Shown one piece after another: positions 1 to 50,882 of a stretch of DNA of 50,882 bases. Source of the DNA: Lachnospiraceae bacterium (GTDB taxonomy: Bacteria; Bacillota; Clostridia; Lachnospirales; Lachnospiraceae); NCBI GenBank assembly GCA_910573755.1, contig CAJTBO010000016.1, forward strand, positions 54,272-105,153, given 5' to 3'. A program made the position numbers and the translations under genes. The notes below the pieces were generated by a model that saw nothing but the letters and a program-made list of their open reading frames with translations, did not search any database and had not been told where the DNA came from. Each line of letters begins with the position of its first letter. Within the stretch, counting starts at the first letter, position 1.

Positions 1-926
1 CCCGTATAGTTGATGTTCCCCTCCAGCACATAATTCACTTTCCCGCCCATGGACCAGGCAAGGGATGTCACCACACCGAGGTCTGTAAATACCGGCTCCT
101 CCCCGATGTTCATCATAATGGAGGAACCGGTTCCGTAAGTTGCCTTTATCATGCCCTTCTTCAGGCACCCCTGCCCGAACAGCGCGCCGTGGGAATCCCC
201 GAGCACTCCCCTGATCGGTATCGGCTTATCCAGGTACCCGTCGAAGTCCGTCATGCCGTAATCGCCGTCTGAATCCGTCACCTCCGCCATACAGCGCCTG
301 TCGATCCCAAAGATCCCCAGCAGTTCCTCGTCCCAGGATAATGTCCTGATATTAAATAACTGCGTCCTGGATGCATTGGAGTAGTCCGTACGGAATACCT
401 TCCCTTTTGTAAGGCGGTACACTAAAAAGCTGTCTATGGTGCCGCAGGCGATCCCGCCCCTTTGGGCCTTCTCTTTCACGCCCTCCACATTCCGGAACAC
501 CCACGCCAGTTTTGCCGCGGAAAAATAGGGGGAGAGCTGGAGCCCCGTATGCTCCCTTACCAGGCCCCCATGCCCCTGCCTCCCTATCTCCTCACAGATT
601 GCCGCCCCCCTGGCGCACTGCCATACTATCGCATGGCATACCGGCCTGCCGCTCCCCTTTTCCCAGCACGCCGCCGTCTCACGCTGGTTGCTGATGCCCA
701 GCACCGCGATATCCGCCTTGTCGATCCCTGCCTTCTCCACCAGGTTTTTTACAACCTGTATGGTATTTTTGTATATTTCATCCAGGTCATGTTCCACCCA
801 GCCGTGCCCGTCCACTATTTGTTCATGAGGAAGGTCGCTCCTGCAAAGGAGCTTTCCTTCCCCATCAAATAAGAGGGCCTTCGTGCCCTGGGTGCTCTGG
901 TCGATTCCCAACACATATCTGCCCAT
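1..926 (-). CDS. FGGY-family carbohydrate kinase (partial, C-terminus off window)
   Basis: Reading leftwards from an ATG at 926, the protein begins MGRYVLGIDQSTQGTKALLF, the N-terminal ATP-binding motif of FGGY sugar kinases (glycerol kinase, xylulokinase, ribulokinase). It continues with GISNQRETAACWE and VCHAIVWQ, also typical of the family, and with a GTGSSIMMN-like second phosphate-binding segment near the window edge. About 308 residues are visible; the family usually has about 490-520, so the C-terminal third is missing only because the window ends. It is the last visible gene of the sugar operon and follows the transketolase C subunit by 17 bp. In this context it probably phosphorylates the ketose made by the upstream isomerase. 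If the operon is for D-apiose it would be an apulose kinase, but a xylulose or ribulose kinase is equally compatible. Family assignment is firm; substrate is inference. Confidence 0.88.
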   Translation of the reverse strand, partial: MGRYVLGIDQSTQGTKALLFDGEGKLLCRSDLPHEQIVDGHGWVEHDLDEIYKNTIQVVKNLVEKAGIDKADIAVLGISNQRETAACWEKGSGRPVCHAIVWQCARGAAICEEIGRQGHGGLVREHTGLQLSPYFSAAKLAWVFRNVEGVKEKAQRGGIACGTIDSFLVYRLTKGKVFRTDYSNASRTQLFNIRTLSWDEELLGIFGIDRRCMAEVTDSDGDYGMTDFDGYLDKPIPIRGVLGDSHGALFGQGCLKKGMIKATYGTGSSIMMNIGEEPVFTDLGVVTSLAWSMGGKVNYVLEGNINYT

Positions 927-943
927 ATCCTTTCCTTTCCCGC

Positions 944-1876
944 TTACCGCAGCGCTTCTTTCACTGCCTGTGCGATCCCTTCCGCGTTCAGCCCGTAATA
1001 ATCAAATACTTCCCTGGACGTCCCCGTTATGACAGGCGCGTCAGGAAGTGCCAGGTTGACCACCTTCTTCGGGCAGGATGCCCCGACCACCTGGCTGACC
1101 ATGGAGCCCAGGCCCCCGAAGGGCGCATGTTCTTCCACCGTCACGACCGCCCCCGCCTTTTGTGCCGCTTTTAAAAGCCCTTCCTTATCCAGCGGTTTTA
1201 CACAGTACATATCCAGCACCGCCGCGCTGATGCCCTGCTCCTTTAACAGTGCCGCCGCATCCACGGAAGGGCGCACCATCTCCCCGCATGCCACGATCAG
1301 CGCGTCTTCCCCTTCTGCCGCCACCGTCGCCCGGTCCATCACAAAGGGGCAGTCATCTTCCGTATAGATATCCTCCACCGGGTTCCTTCCCACCCGGATA
1401 TAGGCCGGTTTCCCATCCTTCAGCAGCTCCCTGACCAGGCAGGCCGTCTGGAAACGGTCGCTGGGCAGGTATACCCTCATATTGGGGATCGCCGACATCG
1501 CCGCGATATCCTGCGCGGAATGGTGGCTCATGCCAAGGGCGCCGTAGCTGACCCCGCCGCTGATGCCGACCAGCGTCACATTTGTATCGGAATAAGCGCA
1601 GTCCACCTTTGCCTGTTCATAGCTCCTGGCGGATACAAAGCTGGCGGGGGACGCCGCGAATACCTTCTTGCCGCACTTTGCAAGCCCCGCCCCGATGCTC
1701 ACCAGGTTCTGCTCCGCGATGCCGGCCTCCACAAACTGTCCCGGGAATTCCTTCGCGAAGGGCGCAAGGGACGCACTCCCCCTGGAATCGCTGCACAGCA
1801 CCACGATATCCTTGTCTTCTTTCGCCTGCTCCATTAACACCTCGCAGATTGCCTGCCTGTTAGGTACCTTATTCAT
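944..1876 (-). CDS. Transketolase, C-terminal subunit
   Basis: A 310-aa protein carrying the pyrimidine-binding and C-terminal domains of transketolase. Visible motifs are EAGIAEQNLVSIGAGLA (the Glu that activates thiamine diphosphate) and, towards the C-terminus, VVTVEEHAPFGGLGSMVSQV. I use the ATG at 1876 (MNKVPNRQ), which has an AAGGAGG 8 nt upstream and overlaps the stop of the N-terminal subunit by 8 bp. A longer in-frame reading starting at 1924 lies inside the upstream gene. The two subunits should assemble into one thiamine-diphosphate enzyme that moves two-carbon ketol units between sugar phosphates. Split transketolases are common in Clostridia and often serve a dedicated catabolic route. 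Here the partner, kinase and isomerase are in the same operon. Exact substrate unknown. Confidence 0.92.
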   Translation of the reverse strand: MNKVPNRQAICEVLMEQAKEDKDIVVLCSDSRGSASLAPFAKEFPGQFVEAGIAEQNLVSIGAGLAKCGKKVFAASPASFVSARSYEQAKVDCAYSDTNVTLVGISGGVSYGALGMSHHSAQDIAAMSAIPNMRVYLPSDRFQTACLVRELLKDGKPAYIRVGRNPVEDIYTEDDCPFVMDRATVAAEGEDALIVACGEMVRPSVDAAALLKEQGISAAVLDMYCVKPLDKEGLLKAAQKAGAVVTVEEHAPFGGLGSMVSQVVGASCPKKVVNLALPDAPVITGTSREVFDYYGLNAEGIAQAVKEALR

Positions 1877-2702
1877 TTGACAGCGCCTCCTTCCTCTCCG
1901 CAAAATCTTTGATGATCTGTTCATACTCTTCCGCCGTGGGCACTTTATGGTGCCATGCCGCCTTGTCTTCCATCACGGCGGAACCGCAGCCCTTTACGGT
2001 ATTGGCAATCACCACGGCGGGCTTCCCTTTCACCGCTTTTGCCTCTTCATAAGCCGCCGTGAGCTGGCAGATATCATTGCCGTCCTTTACATCTATCACA
2101 TGCCAGCCAAAACTCCGGAACTTTTCGTGCAGGTCGCCGTGCGCCATCACGTCCTCGGTATTGCCGGAGATCTGCAGCCGGTTCCTGTCCACGGTGGCGC
2201 AGAGGTTATCCAGTTTATAGTGGGCTGCCGCCATGGCGCCTTCCCACACGGAACCCTCCGCCAGTTCCCCGTCGCCCATCACCGTATAGACACGGTAGTC
2301 CCTCTTATCCATCTTTCCGGCCAGCGCCATCCCGACGCTCACCGGGAGCCCGTGCCCCAGGGAGCCGGAATTCATCTCGATGCCCGGCAGCTTGTTATTT
2401 GGATGGCCGATATACTGGGAACCGAACCTGCTGAACTTTTCGATCACTTCCCCGATCGGGAAAAAACCCTTTGCCGCCAGCACCGCATAGAGCGCTTCCA
2501 CGCAGTGCCCCTTGCTCATCACAAACAGGTCCCTGCCGGGATCATCCTGGTTTTCAGGACTGATATTCATCACTTTAAAATACAGGGTGACCAGAATGTC
2601 TATGACACTCATGTCCCCTCCGATATGCCCGCCTTTACCCTCCATGATCATATCCACCACATTTTTCCGCAGGTCATAAGATAATGCTTTTAAATTTTCC
2701 AT
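1869..2702 (-). CDS. Transketolase, N-terminal (thiamine diphosphate-binding) subunit
   Basis: A 277-aa protein matching the N-terminal third of transketolase. The thiamine diphosphate/metal motif is clear: GDGELAEGSVWEGAMAAA, followed after the usual spacing by the Asn of DRNRLQ. GGHIGGDMS and GSLGHGLPVSVGMALA are the substrate and cofactor loops. It needs the downstream 310-aa subunit to make a full active site, and the two genes overlap by 8 bp, consistent with translational coupling and 1:1 assembly. A two-gene transketolase inside a sugar operon with a kinase and an aldose-ketose isomerase recalls the apulose-4-phosphate transketolase of D-apiose pathways, and also the sulfoquinovose transketolase route. 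The sequence alone does not decide. Confidence 0.92.
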   Translation of the reverse strand: MENLKALSYDLRKNVVDMIMEGKGGHIGGDMSVIDILVTLYFKVMNISPENQDDPGRDLFVMSKGHCVEALYAVLAAKGFFPIGEVIEKFSRFGSQYIGHPNNKLPGIEMNSGSLGHGLPVSVGMALAGKMDKRDYRVYTVMGDGELAEGSVWEGAMAAAHYKLDNLCATVDRNRLQISGNTEDVMAHGDLHEKFRSFGWHVIDVKDGNDICQLTAAYEEAKAVKGKPAVVIANTVKGCGSAVMEDKAAWHHKVPTAEEYEQIIKDFAERKEALSNE

Positions 2703-2725
2703 CTCTTTTCCTCTATTCCAATTCC

Positions 2726-2815
2726 GCAGGCATCCTTCCGGTGCACTTTGTTCTAAAACAGATTTTCAGTCTTTTTGCGTCTGCAAATCGTTTTGTGCAC
2801 TGTCCGGATTCCTGC
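2726..2815 (-). promoter_or_regulatory. Long imperfect intercistronic hairpin
   Basis: The 135-bp gap between the isomerase and the transketolase N gene contains two arms (about 2726-2746 and 2795-2815) that pair through GCAGG/CCTGC, ATCC/GGAT, CCGG and the self-complementary GTGCAC. There is no T-run after it, so it looks more like an RNA processing or stability element that sets different expression for the upper and lower halves of the operon than a terminator. Seen in sequence; role inferred. Confidence 0.4.
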
Positions 2816-2837
2816 TGTTTCCAGTTCCATAAATAAT

Positions 2838-4238
2838 TTATTCTCCGCGCAGGTATGCCTTTACGTCTTCTTCGATCGGGTCATACAGGTCGGGTTTAAC
2901 ACCTATGTACTTACATGCTTCATAGAGTACCGGCACTACATTTTTGTGAATGCCGACACAATGATGGATATAAGGCCCTTCCACGATCTTTGCCTCCAGA
3001 CGCTTGATGTTATCCACTTCCACCCAGAGATAGGTGCCCATGCCCTTCGGCCCTTCCACGCCCTTCGCGTTTCCGAGCAGCATGGAATATTCCCCGTTGT
3101 CGCCGTCGAATCTCGCCAGTGTCACCTCCCCGTATTTTGCCTCTGCCGTGATGCTGCCCGGATGATCAAAAGCAAGGGGATAGGTCAGTTTCGGTTTCTC
3201 CTGCGCCACGGAGATCGGCCACGGGCCGCAGTGCTGCAGCAGTTCGCCGTTTTCAATATCAGGATGTCTGATAGTCCAGTCCGCAAAGAAGCCCCTTGTG
3301 CCGTCCAGCGTCGACGCCTCCACCAGCAGCGCCGTGATCGCGCCGTGGATATCCGTCTCGCAGACAACCGGGATCCCTTCCTCGTTCAGCAGGGAATTTG
3401 CCGCGCAGGGCATGATACCCAGTTCGCACTGCAGCTGGTTCCAGCACTGGATCGCAATGGCTCTGCAGCCGTATTTCTCAGCCAGATTCTTCATTGCCAC
3501 CTTCAGCGCCGCCACATTCTCCAGTTCGTTATCCTTGATCATGATCTCCATATTTTCACGGCAGTAAGCGATAACCTTTTCCACTTCCGTCTTTTCTTCT
3601 TTTACTCTCTTCACCTCATCCGTCAGCTCCGGCATCGGGATCGGCGAAAGCTGGATATTGAATTTTTCAAGCAGTTCCCCTTCATTGCACATGGTGGTCC
3701 AGAAATCAAACGGCCTTGTGGAAATCTGAAGGATGCGGATGCTGCGGAATGTCTTTACCACATTACATACTGCCATAAAGTCCCTTACGCCCCTCTCAAA
3801 CACCGGATCATTCAGACGGCAGTTAGTCATGTAGGTAAAGGGTACGCGGAACCTTCTGAGCACCTTGCCCGTCGCAAACAGCCCGCACTGGGTATCCCTG
3901 AGCCTTACGCCGTTCTCGTCCGGCCGTTCATCCAGCGGTCCCCAGAGCAGCACCGGTACGTTCAGCTCCTTTGCCAGCCTTGCGCACTCATACTCCGTAC
4001 CGAAGTTGCAGTGGGGCAGGAACAGCCCGTCGATCTTCTCCGCCTTGAATTTCTCCGCTATTTTGATCCTGTCATCATCGTTATAGAGAAGCCCCTCTTC
4101 GTTGATATCCGTGATATCCACAAAATCTACGCCCATCTCCCGTAATCTGTCCGCTGTCAGCCCTCTGTATTTTATGGCGTCGGGCGCGCTGAAAATGCTT
4201 CTTCTTGTGGGCGCGTAGCCAAGTTTAATATGTGCCAT
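2838..4238 (-). CDS. L-fucose/L-arabinose isomerase-like sugar isomerase
   Basis: A 466-aa protein with the overall plan of the fucose/arabinose isomerase superfamily: an N-terminal Rossmann-like half (GLFLPHCNFGTEYECARLAKE), a central half (AIAIQCWNQLQCELGIMPC, then NEEGIPVVCETDIHGAITAL) and a C-terminal beta-rich part ending in a conserved His (IHHCVGIHKN). Enzymes of this superfamily are Mn-dependent and convert aldoses to ketoses. It is shorter than true FucI (about 590 aa), so fucose itself is unlikely. The neighbours (RbsD mutarotase, kinase, transketolase) point to a pentose or branched pentose. RBS AGGAGG lies just before the ATG at 4238. Family confident; substrate unknown. Confidence 0.8.
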   Translation of the reverse strand: MAHIKLGYAPTRRSIFSAPDAIKYRGLTADRLREMGVDFVDITDINEEGLLYNDDDRIKIAEKFKAEKIDGLFLPHCNFGTEYECARLAKELNVPVLLWGPLDERPDENGVRLRDTQCGLFATGKVLRRFRVPFTYMTNCRLNDPVFERGVRDFMAVCNVVKTFRSIRILQISTRPFDFWTTMCNEGELLEKFNIQLSPIPMPELTDEVKRVKEEKTEVEKVIAYCRENMEIMIKDNELENVAALKVAMKNLAEKYGCRAIAIQCWNQLQCELGIMPCAANSLLNEEGIPVVCETDIHGAITALLVEASTLDGTRGFFADWTIRHPDIENGELLQHCGPWPISVAQEKPKLTYPLAFDHPGSITAEAKYGEVTLARFDGDNGEYSMLLGNAKGVEGPKGMGTYLWVEVDNIKRLEAKIVEGPYIHHCVGIHKNVVPVLYEACKYIGVKPDLYDPIEEDVKAYLRGE

Positions 4239-4262
4239 GATAAACCTCCTGTTTTATAATTT

Positions 4263-4664
4263 TTATACCGGGAAGGCTACGCCTGCCCTTAAGATAATAT
4301 TGGGATAAGGAGTAAATTCTCCTGTTCTCACCGCAAATTTCACCTGTGCGGACATCTGCTTCAATGCCACATGGGAAATCATCTCTTCCTCCGTCCCCGC
4401 CAGTTTCTCCCTGATATATACAAGCAGTTCCGGATTATATTCTTTGATCTCTTCGGCTATCGTATAGCCTTCCACCGCGGTTTCCGCAAGCACCGCATCC
4501 ATCACCTGCTTAAAGGTGGGCACACCGCCGCAAAGGATCAGATCTACGATGGGAACGCCCTTCGGAACCGGCATGCCGGCATCTCCGATCATAAAAGTAT
4601 CTTTATGGCCGAGCGCCGCTATATGACCGATCAGCTGCGCATTTAAAATACCTGTCTTCTTCAT
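4263..4664 (-). CDS. rbsD: D-ribose pyranase (RbsD/FucU family mutarotase)
   Basis: A 133-aa protein of normal length for the family. It keeps the family signatures: KKTGILNAQLIGHIAALGHKD with the catalytic His, IGDAGMPVPKG, and the C-terminal TGEFTPYPNIILRAGV. RbsD proteins interconvert pyranose and furanose ring forms so that the downstream enzyme receives the right anomer. It sits between the transporter permease and the isomerase, 24 bp from each, so it almost certainly acts on the imported sugar. Family members can act on other sugars than ribose, so the name does not fix the substrate. Confidence 0.93.
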   Translation of the reverse strand: MKKTGILNAQLIGHIAALGHKDTFMIGDAGMPVPKGVPIVDLILCGGVPTFKQVMDAVLAETAVEGYTIAEEIKEYNPELLVYIREKLAGTEEEMISHVALKQMSAQVKFAVRTGEFTPYPNIILRAGVAFPV

Positions 4665-4685
4665 ACTCTTCTCCTGTTTAACTGA

Positions 4686-5729
4686 TTATTTATTCTCGTT
4701 ACGTGCCTGAAGCGCCATCTTTGCCTGCAGATTTCTCTGTGTCTGGTCAATCACAACCGCAAGGATGATAACCAGGCCCCTGATCACCTTCTGCCAGAAC
4801 TCGGAAACGCCGCACATGGTCATACCGTCATTGATCACACCGATAACAAAGGCACCTACCACCGTGCCGAGGATCGTACCCGAACCGCCTGCCATGGAAG
4901 TACCGCCTAAAACGGTTGCCGCAATGGCATTCATCTCCCAGCCATCGCCGGACGCCGGATGCGCCGCGGAGAGCTGCGCCGTATTGATCATGCCTACCCA
5001 CGCCGCACAGAAACCGGAAATAATATAGACGAGTATCTTGATCTGGTCCGCCTTGATACCGGAAAGACGGGCTGATTTTTCATTGCCGCCCACACCCAGC
5101 ACATACCAGCCGAAGGGCATTTTCTTCAAAAGAACAACGGAAATAACCGCCAGAACAGCAAAGACATATACGCCCGCGGGAATTCCTGCGATATTGCTCC
5201 CCAGTGTCTTGAAGCCTGTATTGCCGAGCCCCTCATATCCCGCGATATCCGAGAATGTCGCGCCGCCGGAACGCAGGTTTGCAAAACCACGGCAGATATA
5301 CATCGTACCCAGCGTGGCAATAAACGGCGCCACGTTCAGCTTTGTAATAATCAGGCCGTTTACGGCGCCGATCAGCGCGCCTGCAGCCAGCATAAACAGT
5401 ACGATCACAGGTACGCTGAAGTACAGTGTCACTCCTGCGAACTTCAGTGTCAAGCCATACTGGATCAGGCCGCCGGCAAGCATACCGATCAGGCCGACCA
5501 CGGAACCTACCGACAGATCGATCCCGCCGGTAATGATAACAAAAGTCATACCCAGCGCCAGAATACCATACAGCGCTACATGCTTCGCGATCATCGTAAG
5601 CGTAGTCGGATCCAGGAAATTATCCTTTACGACGCTGAAAAATACGACCAGAATGACCAGCACGATAAAAGTACGCCCCTTTAATATCGTCATGAGTAAC
5701 TGATTTGAATTTGTTTTCTTTGTTTTCAT
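4686..5729 (-). CDS. Ribose-type ABC sugar transporter permease
   Basis: A 347-aa polytopic membrane protein of the RbsC/AraH (BPD_transp_2) family. Diagnostic segments are GMTFVIITGGIDLSVGSVVGL, GLIITKLNVAPFIATLGTMYICRG and the cytoplasmic ATPase-coupling region GVGGNEKSARLSGI. It forms the membrane channel, probably as a homodimer, for the sugar bound by the 362-aa binding protein of the same operon. It follows the ATPase gene by 26 bp. Length and topology are normal. Confidence 0.95.
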   Translation of the reverse strand: MKTKKTNSNQLLMTILKGRTFIVLVILVVFFSVVKDNFLDPTTLTMIAKHVALYGILALGMTFVIITGGIDLSVGSVVGLIGMLAGGLIQYGLTLKFAGVTLYFSVPVIVLFMLAAGALIGAVNGLIITKLNVAPFIATLGTMYICRGFANLRSGGATFSDIAGYEGLGNTGFKTLGSNIAGIPAGVYVFAVLAVISVVLLKKMPFGWYVLGVGGNEKSARLSGIKADQIKILVYIISGFCAAWVGMINTAQLSAAHPASGDGWEMNAIAATVLGGTSMAGGSGTILGTVVGAFVIGVINDGMTMCGVSEFWQKVIRGLVIILAVVIDQTQRNLQAKMALQARNENK

Positions 5730-5755
5730 CTTTTTACTTTGCTCCTTCCCCTGTC

Positions 5756-7294
5756 CTACGCACTGACTCCGGTTCCCAGTCCGGCATAAGAAGCACGCAC
5801 AAGCGTATCTTCATTGATCTCGTCGCCGGAAAGTTCTCCCGTGCATTTCCCGTTTGATAAAACATAGATCCTGTCCGCGATCGCCATGATCTCCTTTAAC
5901 TCGGAGGAGATCACGATAATAGAGAGTCCCCGCTCCGCATAATCATGGATGATCTCAAACACTTCTGTTTTTGCACCGATATCGATCCCTCTGGAGGGCT
6001 CATCCAGAAGAAGCACTGTCGGATGGGTCAAAATACCTTTTCCGATAACGACCTTCTGCTGATTGCCGCCTGACAGGGACAGGATGGGAAGTTTTTTATC
6101 AGCCACTTTAATATGTATATCTTTTATCTGTTCATCCACTGCGTTTTCCTCTTCCTTGTTATTCAGGAAGATTCCTTTTACATAATTGCGCATGGACGCG
6201 ATCGACGTGTTTTTGCAGATATCCAGCGTCTGGATCAGCCCCTGTCTCTGACGGTCCTCCGGTACGATCGCAAAACCGTTTTTGATCTGATCGGAAACAC
6301 TCTTTATCTTCAGGTTTTCCCCGTTGTAGACCACCTCGCCGGTATGTTCCGGGCGCATTCCCATAAGGCACTCAAACAACTCGCTCCTGCCTGCTCCCAA
6401 AAGACCGTAAATCCCCAGTACCTCTCCTTTTTTCAGATACATACTGACGTTGTCCAGCAGATATCCGCCGCCCTTTTTCGGCAGGCTTAAATTTTTCACT
6501 TCCAGGATCTTTTCCGCCTTATCCAGATCGATGGAGCGCTCAAACCTATGGTACTGCGTGTTCTTTCCGACCATGTTCTCCACGATCCAGCTCAGTTCAA
6601 TATCCTTGACATCCGCATCCGCCACATATTTACCGTCACGCAGGATCGTTACATGGTCCCCGATCTCCATGATCTCTTCCAGACGATGGGAAATATAAAC
6701 GATGGAAATATCCTCCGCCAGAAGTTCCCTCATGATCTTAAAAAGGACTTTTACTTCCGCCGCGGAAAGGGAGGAGGTCGGCTCATCCATGATCAGCACC
6801 CGCAGATCATCCTGGATCAGATTTCTGGCGATCTCCACCATCTGCTGCTGGCCTACTCTCAGATCCCCCACCAGCGTATCGGGCGGGATCTCGTGTTCCA
6901 ACCTCTTAAGGATCTTTTCCGCCCCAGCGATATGCTCCTTGTCATTCAGGAACAATCCCTTTTTATGTTCATGCCGCATAAAAATATTCTGATATACCGT
7001 AAGATTCGGAAACAGACTCAGTTCCTGATGGATGATACCGATGCCTTTCGCCCTTGCAGCCGTAGTATCCTTAAAATATATTTCTTCTCCATCCATATAC
7101 ATTTTACCGGCTGAAGGCTGCTCGATACCCGCTATCATTTTCATCAGCGTCGATTTTCCGGCGCCGTTCTCACCGATCAATACGTTCACCTTTCCCCTGA
7201 GCAGATCAAACGAAACACCGTCAAGTGCTTTGGTACCCGGATAGATCTTGTCGATCTTTTCACAGTGAAGAACAACATTTGCTTTATCAGACAT
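5756..7294 (-). CDS. Ribose-type ABC sugar transporter, duplicated ATP-binding subunit
   Basis: A 512-aa protein with two ABC cassettes in tandem, as in RbsA/MglA. Cassette one has Walker A GENGAGKST, a signature degenerated to VGQQQMVEIARNL and Walker B VLIMDEPT. Cassette two has a degenerate Walker A (GLLGAGRSE), the signature LSGGNQQKVVIGKG and Walker B VLLLDEPSRGIDIGAK. This asymmetry is normal for the family. It powers the permease encoded 26 bp downstream. The DUF2291 lipoprotein gene lies 11 bp upstream, so all are cotranscribed. Confidence 0.95.
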   Translation of the reverse strand: MSDKANVVLHCEKIDKIYPGTKALDGVSFDLLRGKVNVLIGENGAGKSTLMKMIAGIEQPSAGKMYMDGEEIYFKDTTAARAKGIGIIHQELSLFPNLTVYQNIFMRHEHKKGLFLNDKEHIAGAEKILKRLEHEIPPDTLVGDLRVGQQQMVEIARNLIQDDLRVLIMDEPTSSLSAAEVKVLFKIMRELLAEDISIVYISHRLEEIMEIGDHVTILRDGKYVADADVKDIELSWIVENMVGKNTQYHRFERSIDLDKAEKILEVKNLSLPKKGGGYLLDNVSMYLKKGEVLGIYGLLGAGRSELFECLMGMRPEHTGEVVYNGENLKIKSVSDQIKNGFAIVPEDRQRQGLIQTLDICKNTSIASMRNYVKGIFLNNKEEENAVDEQIKDIHIKVADKKLPILSLSGGNQQKVVIGKGILTHPTVLLLDEPSRGIDIGAKTEVFEIIHDYAERGLSIIVISSELKEIMAIADRIYVLSNGKCTGELSGDEINEDTLVRASYAGLGTGVSA

Positions 7295-7305
7295 GATGCC
7301 CCTCC

Positions 7306-7884
7306 TTATTCTATTGTCATTTCAACGGGCGTGATCGTTACCGTCCCGCCGCTTTCGGCAGCCGCACCCGTAAATGTCACTGTTTTTCCCGCAACGCTCT
7401 CATCGATCGCCAATGGAGCAACAACCTGTGTGTCCGCCTCCTGATTCAATGCCTTTGCATACTGGGACCATTCCGTCTGATTGGCAAAATCTTCAAACCC
7501 TTTTACCCCCTGTGCATCGCGGACCGCCGTCCCGGAATATACGCCGCCTGCCTGAATACGGATCTCTCCGCCGGAATATCCGTCCATTTCCACAAGGAGA
7601 TAATATTTCGGTGTATCCGTATTAAACTCTATAATTTTTGCAGAGCCTGATACTGCTGCTCCGTCTCCCCCGCCTGCCAGCGCTTCGGAAAGATCTGCCG
7701 CCTTCCCCTTGATATCTTCTACCACCGCTGACCAGTCATCGCTGGACTGCGCGCCGGAATCAAACTCTTCTTTCCCCGTAAACGAAGATTCCTGACCGAT
7801 CGGCACGACTGTAACGACGCCGCAGCCGGCAAGGCCAATCGCCAGCAATATCGATACAACAATAAGAGATACTCTTTTCTTCAT
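7306..7884 (-). CDS. DUF2291-family lipoprotein of sugar ABC operon
   Basis: A 192-aa lipoprotein precursor. The N-terminus is a Sec signal with lipobox IGLAGC (Cys about residue 21). The body matches the DUF2291 pattern: VSGSAKIIEFNT, IRIQAGGVYSGTAVRDA and FEDFANQTEWSQYAKALN. Members of this family nearly always lie next to ribose-type ABC transporters and appear to be accessory surface proteins of unknown function. Here it sits between the binding protein and the ATPase. Family assignment rests on the GTAxRDA and FANQ motifs. Confidence 0.82.
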   Translation of the reverse strand: MKKRVSLIVVSILLAIGLAGCGVVTVVPIGQESSFTGKEEFDSGAQSSDDWSAVVEDIKGKAADLSEALAGGGDGAAVSGSAKIIEFNTDTPKYYLLVEMDGYSGGEIRIQAGGVYSGTAVRDAQGVKGFEDFANQTEWSQYAKALNQEADTQVVAPLAIDESVAGKTVTFTGAAAESGGTVTITPVEMTIE

Positions 7885-7966
7885 TTTCCTTCTCCTGATA
7901 TTTTATTGATAGAAAAGGACGATGAAGCTCATCGTCCTCTTCCTGTGTTTCTATTACTTTTTCGGA

Positions 7967-9055
7967 TTATTCGGTATACACAAAGCCGGACAGCTTATCA
8001 ACATTGTCAGCCGTGACAGCGATACAGGGAATAAGCTGTTTTTCCTGTGCCGGAGCAGTTCCCTTTAAGTATTCATCCGCCTGGCGGACTGCTGTCTCAG
8101 TGATCAGCGCGATCTGCTGAAGAGCGGTACCTACCATGTTGCCGTCCTTGATGTAAGCAGCTGCGTCATCGGAACCGTCAACGCCGATGATTTTGATATC
8201 GTCACGTCCTGCATCGATACAAGCCTGAACGGCACCGCATGCCATCGTGTCGTTGCCGCAGATAATACCCGTGATATCGGGGTTGGACTGCAGGATAGCT
8301 TCCGCTTTTTCATAAGCCTGTGTCTGATCCCAGTTAGCGGACTGCTGTGCTACCATTTCCAGATCAGGATACTCGTCGATCACGGAATGGAAATTATCGG
8401 AACGAACCTGACAGTTTGTGTCGGATTCCAGACCGAGAAGTTCTGCGTACTTGCCTTCATAGTTCATAGCCTCTACCCATGCTTCCGCGATCGCTGCCGC
8501 ACCCTGTGCGTTATCTGCAACGAGCTGCGCTGCCGCAAGGCCGGTCTGGTTGATCTCACGGTCTACCAGGAAGGTCGGGATACCTGCATCATATGCCTTC
8601 TGAACCGCTTCGATGGATGCATCCGCGCCTGCGTTATCACAGATGATCGCTGCCGCGCTGTCAGCGATCGCCGCCTCGAACATCTCAAGCTGTGTAGCTG
8701 CGTCATCGTCATGAGAGAAGCATTTTACTTCATAACCCAGTTCTTCGCCTGTAGCTGTCGCGATATCCTGAACCGTCTTAAAGTAAATGTTGGATGTGGA
8801 AGGGGTGATACAGTAAATAATGTTGCTTCCGCCGCCCGGCAACAGTTCTCCTGATGCCCCTTCAGGCGCTTCTTCCGCAGGCGTTTCTTCCGCAGGAGCC
8901 TCTTCTTCAGGTGCCTCTTCCACAGGAGCTTCCTCCTCGGCAGGAGCCTCCGTTTCTGCCGGAGCAGCTGTCTCATCAGCCGCGCTTCCGCAGCCTGCAA
9001 GTGTTGCGGCAACCATTGCGGTGCTCAATAACATTGCTAAAACTTTCTTTTTCAT
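7967..9055 (-). CDS. Sugar ABC transporter substrate-binding lipoprotein (RbsB-like)
   Basis: A 362-aa lipoprotein: signal peptide with lipobox TLAGC, then a Glu/Ala/Pro-rich spacer of about 45 residues that would hold the domain off the membrane, then a two-lobe periplasmic-binding-protein fold of the ribose/galactose type (IIYCITPSTSNIYF, AAIICDNAGADASIEAV, TGIICGNDTMACGAVQACI, IKIIGVDGSDDAAAYI). It is first in the operon, as expected for a protein needed in excess over the permease. RBS AAGGAGG lies 11 nt before the ATG. It should capture the pentose or related sugar used by the downstream enzymes. The long acidic spacer is unusual in length but common in kind in Lachnospiraceae. Confidence 0.93.
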   Translation of the reverse strand: MKKKVLAMLLSTAMVAATLAGCGSAADETAAPAETEAPAEEEAPVEEAPEEEAPAEETPAEEAPEGASGELLPGGGSNIIYCITPSTSNIYFKTVQDIATATGEELGYEVKCFSHDDDAATQLEMFEAAIADSAAAIICDNAGADASIEAVQKAYDAGIPTFLVDREINQTGLAAAQLVADNAQGAAAIAEAWVEAMNYEGKYAELLGLESDTNCQVRSDNFHSVIDEYPDLEMVAQQSANWDQTQAYEKAEAILQSNPDITGIICGNDTMACGAVQACIDAGRDDIKIIGVDGSDDAAAYIKDGNMVGTALQQIALITETAVRQADEYLKGTAPAQEKQLIPCIAVTADNVDKLSGFVYTE

Positions 9056-9086
9056 AATGCTTTTTCCTCCTTATGAGAATATTTTT

Positions 9087-9145
9087 GCAATCTTTTGATT
9101 GCTTGTTTGTGAATATTATTATAAATATTTATATAAATATTTCAA
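9087..9145 (-). promoter_or_regulatory. Promoter and leader hairpin of sugar operon
   Basis: On the minus strand TTGAAA (9140-9145) and TATAAT (9118-9123) are separated by 16 bp, a strong sigma-A promoter. A perfect 20-bp AT palindrome (9123-9142) fills the spacer and touches both boxes, so a repressor bound there would block RNA polymerase. The leader has a perfect 6-bp hairpin GCAATC-AAAA-GATTGC (9087-9102). No catabolite-control (cre) consensus was seen. Promoter seen; regulator inferred. Confidence 0.65.
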
Positions 9146-9290
9146 CAGTTTTTTTGTTAAAAATTTAATTTTGTCGTTTTCAACATTTTAAACGCTCACT
9201 TTTTATACACATTGCACAATTTTCATTTGAATTTACTTTTTTCTGCGTTAAAATCCACATTTTCCTATATTTTTCTCCCCTCTTTTCAAT

Positions 9291-9410
9291 ATAAATATTT
9301 ATATAAATTTTTACATTTTTATTAAGTCTGTCATCCCCCCGGTTCTGCCCCGGGCATAAAAACAACCGGTTCTCAAAAAATCCAATACCATTTCTCTGAA
9401 AACCGGCCAT
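9291..9410. repeat. Second AT palindrome copy and CCGGTT inverted repeats
   Basis: Non-coding stretch between the filament operon and the sugar promoter. An 18-bp copy of the promoter palindrome recurs at 9291-9308, 170 bp from the first (9121-9138). CCGGTTCT occurs at 9339 and 9366 and its inverse AACCGG at 9401, able to form competing stems downstream of pilT. The minus-strand stem from 9406 to 9366 is followed by a short T-run and may act as a weak terminator for the filament operon. No gene seen in 9146-9506. Confidence 0.4.
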
Positions 9411-9506
9411 TCCCGTAATAAATTATTCAGTTCATAGCGCACGCCTGACAAGGCGGAAATACAATTCCCGGCAAATCCCTCCAAAAGCGCCCGTTCTCAA
9501 TATCCT

Positions 9507-10577
9507 CTACAGTTTCTTGGAAAGCATATCCGGATTCGTCGCATATGCAGCCGCCGTCTGGGCCGTAATCCGCTTCTCCCGATACAGCCGCAGAAGGCTC
9601 GAATCCATGGAGATCATCTCCGGCTTGCTGGAAGAATATAAAATTCCGTCAATCTGAGGCACTTTATTATCCCGGATCATATTTCGTATCGCCGGATTCA
9701 CCGTCATGATCTCAAACGCCGGTACAAGCTTTTCTTCCGTATCCGGCACAAGCTGCTGGGATACCACCGCCTGCAGCACCATGGACAGCTGTACCGCTAT
9801 CTGTCTCTGCTGGTTCGCCGGAAATACGTCGATTATCCTGTCGATCGTATTAGCCGCCCCTATTGTATGCAGCGTAGAGATCACCAGATGCCCCGTCTCC
9901 GCTGCCGTCATTGCTACTTCTATCGTTTCATAATCTCTCATCTCTCCGAGCAGTATCACATCCGGGCTCTGCCTCAGGGATGCCCTGAGCGCCGTCACAT
10001 AGCTTTCCGTATCCAGATTGATCTCCCTCTGGCTGACAATGCTTCTGTTGTGCCTGTGCAGATATTCAATAGGGTCCTCCAGCGTGATAATATGTTTTTC
10101 CTGCGTATTATTGATCTCATTTACGATACAGGCAAGCGTTGTGGATTTACCGGACCCCGCCGGTCCCGTTACCAGCACCAGTCCCTTCGACAGTTTACCG
10201 AACTCTATGATTCTGGAAGGAATATCGATGTCCTCCGGATCCGGCAGGTCAAAGGTGATCACACGCACTACCGCCGACAAAGATCCCCTCTGTTTATAAG
10301 CATTCACACGGAAACGAGACAGACCGCCCACCGCAAACGAAAAATCGTCATCGCCATACTTCTGCAGCCTCTCCATACTTCGCTCCCCCGCCAGAGCATA
10401 TATTTCCTGCACATAGCTTTCAGTCCGGGCAGGCATCAGCTTTTCACCATCTATATGATGAATTTTTCCATTGGCACGCCACGTAACAGGCAGGCCCGCC
10501 ACAATAAAAATATCAGAAGCATTTTCTTTCACCGCAATTTCCAATATTCCCCTAATATCTTTTCCCGAAATATCCAT
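9507..10577 (-). CDS. pilT: PilT-like type IV pilus ATPase
   Basis: A 356-aa hexameric motor ATPase of the PilT/GspE superfamily. It has Walker A GPAGSGKSTT (about residue 137), the Asp box ITLEDPIEYLH, Walker B SPDVILLGEMRD, the His box HLVISTLHT and, near the C-terminus, NPAIRNMIRDNKVPQI, the AIRNLIRE motif that marks PilT retraction ATPases rather than PilB. PilT normally powers pilus disassembly. Here it is the only motor ATPase in the operon; no PilB is visible, so it may do both jobs or work with an unlinked ATPase. It is the last gene of the operon, 27 bp after the lipoprotein gene. Confidence 0.92.
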   Translation of the reverse strand: MDISGKDIRGILEIAVKENASDIFIVAGLPVTWRANGKIHHIDGEKLMPARTESYVQEIYALAGERSMERLQKYGDDDFSFAVGGLSRFRVNAYKQRGSLSAVVRVITFDLPDPEDIDIPSRIIEFGKLSKGLVLVTGPAGSGKSTTLACIVNEINNTQEKHIITLEDPIEYLHRHNRSIVSQREINLDTESYVTALRASLRQSPDVILLGEMRDYETIEVAMTAAETGHLVISTLHTIGAANTIDRIIDVFPANQQRQIAVQLSMVLQAVVSQQLVPDTEEKLVPAFEIMTVNPAIRNMIRDNKVPQIDGILYSSSKPEMISMDSSLLRLYREKRITAQTAAAYATNPDMLSKKL

Positions 10578-10604
10578 TATACAAACCAGACCTTTCCCGT
10601 TTAT

Positions 10605-11627
10605 TTAATATACATATTTTGTTATATATCCGCTTTCCTCTTCCAGTCTTAATACCTCTTTGGAACCGCCGCTGGACGCCATAGTCGGATCCATCATCGT
10701 CCATCCGCTCCCGTTAAACTCAATGATGTCGTCCACCCAGCCCTTCTCATCTATATAACAGCTGAGCCAGGCATGGTAAAGGTCTCCCACATAGCCCACC
10801 TCCAGCCTTGTAGGTATCTGCTGAGAACGGAGCATGGCTGACATCAGTGATGCATAGTCAAAACAGATTCCCGTTCCTGAAGCCAGTGTACTATCGGGAT
10901 AAGGCGAATATCCCGGCTGCACCGTTTCCGCCTTATCATAATCGTAAGTAATATTTTCCGTTACGTAGCCGTAAACCGAAGCCACCACATCCAGATCCGT
11001 ATCGCAGCCCTTTGCAAGTTCTTCTCCCTTCTTTACACAGGCGGAAGAGGCATCAAACTCCACATAACAATTCGGATATAAAAATGTTTTAAGCTGATCC
11101 GCAACGCTCACCGTGATCTCCTGCGAGAGCGCTACCGCATACAGATTTTTTTCCTCGGATGCCACTTCAAATACAGTAAGTCCGTAATTCCCGTCTCCGC
11201 CGGGCAGCGGGTATGTTTTATAACTCCCGTATTCCGACACCGTATAGGTATATGTCACTTCTTCCGGCGTTGTGATCTGAAATTTTACTTTCGAATTACT
11301 GCCGTTATAATTCAGCATAACATAGCCTTCCGACGCGTTGGAGACATCCAGCAGGATCTCTCCCTCTCCGTACACTTCCGTGCCGGCGGCCTCCGGTATG
11401 AGGACCTCCGCTTCCCAGTCCCTGCTGCCCTCCGCACTTTCGGAAGCCTCTTCCTCTTTCGAAGTATCGTCATCTGATTCCATATTCTCTTCTGTGGATA
11501 CCATTCCGGGCTGTGCGGAAGAAGGTTTTTCTCCCACCGGCTGCGAGCACCCTGTACACAACACCAGAAAAAGACCGATCACACAAAAACTGACTACCCG
11601 CTTTCTCACGATCTCCTTATTCCTCAT
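10605..11627 (-). CDS. Transglutaminase-like lipoprotein
   Basis: A 340-aa secreted lipoprotein. I use the ATG at 11627 (MRNKEIVRKR), which overlaps the end of the upstream pilin-like gene by 11 bp and places the lipobox VLCTGC at a normal distance. An acidic Ser/Glu spacer follows, then a beta-sandwich-like domain (VMLNYNGSNSKVKFQIT) and a transglutaminase-like fold with Cys255 in GTGICFDYASL, His in DLYHAW and Asp in MMDPT, the full Cys-His-Asp triad. It is a close paralogue of the 307-aa gene at 14577-15500; the two share this two-domain body almost throughout. In the family such enzymes act as cysteine proteases or peptide cross-linkers at the cell surface. Its place inside a pilus-like operon suggests it processes or modifies the filament or the cell wall. 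Substrate unknown. Confidence 0.8.
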   Translation of the reverse strand: MRNKEIVRKRVVSFCVIGLFLVLCTGCSQPVGEKPSSAQPGMVSTEENMESDDDTSKEEEASESAEGSRDWEAEVLIPEAAGTEVYGEGEILLDVSNASEGYVMLNYNGSNSKVKFQITTPEEVTYTYTVSEYGSYKTYPLPGGDGNYGLTVFEVASEEKNLYAVALSQEITVSVADQLKTFLYPNCYVEFDASSACVKKGEELAKGCDTDLDVVASVYGYVTENITYDYDKAETVQPGYSPYPDSTLASGTGICFDYASLMSAMLRSQQIPTRLEVGYVGDLYHAWLSCYIDEKGWVDDIIEFNGSGWTMMDPTMASSGGSKEVLRLEEESGYITKYVY

Positions 11628-12117
11628 CAAACTGGAGAACCGGCAATGTCCCTTCTTCTTCCCAGACAAGTTCAGAATCCTCCTGCCATTTCACTATTTT
11701 ATAATTCCCTTCCCCTTTTTCAGGGTCCAGCACTTCCACTTCTACAAAAAGAGACTGGCTTTCCGTAACCGGCACCTTATACGACAATACAGCCTGTTCT
11801 CCGTCTTTCCTATAAACAACTCCGTCCAGTCCCGAAACTATCATGCCCACATCTTCCAGATATATCCCGTAATCACCGGCTTTATCCATTTCCGAAAGGG
11901 CTTTGTCTATTTCTCCCAGCTTATGCTGCGCCTCCGATACAGCCGCATAGTAACGTCCTGTCTTCTCCGCCACCTTATCGCTGTAGCTCTTATCCCGCAG
12001 CGCTCCGGAGAGGGACAACACCCCCAGAAGAACCAGGCAGATGATCACAAAGATCACCAGCAAGAAAGAAGTGCCTACCTGAAATCCGGGATAGCCTTTT
12101 TCTGTTCCTGTACTCAT
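11617..12117 (-). CDS. Pilin-like/PilX-like membrane-anchored protein
   Basis: A 166-aa protein starting at 12117 (MSTGTEKGYPGFQVG), where ATGA overlaps the stop of the upstream gene. One hydrophobic helix at residues about 15-38 (FLLVIFVIICLVLLGVLSLS) follows a Gly-Phe, as in minor pilins, but the conserved Glu at +5 is absent. A charged helical stretch follows (YYAAVSEAQHKLGEIDKALSEM), then a likely beta domain. The tight overlaps on both sides tie it to the filament operon. It is best described as a minor-pilin-like component; function is inferred from position. Confidence 0.6.
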   Translation of the reverse strand: MSTGTEKGYPGFQVGTSFLLVIFVIICLVLLGVLSLSGALRDKSYSDKVAEKTGRYYAAVSEAQHKLGEIDKALSEMDKAGDYGIYLEDVGMIVSGLDGVVYRKDGEQAVLSYKVPVTESQSLFVEVEVLDPEKGEGNYKIVKWQEDSELVWEEEGTLPVLQFDEE

Positions 12118-12560
12118 AAAGCCGCCTCCCCGCCCGTATATTTCTCTACATCCAACAGATAAACCGCTTCTTCCCCTTCCGTCCTTCTGAAGCTGAAAGA
12201 ACATTTTTCAAAATCCCCGGTCCGGGTGAGCGCAGCCTCAAAATAATAAACCGCCTCTTCCTCTCCGCTGACCTTCCAGTCTCCATCATACCAGAACCGG
12301 TACAAACTCCCTCCGGCGTCCTCTTCTTTCGCCGCGCCCTCTTTTAAAAGGAATGCGTCAAAATCCCCGGAAGCCAGAAACACTTCCGCATAACCGGCCG
12401 CCAGATTCTGCACTCTGTTCTGTTCCTCCGTCTCGCTTACAACCGATCTGGCTGTTACAAACAGACGGACGCACCAGGCCGACGCAACACTGAACATCAG
12501 GATCGATATCATAAGCTCCAGCAAAAAAAGACTGGAGCGCCTTGCTGATTTCCTGTACAT
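12114..12560 (-). CDS. Prepilin-like protein (minor pseudopilin)
   Basis: A 148-aa protein with a type III signal-like N-terminus: a short basic leader (MYRKSARRSS), then LFLLELMISILMFSVASA, which has Glu at +5 of the predicted mature protein and a hydrophobic helix, the hallmark of type IV prepilins cleaved by prepilin peptidase. No prepilin peptidase gene is visible in this window. The soluble C-terminal part is short (about 110 residues) and ends YLLDVEKYTGGE. It is probably a minor pseudopilin in the filament tip or base. It overlaps the next gene by 4 bp. Confidence 0.68.
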   Translation of the reverse strand: MYRKSARRSSLFLLELMISILMFSVASAWCVRLFVTARSVVSETEEQNRVQNLAAGYAEVFLASGDFDAFLLKEGAAKEEDAGGSLYRFWYDGDWKVSGEEEAVYYFEAALTRTGDFEKCSFSFRRTEGEEAVYLLDVEKYTGGEAAL

Positions 12561-12573
12561 ATCTTCAACCTTT

Positions 12574-13086
12574 CTACGCTTTACTCTTTACCGCCGCGTA
12601 AGTGACCGCTTCTTTTCCGCTTTCATCCGTGCAGGAAATTTTGAATATTCCATCCTCCTGCTCCGTGACACTGAAATTATTTACAGTAAGGATCGCCTGT
12701 CCGTCAGACGCCTTCATCGAGACGCCTTCCGCCACAAAAAGTTCCCGCAGCTGCCCTTCATAACTGTAAAGATAAGTAATATACGACTGTTCCCCGAATG
12801 TCTGATGCAGCATCAGACAGGGTACCCCGTCAAAAGTGCCGGCAGTAATGCCGCCTTTTTCATCGTTCTGGCGAATCTTTTCCGTCACATAGGACAGACA
12901 GGTCCTGCTCTCGTAATTACTCTCTTCCCACGCCACGCTCTTCTGATAGACATTTGCCGCCAGAATCACCAAAAACAGTGACGATGCCGCCAGCACCAGA
13001 AACAACGCGATCGGGAACAGCAGATCTATCACATGCCTTCTTCTTATTTTTTCCGCTCTGCGGACATCTCTCCGCGCCTCTCCCAT
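12574..13086 (-). CDS. Single-span membrane protein of filament operon (DUF4860-like)
   Basis: A 170-aa protein with an Arg-rich N-terminus (RRDVRRAEKIRRRHVID), one transmembrane helix at residues about 22-47 (LFPIALFLVLAASSLFLVILA) and an extracytoplasmic domain with two conserved-looking Cys (TCLSYV, KISCTDESG). The arrangement resembles small Clostridia proteins I recall as DUF4860, which accompany PilC/PilT genes, but I cannot confirm that family from the sequence alone. It lies 17 bp from its upstream neighbour and 13 bp from its downstream neighbour. Likely a structural or assembly component. Confidence 0.6.
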   Translation of the reverse strand: MGEARRDVRRAEKIRRRHVIDLLFPIALFLVLAASSLFLVILAANVYQKSVAWEESNYESRTCLSYVTEKIRQNDEKGGITAGTFDGVPCLMLHQTFGEQSYITYLYSYEGQLRELFVAEGVSMKASDGQAILTVNNFSVTEQEDGIFKISCTDESGKEAVTYAAVKSKA

Positions 13087-13103
13087 GGCTCATTCCTTTC
13101 TGA

Positions 13104-13430
13104 TCAGGTGCGCTCAAGCACCGTAACATCCGGCATCAGATTCGCCCCAAACACCTGATAATCCACAAAAAACTCTTCATAATCCGTCTGCAGGCCATAT
13201 TCCTCCTTCAGAACGTCAAGGCTTTCCGGATATCTGCCTTCTATCGCATAATACTGGGTTATACTCCGCCATACCGACGTTTCCAGCGAAGCCTTCTGTT
13301 CCCTTTTCGCTTTATCCGAAGCACTGTCAAGCCCCGCCAGAAACAGCAGCAGCACAACAAAAAAAACAATAAGGCTCGCCATGGCGCCCCGTATTTTGGT
13401 CTGTGTCCTGCCGTAATAAAATCTCTTCAT
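13104..13430 (-). CDS. Small pseudopilin-like protein
   Basis: A 108-aa protein. I choose the ATG at 13430 (MKRFYYGRTQ) because GAGG lies 6 nt upstream; earlier starts would overlap the GspF-like gene. After a basic segment there is a transmembrane helix (MASLIVFFVVLLLFLAGL) and then an amphipathic region ending SITQYYAIEGRYPESLDVL. That last motif is the one found after the helix of GspG/PilE-like pilins (a helix followed by YY..NGRYP). The typical prepilin cleavage site and Glu+5 are missing, so it may be inserted without processing. It is the best candidate for a major subunit in this operon, on motif and position only. Confidence 0.6.
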   Translation of the reverse strand: MKRFYYGRTQTKIRGAMASLIVFFVVLLLFLAGLDSASDKAKREQKASLETSVWRSITQYYAIEGRYPESLDVLKEEYGLQTDYEEFFVDYQVFGANLMPDVTVLERT

Positions 13431-13500
13431 CCCTGTCCTCGTTTCCGCTGTCATCTCCCGCAGCAATCCCTTATAAAAAATCCCGAAACCGGCAGGATGA

Positions 13501-14553
13501 TCACAGTCCCGCCAAAATGCCAAGAAGCGGCAGCATCACCGAGAGCAGGATCGTTCCGACGATCACGGAAAGCAGAATGACTAACGTAGGCTCCAGCATC
13601 GAAATAAAGGAACCGATCTTTTCATCGATCTCTCCCTCAATCTGATCCGAGAGTTTTCCCATTACCTCATCCATCACACCTGTGCGCCCCGCAATATCAG
13701 CCATTCTCGCATAGACACCGGAAAATATTTTTGTCTGCTGAAACGCCTCGGATAAGCTGCTTCCATCCTCCAGCATCTTTCTGCAGGAAGATATTTTTTC
13801 TCCGAAAAATCTGTTTTCATTCAACTCATCTGCCAGTTCCAGGCCCCGCTCCGGCGTAAGGCCGCTCTTCAACGTAAGGGACAGCCCGCCTGCGAAACGG
13901 CATATTGCCATCTTGTCCGAGATTTCTCTGGAAAACTTAAAGTGCCGCCCGAGGCTTTCCAGTTTTACCCTGCCGCTCTTTGTTTTCACAAGCCAGATAA
14001 ATGCCAGCGCCAGAATCACGATGATTCCCACAAAGACCACCGCATATCTGGAAAGCGCGTTCCCGAGCAGCAACGCCCCTCTGGAAAAACCGCTCATTTC
14101 CATTCCAAGCTGTCTGAATACCTGCTGGAACACCGGCATAACCCTTGTCAGAAGAACAGCGATCACAAGCGCCATCATACCGATCATGATAAGGGGATAA
14201 GTGAGGGCGCTGCGAATGCTTCTGGAGATCGCTTCCTGTCTCTCGTAGTATCTTTCCAGAGAGGCAAGCACATCGTCCAGCGTTCCCGTCTCCTCACCAA
14301 TCTGTGTCATTTTACATATATACTCAGGAAAAACCCCCGTCTCCAAAAGTGCCGGGGCAAGCGTTCCCGTTTCCTGCACCTTGTCATAGATCATCTCAAG
14401 AAGTTCCTGTTCCGCCGGTGTCTGCGCGTCTTCTTTCATAATGGAAATTCCTTCCATCACTGAAATTCCCGCCTTCAGCACCATCGCCATCTGTTCACAA
14501 AAAGCAGAGAGCTCCAGATTCGATAACATATCCTGTCTGGTCTTCTTTCCCAT
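13501..14553 (-). CDS. Type II secretion/type IV pilus inner-membrane platform protein (GspF/PilC family)
   Basis: A 350-aa polytopic protein with the two repeated T2SSF domains. The first is ELSAFCEQMAMVLKAGISVMEGI with the conserved QIGEETGTLDDVL; the second is FAGGLSLTLKSGLTPERGLELA with MADIAGRTGVMDEV. Three transmembrane segments are at about residues 115-135, 170-190 and 318-345. GspF/PilC is the membrane platform that couples the cytoplasmic ATPase to pilin movement. Somewhat shorter than PilC (about 400 aa), with the first domain starting almost at once. Second gene of the operon. Confidence 0.92.
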   Translation of the reverse strand: MGKKTRQDMLSNLELSAFCEQMAMVLKAGISVMEGISIMKEDAQTPAEQELLEMIYDKVQETGTLAPALLETGVFPEYICKMTQIGEETGTLDDVLASLERYYERQEAISRSIRSALTYPLIMIGMMALVIAVLLTRVMPVFQQVFRQLGMEMSGFSRGALLLGNALSRYAVVFVGIIVILALAFIWLVKTKSGRVKLESLGRHFKFSREISDKMAICRFAGGLSLTLKSGLTPERGLELADELNENRFFGEKISSCRKMLEDGSSLSEAFQQTKIFSGVYARMADIAGRTGVMDEVMGKLSDQIEGEIDEKIGSFISMLEPTLVILLSVIVGTILLSVMLPLLGILAGL

Positions 14554-14576
14554 TTCCTCTTCCCTCCTGTTGATAC

Positions 14577-15500
14577 TCAGTACAGATATTTCACTGAATA
14601 AGTATTGCCTGCCAAAAATTTCTGAAAACTTGACGGACTTTGTCCTGCCGCCATCGTCGGGTCCATCATCGTCCAGCCGGTACCGTTAAACTGTATGATA
14701 CCGTCCACCCAGCCCACATCACTTATATAGCAGCTTATCCACGCATGATAAAGGTTCCCCACATATCCTACCTCCAGTCTGGTCGGAATTCCCTGAGAGC
14801 GCAGCATTGCAGCCATCAGGGACGCATAATCAAAACAGATCCCCGTTCCCGAGGCCAGCGTGGAATCCGGAGACGGCGCATAACCCGACTGTACAGTCTT
14901 TGCCTTGTTATTATCATACGTAATATTATCCGTGGCATAATGATATACCGCCGTAACCACATCCAGGTCGGAAGCGCACCCTTCCGCCAGTGTCTGCGCT
15001 TTTCTCACGCAGGCGGAACCCGCCTGAAAATTCACATAATAATTTGGATATAAAAACGGCGAAAAACTGTTGGTGACCGTCACCTGAGCGCTCTGTGAAA
15101 GCGCCGCTGAATACAGGTTGTCCTGAGCCGAAACCGCCTCATAAACGGTAAATGTATAATTCCCGCTGCCGCCGGAGAGCGGATAAGCCGTGTAATTCCC
15201 GTACCCTGTCACCAGATATGTATAAGTTACTCCCCCGGGCGCCGTGATACGGAATTTCACTTTGGAATTATTACCGTTATAATTCAACATCACATAGCCC
15301 TGAGAGGCATTGGAAATATCGAGTACCGCGCCGCCGGAAGAGTAGACCTGTTTTCCCGGCGCAGAGGGCGCAAGCACCTTTGCCGCTGCATCCCTCGCCT
15401 CCACAGCAGCCATACTATTTCCCCATATCACGGATGCCGCCAGAAATCCTGCACATAACACCGCAAAGTGCATGCCGTGCTGTTTTATTTTATGCAACAT
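14577..15500 (-). CDS. Transglutaminase-like secreted protein
   Basis: A 307-aa protein with an N-terminal signal or membrane anchor (HFAVLCAGFLAASVIWGNSMAA, no lipobox), a beta-rich domain and a transglutaminase-like domain with Cys222 (GTGICFDYASL), His252 (NLYHAW) and Asp280 (MMDPT). It is the first gene behind the filament-operon promoter. The paralogue at 10605-11627 shares the same two domains, so the operon is bracketed by copies of one enzyme: this one released or membrane-anchored, the other lipid-anchored. The paired copies suggest two locations for the same activity. Substrate unknown. Confidence 0.8.
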   Translation of the reverse strand: MLHKIKQHGMHFAVLCAGFLAASVIWGNSMAAVEARDAAAKVLAPSAPGKQVYSSGGAVLDISNASQGYVMLNYNGNNSKVKFRITAPGGVTYTYLVTGYGNYTAYPLSGGSGNYTFTVYEAVSAQDNLYSAALSQSAQVTVTNSFSPFLYPNYYVNFQAGSACVRKAQTLAEGCASDLDVVTAVYHYATDNITYDNNKAKTVQSGYAPSPDSTLASGTGICFDYASLMAAMLRSQGIPTRLEVGYVGNLYHAWISCYISDVGWVDGIIQFNGTGWTMMDPTMAAGQSPSSFQKFLAGNTYSVKYLY

Positions 15501-15524
15501 CCTGTTACCTCCTGATTCTTTTGT

Positions 15525-15553
15525 AGTATAACATCATCTATCCCGATTTGCAA
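15525..15553 (-). promoter_or_regulatory. Promoter of the filament/transglutaminase operon
   Basis: Minus-strand TTGCAA (15548-15553) and TATACT (15525-15530) with a 17-bp spacer, ending about 25 bp before the start of the first gene. The -35 box begins 2 bp after the cwlD stop, so the filament operon can be expressed independently of cwlD. RBS AGGAGG precedes the ATG at 15500. Confidence 0.7.
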
Positions 15554-15554
15554 A

Positions 15555-16319
15555 CTATTCAAGGCTTGCGGCATACCGTAAAACCCCTAGATGGATCGCC
15601 CAGGCCACCCTGTCCTGATAGGATTCTTTCGTCAAAAGCCCGGCTTCCTCAGAGTTTGATAAAAAACCGCATTCCGCAATAATGATCGGGGTTTGTGTCT
15701 TTTTTAATAAGTAATAGCTGTCATTTGCCTTGGCTTCCCGCCTGTTATCTTTATCAAGTACCTCCGTCATGGTCTTCTGCATCATTTCCGCCATGCTTTT
15801 CCCCTGCAGGCTGGTTGCGTAATAGAATACCTGAGCGCCCTTCACATACTCTTCCGAATAGGAATTCTGGTGAATGCTCACTGCCAGATCCGCTCCGGAA
15901 GAATCAATAAGCGCCACCCGGTTTTTCATATCCTGCACTTTTTTATTGGAATCCTCCGGCTGATAGAGCCCCTCTTCCCCCTCCCGCGTCATGATCACTT
16001 CCACATCCGAAAGTTCCAGATACCGTTTTACTTTTCTGGCTATCACCAGATTAATATCTTTTTCCAGCGCCTGATTGATGCCTACCTTTCCGGGATCAAT
16101 CCCCCCGTGTCCCGCATCGATCACAACCACCAGTTTCTCTTCCGCTCCGCCGGCGGAATTCTCCTTATCCTCCGTCAGCCCCGCCGTATCCCGATGAATG
16201 ATAATACTTCCGCTGCCTGTTGTCACATATTCCGCCGTCCGGCGGGAAAGAAGCAGCATCGCGGCAATAAATACCGCCCCCATACCGACCCTTATTTTTT
16301 TTAACTGTTCTTCTGTCAT
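15555..16319 (-). CDS. cwlD: N-acetylmuramoyl-L-alanine amidase, CwlD-like
   Basis: A 254-aa amidase_3 protein with an N-terminal membrane anchor (VGMGAVFIAAMLLLS). The zinc ligands and catalytic residues are all visible: His71 in VVVIDAGHGG, Glu86 in ALEKDINL, His150 in AVSIHQNSYS and the Glu of IIIAECGFLSN. The VQDMKNRVALID segment is typical of CwlD, the amidase that, with PdaA, makes muramic-delta-lactam in spore cortex. Length fits CwlD rather than larger autolysins. If so, the organism is or descends from a spore former; a vegetative wall amidase is the alternative. The start at 16319 lies behind a hairpin. Confidence 0.85.
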   Translation of the reverse strand: MTEEQLKKIRVGMGAVFIAAMLLLSRRTAEYVTTGSGSIIIHRDTAGLTEDKENSAGGAEEKLVVVIDAGHGGIDPGKVGINQALEKDINLVIARKVKRYLELSDVEVIMTREGEEGLYQPEDSNKKVQDMKNRVALIDSSGADLAVSIHQNSYSEEYVKGAQVFYYATSLQGKSMAEMMQKTMTEVLDKDNRREAKANDSYYLLKKTQTPIIIAECGFLSNSEEAGLLTKESYQDRVAWAIHLGVLRYAASLE

Positions 16320-16325
16320 AAACGT

Positions 16326-16366
16326 GCCTGCCCATTCCTCTTTAACTCATTTTATGAGGAACAGGC
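16326..16366 (-). promoter_or_regulatory. Hairpin in front of cwlD
   Basis: GCCTG (16326-16330) and TTCCTC (16335-16340) pair with GAGGAA (16356-16361) and CAGGC (16362-16366). The inner CTCAT/ATGAG pairing is an alternative. The only GAGG-like ribosome-binding sequence for cwlD lies in the 3' arm of the RNA stem, so folding could limit translation. No T-run, so not a clear terminator of the upstream gene. Confidence 0.4.
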
Positions 16367-16392
16367 AAGGCTTATGTTATGGAAACAACCTG

Positions 16393-18093
16393 TTAATTTG
16401 CACAATAATCCGTGATCAGATCCCAGACATCCGGCGTTTCGAGCCCGAGTTTCCATTCCGCCACCCCGGCCAGATCATAGGTTTTCATCACATCCAGTTT
16501 TACTTTTATTGAATCGTAATTTTCCAGCCATACCTGATACAGCGTATCGCCTTTTTGAATCTCGCCGTAATGCTGGCATTCCGCCTCCTGCCACTGGGTC
16601 TGTATCCCGTTGTCCGCCACAAAAGCTGCCGCCGCCTGCATTCCAACAGACTCCCCGACTACTTCCGTACCTGTCGTTTTCCAGATTCTCGTATAGAACG
16701 GTATTCCGTTGATCAGCTTCTCGGCAGGCACATATTCCAGAGTACCGGTTATCCCGCTTTCCACATAGTCAATGCTGGACACGGAGCCTGCTTTCCCGCC
16801 GCTTCCCCAGTGCTCATCATATCCCATAAGGATCACATAATCCGCATAAACAGCCTGCTCCCTCCGGTTATACCAGATAGCGCCGCCGGAAACAGGATAG
16901 TTGTCCACAGAAAGCACGATCCCGTTTTTCCTGCATTCGACGGAAAGTTCCCGGATAAATTCCACAAAATGTTTTCCGGTCCTCTCGTCGATCTTTTCAA
17001 AGTCTATATTCAATCCGTCAATTCCGTAATTCAATACCTCCTGCATCAGATTCCGGATCAGGTTCTCTCTTGCCGCAGAAGAGGAAAAGATCGCATACCT
17101 GTCCACCTCTTCCGTAAAATCATCGGCGAGCGCCCAGACCTCCAGGCCCATGGCATGCGCACTGTTTACATAATCCTGAGAAGCATAGCTGACGATCCCG
17201 CCTTCATTTCCGGTCAGATGGAACCAGGTAGGGGATATGACATTCAACCCCTTTGCATTTGCCGTGACTTCAGCCAGCGTGGCATTTCCGGCAGGACCCG
17301 AAATCTGGTGCCAGCCCATATTGATCTTCTGTCCTTTTGAGATACTGGGAAATTCCAGATCGCCGTACATAGACGAATTATTGACAAAGCTCGGCGTCAT
17401 GCTCTCTATCTCGCCCAGCTTCTTATTTTCTACATACCCGATAAAACCGTCTTCTGTTTTTACCTTCGACCAGGTTTCCATCTGTTCCAGCACGCCTACC
17501 CGGTCTCCGGCTGCAACTTCTTTCAATATTTCGCTTTTTACACCGCCCTGGTACCTGACCTGTGTGTCTTTCTCTATTGTCGCAAACTGTCTTTCGCCAT
17601 AAGTAGTATAGATCTGGACACGATTCGGGTCTGTGAACGTTTCAAAGTCAAACACCGTAAACAGCCTGATAAAATCAATCGCAATATACAGCGTATCCCC
17701 TTCATAAAATGCGATCTGATAATCACAGAGATTTTCATTATCTCCGTCCATATAGCTGCTTTCTCCTATATTATAAGAAATAATACGATCCGGCAGCACA
17801 TAACGTATCGTATTTTCCGTCTCATTCACATACAGCCTGGTATAGATAAAATAATCGCTGACTGTATCATAGGTGATATAAAAGGTTCCGTCCGACCCCA
17901 CCCGGGCTTTATCTAATATCACTTCATCCTGCATGATAATAGCGCCTTCATCTCCCGAAACTCCGAAATATTCATTCAGATCAGCCTGATCCTGAGAATA
18001 GGAATATTTCTCCTTGAACTCTTTGCCGAAACTTACGCCCACTATAATGATAATAAGGACGACTGCAATTAATACCGGAATTATTTTTTTCAT
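16393..18093 (-). CDS. GH18-family glycosidase with SH3-like domain (YdhD/YaaH-like)
   Basis: A 566-aa exported protein anchored by an N-terminal helix (IIPVLIAVVLIIIIVGVSF). Residues about 30-170 form a unit resembling copper-amine-oxidase-like N-domains, and about 185-225 form a bacterial SH3 domain (TQVRYQGGVKSEILKEVAAG, WSKVKTEDGFIGYVE). From about 260 a glycoside hydrolase family 18 barrel carries the DxxDxDxE motif in DGLNIDFEKI, catalytic Glu366. Relatives include spore-cortex and germination glycosidases. It precedes cwlD by 73 bp in the same direction, consistent with shared cell-wall work. It has its own promoter at 18119-18147. Confidence 0.85.
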   Translation of the reverse strand: MKKIIPVLIAVVLIIIIVGVSFGKEFKEKYSYSQDQADLNEYFGVSGDEGAIIMQDEVILDKARVGSDGTFYITYDTVSDYFIYTRLYVNETENTIRYVLPDRIISYNIGESSYMDGDNENLCDYQIAFYEGDTLYIAIDFIRLFTVFDFETFTDPNRVQIYTTYGERQFATIEKDTQVRYQGGVKSEILKEVAAGDRVGVLEQMETWSKVKTEDGFIGYVENKKLGEIESMTPSFVNNSSMYGDLEFPSISKGQKINMGWHQISGPAGNATLAEVTANAKGLNVISPTWFHLTGNEGGIVSYASQDYVNSAHAMGLEVWALADDFTEEVDRYAIFSSSAARENLIRNLMQEVLNYGIDGLNIDFEKIDERTGKHFVEFIRELSVECRKNGIVLSVDNYPVSGGAIWYNRREQAVYADYVILMGYDEHWGSGGKAGSVSSIDYVESGITGTLEYVPAEKLINGIPFYTRIWKTTGTEVVGESVGMQAAAAFVADNGIQTQWQEAECQHYGEIQKGDTLYQVWLENYDSIKVKLDVMKTYDLAGVAEWKLGLETPDVWDLITDYCAN

Positions 18094-18118
18094 GCCTGTA
18101 CTCCTTTCAATCGTCCCT

Positions 18119-18147
18119 ATTATACCAAACTATTTCCGTATCGTCAT
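18119..18147 (-). promoter_or_regulatory. Promoter of GH18 gene
   Basis: Minus-strand ATGACG (18142-18147), 17-bp spacer and a perfect TATAAT (18119-18124), 25 bp before the ATG at 18093. The -35 is weak, the -10 strong. Confidence 0.55.
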
Positions 18148-18270
18148 TATGATTTTCTGTGAAAGAACCAATTTTCTTTTCTGACATATAATATCACCAT
18201 GAGGGGCTTCTCTTCCGCAATACTTTTGCCAGATACTATGTACTATGCATTCAAACGGCTCCTCAAATGA

Positions 18271-18486
18271 CTAACCTTCTTTGATCTTATCGTAGCGTAC
18301 CTGCGTCAGGATGCCCTCTTCGTCGATTACAAAGTCCGGCATATACACAGCATCTTCCCTGACAAACCGCTCCGCGATCCTTGAAGGTGATGCAGGCTGT
18401 CCGTCCATATAAAGCTCAATACCCCGACTGAGGATATCCTCCAGCCTGTCTTCCATGGCCATCATTTCCTTTTTGTTATTCGGCAT
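18271..18486 (-). CDS. Small conserved-looking hypothetical protein
   Basis: A 71-aa acidic protein with a perfect AGGAGG a few bases before the ATG at 18486, which is the main support that it is real. The sequence is soluble with an N-terminal charged helix (MAMEDRLEDILSRGIELYMDG) and a second half PSRIAERFVREDAVYMPDFVIDE ending LTQVRYDKIKEG. I do not recognise a family. It is separated from the GH18 gene by about 180 bp and is probably transcribed alone. Confidence 0.6.
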   Translation of the reverse strand: MPNNKKEMMAMEDRLEDILSRGIELYMDGQPASPSRIAERFVREDAVYMPDFVIDEEGILTQVRYDKIKEG

Positions 18487-18618
18487 AATCCCTCCTTTCC
18501 TGATTTCTGCTTTTCCAAAAGGAGTGTTATTATATCGTGATATATATTAAAGAGATGTTTCATATAGAAATTTAAATTTTGAAATTGCAGATTATTATTT
18601 TTTTAGTTGACGATACTA

Positions 18619-18657
18619 GTAAAGGCGACTTTACCGTAAAGATAATTTTACCGTAAA
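18619..18657. promoter_or_regulatory. Operator-like cluster of TTTACCGTAAA repeats
   Basis: Within the 600-bp gap 18487-19085, TTTACCGTAAA occurs at 18630-18640 and 18647-18657, 17 bp apart, and is preceded by a perfect inverted repeat GTAAAG-GCGA-CTTTAC (18619-18634). Together they give a ladder of GTAAA/TTTAC half-sites, as at binding sites of dimeric regulators. The rest of the gap is AT-rich with no convincing gene. The regulated gene could be the 71-aa gene to the left or mecA to the right. Confidence 0.45.
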
Positions 18658-19035
18658 ACGGCCTGTACCATAGAAACAGTTTTCCAAAGTACCCGGACGT
18701 GTAAAATGTTTTGAAAAATCAAGAATATCATGTAATAGTTTTGGATTATTAATTTAGGAAATCATTTGGAAAATTTTAAACTCTGAACCGGCACATAAGC
18801 CTATAAGACATCTCTAATACTAATTTTATATTTTAGATTACGAGATGAAGTCATTGTTTAGAAAATTCTGAATCATTTGCGGCAGATCCGATAAAACTCT
18901 GCCTGATTAGGTAAAATACGTCCTGCCTCCTTCCGTTACAAATTGTCCAAAGGCACTTTAGAGTTATATAATACCAAAAAAATTGGCAAATTTCAACTAT
19001 TTTATTAATTTTTTTTAAACTGTTTTCCCAAACTC

Positions 19036-19064
19036 TTGACTTGTCCGCCGTCAAAGTATAAAAT
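19036..19064 (+). promoter_or_regulatory. Promoter of mecA
   Basis: TTGACT (19036-19041) and TAAAAT (19059-19064) with a 17-bp spacer; the overlapping TATAAA at 19057 gives 15 bp. Transcription would start about 15 bp before the ATG at 19086. Confidence 0.6.
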
Positions 19065-19085
19065 CGCCTAAAGGATGTGATTATT

Positions 19086-19826
19086 ATGAAAATAGAAAAA
19101 GTAAATGACCATCAAATACGCTGTACGCTGACCAGAGAAGATCTGCTCAGCAGAGAACTTAAAATAAGTGAACTCGCCTACGGTACGGATAAGGCAAAGG
19201 ATCTGTTTCGCGACATGATGCAGCAGGCCGCCTGCGAATTTGGTTTTGAGGCTGAGGATATCCCTCTTATGATAGAGGCGATCCCTTTAAATGCCGAATG
19301 TATCGTGCTGATCGTAACCAAAGTGGAGGACCCGGAGGAACTTGATACCAGATTTGCCCGTTTTGCCCCTTCCGTGAATGAAGACAGCGAAGAGGGGGAA
19401 AACGATTATTCAGAGATTGCCGATGAAGTGATGGATCTGTTTGAACGGATTCATAAAAACGCTTCCTCTTCTGAAAAGACGGTCGTAAAAGATAAAGATA
19501 CCGTTACAGCCGCAAAATCCGAAAAAGAAGAAGAGGTATACCGTATCTTTACGTTCTCTTCCATGAACGAACTGACCGGCCTTGCCCATATTTTCGGTCC
19601 GGAACTTATCTGCGAAAACCGCCTTTATAAAAACGATCTGAAAAACCAGTATCTTCTGGTTGTCAATCAGCGCGCTCTCTCCGCGGAAGCTTTCGGAAAG
19701 GTCTGCAACACCATTTCCGAATATGGCGTTACAACAAAAGCCATGCAGGCAGGCATCGCCTATATGGATGAACATTTTGACTGTGTCATCTCTGAAAACG
19801 CATTGCAGAAACTCGCAAGGATCTGA
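19086..19826 (+). CDS. mecA: Adaptor protein MecA
   Basis: A 246-aa protein of the MecA family. The N-terminal target-binding domain (MKIEKVNDHQIRCTLTREDL, then LFRDMMQQAACEFGF) is joined by an acidic linker (residues about 95-140) to the C-terminal ClpC-binding domain (YRIFTFSSMNELTGLAHIF, CNTISEYGV, LQKLARI). In Bacilli MecA delivers ComK and other proteins to ClpCP; in Clostridia the targets are less known. I start at the ATG at 19086, with AAGGA 10 nt upstream; an in-frame GTG at 19077 is also possible. Followed by a strong terminator. Confidence 0.9.
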   Translation: MKIEKVNDHQIRCTLTREDLLSRELKISELAYGTDKAKDLFRDMMQQAACEFGFEAEDIPLMIEAIPLNAECIVLIVTKVEDPEELDTRFARFAPSVNEDSEEGENDYSEIADEVMDLFERIHKNASSSEKTVVKDKDTVTAAKSEKEEEVYRIFTFSSMNELTGLAHIFGPELICENRLYKNDLKNQYLLVVNQRALSAEAFGKVCNTISEYGVTTKAMQAGIAYMDEHFDCVISENALQKLARI

Positions 19827-19893
19827 GGTCCCTGCGCCGAATATACAAACCGGAGGCTGTCCCCTTCACCGGCAGCCGTATACCGATCAGAAT

Positions 19894-19925
19894 AAAAGCC
19901 GGGCAGACTGTCCCGGCTTTTTTGT
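19894..19925. terminator. Rho-independent terminator between mecA and DUF1858 gene
   Basis: AAAAGCCGGG, a short loop, then CCCGGCTTTTTT. It ends mecA. The A-run on its left side makes it usable in the opposite direction too, for the minus-strand DUF1858 gene that stops at 19938. Confidence 0.88.
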
Positions 19926-19937
19926 TTCTTTTTCTGT

Positions 19938-20129
19938 TTATGCCTGTTCGATCTTTGCCATCAGTTCATCGATACTGATGCCGTGTACCATAGCAGCCTC
20001 TTCTAAAGACTCCCCCTGTGCCGACGGGCAGCCCAGACAATGCATGCCCGCTTCCATCAGGATCGGTGCCACATCGGGATTTGTTCTTAAGATTTCCCCG
20101 ATCGTCATTTCTTTGGTAATTCCACTCAT
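19938..20129 (-). CDS. DUF1858-domain small protein
   Basis: A 63-aa protein, essentially one DUF1858 domain: [41 protein letters not shown], with the two cysteines of HCLGC. Such domains occur alone or fused to redox and hybrid-cluster-related proteins in anaerobes and may bind metal or carry a disulfide. AGGAGG lies ahead of the ATG at 20129. It is divergent from the pyruvate formate-lyase locus and shares its control region (20130-20388). Confidence 0.85.
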
Positions 20130-20291
20130 ATTAAAAGCCTCCTGTTCAGTTTCATTTTAATTTGAAAACATATACAGTATAATACTTTCCAGTTTTGCCT
20201 GTAAATACCCACACTTCTTTTAATTTGTAAAAATTCCATAAAAAGTCTGTAAATATGCTCTTTTTGTATAGAAAAAAGTACATCACTATCC

Positions 20292-20321
20292 TTGACTTAA
20301 CTGTGTTTTGTACTCTATAAT
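20292..20321 (+). promoter_or_regulatory. Promoter of the pyruvate formate-lyase locus
   Basis: TTGACT (20292-20297) and a perfect TATAAT (20316-20321) spaced 18 bp, giving a leader of about 60 nt before the AGGAGG and ATG at 20389. Strong sigma-A type, as expected for a main fermentation enzyme. No clear Rex or FNR box was recognised. Confidence 0.75.
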
Positions 20322-20388
20322 AGCCGTATAGAATCATTGATCTATTAATTTTTCAATTCAAAATATTAATTAACAGGAGGCACACAAA

Positions 20389-22425
20389 ATGAGACCAGAA
20401 TGGACAGGTTTTGTAGGCAACAAATGGGACCGCGAGGTAAACACCCGTGATTTCATCCAGAAGAACTATACCCCTTACGAGGGAGATGATTCTTTCCTGG
20501 CAGAGCCTACACAGAACACAAAAGACTTATGGGAAATGGTACTGGATCTTTCCAAAAAAGAACGTGAAGCAGGCGGTGTACTGGATATGGACACCAAGGT
20601 TGTTTCCACCATTACTTCCCACGGCCCGGGTTACCTTGACAAGAGCAAAGAAACTATCGTAGGTTTCCAGACAGACGCTCCTTTCAAGAGATCCCTGCAG
20701 CCCTACGGCGGTATCCGTATGGCAGAGAAAGCTTGCGCAGATAACGGTTACGAAGTAGATCCCGAGATCTCCGAGTTCTTCTCCACACACAGAAAAACAC
20801 ACAATGCCGGTTGTTTCGATGCATATAATCAGGAAATGAGAGCATGCCGTTCTTCCCATATTATCACGGGCCTTCCTGATGCTTACGGCCGCGGCCGTAT
20901 CATCGGCGACTACAGACGTGTCGCTCTGTACGGTATCGACAGACTGATCGAAGACAAACAGGATCAGAAAAACTCCACAGGACGCGTGATGACCGATGAA
21001 GTGATCCGTCTTCGTGAAGAGATCTCCGAGCAGATCGTTGCTCTGAAGATGATGAAGGAAATGGCTGCCTCCTACGGCTGCGACATCTCCAAACCCGCAT
21101 CCAATGTACAGGAAGCTATCCAGGCTACTTATTTCGGATATCTGTGTGCTGTTAAGGAACAGAACGGTGCTGCTATGTCCCTCGGACGTACTTCCACATT
21201 CCTTGACTGCTACGCTGAAAGAGACTTAAAGAACGGCACATTCACAGAAGAACAGATTCAGGAATTTGTTGACCACTTCATTATGAAGCTGCGCTGCATC
21301 AAATTTGCACGTACTCCTGAATATAACCAGATTTTCGCCGGCGATCCGGTATGGGTAACAGAATCCCTCGGCGGTATGGGCGTTGACGGACGTTCTCTCG
21401 TAACAAAGATGAGTTTCCGTTTCCTGCACACACTGACAAACCTGGGTGCTTCTCCGGAGCCCAACCTGACAGTTCTGTGGTCCACAAGACTTCCTGAGAA
21501 CTGGAAGAGATACTGCGCAAAGATGTCTATCCAGACTTCTTCCATCCAGTATGAGAACGATGACCTGATGAGAGCTACCCACGGCGATGACTACGGTATC
21601 GCATGCTGCGTATCCTCCATGGTAATCGGTAAGGAAATGCAGTTCTTCGGCGCTCGTGCCAACGTTGCGAAATGTCTGCTGTACGCGTTGAACGGCGGTG
21701 TTGACGAAGTTACCAAGAAACAGGTTGGTCCTAAGTATCGTCCTGTAACAGGCGATGTTCTGGACTATGATGATGTTTGGGATAAGTTCATGGATATGCT
21801 GGAGTGGCAGGCAGACGTATATGTAAATACTCTGAACATCATTCACTATATGCATGATAAATACTGCTATGAGAGAGCTGAGATGGCTCTGCATGACAGA
21901 GACGTAAAACGTTACTTTGCAACAGGTGTTGCCGGTCTGTCCATCGTAGCTGACTCCCTGTCCGCAATCAAGTACGCTAAAGTTGAAGTGGTTCGTGATG
22001 AGGACGGCGTGATCGTAGACTTTAAGACCACCGGCGAGTTCCCGAAATATGGTAACGATGATGACCGTGTTGACGATATTGCTCAGGAAGTTGTTCACAG
22101 ATTCATGACAGCGATCAGAAGACACCATACCTACAGAGAAGGCGTTCCTACTACTTCCATTCTTACCATTACTTCCAACGTAACTTATGGTAAGGCTACA
22201 GGCAACACACCTGACGGACGTAAGAAAGGCCAGCCGTTCGCTCCCGGTGCCAACCCGATGCACGGCCGTGATACCCACGGTGCGGTTGCTTCTCTGTCTT
22301 CCGTATCCAAACTGCCGTTCAAAGATGCTCAGGATGGTATCTCCAATACCTTCACGATCATCCCCGGCGCTCTCGGTAAGGAAGATCAGGTATTCTCGGG
22401 TGATATCGAGCTTGAACTGAAATAA
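20389..22425 (+). CDS. pflB: Pyruvate formate-lyase catalytic subunit lacking glycyl-radical domain
   Basis: A 678-aa protein that follows pyruvate formate-lyase over its barrel: the active-site pair Cys406-Cys407 in [30 protein letters not shown], and close to its end [19 protein letters not shown]. Complete enzymes have about 740-760 residues and continue from that point into NL(V/M)xxLDGYF...RVSGYAV with the radical glycine. Here the chain instead ends [12 protein letters not shown], and the missing piece is encoded separately at 22809-23051. The enzyme converts pyruvate + CoA to acetyl-CoA + formate under anoxia. The lack of the radical Gly in cis means it can work only with a partner in trans. 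Separate RBSs, structured spacers and the conserved activase downstream argue against a sequencing error. Confidence 0.95.
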
Positions 22426-22472
22426 AGCACGATAAAACCTGAATAGTTCGATATCACCTTTGATAATCGAAC
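22399..22472 (+). promoter_or_regulatory. Mutually exclusive RNA hairpins at the pflB stop
   Basis: Segment A (22399-22409, GGTGATATCGA, inside the last codons of pflB) pairs with B (22445-22458, ending TCGATATCACC). B can instead pair with C (22461-22472, TGATAATCGAAC) around a CCTT loop. CCTGAAT is repeated at 22438 and 22472. This is the geometry of an attenuator or a translation-coupled switch. Pairings are seen; function is inferred. Confidence 0.5.
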
Positions 22473-22502
22473 CTGAATCGAAATAATAAAATAACCAAAA
22501 CC

Positions 22503-22538
22503 GCAGCCGCCCGGCCGGTCCGCCGGCGGTGCGGCTGC
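22503..22538 (+). promoter_or_regulatory. GC-rich intercistronic hairpin downstream of pflB
   Basis: GCAGCCGC pairs with GCGGCTGC around an inner CCGGC/GCCGG stem. No T-run follows; the next gene's RBS comes right after. It is likely a 3' stabiliser for the pflB message or a processing signal that sets the ratio of the three split-enzyme parts. Confidence 0.6.
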
Positions 22539-22557
22539 AGAACTGGAGTAAAAATAA

Positions 22558-22773
22558 ATGGATGATAAGGCTTTAATCGACGATCTTGTTAAAATGCTGG
22601 ATTCCGGCATGGCTGGCGGTGTTGGACACGTAAACATCGATTATGATGAAAATAATGAACAGGACAGATCCGTTCAGACTATGGGCTGCACGGATTGTTC
22701 CAGAACCCCGCTCGCATGCAGCGTTCCGACTCTGGAACAGGGTTTGGATGATTACTCAGGTTCTGGTATATAA
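22558..22773 (+). CDS. Small Cys-containing protein related to the start of the glycyl-radical domain
   Basis: A 71-aa protein with GGAG before its ATG. Residues 6-28 ([20 protein letters not shown] and following) line up with residues 6-29 of the next gene product ([20 protein letters not shown] and following), sharing LV..LLD.G..GG.GH.N. After that it diverges: no RVSGYAV loop, but Cys44, Cys47 and Cys54 ([12 protein letters not shown]) and a Ser/Gly tail. I read it as a duplicated and remodelled copy of the radical-domain N-terminus, perhaps a placeholder, assembly or redox-sensing partner of the split enzyme. No known family recognised; function is inference. Confidence 0.75.
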
Positions 22774-22808
22774 TCTTAAATAATGTTAATACTATGGAGG
22801 TAAAACCA

Positions 22809-23051
22809 ATGGCAGCAAACACAGTTCAGGTTGACAACCTGGTAAACTTACTGGATGGCTATGCAACAAAGGGAGGCCATCACTTAAATGTTAATGTATT
22901 AAACAGAGATATGTTACTGGACGCTCAGAAGCATCCTGAGAACTATCCTCAGCTTACGATCCGTGTTTCCGGATATGCTGTAAACTTCATCAAGCTTACA
23001 CCGGAACAGCAGGCTGACGTTATCTCCCGTACATTCCATGAGGCTATCTGA
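22809..23051 (+). CDS. grcA: Autonomous glycyl-radical domain protein (GrcA-like), missing part of PflB
   Basis: An 80-aa protein; GGAGG lies 8 nt before the ATG at 22809 ([10 protein letters not shown]), better than the in-frame ATG at 22794. It contains everything absent from the upstream Pfl[48 protein letters not shown] and [11 protein letters not shown], with the radical glycine at residue 55. In Escherichia coli YfiD/GrcA is a spare part that rescues oxygen-cleaved PFL, but there the main enzyme has its own domain. Here this protein must supply the only radical glycine, so it is a true subunit. The activase gene follows. The organism can replace this small chain alone after oxygen damage. 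Confidence 0.93.
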
Positions 23052-23087
23052 TAAAGGGTTTTCGGGAAACAGTATTGTATAAACCAA

Positions 23088-23117
23088 TCCCCTGGAGCTG
23101 TGCTTCAGGGGACTTTT
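23088..23117 (+). terminator. Partial terminator between grcA and pflA
   Basis: TCCCCTG (23088-23094) pairs with CAGGGGA (23106-23112), followed by CTTTTC. The short T-run suggests incomplete termination, so that pflA is made at a lower level than the structural parts. Confidence 0.6.
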
Positions 23118-23158
23118 CAAAGGCGGATAAATTCCGTCTGTAAAGGAGTTTTCTCTCT

Positions 23159-23920
23159 ATGAAAGGACGTATTCATTCACTTGAAAGTTTTGGTACCGTA
23201 GACGGTCCGGGCACAAGATTTGTCGTTTTTGTACAGGGTTGCCCCATGAGATGCGCTTATTGCCACAACCCTGACACCTGGGCTATGGATGGCGGTACGA
23301 TGATGGAACCTGCCGAAATCATTGAGCAGTTTGAAAAGAACCGCCCCTTCTATAAAAATGACGGGGGACTTACCGTCACCGGCGGCGAGCCTTTAATGCA
23401 GGTAGATTTTCTGATCGATCTGTTTACGCTTGCAAAAGAGCATAATATCCATACCTGTATTGACAGTTCCGGTATCGCCTATAAGGAAAATAACACTGCT
23501 TTCATTCAGAAACTGGATAAACTCATGCCGCTGACTGATCTTGTCATGCTGGATATCAAGCATATTGATCCTGAAAAGCATAAGGAACTGACAAGCCAGC
23601 CCAATGACGGCATTCTTGCTTTTGCAAAATATCTGGAAAAGAAACAGGTCCCTGTATGGATCCGTCATGTGATCGTACCCGGGGTGACAGATGATGAAAA
23701 GTATCTGTATCAGCTTGGTCACTTTATCGGCCGGCTTTCCAACCTGAAGGCTCTCGATGCGCTTCCGTATCATACTATGGGTGAGAAAAAATATGAAAGC
23801 CTCGGTATGGAATACAAGCTTCATGGAGTTCCCGCAATGGACCAGAAAACTCTACTTGTAAAAAAGCAGGCTATTCTGGATGGAATAAAAGCAGCACGTA
23901 AAGAAATGGAACAGGCGTAA
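23159..23920 (+). CDS. pflA: Pyruvate formate-lyase activating enzyme
   Basis: A 253-aa radical SAM protein. The [4Fe-4S] motif CPMRCAYC (CxxxCxxC) lies near residue 30 in VQGCPMRCAYCHNPDTW; VTGGEPLMQ is the SAM-binding GGE motif. Start ESFGTVDGPGTRFVVFVQ is typical of PflA. It generates the glycyl radical using SAM and a low-potential electron donor. Here its target should be Gly55 of the separate 80-aa domain protein in complex with PflB. RBS AAGGAG precedes the ATG. The ferredoxin gene 136 bp downstream could supply the electron. Confidence 0.96.
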   Translation: MKGRIHSLESFGTVDGPGTRFVVFVQGCPMRCAYCHNPDTWAMDGGTMMEPAEIIEQFEKNRPFYKNDGGLTVTGGEPLMQVDFLIDLFTLAKEHNIHTCIDSSGIAYKENNTAFIQKLDKLMPLTDLVMLDIKHIDPEKHKELTSQPNDGILAFAKYLEKKQVPVWIRHVIVPGVTDDEKYLYQLGHFIGRLSNLKALDALPYHTMGEKKYESLGMEYKLHGVPAMDQKTLLVKKQAILDGIKAARKEMEQA

Positions 23921-24055
23921 ATTCATAATTTTTCCTGATATTTTTCATACTTTTAGACTTGTATATCTCATAAGATTATATTAAAATAAAAAAGATTGAA
24001 GGATGGGGACTATCCCATCCTCCTGCAAACTTTATACATAAGGAGGAATTATCTC

Positions 24056-24226
24056 ATGGCATTTGTAATTAATGATGGTTGTATCGGTTGTGGTGCATGT
24101 GCAGGCACATGTCCTGTTGGCGCTATTTCTGAAGATGGCGGTAAATTCGTTATTGATGAAAACGTATGCATCTCCTGCGGCGCATGTGCAGGCGGCTGCC
24201 CTGTTGGTGCTATCTCTGAGGCTTAA
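24056..24226 (+). CDS. 2[4Fe-4S] ferredoxin
   Basis: A 56-aa clostridial-type ferredoxin with two CxxCxxCxxxCP motifs: CIGCGACAGTCPVGAI and CISCGACAGGCPVGAI. The two halves are near copies, as usual. AGGAGG lies 6 bp before the ATG at 24056; an in-frame ATG 60 bp upstream lacks such a site. Its position behind pflA suggests an electron supply to the activase, but ferredoxins also serve hydrogenase and pyruvate:ferredoxin oxidoreductase. Probably strongly expressed. Confidence 0.95.
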   Translation: MAFVINDGCIGCGACAGTCPVGAISEDGGKFVIDENVCISCGACAGGCPVGAISEA

Positions 24227-24268
24227 ATCAGGATCAGCCCGAAAATCAGCATCCGCATGTTTTCCGTG

Positions 24269-24379
24269 TAGTTTTATACCAGCCGGCGAGCGTCTGGTAA
24301 ATGCATAGTTTTATGCCGGCAAGCAACCGCCTGATAAGTGCGCAGCTTTATATTGGCAAGCGGTTGCTCGAAAAGCGTG
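24269..24379 (+). repeat. Three imperfect 37-bp tandem repeats
   Basis: Units at 24269-24305, 24306-24342 and 24343-24379 each begin YAGYTTTAT and share a GGC(A/G)AGC core. AGCAACCGC in unit 2 is the perfect reverse complement of GCGGTTGCT in unit 3, so the transcript can fold into a larger hairpin just before the terminator. No coding sense. Possibly a transcribed 3' element or small RNA. Confidence 0.6.
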
Positions 24380-24398
24380 TGGCCTGTGATGATTCAGA

Positions 24399-24431
24399 CA
24401 GATGCCGTAAAAATTACGGCATCTGTTTTTT
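24399..24431 (+). terminator. Terminator of the pfl-ferredoxin locus
   Basis: CAGATGCCGTAA pairs with TTACGGCATCTG, followed by T6. Lies 10 bp from the end of the convergent MerR-like gene. Confidence 0.9.
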
Positions 24432-24440
24432 ATAGTCGCC

Positions 24441-25133
24441 TTACGCTTTCTTCTTCCGGAATAATTTTCTTTTTCCTTCTTTTTTCATTTTCTCCTGCTT
24501 TTTTTGGTTACTTCTGCCGCGCAGAAGTTCATCCAGCTTTTTATAATGTTCCTCCTCCAGCTGCAGCTGCCTGCTCTCCCTTGCATCCTCTCTCTCCTCC
24601 TGCATCCTGAACTGATAATCCAGTTCCTTTGTCAGGGTTTCGGAAAGCTCTTCATAGATTTTCCGGTTGCTCTCCTGTACTGCCTCCGAAATAAGACGCT
24701 TCATCAAATATTCCAGCCGCTTTGTCTTCTCTTCCATCTCCCTTTCGGATGGTACCTCCGGCAGCGCAGCCGCCTGCATTGCCGGCATCATTTTTTCACC
24801 GGCCTCTTTTGCTTCTCCTTCCTGCCAGGGCTGAAAGAAAGCTCCCTGCCCCAGATGCTGCATATCCTCCCCGATAAAGCCTTCCCCATCCGGAAGCCTT
24901 GTCAGCTTTCCGTTTTTCAGGATCATTCTGATCGCTTTGAGCTGAAGGCCCTGCTCCTTTAATTTTTTGATCTCTCTGAATTCCGTAATATCCTCTTCCG
25001 TATAATATCTGTGTCCCAGTTCATTTCTCTTTACCGGAAGTTTCAATTCATCTTCCCAATAACGCAATACGTGGCTTTCCACCTCCACTTTTTTTGATGC
25101 ATCCGAAATAAGATAGATCTTTTCTTTCTCCAT
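24441..25133 (-). CDS. MerR-family regulator with coiled coil
   Basis: A 230-aa protein. The N-terminal winged helix is MerR type (YLISDASKKVEVESHVLRYWEDELKL, then RYYTEEDITEFREIKKLKEQGLQLKAIRMIL). After a linker, residues about 120-225 are strongly charged and heptad-like (EEREDARESRQLQLEEEHYKKLDELL), ending in a Lys/Arg tail. The effector domain does not resemble metal- or drug-binding MerR members. Lachnospiraceae often have such MerR-coiled-coil proteins near dnaB. Role unknown; perhaps chromosome- or nucleoid-related. Confidence 0.8.
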   Translation of the reverse strand: MEKEKIYLISDASKKVEVESHVLRYWEDELKLPVKRNELGHRYYTEEDITEFREIKKLKEQGLQLKAIRMILKNGKLTRLPDGEGFIGEDMQHLGQGAFFQPWQEGEAKEAGEKMMPAMQAAALPEVPSEREMEEKTKRLEYLMKRLISEAVQESNRKIYEELSETLTKELDYQFRMQEEREDARESRQLQLEEEHYKKLDELLRGRSNQKKQEKMKKEGKRKLFRKKKA

Positions 25134-25202
25134 AGACGTCCTCCTGTCTTACCGTTTTTCCGGCCATACTGCATGCAGCAGCAAAAGTAACTGTTATATG
25201 CA

Positions 25203-25238
25203 CAAAAAGAGGGTTGACTATCCCCGTCAATCCTCTTT
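25203..25238 (-). terminator. Terminator of the gdpP-rplI-dnaB operon
   Basis: On the minus strand AAAGAGGATTGAC pairs with GTCAACCCTCTTT (one mismatch), followed by T5. Confidence 0.85.
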
Positions 25239-25291
25239 CGTATCATTTTTATATTCTTTTTTCTTTGGTCAGCCAGTCCTGATCTGCCCTG

Positions 25292-26626
25292 TTACCTCTG
25301 GATATTGGCAAATTTTGTATAGTCCGGCAGCCATGCAAGCTCCACCGTTCCGATCGGACCATTCCTCTGCTTTGCTATGATAATTTCCGCGATCCCTTTC
25401 TTTTCGCTGTCCTTATTATAATAATCGTCTCTATAGATGAACATCACCACGTCCGCATCCTGCTCAATAGCGCCGGATTCACGCAGATCGGAAAGCATTG
25501 GCCTGTGATCCGGCCTCTGCTCCACCGCACGGCTGAGCTGCGATAAGGCGATCACCGGCACACTCAGTTCCCTTGCAAGCGCCTTTAGCGCTCTGGATAT
25601 CTCCGAAACCTCCTGCTGTCTGGAATCAGTCCGCCCGCTGCCTGACATAAGCTGCAGATAGTCGATGATCACCATCTGGATATCATGCTCCAGTTTAAAC
25701 TTCCTGCACTTGGAACGCAGTTCCGGCACACTGATACCCGGCGTATCATCAATAATCAGCTTGGATCTACCTACGATCCCCGCGCCGTCTATCAGGTCCT
25801 CCCACTCCCGGTCTGAAAGATTTCCGGTTCGGATATGCTGGGAATCCACTCTCGATTCCAACGAAAACAGCCTGTTTACCAGCTGTTCCCTGGACATCTC
25901 CAGACTGAATACCGCCAGCGGCAGATCGCTCTTAAATGCCACATACTGCGCTATATTCAGCACCAGCGCAGTTTTCCCCATAGAGGGCCTTGCAGCCACC
26001 AAAATGAGGTCTGCAGGCTGCATCCCGGCCGTTTTATAATCCAGATCCAGAAACCCCGTTGCCACACCGGTTACGTTTCCCTTTGTCTTGGACGCCTTCT
26101 CAATCCGTTCCATGGCGTTTAAAACGATCTGCCGGATCGGCACATAATCTCCTGTATTCCTGCGCTGTACAATATTAAAAATACTTTTTTCCGTATCCTC
26201 TAAAATAGCCTCAAGGCTGTCCTTTCCGGCATAACAGACATTTGCGATCTCTTCACTCGCCCTGATCAGCCTGCGCAGCACAGCCTTCTGTGCGACGATC
26301 TCCGCATAGTCCCGGATATGCGCCGCAGTCGGTATAGAAAGCATCAGTTCCTTTACAAATTCCAGACTGCTCACTTCAGGCGGCGCGTCCTTCTCCCGCA
26401 GTTTATTCTGCAGTGTCACGATATCCACGGATTTTCCGGCATCATTCAACTCCACGATCGCCTGAAATACAAGCCCGTACTGTCTGCTGTAAAAATCTTC
26501 CTCCCGCAAAATATCCGTCGCTATCGTAATAGCATCTCTCGACAGCATCATACAGCCGATCACGGATTGTTCCGCCTCAATACTATGGGGCAGTACCCTT
26601 TTTAAGAGAGCCTCCTCTGCTGCCAT
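25292..26626 (-). CDS. dnaB: Replicative DNA helicase DnaB
   Basis: A 444-aa helicase of normal length. N-terminal domain: LPHSIEAEQSVIGCMM. RecA-like motor: Walker A ARPSMGKTAL, VFSLEMSREQLVNR, Walker B VIIDYLQLMSG, and the Arg finger region SDLRESGAIEQDADVVMFIYR. It unwinds DNA ahead of the replisome. Its ATG follows directly on the rplI stop, so the two are translationally linked. The order gdpP-rplI-dnaB is conserved in Firmicutes. Confidence 0.97.
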   Translation of the reverse strand: MAAEEALLKRVLPHSIEAEQSVIGCMMLSRDAITIATDILREEDFYSRQYGLVFQAIVELNDAGKSVDIVTLQNKLREKDAPPEVSSLEFVKELMLSIPTAAHIRDYAEIVAQKAVLRRLIRASEEIANVCYAGKDSLEAILEDTEKSIFNIVQRRNTGDYVPIRQIVLNAMERIEKASKTKGNVTGVATGFLDLDYKTAGMQPADLILVAARPSMGKTALVLNIAQYVAFKSDLPLAVFSLEMSREQLVNRLFSLESRVDSQHIRTGNLSDREWEDLIDGAGIVGRSKLIIDDTPGISVPELRSKCRKFKLEHDIQMVIIDYLQLMSGSGRTDSRQQEVSEISRALKALARELSVPVIALSQLSRAVEQRPDHRPMLSDLRESGAIEQDADVVMFIYRDDYYNKDSEKKGIAEIIIAKQRNGPIGTVELAWLPDYTKFANIQR

Positions 26627-27073
26627 TTACGCTTCCTCAACCTTTACCCTTAATGTAGCCGTTACCTGCGGATGAAGCTTTATCCCCGCTTCATGCACCC
26701 CGAAGCTTCTGATCGGCTCCGATAACTGAATCTTCTTTTTATCTATCTCCAGATCACTCTGTGCCTTTATTGCCGCTGCTATTTCTTTGGAGGAAACAGA
26801 ACCGAATACCTTTCCGCCTTCCCCCGCTTTCATACTGACCACAACGGTCTGCTTTCCGATCTTCTCAGCCAGTGCCTGCGCCTCTTCCAACAGGCGCTGC
26901 ATTGTTTTTTCCTCATTGCTTTTCTGAAGCTTCAGATCGTTCAGATTCTTACTGTTGGCTTCCACACCGAGCTTCTGAGGCAGTATATAATTTCTTGCAT
27001 AACCGTCGCTGACCTCGATGATCCCGCCTTTTTTGCCAAGTTTTTTTACATCCTGTGTTAATATGATCTTCAT
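26627..27073 (-). CDS. rplI: 50S ribosomal protein L9
   Basis: A 148-aa protein with the L9 signature GKKGGIIEVSDGYARNYILPQ at its N-terminus, the long connecting helix and a C-terminal domain ending LHPQVTATLRVKVEEA. Overlaps the gdpP stop by 4 bp (ATGA). Confidence 0.97.
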   Translation of the reverse strand: MKIILTQDVKKLGKKGGIIEVSDGYARNYILPQKLGVEANSKNLNDLKLQKSNEEKTMQRLLEEAQALAEKIGKQTVVVSMKAGEGGKVFGSVSSKEIAAAIKAQSDLEIDKKKIQLSEPIRSFGVHEAGIKLHPQVTATLRVKVEEA

Positions 27074-29124
27074 GAGATTGCCCCTTCCTGTATCATAGCA
27101 TCCAGTGTATTTTTCACGATGGAAATTGCTTCCATCAGCGAAACATCTTCCATCTGACAGCCGGCTATGTTCATATGGCCGCCGCCGCCAAGTCTCTCCA
27201 TGATAATCTGTACATTCACTTCATCTATCGATCTTGCGCTGACATATACCTGATTCTGGTAATCCGTCAGTACAAAACTTGCTTTCACACCTTTGATATT
27301 GAGCAGTTCATTAGCCGCCTGCGCCCCTACTACAGTCGGACTCTGCAGGTCTTCACTGGTACAAATGGAGATCGCATAGGCATTCCGGTAAATCTCCGCC
27401 TGACTGACAGTATCCGCTCTCGCTTTATATTCACCGGCATCTTCCCTGAAGAGTTTGCGCACTCTCGTCACATCCGCACCGTTTCTGCGCAAAAATGCCG
27501 CCGCCTCAAAAGTGCGCACGCCGGTCTTTGTCATAAAATTGTTTGTGTCTATCATAATGCCGGAATACATGCAATCCGCTTCATCAGGTTTGATCTTAAT
27601 ATTATCCCCGATATACTGCAGTATCTCGGAAACCATCTCACAGGCTGACGAAGCATAGGCTTCCACATAAGACAGCGTTGCATTCTCTATCGTCTCGGAG
27701 CCGCGCCTATGATGGTCAAGTACCACAATGGATTTACAGGATTTCAAAAGTTCCGGACATTCCGTTATACTCGGCTTGTCCACATCCACCACCACCAGGA
27801 CGGAATTGCTGCCTGCCAGTTCCAGTGCAGTTGTACTGTTTACGATGATATCCGGTTCATAATCAGGATTATCCTTAAAAAGCAGTACAAACGGCTGAAT
27901 GGATGTTGTCACATCATTGATCACAATATGCGCTTTCTTTTCCAGCGTAAGCGCGATCCTCGCAATACCAACCGCCGAACCGAAGCTGTCGATATCCGCC
28001 ATACGATGCCCCATAATGATGACACGGTCTTTACCTGTGATGATCTCACGCAGCGCCTGTGCCTTCACGCGCGCCTTTACTCTCGTATTTTTCTCCACCT
28101 GCTGGCTCTTGCCGCCATAATAAGAAACATTTTCCGGCGTTTTTACAACGGCCTGATCGCCGCCCCGTCCAAGCGCCAGATCGATCGCATTTCTTGCAAA
28201 CTCGTAATTCTGCGCATAGGTCAGCCCGTCAAGCCCCATACCGATACTCAGTGTGACCGCCATCTCATTGCCGATGTTGACCGTCTTCACATCCTCCAGC
28301 ACATCAAACCGGTTCTCCTTAAGCTGCGCCACCGCCTTTTTCCGCATAATCACCAGATACTTATCCTTCTCCATCTTCTTGGAGATGCCGTCCAGCGCGG
28401 AAATATATTTATTGACTTTTCTGTCTATCAGGGCGATCAGAAGGGAACGCCTGACCTCCTCCACGCTCTCCAGCGCCTCATCGTAATTATCCAGATAAAT
28501 AAGCCCCACCGCAAGGCTCTGGTCGTCAATCTCTCTGAGGGCGATCTTTAATGCCGTATCATCAAAGAAATAGATGGCGACCAGATAACCGTCATAGTCT
28601 TCCGCTTCAATGATATCACTGTTTAACGCCATTTCCCTGAGGGAAATCTTACGTGCTTTTACATGAAAGTCACGCCCCTCAAAATCCACGTCCATTTCCG
28701 TAAAGATATCCCCGCTGCGCCCCGGCAGCTTATCCTTCGTCATAGCCGGAAACAATGTTGCGATCGACTTTCTGTAGCCTTTCTCTTTATGTACCAGCTT
28801 TTCGAATTCCTTGTTGGTCCATATCACCTTCCCCTGATCATCAAGCAATGCATGCGGCAGATCCAGATCGCGAAGAAGCCTCCTCTGTACCTGTCCGTAT
28901 TGCGTCGCAAAGCTGACCAGTTCATTCATAATAACGGGTTTAATGTGGAAATACAGCATTGCATAGGATATAAAATAAATAACGATAAATGCCGTCAGCA
29001 AAAGCCCCGCTTTCACATCAAACGTGAACACACCGATATCGATGAGCAGCAACAGAAATCCCATGTAAAGCATAAAATAAAATTGGAGTTTCAGTTTGCC
29101 TTTTAGTTTAACCTTACTTTTCAT
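27070..29124 (-). CDS. gdpP: Cyclic-di-AMP phosphodiesterase GdpP
   Basis: A 684-aa membrane protein. Two transmembrane helices (FYFMLYMGFLLLLIDIGVF and TAFIVIYFISYAMLYF) are followed by a PAS-like heme/ligand domain, a degenerate GGDEF domain (SIGMGLDGLTYAQNYEFA) and the DHH/DHHA1 catalytic unit with MGHRMADIDSFGSAVG, DVDKPS, VVLDHHRRG and GGGGHMNIAG. It hydrolyses c-di-AMP and so sets osmotic and cell-wall homeostasis. Normal length. An extended -10 element (TGATATACT, 29166-29174) upstream gives the likely start of the operon. Confidence 0.96.
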   Translation of the reverse strand: MKSKVKLKGKLKLQFYFMLYMGFLLLLIDIGVFTFDVKAGLLLTAFIVIYFISYAMLYFHIKPVIMNELVSFATQYGQVQRRLLRDLDLPHALLDDQGKVIWTNKEFEKLVHKEKGYRKSIATLFPAMTKDKLPGRSGDIFTEMDVDFEGRDFHVKARKISLREMALNSDIIEAEDYDGYLVAIYFFDDTALKIALREIDDQSLAVGLIYLDNYDEALESVEEVRRSLLIALIDRKVNKYISALDGISKKMEKDKYLVIMRKKAVAQLKENRFDVLEDVKTVNIGNEMAVTLSIGMGLDGLTYAQNYEFARNAIDLALGRGGDQAVVKTPENVSYYGGKSQQVEKNTRVKARVKAQALREIITGKDRVIIMGHRMADIDSFGSAVGIARIALTLEKKAHIVINDVTTSIQPFVLLFKDNPDYEPDIIVNSTTALELAGSNSVLVVVDVDKPSITECPELLKSCKSIVVLDHHRRGSETIENATLSYVEAYASSACEMVSEILQYIGDNIKIKPDEADCMYSGIMIDTNNFMTKTGVRTFEAAAFLRRNGADVTRVRKLFREDAGEYKARADTVSQAEIYRNAYAISICTSEDLQSPTVVGAQAANELLNIKGVKASFVLTDYQNQVYVSARSIDEVNVQIIMERLGGGGHMNIAGCQMEDVSLMEAISIVKNTLDAMIQEGAIS

Positions 29125-29165
29125 AGCCTGTCCTTCACATTATTCACAAAAACTCATATAGGATT

Positions 29166-29174
29166 AGTATATCA
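29166..29174 (-). promoter_or_regulatory. Extended -10 promoter of gdpP-rplI-dnaB
   Basis: Minus-strand TGATATACT: a TATACT box with the TG extension, about 42 bp before the gdpP ATG. No good -35 is seen, which the TG extension can offset. Confidence 0.5.
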
Positions 29175-29287
29175 TTTCTGCCCAAAATATGCCATCACAT
29201 TTTATGGGTCCTTTCTGTCGGGAAACACCATATTTTGTGCAAAACAGCCGTTTTTTGTCGTAAGATGCGAAAAATATCCAATAAAAT

Positions 29288-29318
29288 AAGCCAACTGCAT
29301 ATCAGGCAGCTGGCTTGT
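29288..29318 (-). terminator. Terminator of rpsF-ssb-rpsR
   Basis: Minus-strand AAGCCAGCTGC and GCAGTTGGCTT pair around CTGATAT, followed by ATTTTATT. Lies 18 bp after the rpsR stop. Confidence 0.85.
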
Positions 29319-29335
29319 CTTTTTTCATAAGCTTT

Positions 29336-29599
29336 TTAGTCCTGTACATAAGGCATAAGCGCCAGATGTCTTGCCCTCTTAATAGCAGTGGTGAGCGCCC
29401 TCTGGTGTCTTGCACAGTTTCCGGTGATTCTTCTGGGAAGAATTTTGCCTCTTTCGGATACATATCTTTTTAATTTTGCCGTATCCTTATAATCGATCAC
29501 ATTGTCTTTACCACAAAAAACACAAACTTTTTTTCTTCTGCGAATGCCGCCTCTCCTCTTCATCGGAGAATCAGCTTTGTCTGTTTTATTATAAGCCAT
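29336..29599 (-). CDS. rpsR: 30S ribosomal protein S18
   Basis: An 87-aa protein; start at 29599 ([10 protein letters not shown]) is set by AGGAGG upstream, an earlier in-frame ATG being inside the ssb-rpsR spacer. Core S18 motif [22 protein letters not shown] is present. The N-terminal CVFC pair hints at the zinc-binding (C+) form. Confidence 0.97.
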
Positions 29600-29636
29600 T
29601 TGAATGCCTCCTATCTGAATCATAATAAGCAATATA

Positions 29637-30086
29637 CTAGTTAAACGGCAGTTCCTCGTCTATTCCGTCAGGAATATTCATAAATCCGTCACCCGCCCCC
29701 GAAGGTGCAGGCCTGCTGTTTCCGGTATAGCCTCCATCCGATCCTGAACCGTTATTCTTACTCTCCACAAATTCATGATCCTCTACAACCACTTCTGTAG
29801 TATAGACAGTCTGTCCTTCCCTGTTGGTATAGCTGCCGGTCTGGATCCTTCCGGTTACGGCGATCTTTGTTCCCTTGCGCAGATACTTCTCCGCGAACTC
29901 TCCGTTTCTTCCAAAAGCTACGCAAAAGATAAAATCTGCGGTCTGCTGGTTATCACCGCCATTATTCCTGTTAAACCTGCGGTCCACGGCAAGTGTATAT
30001 CTTGCAATAGCCAACGGCGCCTCCCCCTGGGAATATCTCACTTCGGGATCTTTTGTCAGACGTCCTATAAGTACTACTCTATTCAT
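29637..30086 (-). CDS. ssb: Single-stranded DNA-binding protein
   Basis: A 149-aa SSB: OB fold starting [20 protein letters not shown], with [28 protein letters not shown], then a Gly/Ser-rich linker and the acidic tip IDEELPFN, which recruits partner proteins. Located between rpsF and rpsR as in most Firmicutes. Confidence 0.97.
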
Positions 30087-30099
30087 ACGTTCTCCTATT

Positions 30100-30390
30100 C
30101 TATTTCTCGTCCTGTTTCACGCACAAATATCTGATCACTCCGTCCATAATACGCATACGGCTTTCGATTTCCGCCGGCGCAGACGTTTCAGCGTCAAACT
30201 GAATGAAGTAATAGAAGCCTTCTTTCATCTTCTGGATTTCATAAGCAAGCCTCTTCTTGCCCCAGTCATCCACATTTGTGATCTGGCCACCGAATCTTTC
30301 GATCAGAGCTTTTGCCTTTTCTACAACGGCTGCCCTGTCCTCTTCTTCGAGTTTTGCGCTAACAACAACGGCTAATTCATACTTTGTCAT
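30100..30390 (-). CDS. rpsF: 30S ribosomal protein S6
   Basis: A 96-aa protein with the S6 fold motifs KYELAVVVSAKLEEE, GGQITNVDDWGKKRLAYEIQKMKEGFYYFIQF and IMDGVIRYLCV. First gene of the operon; RBS AGGAGG before the ATG at 30390. Confidence 0.96.
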   Translation of the reverse strand: MTKYELAVVVSAKLEEEDRAAVVEKAKALIERFGGQITNVDDWGKKRLAYEIQKMKEGFYYFIQFDAETSAPAEIESRMRIMDGVIRYLCVKQDEK

Positions 30391-30460
30391 GTTAGTTACC
30401 TCCTTTTGGTCTCTGGCCCTCGCCTAATGCGAGAGCAAGGAATATATATCACGGACATAT

Positions 30461-30489
30461 ATTCTAGCATGGATCGGGAAATAAATCAA
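30461..30489 (-). promoter_or_regulatory. Promoter of rpsF-ssb-rpsR, with leader hairpin
   Basis: Minus-strand TTGATT (30484-30489), 17-bp spacer, TAGAAT (30461-30466). The leader carries a hairpin GCTCTCGC-ATTAG-GCGAGGGC at about 30417-30437. Some bacteria have an S6:S18-binding leader at this place; this hairpin is a candidate but I could not match its consensus with certainty. Confidence 0.7.
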
Positions 30490-30599
30490 GGGGAACAGGA
30501 TTCTTTTATATCAATAATTTCCCAAATAATTTTCCGAACCTTCGAAAATTAAACTCTCCATGATCATACCTTTTAACATCGCTTATGCCATTCAACAGA

Positions 30600-31517
30600 T
30601 TACCAGTTTCCCTGTGGATATAATCCTGCGGATCTCATATTTTTGATCGCTTCTACAACTACCGGCTTATCTTCCTTGTATGTTACGCCGTACCAACGGT
30701 CTGGGGATTTCAGGACTGTGACTTCGGCCTTATTTTCTTTTAGCAGTTCATCTACTACGAAGGGAAGGAAGTATTCGCATTTCAGGGGATTTTTCCGGAG
30801 GTTTTCCTCCAGAAACCGGGCGAACCTGTTGTTTAGTTCCTGTAATATACTGGATGTGAATCCCCACATGTTCATTGATACTATGGTATCCTCCGGGAGT
30901 TTTGTCCATGTCTCCCCGTCATCTTCCGTATACGCCGGTCCGGCCGCATGTTTCTCGATGCGGGTCCTTTCCGTGATCCCGGTCAGCTTCCCCTCTTCGT
31001 CTGCGATACAGACACCGCGGGCTACGTGGCCATTTTCTGTCAGCGTGTTCTTCAGGTAATATCCGACCATGGTATACTGATATTTCTCATCATCCTGATG
31101 GGTTGTCAGAAAATCATAAATGATCTGAAATGCCTCCCTCCCATAATAATCATCGGCATTTATGACCGCAAAGGGACCGTCTACAGCCGACAGGCAGGAA
31201 AGCACCGCATGTCCTGTCCCCCAGGGTTTTTCCCTTCCTTCCGGTACAATATAGCCTTCCGGAAGATTATGAAGGTCCTGAAAAACATACTCTACCTGCA
31301 TCTTTTTTGCCACTCTGTCCCCGACACATTCTTTGAACAAGGCCTCATTTTCCTTTTTAATAATAAATACAACCTTTTCAAAACCCGCACGTATCGCATC
31401 GTAGATAGAAAAATCCATAATGATATGTCCGTTCTCATCCACCGGGTCCATCTGTTTTAAACCGCCATAGCGGCTTCCCATACCTGCCGCCATGATCACC
31501 AGTACCGGTTTTTTCAT
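30600..31517 (-). CDS. Sugar-1-phosphate nucleotidyltransferase-like protein
   Basis: A 305-aa protein of the NTP_transferase fold. VLVIMAAGMGSRYGGLKQM is the GxGxR nucleotide-binding loop, PFAVINADDYYG holds the metal-binding Asp, and GTGHAVLSC a conserved active-site segment. Such proteins form NDP-sugars from sugar-1-phosphates; in Clostridia this clade is often linked to choline or capsule phosphosugar genes. The sugar is not identifiable. It is about 200 bp upstream of rpsF and follows cobB. Confidence 0.82.
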   Translation of the reverse strand: MKKPVLVIMAAGMGSRYGGLKQMDPVDENGHIIMDFSIYDAIRAGFEKVVFIIKKENEALFKECVGDRVAKKMQVEYVFQDLHNLPEGYIVPEGREKPWGTGHAVLSCLSAVDGPFAVINADDYYGREAFQIIYDFLTTHQDDEKYQYTMVGYYLKNTLTENGHVARGVCIADEEGKLTGITERTRIEKHAAGPAYTEDDGETWTKLPEDTIVSMNMWGFTSSILQELNNRFARFLEENLRKNPLKCEYFLPFVVDELLKENKAEVTVLKSPDRWYGVTYKEDKPVVVEAIKNMRSAGLYPQGNW

Positions 31518-31587
31518 AATAGTCCTCCCTTTCGTTATTCTGCTTTCATTTGCCCGACGCTCCGGAAAATATACCGGTCTTTAATAT

Positions 31588-32301
31588 TTACAGCATTCCG
31601 AATATTTCTCCTATACTTCCCTGTACAACAAGATCCGCTACTTTATCCTTCGGTGTCGGTGTTTTATTGACCAATACAAGTTTATTTCCCCGATAATAAT
31701 CCAGCAGCCCCGCAGCCGGATATACCGCAAGGGAAGTACCCCCTATGATCAGCACTTCCGCCTCCTGAATATAGTGCACAGAAGATGTCAGTATCTTATT
31801 ATCAAGCCCTTCCTCATAGAGCACTACATCCGGCTTGATCGTACCGCCGCAACCACATTTCGGAATCCCCTCTGCATCCTTAACAGTCTCCACATCATAG
31901 AACTTTCCGCAGTTTTCACAGTAATTCCGCAGTACACTTCCATGCAGTTCCAAAACGTTCCTGCTTCCCGCCTTCTGGTGAAGGCCGTCTATATTCTGGG
32001 TGATCACAGCCTTCAGTTTCCCCTGCGCCTCCCATTCTGCCAGCTTTGTATGCGCCGCATTGGGCTCCGCATCCAGATACAGCATCTTATCCCTGTAAAA
32101 TTTGAAAAATTCTTCCGTTTTTGTCCGGAAAAATGTGTGGCTCAAGATCGTCTCGGGAGGGTAGGCGTACTTTTGATGATACAGTCCGTCCGTACTTCGA
32201 AAATCAGGAATCCCGCTCTCCGTAGAGACGCCCGCGCCGCCGAAAAAAACGATATTATCACTCTCATCGATCCATTTTTTCAAGGTTTCCAGTTCTGTCA
32301 T
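31588..32301 (-). CDS. cobB: NAD-dependent protein deacylase (sirtuin)
   Basis: A 237-aa SIR2 protein. VFFGGAGVSTESGIPDFRS and TQNIDGLHQKAGS are the NAD-binding motifs, LELHGSV has the catalytic His, and four Cys (YCENCGKF, KCGCGG) bind zinc. It removes acyl groups from lysines with NAD consumption. The last chromosomal gene before the left end of the mobile element. Confidence 0.95.
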   Translation of the reverse strand: MTELETLKKWIDESDNIVFFGGAGVSTESGIPDFRSTDGLYHQKYAYPPETILSHTFFRTKTEEFFKFYRDKMLYLDAEPNAAHTKLAEWEAQGKLKAVITQNIDGLHQKAGSRNVLELHGSVLRNYCENCGKFYDVETVKDAEGIPKCGCGGTIKPDVVLYEEGLDNKILTSSVHYIQEAEVLIIGGTSLAVYPAAGLLDYYRGNKLVLVNKTPTPKDKVADLVVQGSIGEIFGML

Positions 32302-32585
32302 AGGCCAGCCTCCTTACCGAATATTTACTACTATAATATATGATTTTGCAGAAATATACAATGAAATTTCTCAAAAAACAAAAGAGCCAAAACCACTGTT
32401 ATTTCGCCCGGTACAAGAATATCAATCTCTTTTCCGGGGAATGCCGGTTTTCTACCCGGCGCTTCCCGGTCACCTTCCCACGGCACGTCAATCAGTCTTT
32501 CTTTCAGCTCACTTCTATTGCAAAACCTTGTTGTTCCCGCTAAAATCAATGCATTGGGAGCATATTAAGTAAATAAGTAAAGAAC

Positions 32586-32651
32586 TGACCGGAGGCCAGA
32601 GTCTAAAAGTTTCAATGTAAAAATCAGGAGAAAGCAAAAACCCCGAAAAAT
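32586..32651. repeat. Left direct repeat (attL candidate) of the mobile element
   Basis: Aligns without a gap to 50376-50441 at an offset of exactly 17,790 bp. Two blocks are identical: GTCTAAAAGT (32601-32610) and a 21-bp core (32631-32651). Similarity stops sharply after 32651. With an integrase at the other end, this is the expected pattern of attL/attR. Confidence 0.72.
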
Positions 32652-32760
32652 AGAGGGCATTGAAAGTAAGTTCCACTTTCTGATCATTCTTATAAACTGA
32701 TCTGCTTGCAGGATAAATATGAAGTTTTCCATATACTAACCTTTTATCTATCTCTGCCAT
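32652..32760 (-). pseudogene. Fragment of an OmpR-type response regulator DNA-binding domain
   Basis: From the ATG at 32760 the reading is MAEIDKRLVYGKLHIYPASR followed by SVYKNDQKVELTFNAL, which matches the start of a winged-helix effector domain (fold: strand - basic - NGxxVELT). The resemblance is lost within a few codons of the 21-bp att core, so the rest of the gene was probably removed by integration or rearrangement. Reading-frame similarity only; too short for certainty. Confidence 0.45.
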
Positions 32761-32788
32761 CCGTTTTACTCCCTTCATATTTATTACA

Positions 32789-33943
32789 TCAACATCCAAA
32801 AATCCTCTGTGCCCTACGCATATTTTCCGATGCATCAATACCAAAGGGACACCTTCTTGCGCAGGAACCGCAATGGATACAGTCCTCCCCTGTCACCAGC
32901 AAAGCTGCATACCGTTCTCTCAATTCATCTGTCATTTCCTTTTCTGCCATGTCAGCCAGTTTCGTTACCTCAGCAATATCAATCTTCTTTGGACACGGCT
33001 GACAATGATTACAGTACATACACTGGTTTGCGAACTGTCCCACCAGACTTTCCTGTATTTCGCTAAAATCCTTTTCTTCCTCACTTGCTGTCAAATATGC
33101 TAACGACTGATTCAATTCATCTATATTTGCAAAACCCGGAACAGGACATGCTATCTGTGGGAACGAAAGGACATAGCTGATACACTGAACCGGCGTAAGG
33201 CTCAAAAGACCTTTCAATCTTCCCTCTTCATGGTTTCTGAGAATATTGCCCGCCGCAAATGGTTTCATTGCCACAATCGGCACGCCCTGCTTCCCGCAAA
33301 ATTCATAAAGTTCCTGCTTTGAAGGATATGCCGCCTTTTCCTCCTTCGTCATGGATTTTACCTCCCGGCCCTTCATCCTTGCATCCGCCGTATCCTGTGG
33401 AAGCAGATTAAACAGTGGATTGACCGGAAACATCAGCACATCAATCTTTTCGCTCTTGACTGCCTCCAGTGCAATTTTCGTATTATGACTGCTGAGACCG
33501 ATAAAGCCGGCACTCCCTGTCTCTTTCAATTCTTTGGCATAAGCATACATCCAGCCATTTAATATTTCGTTCAAATCCGCCTCATCGTCACAGTTATGCA
33601 GGAATAAAACATCTATGTAGTCCGTATCCAGCTTTTCATAAAATTGCTGCAGGAAATCTTTGCACAGCGCCTCGTCCCTCGTTTTTATATACTGCCCGTC
33701 TTTATCAGCGCATCCAAGATGCCCTGCCAGATATATCTTATCCCTGACTCCCTTTAATGCCTTTCCGTAATATTCTCTCGTTGCCGGAGTTCCTACAAAC
33801 AAATCGAAATAATTGATACCCGCATCCACAGCGGCACGCACCAGATCAAAAATCTGTTTTTCATCTGCTGTCCACACATATTCGCAACCCATACCGATAG
33901 CGCTTACTTTTAACCCCGTTTTTCCAAAATCCCTGTAAATCAT
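32789..33943 (-). CDS. Aldo/keto reductase with C-terminal ferredoxin domain
   Basis: A 384-aa protein. The barrel starts YRDFGKTGLKVSAIGMGCEY; DAGINYFD, then the lysine-bearing strand and LDTDYIDVLFLHNCD, follow the aldo/keto reductase plan. The C-terminal 90 residues hold two iron-sulfur motifs, CMYCNHCQPCPKKI and CIHCGSCARRCPFG, making it an electron-transfer version common in anaerobes. It lies next to the left end of the element. Its stop overlaps nothing; its start at 33943 overlaps the end of the degenerate DUF4405 gene by 4 bp, so these were once cotranscribed. Substrate unknown. Confidence 0.88.
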   Translation of the reverse strand: MIYRDFGKTGLKVSAIGMGCEYVWTADEKQIFDLVRAAVDAGINYFDLFVGTPATREYYGKALKGVRDKIYLAGHLGCADKDGQYIKTRDEALCKDFLQQFYEKLDTDYIDVLFLHNCDDEADLNEILNGWMYAYAKELKETGSAGFIGLSSHNTKIALEAVKSEKIDVLMFPVNPLFNLLPQDTADARMKGREVKSMTKEEKAAYPSKQELYEFCGKQGVPIVAMKPFAAGNILRNHEEGRLKGLLSLTPVQCISYVLSFPQIACPVPGFANIDELNQSLAYLTASEEEKDFSEIQESLVGQFANQCMYCNHCQPCPKKIDIAEVTKLADMAEKEMTDELRERYAALLVTGEDCIHCGSCARRCPFGIDASENMRRAQRIFGC

Positions 33944-34500
33944 TTTCCGTTCCTCCTGCTTTTCCCTCCTCTGCCAATCATTCTCAGACCTGCACAGGCA
34001 TAATTTCCAATCAATATAAACAATCCCATAACCGCAATATAATCCCGATAGAAAAATACCAGTGGTTCTTCATAATCGAAAAAACAAAATGGCTCCTCAG
34101 CAGCATATAAACTCCGATGTCTCTCTTTATGAAAGCGTACATTCCATATCCCGCAATCATAAACACAAGAATACGTCCCGCCCATTTTCGGACCGCAGAC
34201 GGTCTCGGGAAAAGCTTCCTCGCCATTCCCAGTATCATGCTCCAGTGAAATCCAAGATGAACGGACATCAGTACAAATCCCCAATATGCCGAAATCATAT
34301 GCAGATTCCTCGCAAAAGAGCGGCCGCCCTTTATTGGCAGAAAAGACAGCGCATGACGGGACAGGAAACTGCCGCTTATCATCAAACCTGCCATTGCACA
34401 AAGTATCAATAATACAAGTCCGGTCTGTATCATGCGCACAGGATGATACCTTCCCTTTAAAATGTTTCTGATCCAATTACTGTTCAAGATATGGTGACAG
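33940..34500 (-). pseudogene. Degenerate DUF4405-family membrane protein (frameshifted, N-truncated)
   Basis: DUF4405 features are present: CHHILNSNWIRNILKGRYHP, then GSFLSRHALSFLP and NLHMISAYWGFVLMSVHLGF. One frame carries them up to about 34085 and then runs out; another frame carries the natural end (YEEPLVFFYRDYIAVMGLFI and on to 33940). One extra T in the T6 run (34079-34084 on the other strand) would join them. The first helix and the residues between EW and HHILN are missing, replaced by IS21 sequence. So the gene is truncated and shifted. Alternatively the shift is a homopolymer sequencing error, but the truncation remains. Confidence 0.65.
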
Positions 34501-34821
34501 AACCACTCACATATCTCAAAAGGGAGCAAAGGCAAGGCCCTCAGCATTGGTTTCTCTTCGGTTTCAAAAAGAATCTTTCTACTGCCATTTCCCTTTTGGA
34601 ATTCCTTGGAATTAAGCTTTGTAAGAGCATTCCTTATGCCGCGATTCAAAAATTCCAGAGAAAAAAATGTTCATGTTCTTAACATACCTGTAATTTTTCT
34701 TGCAATCTTGCCTACGGAGCCTTCCACGCTTGGTTTCTGCTTAGGTTTTCTGACTTCAGCAGGCATGACTGCAATTTGATAATAGTTCTATAATCTGCCT
34801 TACTCTTGTTTTCTTAAACAT
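34500..34821 (-). pseudogene. IS21-family transposase (IstA) remnant
   Basis: Three pieces on the minus strand: a start MFKKTRVRQIIELLS at 34821 with AAGGAGG before it; a middle piece MPAEVRKPKQKPSVEGSVGK in another frame (about 34690-34770), resembling the end of the DDE domain; and ALTKLNSKEFQKGNGSRKIL with LPLLPFEICEW (34500-34640), resembling the IstA C-terminal region. The catalytic centre and istB are gone. The last piece runs without a stop into the DUF4405 remnant, creating a chimeric frame (34649 to 34011). Confidence 0.55.
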
Positions 34822-34933
34822 AAAGAAAACCTCCTTAAAAATGTATTTGAAAGATAAAATCTTTCATGAAACACAGTTTAAAGGAAGCTAAGGTGCTGTA
34901 TCAATCCCTTCTATTCATAACCCTATATATAGT

Positions 34934-35011
34934 GGTGGTTCTCAAGCTTGATAATGTAATAGGTTTCAATGGCTCTCAAGTGTGAGAACGGTGGCTCCCA
35001 AGCTTGATAAT
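34934..35011. repeat. Three short repeats upstream of the Rpn genes
   Basis: GGTGGYTCYCAAGCTTGATAAT occurs at 34934-34955 and 34990-35011 with two differences, and a third, altered unit (GGCTCTCAAGTGTGAGAAC) lies at about 34972-34990, with its own TCTCA/TGAGA inverted repeat. Possible regulator-binding array or remains of a mobile sequence. The 34822-35138 gap has no gene. Confidence 0.5.
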
Positions 35012-35040
35012 AATCAGATAGTCACAGGATACTTATTCTA

Positions 35041-35114
35041 TATACGGATTCTGTTCGCAATCCGTATATCAATTTCAAATCGCAACTGACAAAGCGGCAG
35101 AATCATGCTATAAT
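35041..35114 (+). promoter_or_regulatory. Operator-like inverted repeat and promoter of the Rpn operon
   Basis: A perfect inverted repeat TATACGGATT - 8 nt - AATCCGTATA (35041-35068) lies just upstream of CTGACA (35086-35091), a 17-bp spacer and TATAAT (35109-35114). RBS AGAGGGG precedes the ATG at 35139. The palindrome is well placed for a regulator. Confidence 0.65.
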
Positions 35115-35138
35115 TTTAGAAAGAGGGGTCTGCTATTT

Positions 35139-35810
35139 ATGGCAGACAAAACGAACACGATTCAGGAACTGAACCTGGCAGACAATTTTTTATTTGGGAA
35201 AGTAATGAGCGACTCGGAAATATGCCGCATGATACTGGAAAAAATATTAAATATCCCCATTAAAAAGGTAGAGTTCCCTGTTACCCGGAAAACTACTGAC
35301 ATTGCACCTAACAGCAGAGGCGTCCGCTTAGATGCCTGTATTAATGATGAGCAGGATACCATATACTCTATTGAGATGCTGTGCTGTGGAGATGAGGGGC
35401 TTCTCAGAAAAACAAGATATTTTCAGTGTAATATTGACTCAGGCATAATCATCCCCGGAGAAGAAAGCACAAAACTGAAGAAATCGTACATCATCTTTAT
35501 CTGCACCTTTGATCCATTTCCCGACGAGCGGCACCTCTACACCTTTGAGAACCGGTGTCTGGAGAATTTGTCTCTGACGCTTGGTGATGAAACCACTGAA
35601 ATATTTCTCAGCACTAAGGGTAAAAAGGATGATGTGGATGACGAGATGAGGGATTTTCTGGCTTATATCGAAAACAGCACTGACACCTGTGTGCAGCAGA
35701 CCTCCAGCCCGTTAGTCAAAGCAATCCATAAAAAAGTAACTGAAATAAAGCCGGACAAAAATATGGAACTCCAGTATATGACTTTATTACAGATGCAGGG
35801 AGGAATATAA
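35139..35810 (+). CDS. Rpn-family PD-(D/E)XK nuclease/transposase-like protein, probably altered active site
   Basis: A 223-aa protein of the recombination-promoting nuclease type: NLADNFLFGKVMSDSEICRMIL, then GVRLDACINDE and SIEMLCC, then ELxKSYIIFICTFDPFPDERHLYTFENRC. The family active site is D...(E/D)xQ or xK plus a QxxxY helix. Here Asp of RLDACI and Glu of SIEML remain, but the usual Gln after the Glu (EMQ) is Leu, so activity may be reduced. Rpn proteins promote RecA-independent recombination or act as nucleases in some phage defence. Shorter than usual (about 300 aa), lacking the C-terminal helical domain, which the next gene has. Confidence 0.8.
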   Translation: MADKTNTIQELNLADNFLFGKVMSDSEICRMILEKILNIPIKKVEFPVTRKTTDIAPNSRGVRLDACINDEQDTIYSIEMLCCGDEGLLRKTRYFQCNIDSGIIIPGEESTKLKKSYIIFICTFDPFPDERHLYTFENRCLENLSLTLGDETTEIFLSTKGKKDDVDDEMRDFLAYIENSTDTCVQQTSSPLVKAIHKKVTEIKPDKNMELQYMTLLQMQGGI

Positions 35811-36670
35811 TGTCAGAAGGAATCGTTTATCAGAATAAGGATATTTTGTTTAAGATCCTCGGCCAGACTTATAAAGAAAAAAGTTTTGCGGCATATGGCA
35901 TCGACCTGCCGCCAATCAGGGAACTGCTTCCCACAGACCTGCCGAAGATTGCTGCAAATGAAAAAAGCATTGACAACCTGTTTCTGCTGGAAGATGGCAC
36001 CTATGCGATTGTAGATTATGAATCGGTATACAAAAAGGCGAATAAGATAAAATATCTGAATTATATCGCACGGGTAATGGAAAAATACTTTAAGGAAAAT
36101 GAAACATTCAACCTGCGCCTGGTCGTTATCTACACCAGCGATGTACAAAGCGCGGAACCAACGCTTGAAACGGACTGTTTTACCCTGCGTACCGAGCAGG
36201 CTTTCCTGTCCCATATAGACGGCGAGGCAGCCTTTCATGAAATTCAGGGCAAACTCCAGACCGGCATCCCTTTGGCAAATGATGACCTGATGCGGTTAGT
36301 GATCCTGCCGCTTACGGTTCCCGGTACGGAAGGGAAACAGAGTATGCTGGAGAGGATCGTTGAACTGGCTGAACAGATACCGGACGAAAGGCAGCGGATT
36401 TTTACCCTGTCCGGCGTGATAGTTGCAAGTGACAAATTTATAGACAGGAATTACATGGATCAAATAAGGAGGCGCATCAACATGACACAGTTAGGACAGC
36501 TTTACGAGAAGGAAAAAATTGAATATGGTAATCAGAAAGCAAGGGAAAAAGTAATAGAAATTGCAAAGTCTTTACTGGAAGATGGTACTGAAATCGTAAA
36601 AATTATGAAAGCCACCGGCCTTACAGAGGAGGAACTTCTCAATCTTCAAAATGAATTATTAACGGTATAA
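35810..36670 (+). CDS. Hypothetical protein paired with Rpn nuclease
   Basis: A 286-aa soluble protein whose ATG overlaps the upstream TAA by one base, so the two are coupled. The N-terminal half (YAIVDYESVYKKANKIKYLNYI, LRLVVIYTSDV) has a D..E-like arrangement that could be a divergent PD-(D/E)XK core. The C-terminal part (REKVIEIAKSLLEDGTEIVK, TGLTEEELLNLQ) is the helical tail that usually ends Rpn proteins. Together the two genes look like one Rpn system split over two chains. No named family assigned with certainty. Confidence 0.65.
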   Translation: MSEGIVYQNKDILFKILGQTYKEKSFAAYGIDLPPIRELLPTDLPKIAANEKSIDNLFLLEDGTYAIVDYESVYKKANKIKYLNYIARVMEKYFKENETFNLRLVVIYTSDVQSAEPTLETDCFTLRTEQAFLSHIDGEAAFHEIQGKLQTGIPLANDDLMRLVILPLTVPGTEGKQSMLERIVELAEQIPDERQRIFTLSGVIVASDKFIDRNYMDQIRRRINMTQLGQLYEKEKIEYGNQKAREKVIEIAKSLLEDGTEIVKIMKATGLTEEELLNLQNELLTV

Positions 36671-36690
36671 AAAGTGTTTGCAATGATTTC

Positions 36691-36716
36691 GGACCGGTCC
36701 TCACCGGTCCTTTTTA
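36691..36716 (+). terminator. Terminator of the Rpn pair
   Basis: GGACCGGT pairs with ACCGGTCC around CCTC, followed by T5. Confidence 0.88.
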
Positions 36717-36741
36717 ACTATGATATATCTTCCGATAAAAG

Positions 36742-36826
36742 CGTTTGCGGAAGGATTTGAACCTTCGGTGCGTCGCCGCACACCACTTTAGCAGAGTGGC
36801 ACCATAGACCGCTCGGACACGCAAAC
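36742..36826 (-). tRNA. tRNA-Ser (anticodon GCU) on the element
   Basis: A class II tRNA folds on the minus strand: acceptor GTTTGCG/CGCAAAC (7 bp), anticodon arm CCACT-CTGCTAA-AGTGG with GCU, long variable arm GTGCG-GCGA-CGCAC, T arm GAAGG-TTCAAAT-CCTTC, discriminator G. CCA is not encoded. The D stem has one mismatch. The acceptor sequence is unusual for tRNA-Ser in that it starts GTTTGCG, so charging is likely but not certain. An AGY serine decoder carried by a mobile element. Confidence 0.85.
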
Positions 36827-36845
36827 GGAAAGTGGATGGGGCAGG

Positions 36846-36878
36846 GCGCAAAACGTCCAGTGGACGTTTGTCCTGCGC
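36846..36878. repeat. Hairpin with GTCCAGTGGAC core
   Basis: AAACGTCC-AGT-GGACGTTT, extended by GCGCA/TGCGC. Its 11-bp core GTCCAGTGGAC is the exact reverse complement of the core of the second hairpin at 36964-36996. The pair brackets the tRNA-Tyr-like sequence. Confidence 0.6.
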
Positions 36879-36888
36879 TGACCGAAGT

Positions 36889-36960
36889 GGAATGGAGACC
36901 TCGAACCTGCGGTGTTTCTGCGTAACAGATTTACAGTCCGCTGGTCTACGCTCCGCTCCG
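36889..36960 (-). pseudogene. Degenerate tRNA-Tyr-like sequence
   Basis: The minus strand has an anticodon arm with CTGTAAA (anticodon GUA, Tyr) and a T-loop region CAGGTTCGAGG, in the right order, and starts CGGAGCGG. The T stem has a mismatch, the 3' acceptor strand does not pair with the 5' strand and the variable arm is poor. It looks like the broken upstream member of a tRNA-Tyr - tRNA-Ser tandem. Confidence 0.5.
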
Positions 36961-36963
36961 GTC

Positions 36964-36996
36964 GTTGCTAAGCATGGTCCACTGGACCATAGCAAC
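36964..36996. repeat. Hairpin with GTCCACTGGAC core
   Basis: ATGGTCCA-C-TGGACCAT inside GTTGCT/AGCAAC. Coding similarity of the CPBP protease fragment ends exactly at its outer edge, suggesting the hairpin marks a recombination boundary. Confidence 0.55.
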
Positions 36997-37153
36997 CAGG
37001 AATACACACATATAAGTATTTTAAGTACAATAATCCATTGGGAATGATAATACCGTTCTGTTCCAGCAATGTAGGTACATAGCATATAAACGATAAAACA
37101 TATACGGCAGAAACCCATAACGTGAGTTTCAACTTATTTGTGTATCCCGCCAT
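36997..37153 (-). pseudogene. N-terminal fragment of a CPBP-type membrane protease
   Basis: From the ATG at 37153 the frame reads MAGYTNKLKLTLWVSAVYVL, then SFICYVPTLLEQNGI and LYLKYLYVCIPG, which resembles the first two helices of Lachnospiraceae CPBP (CAAX-like) proteases. It stops matching at the hairpin; the catalytic EExxxR and HxxxB motifs are absent. Confidence 0.5.
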
Positions 37154-37235
37154 CATAATTTCACCTTGCAATGCGAAAATCTTACAGAAATTCCGATTTC
37201 TCGTTCTCGGCAAATTTCCGATAAACTGAAGTTTA

Positions 37236-37370
37236 TCATATTGTGTACTTCACAGGGGTAAACCTAATTCCGTCTATTTCTTGTTCATCAGATTGCGGCT
37301 TAAATCCTATATGAATATAAAATGGTTTACCATATGGTGACGAATTTAAAGTAATCTTCTGCGGTACTGG
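37236..37370 (-). pseudogene. C-terminal fragment of a GNAT acetyltransferase
   Basis: KITLNSSPYGKPFYIHIGFK, then EQEIDGIRFTPVKY, is the end of a GNAT domain (strand 7 and the GFxxxxxEQ motif with the last strand). The acetyl-CoA-binding and N-terminal parts are missing. Confidence 0.6.
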
Positions 37371-37371
37371 G

Positions 37372-37598
37372 TTATCTTTCAAAATATCTGAGCGCCAAAG
37401 GCTTAACAGGCAGATTCGTGCATAACTCAAATGCCGCTATCCCGATCAGGAGAATGATAGCCCTGTCTAATTCGTGCCAGTTGCCACTTGGGCCTTCATA
37501 AATACCGTTATAAAGATACAAAACGCTGCTCAACAATGTAATTGCTGTATATATCACCGAATAAATTGACACAATGCGGATCCATTTTTTTGATTCAT
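37372..37598 (-). pseudogene. Truncated small membrane protein, frameshifted at a homopolymer
   Basis: The frame SIYSVIYTAITLLSSVLYLY then DRAIILLIGIAAFELCTNLP has two helices. A good start (ATG at 37598 with GGAGGG) lies in another frame; one extra A in the A7 run (plus-strand T7, 37585-37591) would make MNQKKWIRIVSIYSV. The other end is cut at about 37375, where the GNAT fragment begins. I recall similar Lachnospiraceae proteins but cannot name the family. Confidence 0.5.
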
Positions 37599-37638
37599 TT
37601 TTCCCTCCAGTCTCAATTTTCCAAATCTGATAACACCA

Positions 37639-38307
37639 TTATTCCGCATCCCCCAAATTGTATATCATTGCCAACGCAATCTTTCCGGCCATATCCCTGT
37701 CACTTGTATTCTGGGGCGATTTCCCATAGATAGCAAAGCAGTATCCGTTATATGCCCAGTCTATCATAAACATATCCCCTGTTTCATTAACCCTCATATA
37801 AGGAAAAAGATATTCCCCGTCTGCGGTGGATGCCGTCCATTCAATTTTGGTGGAATCCACAAAAACTTCATCCGGCAGAATGAATTTCTCTCCTTTACCG
37901 GCATCAAAAGTGCAGAGCCCTACATTCTCTAATTCGAACTCAATCTGTAACTCATCCTCCCCTGTTTTTATAACTGTAACATTTGATGCAATCGGCATAT
38001 GATCCAACACTTCTTTTGGGTTGCCAAATTCGGCTGCGTTCACAATCTCCATTTCACCCAAACCGGTATCGTCTCCTGCCAGGCCTTCAGAACCCCTTCC
38101 AGCATCCGGTTCCTCTGCATCGAAGTCCCTTTTTTGATTCTGCCCATCTGCATCGCATTCTGTTGTAATATCATCAACGCCAGAGGTAATTGTTTTTTCT
38201 TCTGTCCGGATTGGTTCGGATAGCATACAGCTGCACCCGGTCAATCCTGATAAAGCACCAGTTACAAGAACCATACAGCTTAATATTTTAAGACTTTTAT
38301 TACACAT
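37639..38307 (-). CDS. Lipoprotein next to ABC exporter
   Basis: A 222-aa lipoprotein. Start at 38307 (MCNKSLKILSC) has AGAAGGA upstream; an earlier start would lie in the permease gene. Lipobox SGLTGC. After an acidic linker, a compact C-terminal domain (ELQIEFELENVGLCTF, FVDSTKIEWTAS, MIDWAYNGYCFAIYG) could sense or bind a ligand. It follows the ABC permease gene by about 200 bp, so it may be part of the same bacitracin-type response module. No family recognised. Confidence 0.7.
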   Translation of the reverse strand: MCNKSLKILSCMVLVTGALSGLTGCSCMLSEPIRTEEKTITSGVDDITTECDADGQNQKRDFDAEEPDAGRGSEGLAGDDTGLGEMEIVNAAEFGNPKEVLDHMPIASNVTVIKTGEDELQIEFELENVGLCTFDAGKGEKFILPDEVFVDSTKIEWTASTADGEYLFPYMRVNETGDMFMIDWAYNGYCFAIYGKSPQNTSDRDMAGKIALAMIYNLGDAE

Positions 38308-38513
38308 AGTATTTTTCCTTCTGAAAATGCTGATTTTTCTTTTATGCGTCTTTCCTGTAAAACTTGATTTTATCATTCCAAAAACACCGGAACAACCTGC
38401 TTGCCGCAGACGGTTTTCTAAATGACGTGAAATGTCCGGGCATTTCAAAATCCACCTGAAAAAAGGTCGAATTTTTATCATGCCCGGACATCCCCAAAAT
38501 TTATGAACTATAT

Positions 38514-39761
38514 TTAATTCAGCGCATGCCTGCAATAAGAGCGGACAGCCAGGAATGCAAACAGGGGAATCTCAATCATGCAGGCCCCAATCATGGCATA
38601 CGGCATCCAGACGGACAGCCCTGCCAGATTCAAAAACTGGAAGTCCGTAATTGCGTAGAGAACGCTCGCCTGAATGCTCGTTCCGCTGGCGGGCAGGATG
38701 CTGCAAAGCCATGCACCCAGCGCCCCAGGCGCCGTCATGGAAATAACCACCGGAGCAATACAGAATACCAGCGATGATGCCAGAGATGACACAGTGGTCC
38801 TGCATCTGGCGGAAAGAAACAGCGTAAAGCTCACAGAAGCCAGAACCGAAAGCAGTCCTGCAACAGCAAAAAGGAACTGAAGGCCTCCTATGTTCATGTC
38901 TGCCAGGGTCACAATGGAGTACATCATCTGAATGGATGTACGGGTGCATTCCCAGCCGAACAGACTGTCTGCCACCAGAATATGGACGGCAGCACAGAGC
39001 ACAAATGCAGCTCCGCTGATGAAAAGGGCTGCAAACATCTTTGCAATACCAAGAGAGACTCTTCCATGCCGGGTACAACGCAGGATATCGTCTGCGCCGG
39101 ACTGATAATCAGCAGAAAATATTGGTGCGGCAATGACCACACAAAACAGCAGCACCAGAAAACCCATGATGTTCTGATAATCCATGACCGCGGAAGTCAT
39201 GCCCGGATAAACCTCAAAGGGCTTCTTTGTATTCCGGTACATTTCTACGGCTTTGCTTTGTGCCCTGGGGCTGTCCGGCTGTTCCATCTGCATCAGGGAG
39301 GCAATCCGGCTCTCACAGACGGAATAGTAGTCGTCAATCTGCTCCAGATCAATTTCCATAATCGCAGGGGCCATTCCGGTATCCGGATCTGCAAAGGCCT
39401 CCTTTACACCGTGGAGCAGCGGGGCAATGGGGAGTATCTCCCGCTCATAGACGCCCTCCGGCAGATCATAGGATTCCGTCACGCCGTAGGATGCAAGGCA
39501 GGCCTGATAGGTCTCCACAGCCTCCCTCACCCGCTGTGGGGTAACGATTCCGGCTGCTTCCGCCTGCCGTTCCTTTTCATGGGCGATGGATGCCAGGCCG
39601 GTGAGATTCACCTCATTTCCGTCCTCGTCTATGTAATTACTGTAGCAGTAAGTAGTGGGCAACCAGGCAAGCAGAACGGAGAGTAGCAGCGCCAGCGCCA
39701 GCAGAATCCAAGTAAGCTTTGACTTCAGTACACGTTTTAATTCCAGATAGAATATTCTCAT
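38514..39761 (-). CDS. ABC-2 type transporter permease
   Basis: A 415-aa membrane protein. First helix at residues 15-35 (LTWILLALALLLSVLLAWL), then a large extracytoplasmic loop (about 40-185), then five more helices (GFLVLLFCVVIAAPIFSADY, FISGAAFVLCAAVHILVAD and so on). This plan is typical of ABC-2 exporters for peptides, lantibiotics or drugs. Overlaps the ATPase gene by 4 bp. Substrate unknown. Confidence 0.82.
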   Translation of the reverse strand: MRIFYLELKRVLKSKLTWILLALALLLSVLLAWLPTTYCYSNYIDEDGNEVNLTGLASIAHEKERQAEAAGIVTPQRVREAVETYQACLASYGVTESYDLPEGVYEREILPIAPLLHGVKEAFADPDTGMAPAIMEIDLEQIDDYYSVCESRIASLMQMEQPDSPRAQSKAVEMYRNTKKPFEVYPGMTSAVMDYQNIMGFLVLLFCVVIAAPIFSADYQSGADDILRCTRHGRVSLGIAKMFAALFISGAAFVLCAAVHILVADSLFGWECTRTSIQMMYSIVTLADMNIGGLQFLFAVAGLLSVLASVSFTLFLSARCRTTVSSLASSLVFCIAPVVISMTAPGALGAWLCSILPASGTSIQASVLYAITDFQFLNLAGLSVWMPYAMIGACMIEIPLFAFLAVRSYCRHALN

Positions 39762-40675
39762 CTATGGATACCTCCTTTCTTTCGGCTGGTTCTTTTTGGG
39801 TTTTCTACGCCGCCTTGTGGGAACAGCCACAAATACAGGTCTTCCAGACGGGGAACAGACGGGACGGAAATGTCATTGCAGGGATTCTCCGCCAGATAGC
39901 GGATGGAAACGCTGCCGTCGTTTTCATTCCGCAGGCTGATAATCTGGAGCCTGCTTTCGTATTCTGGCACAGCTCTTGCAGGGATTGTACAGCTCCATAC
40001 CTTCCCCTCCACCAGTCTGACCAGTTCCTCTGTAGTTCCTGTGGCTAACAGCCTCCCGCCCCGGATGATGGCATGGCAGGTGGCGATGTACTCCACATCA
40101 GGAACAATATGGGTAGAGATCAAAACAATACGGTCATGGGCAAACTCCGACAACAGATTGCGGAAACGCACCCGCTCGCCGGGGTCCAGTCCCCCGGTAG
40201 GTTCATCCAGAATCAATATCTCCGGATCATTCAGCAAAGCCTGGGCAATCCCCACCCTGCGTTTCATGCCGCCGGAGAGTCTGGCGATCTTTTTGTTATA
40301 GACGTCCGTCAGGGAGACTCTTTCCAGCAATTCGCGGATCCTCCGCCGGCTCTCCCTTTCGGTCAGCCCCTTTAGGGCGGCGACATAAGCCAGATAATCC
40401 TTCACCGTGAATTCCGGATAAAAGCCAAATTCCTGGGGCAGAAAACCGAAGACATCCCGGTAACCCTCCCCCAGTGTCTGAATTGGCACACCGTCATACA
40501 GCACCTGGCCGGAGGTGGGCTGCATAATCCCGGCAATCATCCGCATCAGTGTTGTCTTGCCTGCGCCGTTGGCGCCCAAAAGGCCCCAGACGCCCGGCAT
40601 CAGCTCCAGGCTGATGTTGTCAACCGCTTTTTTGTCTTTAAATTTTTTGGAAACCTTATCAATCAGCAGTTCCAT
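39758..40675 (-). CDS. ABC transporter ATP-binding protein
   Basis: A 305-aa ATPase: Walker A GANGAGKTTL, Q-loop FLPQEFGFYPE, signature LSGGMKRRVGIAQALL, Walker B ILILDEPTGGLDPG, switch His in STHIV. C-terminal extension of about 90 residues. Of the multidrug/lantibiotic-immunity class. Works with the 415-aa permease. It is downstream of a VanZ gene and a two-component system in the same direction, which may control it. Confidence 0.9.
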   Translation of the reverse strand: MELLIDKVSKKFKDKKAVDNISLELMPGVWGLLGANGAGKTTLMRMIAGIMQPTSGQVLYDGVPIQTLGEGYRDVFGFLPQEFGFYPEFTVKDYLAYVAALKGLTERESRRRIRELLERVSLTDVYNKKIARLSGGMKRRVGIAQALLNDPEILILDEPTGGLDPGERVRFRNLLSEFAHDRIVLISTHIVPDVEYIATCHAIIRGGRLLATGTTEELVRLVEGKVWSCTIPARAVPEYESRLQIISLRNENDGSVSIRYLAENPCNDISVPSVPRLEDLYLWLFPQGGVENPKRTSRKKGGIHR

Positions 40676-40850
40676 GTGAAAACTCCTTTCCTATTAAAAT
40701 CGCTGCGCGATGGCACTGAAGGGTAAAGTCCCTTCGGCATTAAAAAAGTGCCCATGCCTTAGTACGCTCATTGTACCAAAAACAAAAGCACCATTTCCTT
40801 GTTTGTTCACACGGTATTCCACTCTTTTTCTACGGATTTTCTTACGATTT

Positions 40851-41414
40851 TCACACGGAATGGTTATGTTTCCGCCTTGATTTGCGGGAACGTTTTTTCC
40901 GGACCAGCTTAGAAATGATAAAAAATGCCAGATACCCCAATATGCCGCCTGACGCATTCAGCATAAGATCATCAATGTCTGCTGATCTCCCGGTAAAATA
41001 TTGTGCAGTTTCAATCGCCAGGGAAAATAGTGTCAGGGAAAGAGCGGTTTTCCAAAAATATCGCATACCCCGAAAGGCAGTTGGCAGCATAAATCCCAAT
41101 GGAATGAACATCACAATATTTGCAACGGTCTGGGTAATTTTCTTAGGCTGTGGCATATCCCAGGTTTCCTGAAAAACCCGGAAAGGGACAAGATTCAATG
41201 ACCGGTCAGCCGCAGCCGTTCCTGTCGCACCAACCACGACTGTTGCAGCGAGAACCATAATTACACAGGCTCCAAACAGAAAACAGGCAATCTGCTTCTT
41301 TGGGGGTACCCGTTTTCTCAGTAAAAAGCAGACAGGTGCATAAAGAACGGCCATACAGGCAATTCCTATGGCACTGATGATGCAGTAGCCCAAAATTTCT
41401 CTTATCATAAACAT
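40851..41414 (-). CDS. VanZ-like membrane protein
   Basis: A 187-aa protein; the ATG at 41414 has GGGAGG upstream. Four to five helices and the VanZ signatures NLVPFRVFQ, ANIVMFIPLGFMLP and ETAQYFTGRSADIDDLMLNA. VanZ gives low-level teicoplanin resistance in enterococci; in gut Clostridia VanZ-like proteins are widespread with unclear function. Basic tail RKKRSRKSRRKHNH. Lies between the ABC genes and the two-component genes. Confidence 0.88.
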   Translation of the reverse strand: MFMIREILGYCIISAIGIACMAVLYAPVCFLLRKRVPPKKQIACFLFGACVIMVLAATVVVGATGTAAADRSLNLVPFRVFQETWDMPQPKKITQTVANIVMFIPLGFMLPTAFRGMRYFWKTALSLTLFSLAIETAQYFTGRSADIDDLMLNASGGILGYLAFFIISKLVRKKRSRKSRRKHNHSV

Positions 41415-41515
41415 AGTTTTTCCTCCCAAAACAAAAATCAGCAGCTTTAGCAGTATTATACTAAAACCACTGGTTCTTATTCTGTGTTTTCCCTACGGAT
41501 TTTCTTACGATTTTC

Positions 41516-42628
41516 CTATAAAACAGGAAGCGTTACAGTAAAAACCGTCCGCTCATTTTCACTTTCCGCTGTGATTACCCCCTTATGAAGTGTAACGATC
41601 TGTCTGGCAATGGCCAGTCCCAGCCCGGTTCCGCCAGATCCGCGCTCCGTATCCAGTCTGTAAAACTGTTCAAAGATCCGCTCCAGCCGTTCTTTTGGAA
41701 TGGTCCCGCCATGATTAGAAAATCTCAGTACCAGGCTGTCTTTGCCCTGTTCGGCTTCGATGATAATTTCGGTTCCGTCATAGCTGTAAAGCACGGCATT
41801 GCGCAAAAGATTGTCAAACACCCGCTGCATCTTATCAGCATCACATTTCAGCAGAATATCATCCGCAGCCGCAAGGCGGCAGGTCAGCCCCTTTCTGTCC
41901 AGTATCGGCTGAAACTCATATACAAGCTGCTCCAACAGGCGGGTAAGATTGATCTCCTTATATTGCAGTGTTATGTTCGACAGGCTGTATCTCGCAATTT
42001 CCAGGAATTCGTTGATTAAGTCCTCCAGCCGTTCTGATTTGGCAAGGGAGATGGAAAGGTACTTCTCCCGCAGCTCCTCGGAAATCTGTTTTTCATCCCG
42101 GAGTAAATTCAGATAACTGATGGTGGAAGCAAGCGGCGTTTTCAGGTCGTGGGCCAGGTACATGATCAGATCATTTTTGCGCTGTTCTGCCATGAGCATA
42201 TCACTTTTCTGCAGGAGCATCGTGTGCTTTACCAGGTTCATTTTTCTCTCAATGGAGAACAACTCCGGGGGAAGGGAAATCTCTCCCGGTGCATCCGCAA
42301 GCAGGAGATCCATTCCTTCACTGACCGTCTCAAAGTACCGTGTAAGCCAACGGAGATAAAAATAAAACAATACGGCGAATATCAGCAGAATGGAAAACAG
42401 AATCATGGCATCCATATGGCTGCGAAATATCCGCTCGTACAGTTGGAGCGCCGCATCGTATTTTATTCCAAGGGCAGTCTGAAAAAGCGCCACCATCCCA
42501 TCAGCGAAGCGGCCGCGCAGTAATACAGAATATGTTATATAGATGACAGAAACGGCAGTTACCAGCGCGGCAATCGTCCGGAGGAAAATCTTTATACGGA
42601 TCTGGCGAAAATCTTTTCTATTTTTCAA
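41516..42628 (-). CDS. Sensor histidine kinase (VanS-like)
   Basis: A 370-aa kinase using a TTG start at 42628 (LKNRKDFRQIR), which overlaps the response-regulator stop; a longer in-frame reading would be embedded in that gene. Two transmembrane helices (residues about 17-37 and 70-92) flank a short extracytoplasmic loop. H-box LAHDLKTPLAS, N-box FDNLLRNAVLYS, G-box GGTGLGLAI. Together with the next gene it should sense cell-envelope stress and act on the VanZ/ABC genes. Confidence 0.88.
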   Translation of the reverse strand: MKNRKDFRQIRIKIFLRTIAALVTAVSVIYITYSVLLRGRFADGMVALFQTALGIKYDAALQLYERIFRSHMDAMILFSILLIFAVLFYFYLRWLTRYFETVSEGMDLLLADAPGEISLPPELFSIERKMNLVKHTMLLQKSDMLMAEQRKNDLIMYLAHDLKTPLASTISYLNLLRDEKQISEELREKYLSISLAKSERLEDLINEFLEIARYSLSNITLQYKEINLTRLLEQLVYEFQPILDRKGLTCRLAAADDILLKCDADKMQRVFDNLLRNAVLYSYDGTEIIIEAEQGKDSLVLRFSNHGGTIPKERLERIFEQFYRLDTERGSGGTGLGLAIARQIVTLHKGVITAESENERTVFTVTLPVL

Positions 42629-43319
42629 TGGTATAACCAACCCCCCATACTGTTTTAATAAACCTGGGATTTCTGGCAGGCTCTTCCATCTTTTCCCGCA
42701 GCCGCCCGATATGGGCCATGACGGTATTATTATTCTGCAGGAACTTCTCGCCCCATACCGCCTCAAAAAGCTCCTCGGAAGGGACTACAACGCCCTGCCG
42801 CTCACAGAGATACCAGAGGATGGCAAACTCAATGGGAGTCAGTTGCAGTTCATTTCCAAACAGAAAGCACTTATGACTGTCCCTGTTGATTACCAGTCCC
42901 CTTATATCATACTCGCGGGCCGGCTCCCCCTGCTTCGCTGCAGAATGATTGTAAAGCCAGTACCGCCGCAGCTGGGTTTTTACACGGGCAGCCACCTCCA
43001 GCGGGTTAAAGGGTTTTGTAATATAATCATCCGCTCCAATGGTCAGCCCCATGATCTTATCCACGTCCGTCCCTTTTGCTGTGAGCATAATGACAGGATA
43101 CCAGAACTTCTCCCGGATTTTTTTACATATTTGAAAGCCGTCCACATCAGGGAGCATCACATCCAGAATTGCCAGATCCAGGTCTGTATGCGCGATGCAC
43201 TCCAGAGCTTCTTTGCCCGTGTAACATTTATGAACCGTGCAGCCGTCTGCTGTGAGATAAAGCTCGATCACATCGGCCAGTTCTTTTTCATCATCTACTA
43301 CTAATATATTGTAACTCAT
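42618..43319 (-). CDS. OmpR-family response regulator (VanR-like)
   Basis: A 233-aa regulator: receiver domain MSYNILVVDDEKELADV with phospho-acceptor Asp in LAILDVMLPD, the conserved Lys in TKPFNPLE, then a winged-helix DNA-binding domain (LQLTPIEFAILWYL, NNTVMAHIGRLREKME, VWGVGYTIEK). RBS AGGAG before the ATG. Pairs with the VanS-like kinase. Confidence 0.93.
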   Translation of the reverse strand: MSYNILVVDDEKELADVIELYLTADGCTVHKCYTGKEALECIAHTDLDLAILDVMLPDVDGFQICKKIREKFWYPVIMLTAKGTDVDKIMGLTIGADDYITKPFNPLEVAARVKTQLRRYWLYNHSAAKQGEPAREYDIRGLVINRDSHKCFLFGNELQLTPIEFAILWYLCERQGVVVPSEELFEAVWGEKFLQNNNTVMAHIGRLREKMEEPARNPRFIKTVWGVGYTIEK

Positions 43320-43371
43320 TTGACTCCTAATTGTATCTCATATAAAACCAATATGATTTTTCTGATTCTTT

Positions 43372-43875
43372 TTATACGGAAACAGAGAGATTTGCGTCAG
43401 GTTCAGGTCCGGCTGATTCCCCGGTCTTCGTATAGATTACAGGCTCCATCTTAACAACATCCACTGTTTTTTCTGCAGATATGCCATTATCTGCACCAGT
43501 CTGAACCGAATCTGTCTTCTTATCCAACGCGGCTTTTCCACGCTCGCTTATGCTTACGGTATCAGTATCCTCATTCTGGCTTTCCGCTATTCTCTTTTCC
43601 AGTTCCTCACGCTCTTCCTTGCGCTTCTGAATGGCATTTTCCTGCTCCGTCTTCGCTTTTTCCCTCGCTTCCTTTGCATCCTCTTTCATACCTTTTTCTG
43701 TGACTTTCTGATAGTCTTCTGCTTTATCCGCAAAGTCCCCTACATACCCCATTGCCCGTTCCATGACGGCTGTATCTCCTCTTCGCTCCGCTTCTTTATA
43801 AACTCGCAGCGGTGTATTCATCAGTTTCATACTCATGCTTGCCCCTGTAAGGCCTTCCATTGTTTTCGTATGCAT
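43372..43875 (-). CDS. Charged coiled-coil hypothetical protein
   Basis: A 167-aa soluble protein; start at 43875 (MHTKTMEGLTG) has AGAGGA upstream. After a short N-terminal motif (MSMKLMNTPLRVYKEAERRG) the middle is a highly charged helix (REKAKTEQENAIQKRKEERE), then an unordered tail with VSISERGKAAL. No enzyme motif, signal or membrane segment. It forms a pair with the next gene; both sit between two regulatory systems. I recall similar pairs in Lachnospiraceae but no assigned function. Confidence 0.65.
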   Translation of the reverse strand: MHTKTMEGLTGASMSMKLMNTPLRVYKEAERRGDTAVMERAMGYVGDFADKAEDYQKVTEKGMKEDAKEAREKAKTEQENAIQKRKEEREELEKRIAESQNEDTDTVSISERGKAALDKKTDSVQTGADNGISAEKTVDVVKMEPVIYTKTGESAGPEPDANLSVSV

Positions 43876-44011
43876 AATTGTTCCTCTTTGAATTTTTCCT
43901 GATATAATCTTTTTTAGAAATCCAAATAATCCATTTCCAAAATCCCGGGAAACAGTGCGCATTTGCCACCATCTCCCGGTATTGATACCACACTAAAAAC
44001 TTAAGTCTCTT

Positions 44012-44572
44012 TTATTCTGATACAGAAGCATTCTGCCGCCTGTATGTATCATTGTCCTTCTGGCTTAACTCGTTTTCTACCTGTGCCAGCTTTTTCTCCA
44101 GCTCCCGGATTTTCTTTTCATCTCCGGAAGCAGACTGGATCTGCTGTTTGAGCTGCTGCTTTTTCTCTTTCAGCTTCTTGATCTCCCTGTCAACCTTATC
44201 CGTATTTGTGACACATTTCTCCGCCGGCTTTCCCTGGCTGTCTCCGCCTACCTTCGGTGCTTTGCCATCTTCGTTTTTCTCGGAACGGTCATCCTGTTCC
44301 TTTGCATGGCCAGCTTTCGGATCATCAAAAAAGATTTTCCGGTTTCCGTTCTCGTCCTGGCCTACCCGGTACAGCCCCGTAGGTTTTTGTCCCGATTTTT
44401 CACTGCTGATGTATTCATCCCGTGGTTCGGACAACTTACCAGCGTTTTTTTCCTCAGCAGCTTTCCCAGCTTCCTTTGCCTTTTCCGCCCTCTCGGCGGC
44501 CAGTTTTTCCTTCACCCGCTCTGCGTAATCGGCGCCAGAATGATCATAATTTCCTTGAATCTGCATTGCCAT
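44012..44572 (-). CDS. Charged coiled-coil hypothetical protein
   Basis: A 186-aa protein, RBS AGGAGG ahead of the ATG at 44572. It starts MAMQIQGNYDHSGADYAERV, is rich in Ala/Glu/Lys, has a motif KPTGLYRVGQDENGNRKIFF in the middle and a coiled coil near the end (KKLKEKKQQLKQQIQS, RELEKKLAQVENELS). Cytosolic. Adjacent to and cotranscribed with the 167-aa gene; both may be scaffold or regulator proteins. Family not known to me. Confidence 0.65.
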   Translation of the reverse strand: MAMQIQGNYDHSGADYAERVKEKLAAERAEKAKEAGKAAEEKNAGKLSEPRDEYISSEKSGQKPTGLYRVGQDENGNRKIFFDDPKAGHAKEQDDRSEKNEDGKAPKVGGDSQGKPAEKCVTNTDKVDREIKKLKEKKQQLKQQIQSASGDEKKIRELEKKLAQVENELSQKDNDTYRRQNASVSE

Positions 44573-44677
44573 AAGCGTGTTCCTCCTTCAAATCGATATT
44601 GTCAGGAAACTTCTTTGCAGCCGCTCCCCGCCGCAGACAGCTTCCTTTTTCTTTTTTCGGCTGTAGTAAGTAGCATT

Positions 44678-46033
44678 TTAATCCATTTGCTGTGTGCTGT
44701 TTTCTGGATGCTGTGGAATGATCAGCAGCACATGGAGGACAAATACATTCTCCTGTGTCTCTATACTCATGGCGCCGCCATATTTTTCAGCCACTTTTTT
44801 TACATTCGACAGACCTGTCCCTTTTTTGAACGCACTTTTCCCATGGAAGCTGTTCTGAATTTCCATCATAAGGAAATCTCCCTGGATCCGCCCGGACACA
44901 CGGATATACTTTTCTATGCTGGTACCCAGATTTTTTACTGCATGGATTGCATTATCCAGTGCATTTGACAGGACAATACAGATATCAATATCTCTGATGC
45001 CACAGGGATATGGCAGAGGAAGGGAACAGTCCACATCTATCCCCATGCTTTTTGCAATCCCCAGCTTGTTCCCCACCAGGATATCCACCACCGGGTTGTT
45101 GGTACTGCAGGGGAATGACATTTTTTCCGCCATATCGTCCAGATCCTCCACATAGGTTATGGCTTCCTCCAGTTTCCCATTCTGCAGGAGCTTTTTTACC
45201 ACTGCGATGTGGTTCCGGATGTCATGTCGGAAGGACTTTGTTTCATCGTAACGGGTTTTCGCTTCCTCAACATACTGGTTCAGGGAATGTTCCTGCTGTT
45301 CCATCAGTGAAATTTCAGTGCTAAAACGAAAACTCTGCTGCAGTTTCTTATAGGAAAACAGGATGCAGAACAGACTGGCAAGTCCCAGAAAATACATGGA
45401 CAGCATCTGCCCATGGCTGAAAAAGTGTTCCGCAGGCCCTTTGTCCACCGAGATCTCAAACTGGAAATCATATTCAATCGCATTGATATAGCTGCTCATA
45501 ATAAATATCATCAGGATCGGAATGAAAATCAAAACCATCTGCTGCATTCCCATTGTGGTTTTAGGAGTATCCACGGGATCAAAATCATCCCAGGAAAAAT
45601 AACGGTACACCATATAATAACAAAAACCGGTCAGAGCCAGTGATGCCGCCTCACTGATCAGCATCGCCGCAATATTATCTGTCTCATGGAAAAAGGCGGG
45701 CATCCATGGGTATGGAAGACTAATCATAGAGTTTACAATTCCGCCACAGATCAGCATAATTTCCGCTGCCAGAGCCGCATACAGAAGGGAATACTTAAAA
45801 TCTGCATGGCAGATAACAGTCCCATATGCTGTGAGCAGAAAAACAAGCACCACAAAGCCTGTGACCATGCTGGCCGGAACAAAATCATTGATAATCACTG
45901 CACCTACTGCAAACAGGAAATAAAAAGGAGTCCATATTTTCTTTTTTAAAATTTTTACCAGGAAATAAAACTGGAAGGACACCTCGACAATGCCCATTAT
46001 ATATACATTAAAAAAATCTAAATACTCAGCCAT
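44678..46033 (-). CDS. GHKL-domain sensor histidine kinase (AgrC/LytTR partner)
   Basis: A 451-aa membrane kinase: six to seven helices in residues 1-215, then a dimerisation helix with RHDIRNHIAVVKKLLQNGKL and a GHKL ATPase domain (VLSNALDNAIHAVKN, GTGLSNVKKVAEKYGG). Proteins of this design sense peptides or envelope signals. The LytTR regulator lies 26 bp upstream in the same operon. Confidence 0.9.
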   Translation of the reverse strand: MAEYLDFFNVYIMGIVEVSFQFYFLVKILKKKIWTPFYFLFAVGAVIINDFVPASMVTGFVVLVFLLTAYGTVICHADFKYSLLYAALAAEIMLICGGIVNSMISLPYPWMPAFFHETDNIAAMLISEAASLALTGFCYYMVYRYFSWDDFDPVDTPKTTMGMQQMVLIFIPILMIFIMSSYINAIEYDFQFEISVDKGPAEHFFSHGQMLSMYFLGLASLFCILFSYKKLQQSFRFSTEISLMEQQEHSLNQYVEEAKTRYDETKSFRHDIRNHIAVVKKLLQNGKLEEAITYVEDLDDMAEKMSFPCSTNNPVVDILVGNKLGIAKSMGIDVDCSLPLPYPCGIRDIDICIVLSNALDNAIHAVKNLGTSIEKYIRVSGRIQGDFLMMEIQNSFHGKSAFKKGTGLSNVKKVAEKYGGAMSIETQENVFVLHVLLIIPQHPENSTQQMD

Positions 46034-46059
46034 GTTACCTGCCCCATATGTAAAAACTT

Positions 46060-46764
46060 TTACATATTCTTCATATACTGCAGAACAACACCGGAAAACT
46101 CCTTACTCCGCAGCCGTGATACGGGAACCTCTTTGCCGCTATCCATACAGGCAGTCCCGTTTTTATAGCCTTTTAAATGCTTCAGGTTGATGAGATAACT
46201 CCTGTGGCACCGGAAAAAATGGCTGCCCAGCTTCGTTTCCAGATTTTCAATCCGCTCATAATAATCAACGACCTCGCCGGAAGCCAGGTTCAGATATATT
46301 TTCCGGTCTATGACCTCACAGAAAACAATCTCATCCTCCCGAATGACGCGCCCTTCATATCCCCTTTGCACCAGCAGGCTGTCCTCGCCGACGTTTTGCA
46401 TGGAAACGTAAAGGCGCTCCATGCTCTTTTCAAACTGTTTTTCATCCAGCGGCTTGACCAGATAATCGTAGGCCTGCACCTCGAAAGACTGAAATACCAT
46501 CTCTTTCAGTACCGTGATAAAAATCAGGAATCCCTGGAACTTAGAAGCCCTCAGTTTCCTTGCCGTCTCCATGCCGTCCATGCCTTTCATCTGGATATCC
46601 AGAAACAAGATGTCGATCTGCCCATCATGGCTTAACAGATCCTCGCCGCTTAAAAATGTTCGAATGCTGATTTCCCTGTTCTTTTTATGGAAAAAATCGG
46701 AGACCATCTCCTTTATATGATCAGCCATATGTTTTTCATCATCACAGATTGCAATACGGATCAA
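46060..46764 (-). CDS. LytTR-family response regulator
   Basis: A 234-aa regulator. I choose the TTG at 46764 (LIRIAICDDE), 6 nt after AAGGAGG; a longer ATG start would include that site in the coding region. Receiver with Asp in DILFLDIQMKGMDG and Lys in YLVKPLDE; LytTR domain with VIDRKIYLNLASG, RCHRSYLINLKHLKG and VPVSRLRSKEF. Normal length. Confidence 0.92.
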   Translation of the reverse strand: MIRIAICDDEKHMADHIKEMVSDFFHKKNREISIRTFLSGEDLLSHDGQIDILFLDIQMKGMDGMETARKLRASKFQGFLIFITVLKEMVFQSFEVQAYDYLVKPLDEKQFEKSMERLYVSMQNVGEDSLLVQRGYEGRVIREDEIVFCEVIDRKIYLNLASGEVVDYYERIENLETKLGSHFFRCHRSYLINLKHLKGYKNGTACMDSGKEVPVSRLRSKEFSGVVLQYMKNM

Positions 46765-46910
46765 TGCGCACCTCCTTGCCATAAAAATATCTTGTTATAT
46801 CCTGCCGAAAATACCAAAACAATTTTATTGCTGTGAAATGTTTATCCGTTGCCGCGAAATGCTGTATAAAAATTCTATCAATCACTCAGAAAATTTTACC
46901 CAGGTTAATT

Positions 46911-47999
46911 TTAACCTTGTGCCCTCATCTGTTCTACCAAGGATTGCTTTTTCTGCCTGCGCACCATCCAGACAGACAGGACTACCTCCATGCCAAACAA
47001 CACCAGAAGGAACAGCCCCATTTGCAGGAACGGGAACTGGTATGGGACAACAGCGCCGACAAAGGATTTCTTGCTGACTGACCCACAGACTGCCATGGAA
47101 AGCGGCAGCCCCAGGAGCAAGACGGTAAGCGCCGCAAAAAGCGCATGGCACATCCCCTCGGTGACACTCATCCGACACAGCTGCTTCCCGGTCAGACCAA
47201 CCGAGCGCAGGATACTGTTCTCCCGCTTCCGGGAAATCTGGTTGGAAAGCGTCGTATTGATCAGATTCACAACGCCGAACAGGAAGATCAGCCAGGAAAG
47301 ATCCTGAAAGCTTCCAAAAATAATGCTGCTCTGCATTTTCTCATATTCGATATGTGTAGCTATGGTATCCATTCCAAGATTGCTGCGACCGGATACCAGC
47401 TCCTGCAGGCTGCTTTCCACAGATTCCGTTTTTTTCGGGTCGCTGACAATGCTCCAGGAATAGTCAAATCTTTCGATTTCAGGATGTATCTCACGAAACA
47501 GCTCTTCCGGCGCGAACAGGGCCGCCGAATCCATGGCAAGCGCACCATGTCCGTTTGCTGCCTTCGACGCATCGAACAGTCCGGATATGGTAACTTTCAC
47601 GGTTTCCTGGCCCAGGATCAGCTCAATAGTGGCCCCAACATCCATATCGGCATGGTGCTTCTGATAACCAGTACTCAAAAGGACGCTATGGGTATCTGCC
47701 GGCATGGCGCCGGATATTAGCGCGGCTTCTACATCCATGCGGTTTGCGTCCGTCAGCATGTCGCACATACCGGCTTCGGCACTTTCGGAAGTCCTAAATT
47801 TGCCGTGCAGAGACCAACGGGTGACCAGCACATCTGTCACCCCGTCCACAGAAAGAATCTCCTGTCTTAAGTTTTCATCCAGCGGATTGCCTGCAGCCAT
47901 AATTTCTTCCTCCGGCTGCTCTGAGGACAGATAGATTTTATAGTCCCCGTCTGGGAAAAACAGCCTTGCAGCCTGCTCCGGCGAGCGAGTCAGAACCAT
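46911..47999 (-). pseudogene. Truncated FtsX-like ABC permease
   Basis: 362 residues corresponding to the C-terminal half of a large FtsX/MacB-type permease: part of the extracytoplasmic domain (FPDGDYKIYLSSEQPEEE) and three C-terminal helices with NLINTTLSNQISRKRENSIL. No ribosome-binding site before the first ATG, and a terminator sits directly upstream. Full-length relatives have about 650-850 aa and an ATPase partner. Neither the N-terminal half nor the ATPase is here. Probably a remnant. Confidence 0.7.
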
Positions 48000-48052
48000 G
48001 GAAGCTTATGCGGGCAAAGCCCATCCGAGCATTTCTGGTATGTTTACGGCAC

Positions 48053-48089
48053 AAAAAAAGGAATGGTCCCATACAGGCTTCCATTCCTT
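48053..48089 (-). terminator. Strong minus-strand terminator
   Basis: AAGGAATGG pairs with CCATTCCTT, loop about 14 nt, followed by T7. It lies between the candidate RNA and the truncated permease. Confidence 0.88.
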
Positions 48090-48372
48090 ACTGCGTGTGG
48101 CTCTCCCACAAATCAACTTTCTGTCTCCGGCATCTCTGTCGGAAAACAAAAAAATGCCAAAAGACTGCCATGCCGCATCGGAAAAATCCTCTGTTCTTCC
48201 TAATGCCCGGACAGCTCCTGACACAAAATACAATCATAAACAGCGTATGCATCCCGGTCCCTCCCTACAGGGCAGCACCGGAACCTGCGGTTTACGAAAA
48301 GCCGGCAGACATATCGGGTATGTCCTGCCCCTCCCCGTTCCCCATAACAGGTCTCGTATAAAAATCAATTAC
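48053..48372 (-). ncRNA. Candidate structured non-coding RNA or leader
   Basis: A strong promoter (48379-48408, minus) would start a transcript of about 320 nt that ends in a perfect terminator (48053-48089). In between no protein makes sense, but compensating stems do: GACAUA/UAUGUC inside GGCA/UGCC; CCGGU/ACCGG around CCCU/AGGG; GCAU..GGAA/UUCC..AUGC; CGGCAU/AUGCCG. The segment is GC-richer than its surroundings. It fits none of the RNA classes I tried (6S, tmRNA, RNase P, SRP, T-box, cobalamin). Either a free small RNA or the terminated leader of the lost ABC permease operon. Confidence 0.5.
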
Positions 48373-48378
48373 GGATTT

Positions 48379-48408
48379 ATCTTAGCACAATATCTTGTAT
48401 CATGTCAA
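48379..48408 (-). promoter_or_regulatory. Promoter of the candidate RNA
   Basis: Minus-strand TTGACA (48403-48408), 18-bp spacer, TAAGAT (48379-48384). A perfect -35 in an otherwise gene-free region. The 48409-48726 stretch beyond it has no gene that I can support. Confidence 0.7.
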
Positions 48409-48726
48409 CTTGATAATACCATATCTATTACTTTTTATCTTTTTCAAAATATTTTCAAGTATTTTCCTGCCAGACGTATATTTCTGTATATAACCTTCTC
48501 CGAGCATCCGGATGAGGTTTTCCGCTCCTTGAAAACTGAAGAGCATACGCCATCATGTATATGGGTTCTGATGGCCGGATTCCTGCACAGGGTATGCCCG
48601 GTCCAGATGAAATCGCACACAGTGCAGCCAGTCAACGCGGCCGGGGAGGGCGCAGGAAACGGTGGTGGAAGGGTATGCGTAATATTTATTACCTGTACAT
48701 ATTTTAATCCAATGAGGTTTAACATT

Positions 48727-48945
48727 ATGAATACAAAAAAGAAAGATTTAAGCACCTATGGAGATTTTCGCAAGTATTCTGTAGAGGAAATCTCTTTAAT
48801 GCTGGGAATTGGAAAAACAAAAACCAGAGAAATGCTACAGAGCCATTTGCTTCCTGTTACAAAGATTGGACGCGACTATTTTACATCAAAGACAGCAATA
48901 CAGGAGTTTTTATCAGATAACGTAGGCAAAGAACTATTCTTCTAA
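48727..48945 (+). CDS. xis: Excisionase/DNA-binding protein (MerR-like helix-turn-helix)
   Basis: A 72-aa protein with GAGG before the ATG at 48727. YSVEEISLMLGIGKTKTREM is a helix-turn-helix of the excisionase type and VTKIGRDYFTSKTAIQEFL the wing that follows. It is 109 bp before the integrase gene, the usual arrangement in Firmicutes integrative elements. It probably controls the direction of recombination. Confidence 0.85.
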   Translation: MNTKKKDLSTYGDFRKYSVEEISLMLGIGKTKTREMLQSHLLPVTKIGRDYFTSKTAIQEFLSDNVGKELFF

Positions 48946-49054
48946 AGTCAAATTTTCGCTGTCATACCTATCTTTCTATAATATAATGAGGGTGCGATAA
49001 TGATTGGCTTTTTCAAGATAGAGATGGTTCTTTTCGTAGAAAGGAGCAATATCT

Positions 49055-50257
49055 ATGTCGAATGAGACAACCGCTAAAAGCCGCCGCAGTAAAGGGGACG
49101 GTACAATCTTTAAGAACAGCAAAGGCAAATGGATTGCACGCTATACAAAGAAAGGAGTGACAACGAAAGAATTTTCGGGTAAGACAAAAACAGAGGCTAA
49201 AGCTAAGCTGGATGAATATAAATTTCTGGTTCAGTCCGGGGAGGCTGTGAATACACGTCTGACAGTTGGGGAATATTCAAAAAAATTCCTTTTCTTTAAA
49301 AGTCAGCAGGTTATACGCAAAAAGCTGAAGCAGACTACTTATGATCGAATCGAACGAACCTTTGAGAGTCATATTGAACTACATCCCATTGCGCAAATAC
49401 TTATGTGCAATTTAAAGTCCAGAGATATTCAAAATCTTCTGGATGAGATGCAGCCAAATTACAGTCTCTCAACAATCAACAAAGTTTACCTCTTTCTGCA
49501 TTCCATGATCAAGCATGGAAAGGAAGAACAGGATTTTCCAGAATCCTATAATCCGTTTAATACAGTAGAACTTCCTGACGAAACTGCAGTTGGTAAAAAA
49601 ACAAAAGAAATACAGATACTTCCCCCAGAATGTCTTGAACGTTTTAAAGAGGCTGCACTGGAATACAATCCTGATGGCACTCTCGCATACCGTTATGGAC
49701 CGGCTCTGGTTTTTGCCTTAAATACCGGTCTCAGGGAAGGTGAATTGCTTGCCCTTTCCAAAAACGGAATCATAACAGGGGAGGACGGGCGGAAGAAAAT
49801 CCATATTTCTGAAACTCTGAGTCTTGTCAAAAACAGAGATGAAAAAGTAGGAACCAAATCAGTATGGATGATTACACCTCCGAAATACCCCCGCAGTGAC
49901 AGGATAATTCCATTAAACCAGGAAGCCGAAATGTGTTTACAGATTATGCTTCAGACTTATAATGAGAATAAAATCCGAAATGACTTTATCATAAGCACAA
50001 AAAATGGAAACTTTCCTACCAAAAGGAATATCCAGCTTTCTCTTGACCGGATTTTAAAAAAAATAGGGGAAAAGCACTATGGCACACATGCAATGCGCCA
50101 CACTTTTGCAACACGGCTTTTAAGCAAAACCTCAAGTCATCAGGAAATCAAAGCTGTTGCAGAACTGTTGGGCGATGATTATAAGGTTGTCGTTAAAACA
50201 TATCTTCATACAGATGAGACCGGAAAGCACAATTTGGTAGATATGCTAAATGAGTAA
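49055..50257 (+). CDS. int: Tyrosine-family site-specific integrase
   Basis: A 400-aa recombinase. N-terminal AP2-like arm-binding domain (GDGTIFKNSKGKWIARYTKK), SAM-like core-binding domain (residues about 65-165), then the catalytic domain with Arg in LNTGLREGELLAL, HxxR in HAMRHTFATRL and the nucleophile Tyr in KTYLHTDE. The usual His/Trp of the LGH motif is Asp (LLGDD), a conservative deviation seen in some members. RBS AAGGAG. It ends 119 bp from the right repeat, consistent with integration at the tRNA-Cys terminator. Confidence 0.95.
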   Translation: MSNETTAKSRRSKGDGTIFKNSKGKWIARYTKKGVTTKEFSGKTKTEAKAKLDEYKFLVQSGEAVNTRLTVGEYSKKFLFFKSQQVIRKKLKQTTYDRIERTFESHIELHPIAQILMCNLKSRDIQNLLDEMQPNYSLSTINKVYLFLHSMIKHGKEEQDFPESYNPFNTVELPDETAVGKKTKEIQILPPECLERFKEAALEYNPDGTLAYRYGPALVFALNTGLREGELLALSKNGIITGEDGRKKIHISETLSLVKNRDEKVGTKSVWMITPPKYPRSDRIIPLNQEAEMCLQIMLQTYNENKIRNDFIISTKNGNFPTKRNIQLSLDRILKKIGEKHYGTHAMRHTFATRLLSKTSSHQEIKAVAELLGDDYKVVVKTYLHTDETGKHNLVDMLNE

Positions 50258-50375
50258 CCAAAGGGCTCTACCGTGACCACCTAATGACCACCTTATGAAC
50301 CGATTTTATTCGATTTTAAACGGTTTTAAACGAAGCATTGAAAATTTAAGAATTATGAAAAAATGTGGGTAAAAT

Positions 50376-50441
50376 TGACCAGAGACAAAGGTCTAAAAGT
50401 GTCAAGCCAAAAATTCACCCAAAGCAAAAACCCCGAAAAAT
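50376..50441. repeat. Right direct repeat (attR candidate)
   Basis: Copy of 32586-32651 at a fixed offset of 17,790 bp. The 21-bp identical core (50421-50441) forms the left arm of the tRNA operon terminator. In the left copy only this half of the terminator is present, as expected if the target was the terminator. Confidence 0.72.
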
Positions 50442-50460
50442 CAACGTTTTTCGAGGTTTT
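50425..50460 (-). terminator. Terminator of the rRNA-tRNA operon
   Basis: AACCTCGAAAAA pairs with TTTTTCGGGGTT (one G-U), followed on the minus strand by TTTTGC. Six bp after tRNA-Cys. Confidence 0.85.
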
Positions 50461-50465
50461 CTGAG

Positions 50466-50537
50466 AGGCGCAGACCGGATTTGAACCGGTGAATAACGGT
50501 GTTGCAGACCGGGGCCTTACCACTTGGCTACTGCGCC
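50466..50537 (-). tRNA. tRNA-Cys (GCA)
   Basis: Cloverleaf complete: acceptor GGCGCAG/CTGCGCC, anticodon loop CTGCAAC (GCA), T loop TTCAAAT, discriminator U as required for Cys. CCA not encoded. Confidence 0.95.
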
Positions 50538-50555
50538 TTATTTTTTATAATATAC

Positions 50556-50627
50556 TGACTCCGACGGGAATCGAACCCGTGTTACCGCCGTGAAAGGGCG
50601 ATGTCTTAACCGCTTGACCACGGAGCC
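50556..50627 (-). tRNA. tRNA-Glu (UUC)
   Basis: Acceptor GGCTCCG/CGGAGTC (one wobble), anticodon loop CTTTCAC (UUC), T loop TTCGATT. Second tRNA of the cluster. Confidence 0.95.
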
Positions 50628-50658
50628 TCTTTCCATCTCCTTCATCTTAAAAGATGAC

Positions 50659-50731
50659 CTCCCCCAGTTGGACTCGAACCAACGACACTGCGGTTAACAG
50701 CCGCATGCTCTACCGACTGAGCTATGGAGGA
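50659..50731 (-). tRNA. tRNA-Asn (GUU)
   Basis: Acceptor TCCTCCA/TGGGGGA (with wobble), anticodon loop CTGTTAA (GUU), T loop TTCGAGT. First tRNA after the 23S gene. Confidence 0.95.
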
Positions 50732-50839
50732 ACATGTGGAAACCTTATCCACACACCATTACTGCATCTTTGAGGGTTCATCCCCTCAAAACCGAACACT
50801 GAACTCCTGATCCATCCTCTTCCAAAAACCTCTTTCCTT

Positions 50840-50882
50840 CTGGTCAAGCTTTCGGCCTATTAGTACGGGTCAGCACAAACAT
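50840..50882 (-). rRNA. 23S ribosomal RNA, 3' end (partial)
   Basis: Minus-strand CTGACCCGTACTAATAGG, then CTTGACC, is the conserved 3' terminus of bacterial 23S rRNA. The gene extends beyond the window. The 110 bp between it and tRNA-Asn hold no 5S rRNA. Confidence 0.9.

Follow-up and report, generated by a model that had tools for sequence, protein, structure and literature searches.

Pyruvate formate-lyase (PFL) is part of textbook anaerobic metabolism. Spare copies of its glycyl-radical domain (GRD) are known as YfiD/GrcA and phage T4 Y06I, and the PFLs of their hosts have a GRD of their own; in BSS and HPAD the large chain likewise retains its own GRD. Most glycyl-radical enzymes (GREs), PFL included, were described in 2025 as homodimers of a single polypeptide (PMC12590467). 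In E. coli, GrcA/YfiD, which rescues PFL that oxygen has cleaved, is reported to be activated by PflA and to act in trans on the PFL barrel (PMC8683613; PMC12338860). With GrcA present, a PflB G734A variant still yields intermediate amounts of formate in vivo, and none without it (PMC12338860). An artificial E. coli PFL cut after residue 695 is reported to reach wild-type activity once activated with YfiD (PMC8683613).

The locus described here lies in a window of 50,882 nucleotides (the whole stretch of DNA that was analyzed) from a Lachnospiraceae bacterium, and carries pflB, a 71-aa open reading frame, a stand-alone GRD and pflA, all on one strand. The pflB frame (20389-22425, + strand) encodes a 678-aa catalytic barrel that matches positions 2-665 of the 744-position PFL model TIGR01255 (1091.2 bits; cut-off 994.2). 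Its adjacent catalytic cysteines, in the motif IACCVSS, are both invariant across 38 aligned rows. The predicted activity is that of a PFL, the conversion of pyruvate and CoA to formate and acetyl-CoA. The match stops at model position 665 with no radical glycine domain in the same chain. The GRD is a separate frame (22809-23051, + strand) whose 80-aa product holds Gly55 in RVSGYAV and matches TIGR01255 over positions 663-743. Since the two proteins together cover the model, they amount to one PFL cut at the radical-domain border. An earlier, sequence-only reading had described such a small protein, with the same motif and glycine, starting where PflB ends, and this is borne out. Its PflB indeed stops where the GRD should begin, but runs 11 residues beyond GALGKEDQ, just after which that reading had ended it.

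The pflA gene (23159-23920, + strand) encodes a 253-aa radical-SAM activating enzyme (TIGR02493, 300.1 bits; cut-off 231.75). Ahead of pflB lies a promoter-like site, TTGACT-18-TATAAT (20292-20321, + strand), with 11 of 12 consensus matches; it is weak, because seven such sites were found against 7.2 expected in shuffles. Genes for a MecA adaptor (19077-19826) and a small DUF1858 redox-disulfide protein with the motif CLGC (19938-20129) are also found upstream of pflB. Downstream of pflA is a gene for a small ferredoxin with two 4Fe-4S motifs (23996-24226; NF058577, 79.9 bits against a cut-off of 65), which might donate electrons to the activase.

The small protein belongs to the NCBIfam family NF038360, “GrcA3”. 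Its 85-aa reading scored 159 bits against a cut-off of 158, and 158.2 in the genome scan; the frame opens at 22794, but GGAGG stands just before the ATG at 22809, so that the 80-aa form is likely. Gly55 is invariant in all 20 aligned GrcA3 copies, two of them from the window's genome. Like E. coli GrcA/YfiD, GrcA3 is a small GRD encoded apart from a PFL barrel, and its closest solved small protein is 6OWR. The two differ in that GrcA/YfiD is a spare for a complete PFL, whereas GrcA3 is the sole GRD found for the canonical PFL. GrcA3 also lacks the long N-terminal extension of YfiD (80 vs. 127 aa), and scores 99 bits with TIGR04365, the model of the GrcA/YfiD spare part, under its cut-off of 170. 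The name of NF038360 speaks of an autonomous glycyl radical cofactor, with no mention of a middle protein or a truncated barrel. The artificial tPFL (1-695) with YfiD is cut at nearly the same place and is competent once activated, but is engineered and weak in binding and activation (PMC8683613), whereas most natural forms carry a tail or a middle protein in addition.

Does the genome hold another PFL? The window's own assembly (G000) is a draft of 4.88 Mb in 87 contigs, 95.38% complete, in which PF01228 is found in eight places and PF02901 in six. Three single-chain enzymes of 840, 690, and 807 aa have TIGR01774 (PFL2 type) as their best NCBIfam match, its cut-off being passed by the 840-aa enzyme only; the radical domain of the 807-aa enzyme is detected by TIGR01774 and missed by PF01228. 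The other GRE-type places are an NrdD-like protein (identified by eye), an orphan GrcA3, a second split enzyme and a 27-bit PF02901 match on contig C9. With TIGR01255 the three single-chain enzymes and the barrel of the second split enzyme reach 68-164 bits, far under 994.2. With this model on five of the six PF02901 places (the sixth is the 27-bit match on C9), no second canonical PFL was found in the 95.38% complete draft, and a frame-based survey of full-length PFLs scored 3 of 14 candidates in this genome. The check for a second full-length PFL proposed in the sequence-only reading has therefore turned up none in the draft, and the full-length enzyme that a host keeps for rescue by GrcA/YfiD was likewise not found in it. 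Given the low TIGR01255 scores of the other enzymes, the draft, as far as it goes, puts the radical glycine of the canonical PFL in trans. The cysteine pair of the barrel, the radical glycine of GrcA3, the neighboring pflA and the failure to find a full-length PFL in the draft together make this a split PFL by sequence, and it is highly probable that the canonical PFL here is obligately split.

The orphan GrcA3 (L017, 4423-4665, - strand, on contig C35) is 80 aa long and 95% identical to the window's copy, with no barrel adjoining. Such copies recur: 26 of 80 named loci have GrcA3 without barrel or middle frame, and 21 of these 26 include at least 2.5 kb of upstream sequence. The 80 loci are those closest to the window's GrcA3 and hence near relatives only; barrel, middle frame and GrcA3 are present in 47 of them, middle frame and GrcA3 with the sequence ending before any barrel in seven, and a barrel without the middle frame in none.

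The split itself is widespread. GrcA3 scored over the NF038360 cut-off in 101 of 299 genomes of the window's family, whose named relatives are filed mostly as Lachnospiraceae. Counted by hand from open frames (matches down to E 5.5e-39), a stand-alone GrcA3 is present in at least 98 genomes over the cut-off and in 16 just below it. Full-length PFL is present in at least 107 genomes (matches listed down to about 1106 bits, up to three candidates per genome), and at least six of the 114 genomes counted with a stand-alone GrcA3 have both forms. The proposal that the radical glycine is always in trans here is supported for the window's own draft genome, but the split is no universal trait. Among the matches listed, a truncated barrel was present in 37 genomes, all 37 with a stand-alone GrcA3, and each of the 30 best-scoring GrcA3 loci (a non-random set) has an upstream barrel that stops before the GRD. 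The order barrel-(middle)-GrcA3 is recurrent, with a pflA-like frame behind GrcA3 in many loci (uncounted). A profile of the middle protein matched 16 of 148 genomes sampled across the class, most of them weakly; six of these loci, read further, all proved to be split PFLs, and three families other than the window's account for five. Many genomes of the window's family, and three further families of the class, thus have the same split, which the earlier reading had suggested looking for in relatives.

All three parts are under purifying selection. pN was below pS in every pair compared (1485 of 1485 for 55 middle proteins, 1485 of 1485 for 55 GrcA3 and 325 of 325 for 26 barrels), and dN/dS over unsaturated pairs was 0.151 for the middle gene (87 pairs), 0.077 for GrcA3 (667) and 0.047 for the barrel (227). 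These data bear on the alternative of gene decay or misassembly at the barrel, with GrcA3 serving another PFL. The family name, with its “autonomous” cofactor, and the orphan copy elsewhere in the genome would fit such a reading; it is nevertheless extremely improbable given the low dN/dS of the barrel, a draft in which no other canonical PFL was found, and a barrel that ends before the GRD in 77 of 77 barrel loci. A frameshift or assembly error of pflB in particular is ruled out by the recurrent barrel end across loci and by selection.

How far is this form already described? The best PDB matches of the window's barrel are 38LA and 38LB, both “Formate acetyltransferase”, with chains of 687 and 739 residues that were not matched by a GRD query; 38LB has a cysteine-bearing tail (VMFGECDMCEMKE). 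From their sequences these seem to be split PFLs, but they could be engineered cuts. With GrcA3 catalogued by NCBI and these two PDB entries, the split form is already known to someone. A literature search aimed at split PFL, with most subscription papers beyond its reach, found no paper describing one, and its listings mentioned neither the middle protein and its exchange with a fused tail nor the re-fusions, the phage form or the second split GRE. What is new here is the 71-aa middle gene.

The middle gene (22558-22773, + strand), overlooked in the sequence-only reading, belongs to the PFL system. Its product has a GRD-like first half (IDDLVKMLD...GVGHVNID) without a radical loop, and a cysteine tail. 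Compared profile against profile, its first 30 residues resemble the start of GrcA3 (hhalign probability 94.7, E 6.1e-8, 30 columns), so that this homology is established against GrcA3 rather than the Pfam model PF01228. In E. coli PFL the start of the GRD holds a strand that completes the sheet of the barrel. The second half is of the type C-x6-C-x2-P-T-L, and G23, H24, N26, C47, A53, C54, P57, and G62 are invariant in 42 aligned middle proteins. NF038360 matches 34 of these 42 at E ≤ 0.1 (best 1.3e-6), the window's copy not among them. Conversely, the middle-protein profile matches nine frames as long as a full-length PFL (751-774 aa) at E 3.3e-4 to 9.2e-4; the GRD was confirmed as the matched place in one of the nine (G257). 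If the stop codon of the barrel is read through, the TIGR01255 match extends into the middle gene up to positions 700 and 704 (G099 and G110). The window's copy matched no family in Pfam (E ≤ 1), NCBIfam or PHROGs. PF01228 weakly matched one of the 42 copies (E 0.034), and the RVxGYA motif of the radical-glycine loop was absent from the copies inspected. A PDB profile search with the middle protein returned two matches at chance level, 38LB not being matched.

Between pflB and the middle gene, the spacer (22426-22557) contains a strong GC hairpin in the RNA (22503-22538, + strand) with no T run after it; the fold of the spacer has a z of -5.19, with none of 200 shuffles as good. The hairpin is not fixed, as z ranges from -0.16 to -6.93 in the spacers of 10 relatives. 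Just past the pflB stop, the spacer also has some sequence that is similar, by eye, to the 3′ end of pflB, and a clearer repeat of this kind is found in the spacer of L054.

The distribution of the middle gene suggests what it may supply. Of the 77 barrel loci, 57 have the middle gene and no cysteine in the barrel tail, 19 have at least two tail cysteines and no middle gene, one has neither and none has both. On the tree the middle gene changes six times and the tail seven times; the exclusion does not reach statistical significance because only two supported independent contrasts are available. The pattern is what one function delivered either in cis or in trans would produce, and is striking rather than proven. 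It is probable that the PFL is split, works in trans and has the middle protein as a part of the enzyme. Neither a cap nor a tail is indispensable, as split PFLs without a tail exist (phage G464, contig G465, and locus L049).

By analogy with the E. coli system, PflA would place the radical on GrcA3, which would dock with its GHHLNVNV strand against the open edge of the barrel, and the radical would then move between chains to the cysteine pair of the barrel. After oxygen damage, only the small 80-aa part would need replacing. Assembly, activation and oxygen repair would thus be expected to differ from those of a normal PFL, as the sequence-only reading had proposed.

In this explanation the middle protein is related to the docking half of GrcA3, lacks the radical, and would supply the barrel with a cysteine tail; in other lineages the tail is fused to the barrel. 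In the reading that we tentatively prefer, it would cap the empty radical-domain slot of the unloaded barrel, and shield or hold the catalytic cysteines until GrcA3 takes over. An AlphaFold model of the L100 barrel with its middle protein had a mean pLDDT of 67.2 and a usable barrel core; Foldseek and VIA ranked E. coli PFL first. Residues 592-637 and 652-787 were nearly all below 50, and with such values at the barrel C-terminus and in the middle protein no claim on docking is made.

The middle protein could instead be a loading or recognition element in a three-part complex, acting in trans in place of residues 696-733 and the N-terminal part of YfiD in E. coli, so that GrcA3 is bound and activated well. 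Residues 696-733 have been proposed as a recognition element, and in the cut enzyme that has lost them YfiD binding is undetectable and activation falls 32-fold (PMC8683613). The GRD-like half, which matches the start of the GRD, the read-through matches to 700 and 704 and the short N-terminus of GrcA3 would all suit such a role. However, a strand that resembles the docking strand of GrcA3 should compete with it, and the tail-fused forms have kept the cysteine tail rather than the GRD-like half, which leaves loading a possible but rather doubtful role. Small extra subunits of other GREs suggest a further option, since BSS and HPAD are reported to have them (PMC12590467): the middle protein or the cysteine tail might be an accessory for redox chemistry or metal binding, or might partner PflA, outside the GRD slot. 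C47 and C54 are invariant in 42 of 42 middle proteins, but two invariant cysteines are few for a cluster and the GRD-like half points to the barrel, and an accessory of this kind seems unlikely.

A second, different split GRE is encoded on contig C33 of the same genome (L016, 4739-4993 and 5100-7403, - strand), with a 767-aa PFL2-type barrel and, behind it, an 84-aa GRD bearing RVAGYSA. Of 41 genomes searched for relatives of this barrel, six matched at E ≤ 1e-150. The same barrel end is found in G448, G446, and two tandem barrels of G015 (85-88% identical) and in G444 (56%). The separate GRD is present in G448, G015, and G444, whereas the G446 contig ends before its position. In G015 a single GRD stands behind the two tandem barrels, and in G444 an activase-like frame follows the split enzyme. 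Two more distant relatives (39-40%) are full-length.

An IQ-TREE phylogeny was built on 335 columns from 58 of the 68 barrels, 10 near-copies being set aside, and supports the main split group at 98/90; FastTree with all 68 barrels gives the same nesting, with only 0.543 for this group. Three full-length PFLs (L210-L212) are nested within the split group (99/96), and with the GrcA3 model their radical domains reach 162, 160, and 149 bits, two of them over the cut-off; they are probable re-fusions, to judge from these scores and their placement. The split pair carried by phage clusters elsewhere, with a separate full-length clade (98/94). At least three transitions between split and whole forms are required by the supported branches, and the split has therefore been gained or lost more than once.

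Viral contigs searched with peptide patterns of the window's barrel alone gave no PFL relatives, whereas DNA patterns and an alignment did find some. Two IMG/VR records (L179, 503-5817, in G464, 79 kb; L181 in G466, 73 kb) encode a split PFL made up of a 77-aa GRD and a tail-less barrel of 675 aa. The barrel can be read only if TGA is taken as a sense codon, and a conserved Trp site reads TGA in L179. NrdD- and NrdG-like genes (by eye) are found in both records, and G464 also has tape-measure and virion proteins, which speak for a tailed phage. A third locus (L180, 1752-4057, - strand), on a contig of 109.8 kb filed as viral (G465), encodes a 680-aa barrel and a 77-aa GRD, also tail-less, in the standard code. 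It adjoins a PriA-like protein (by eye), and no virion gene was found among the six proteins of this contig that were scanned.

Taken at its fullest, the preferred cap reading would make the middle protein a new GRE subunit, a radical-less decoy that sits in the slot while its cysteine tail guards the catalytic cysteines and that is swapped for GrcA3, so that PFL could be parked in oxygen and re-armed. Splitting would be old and reversible, having arisen in two GRE subfamilies of one genome, and would also be carried by a phage. We offer this as conceivable, though on balance doubtful in its entirety. The middle protein is in any case a testable candidate for protecting an empty radical enzyme, and these loci provide a natural system in which to follow the opening, docking and activation of a GRD, and to learn what makes residues 696-733 important in E. 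coli. A family of gut bacteria here encodes PFL with its radical cofactor on a separate part. Annotation may, at a guess, take such genomes as having a truncated PFL.
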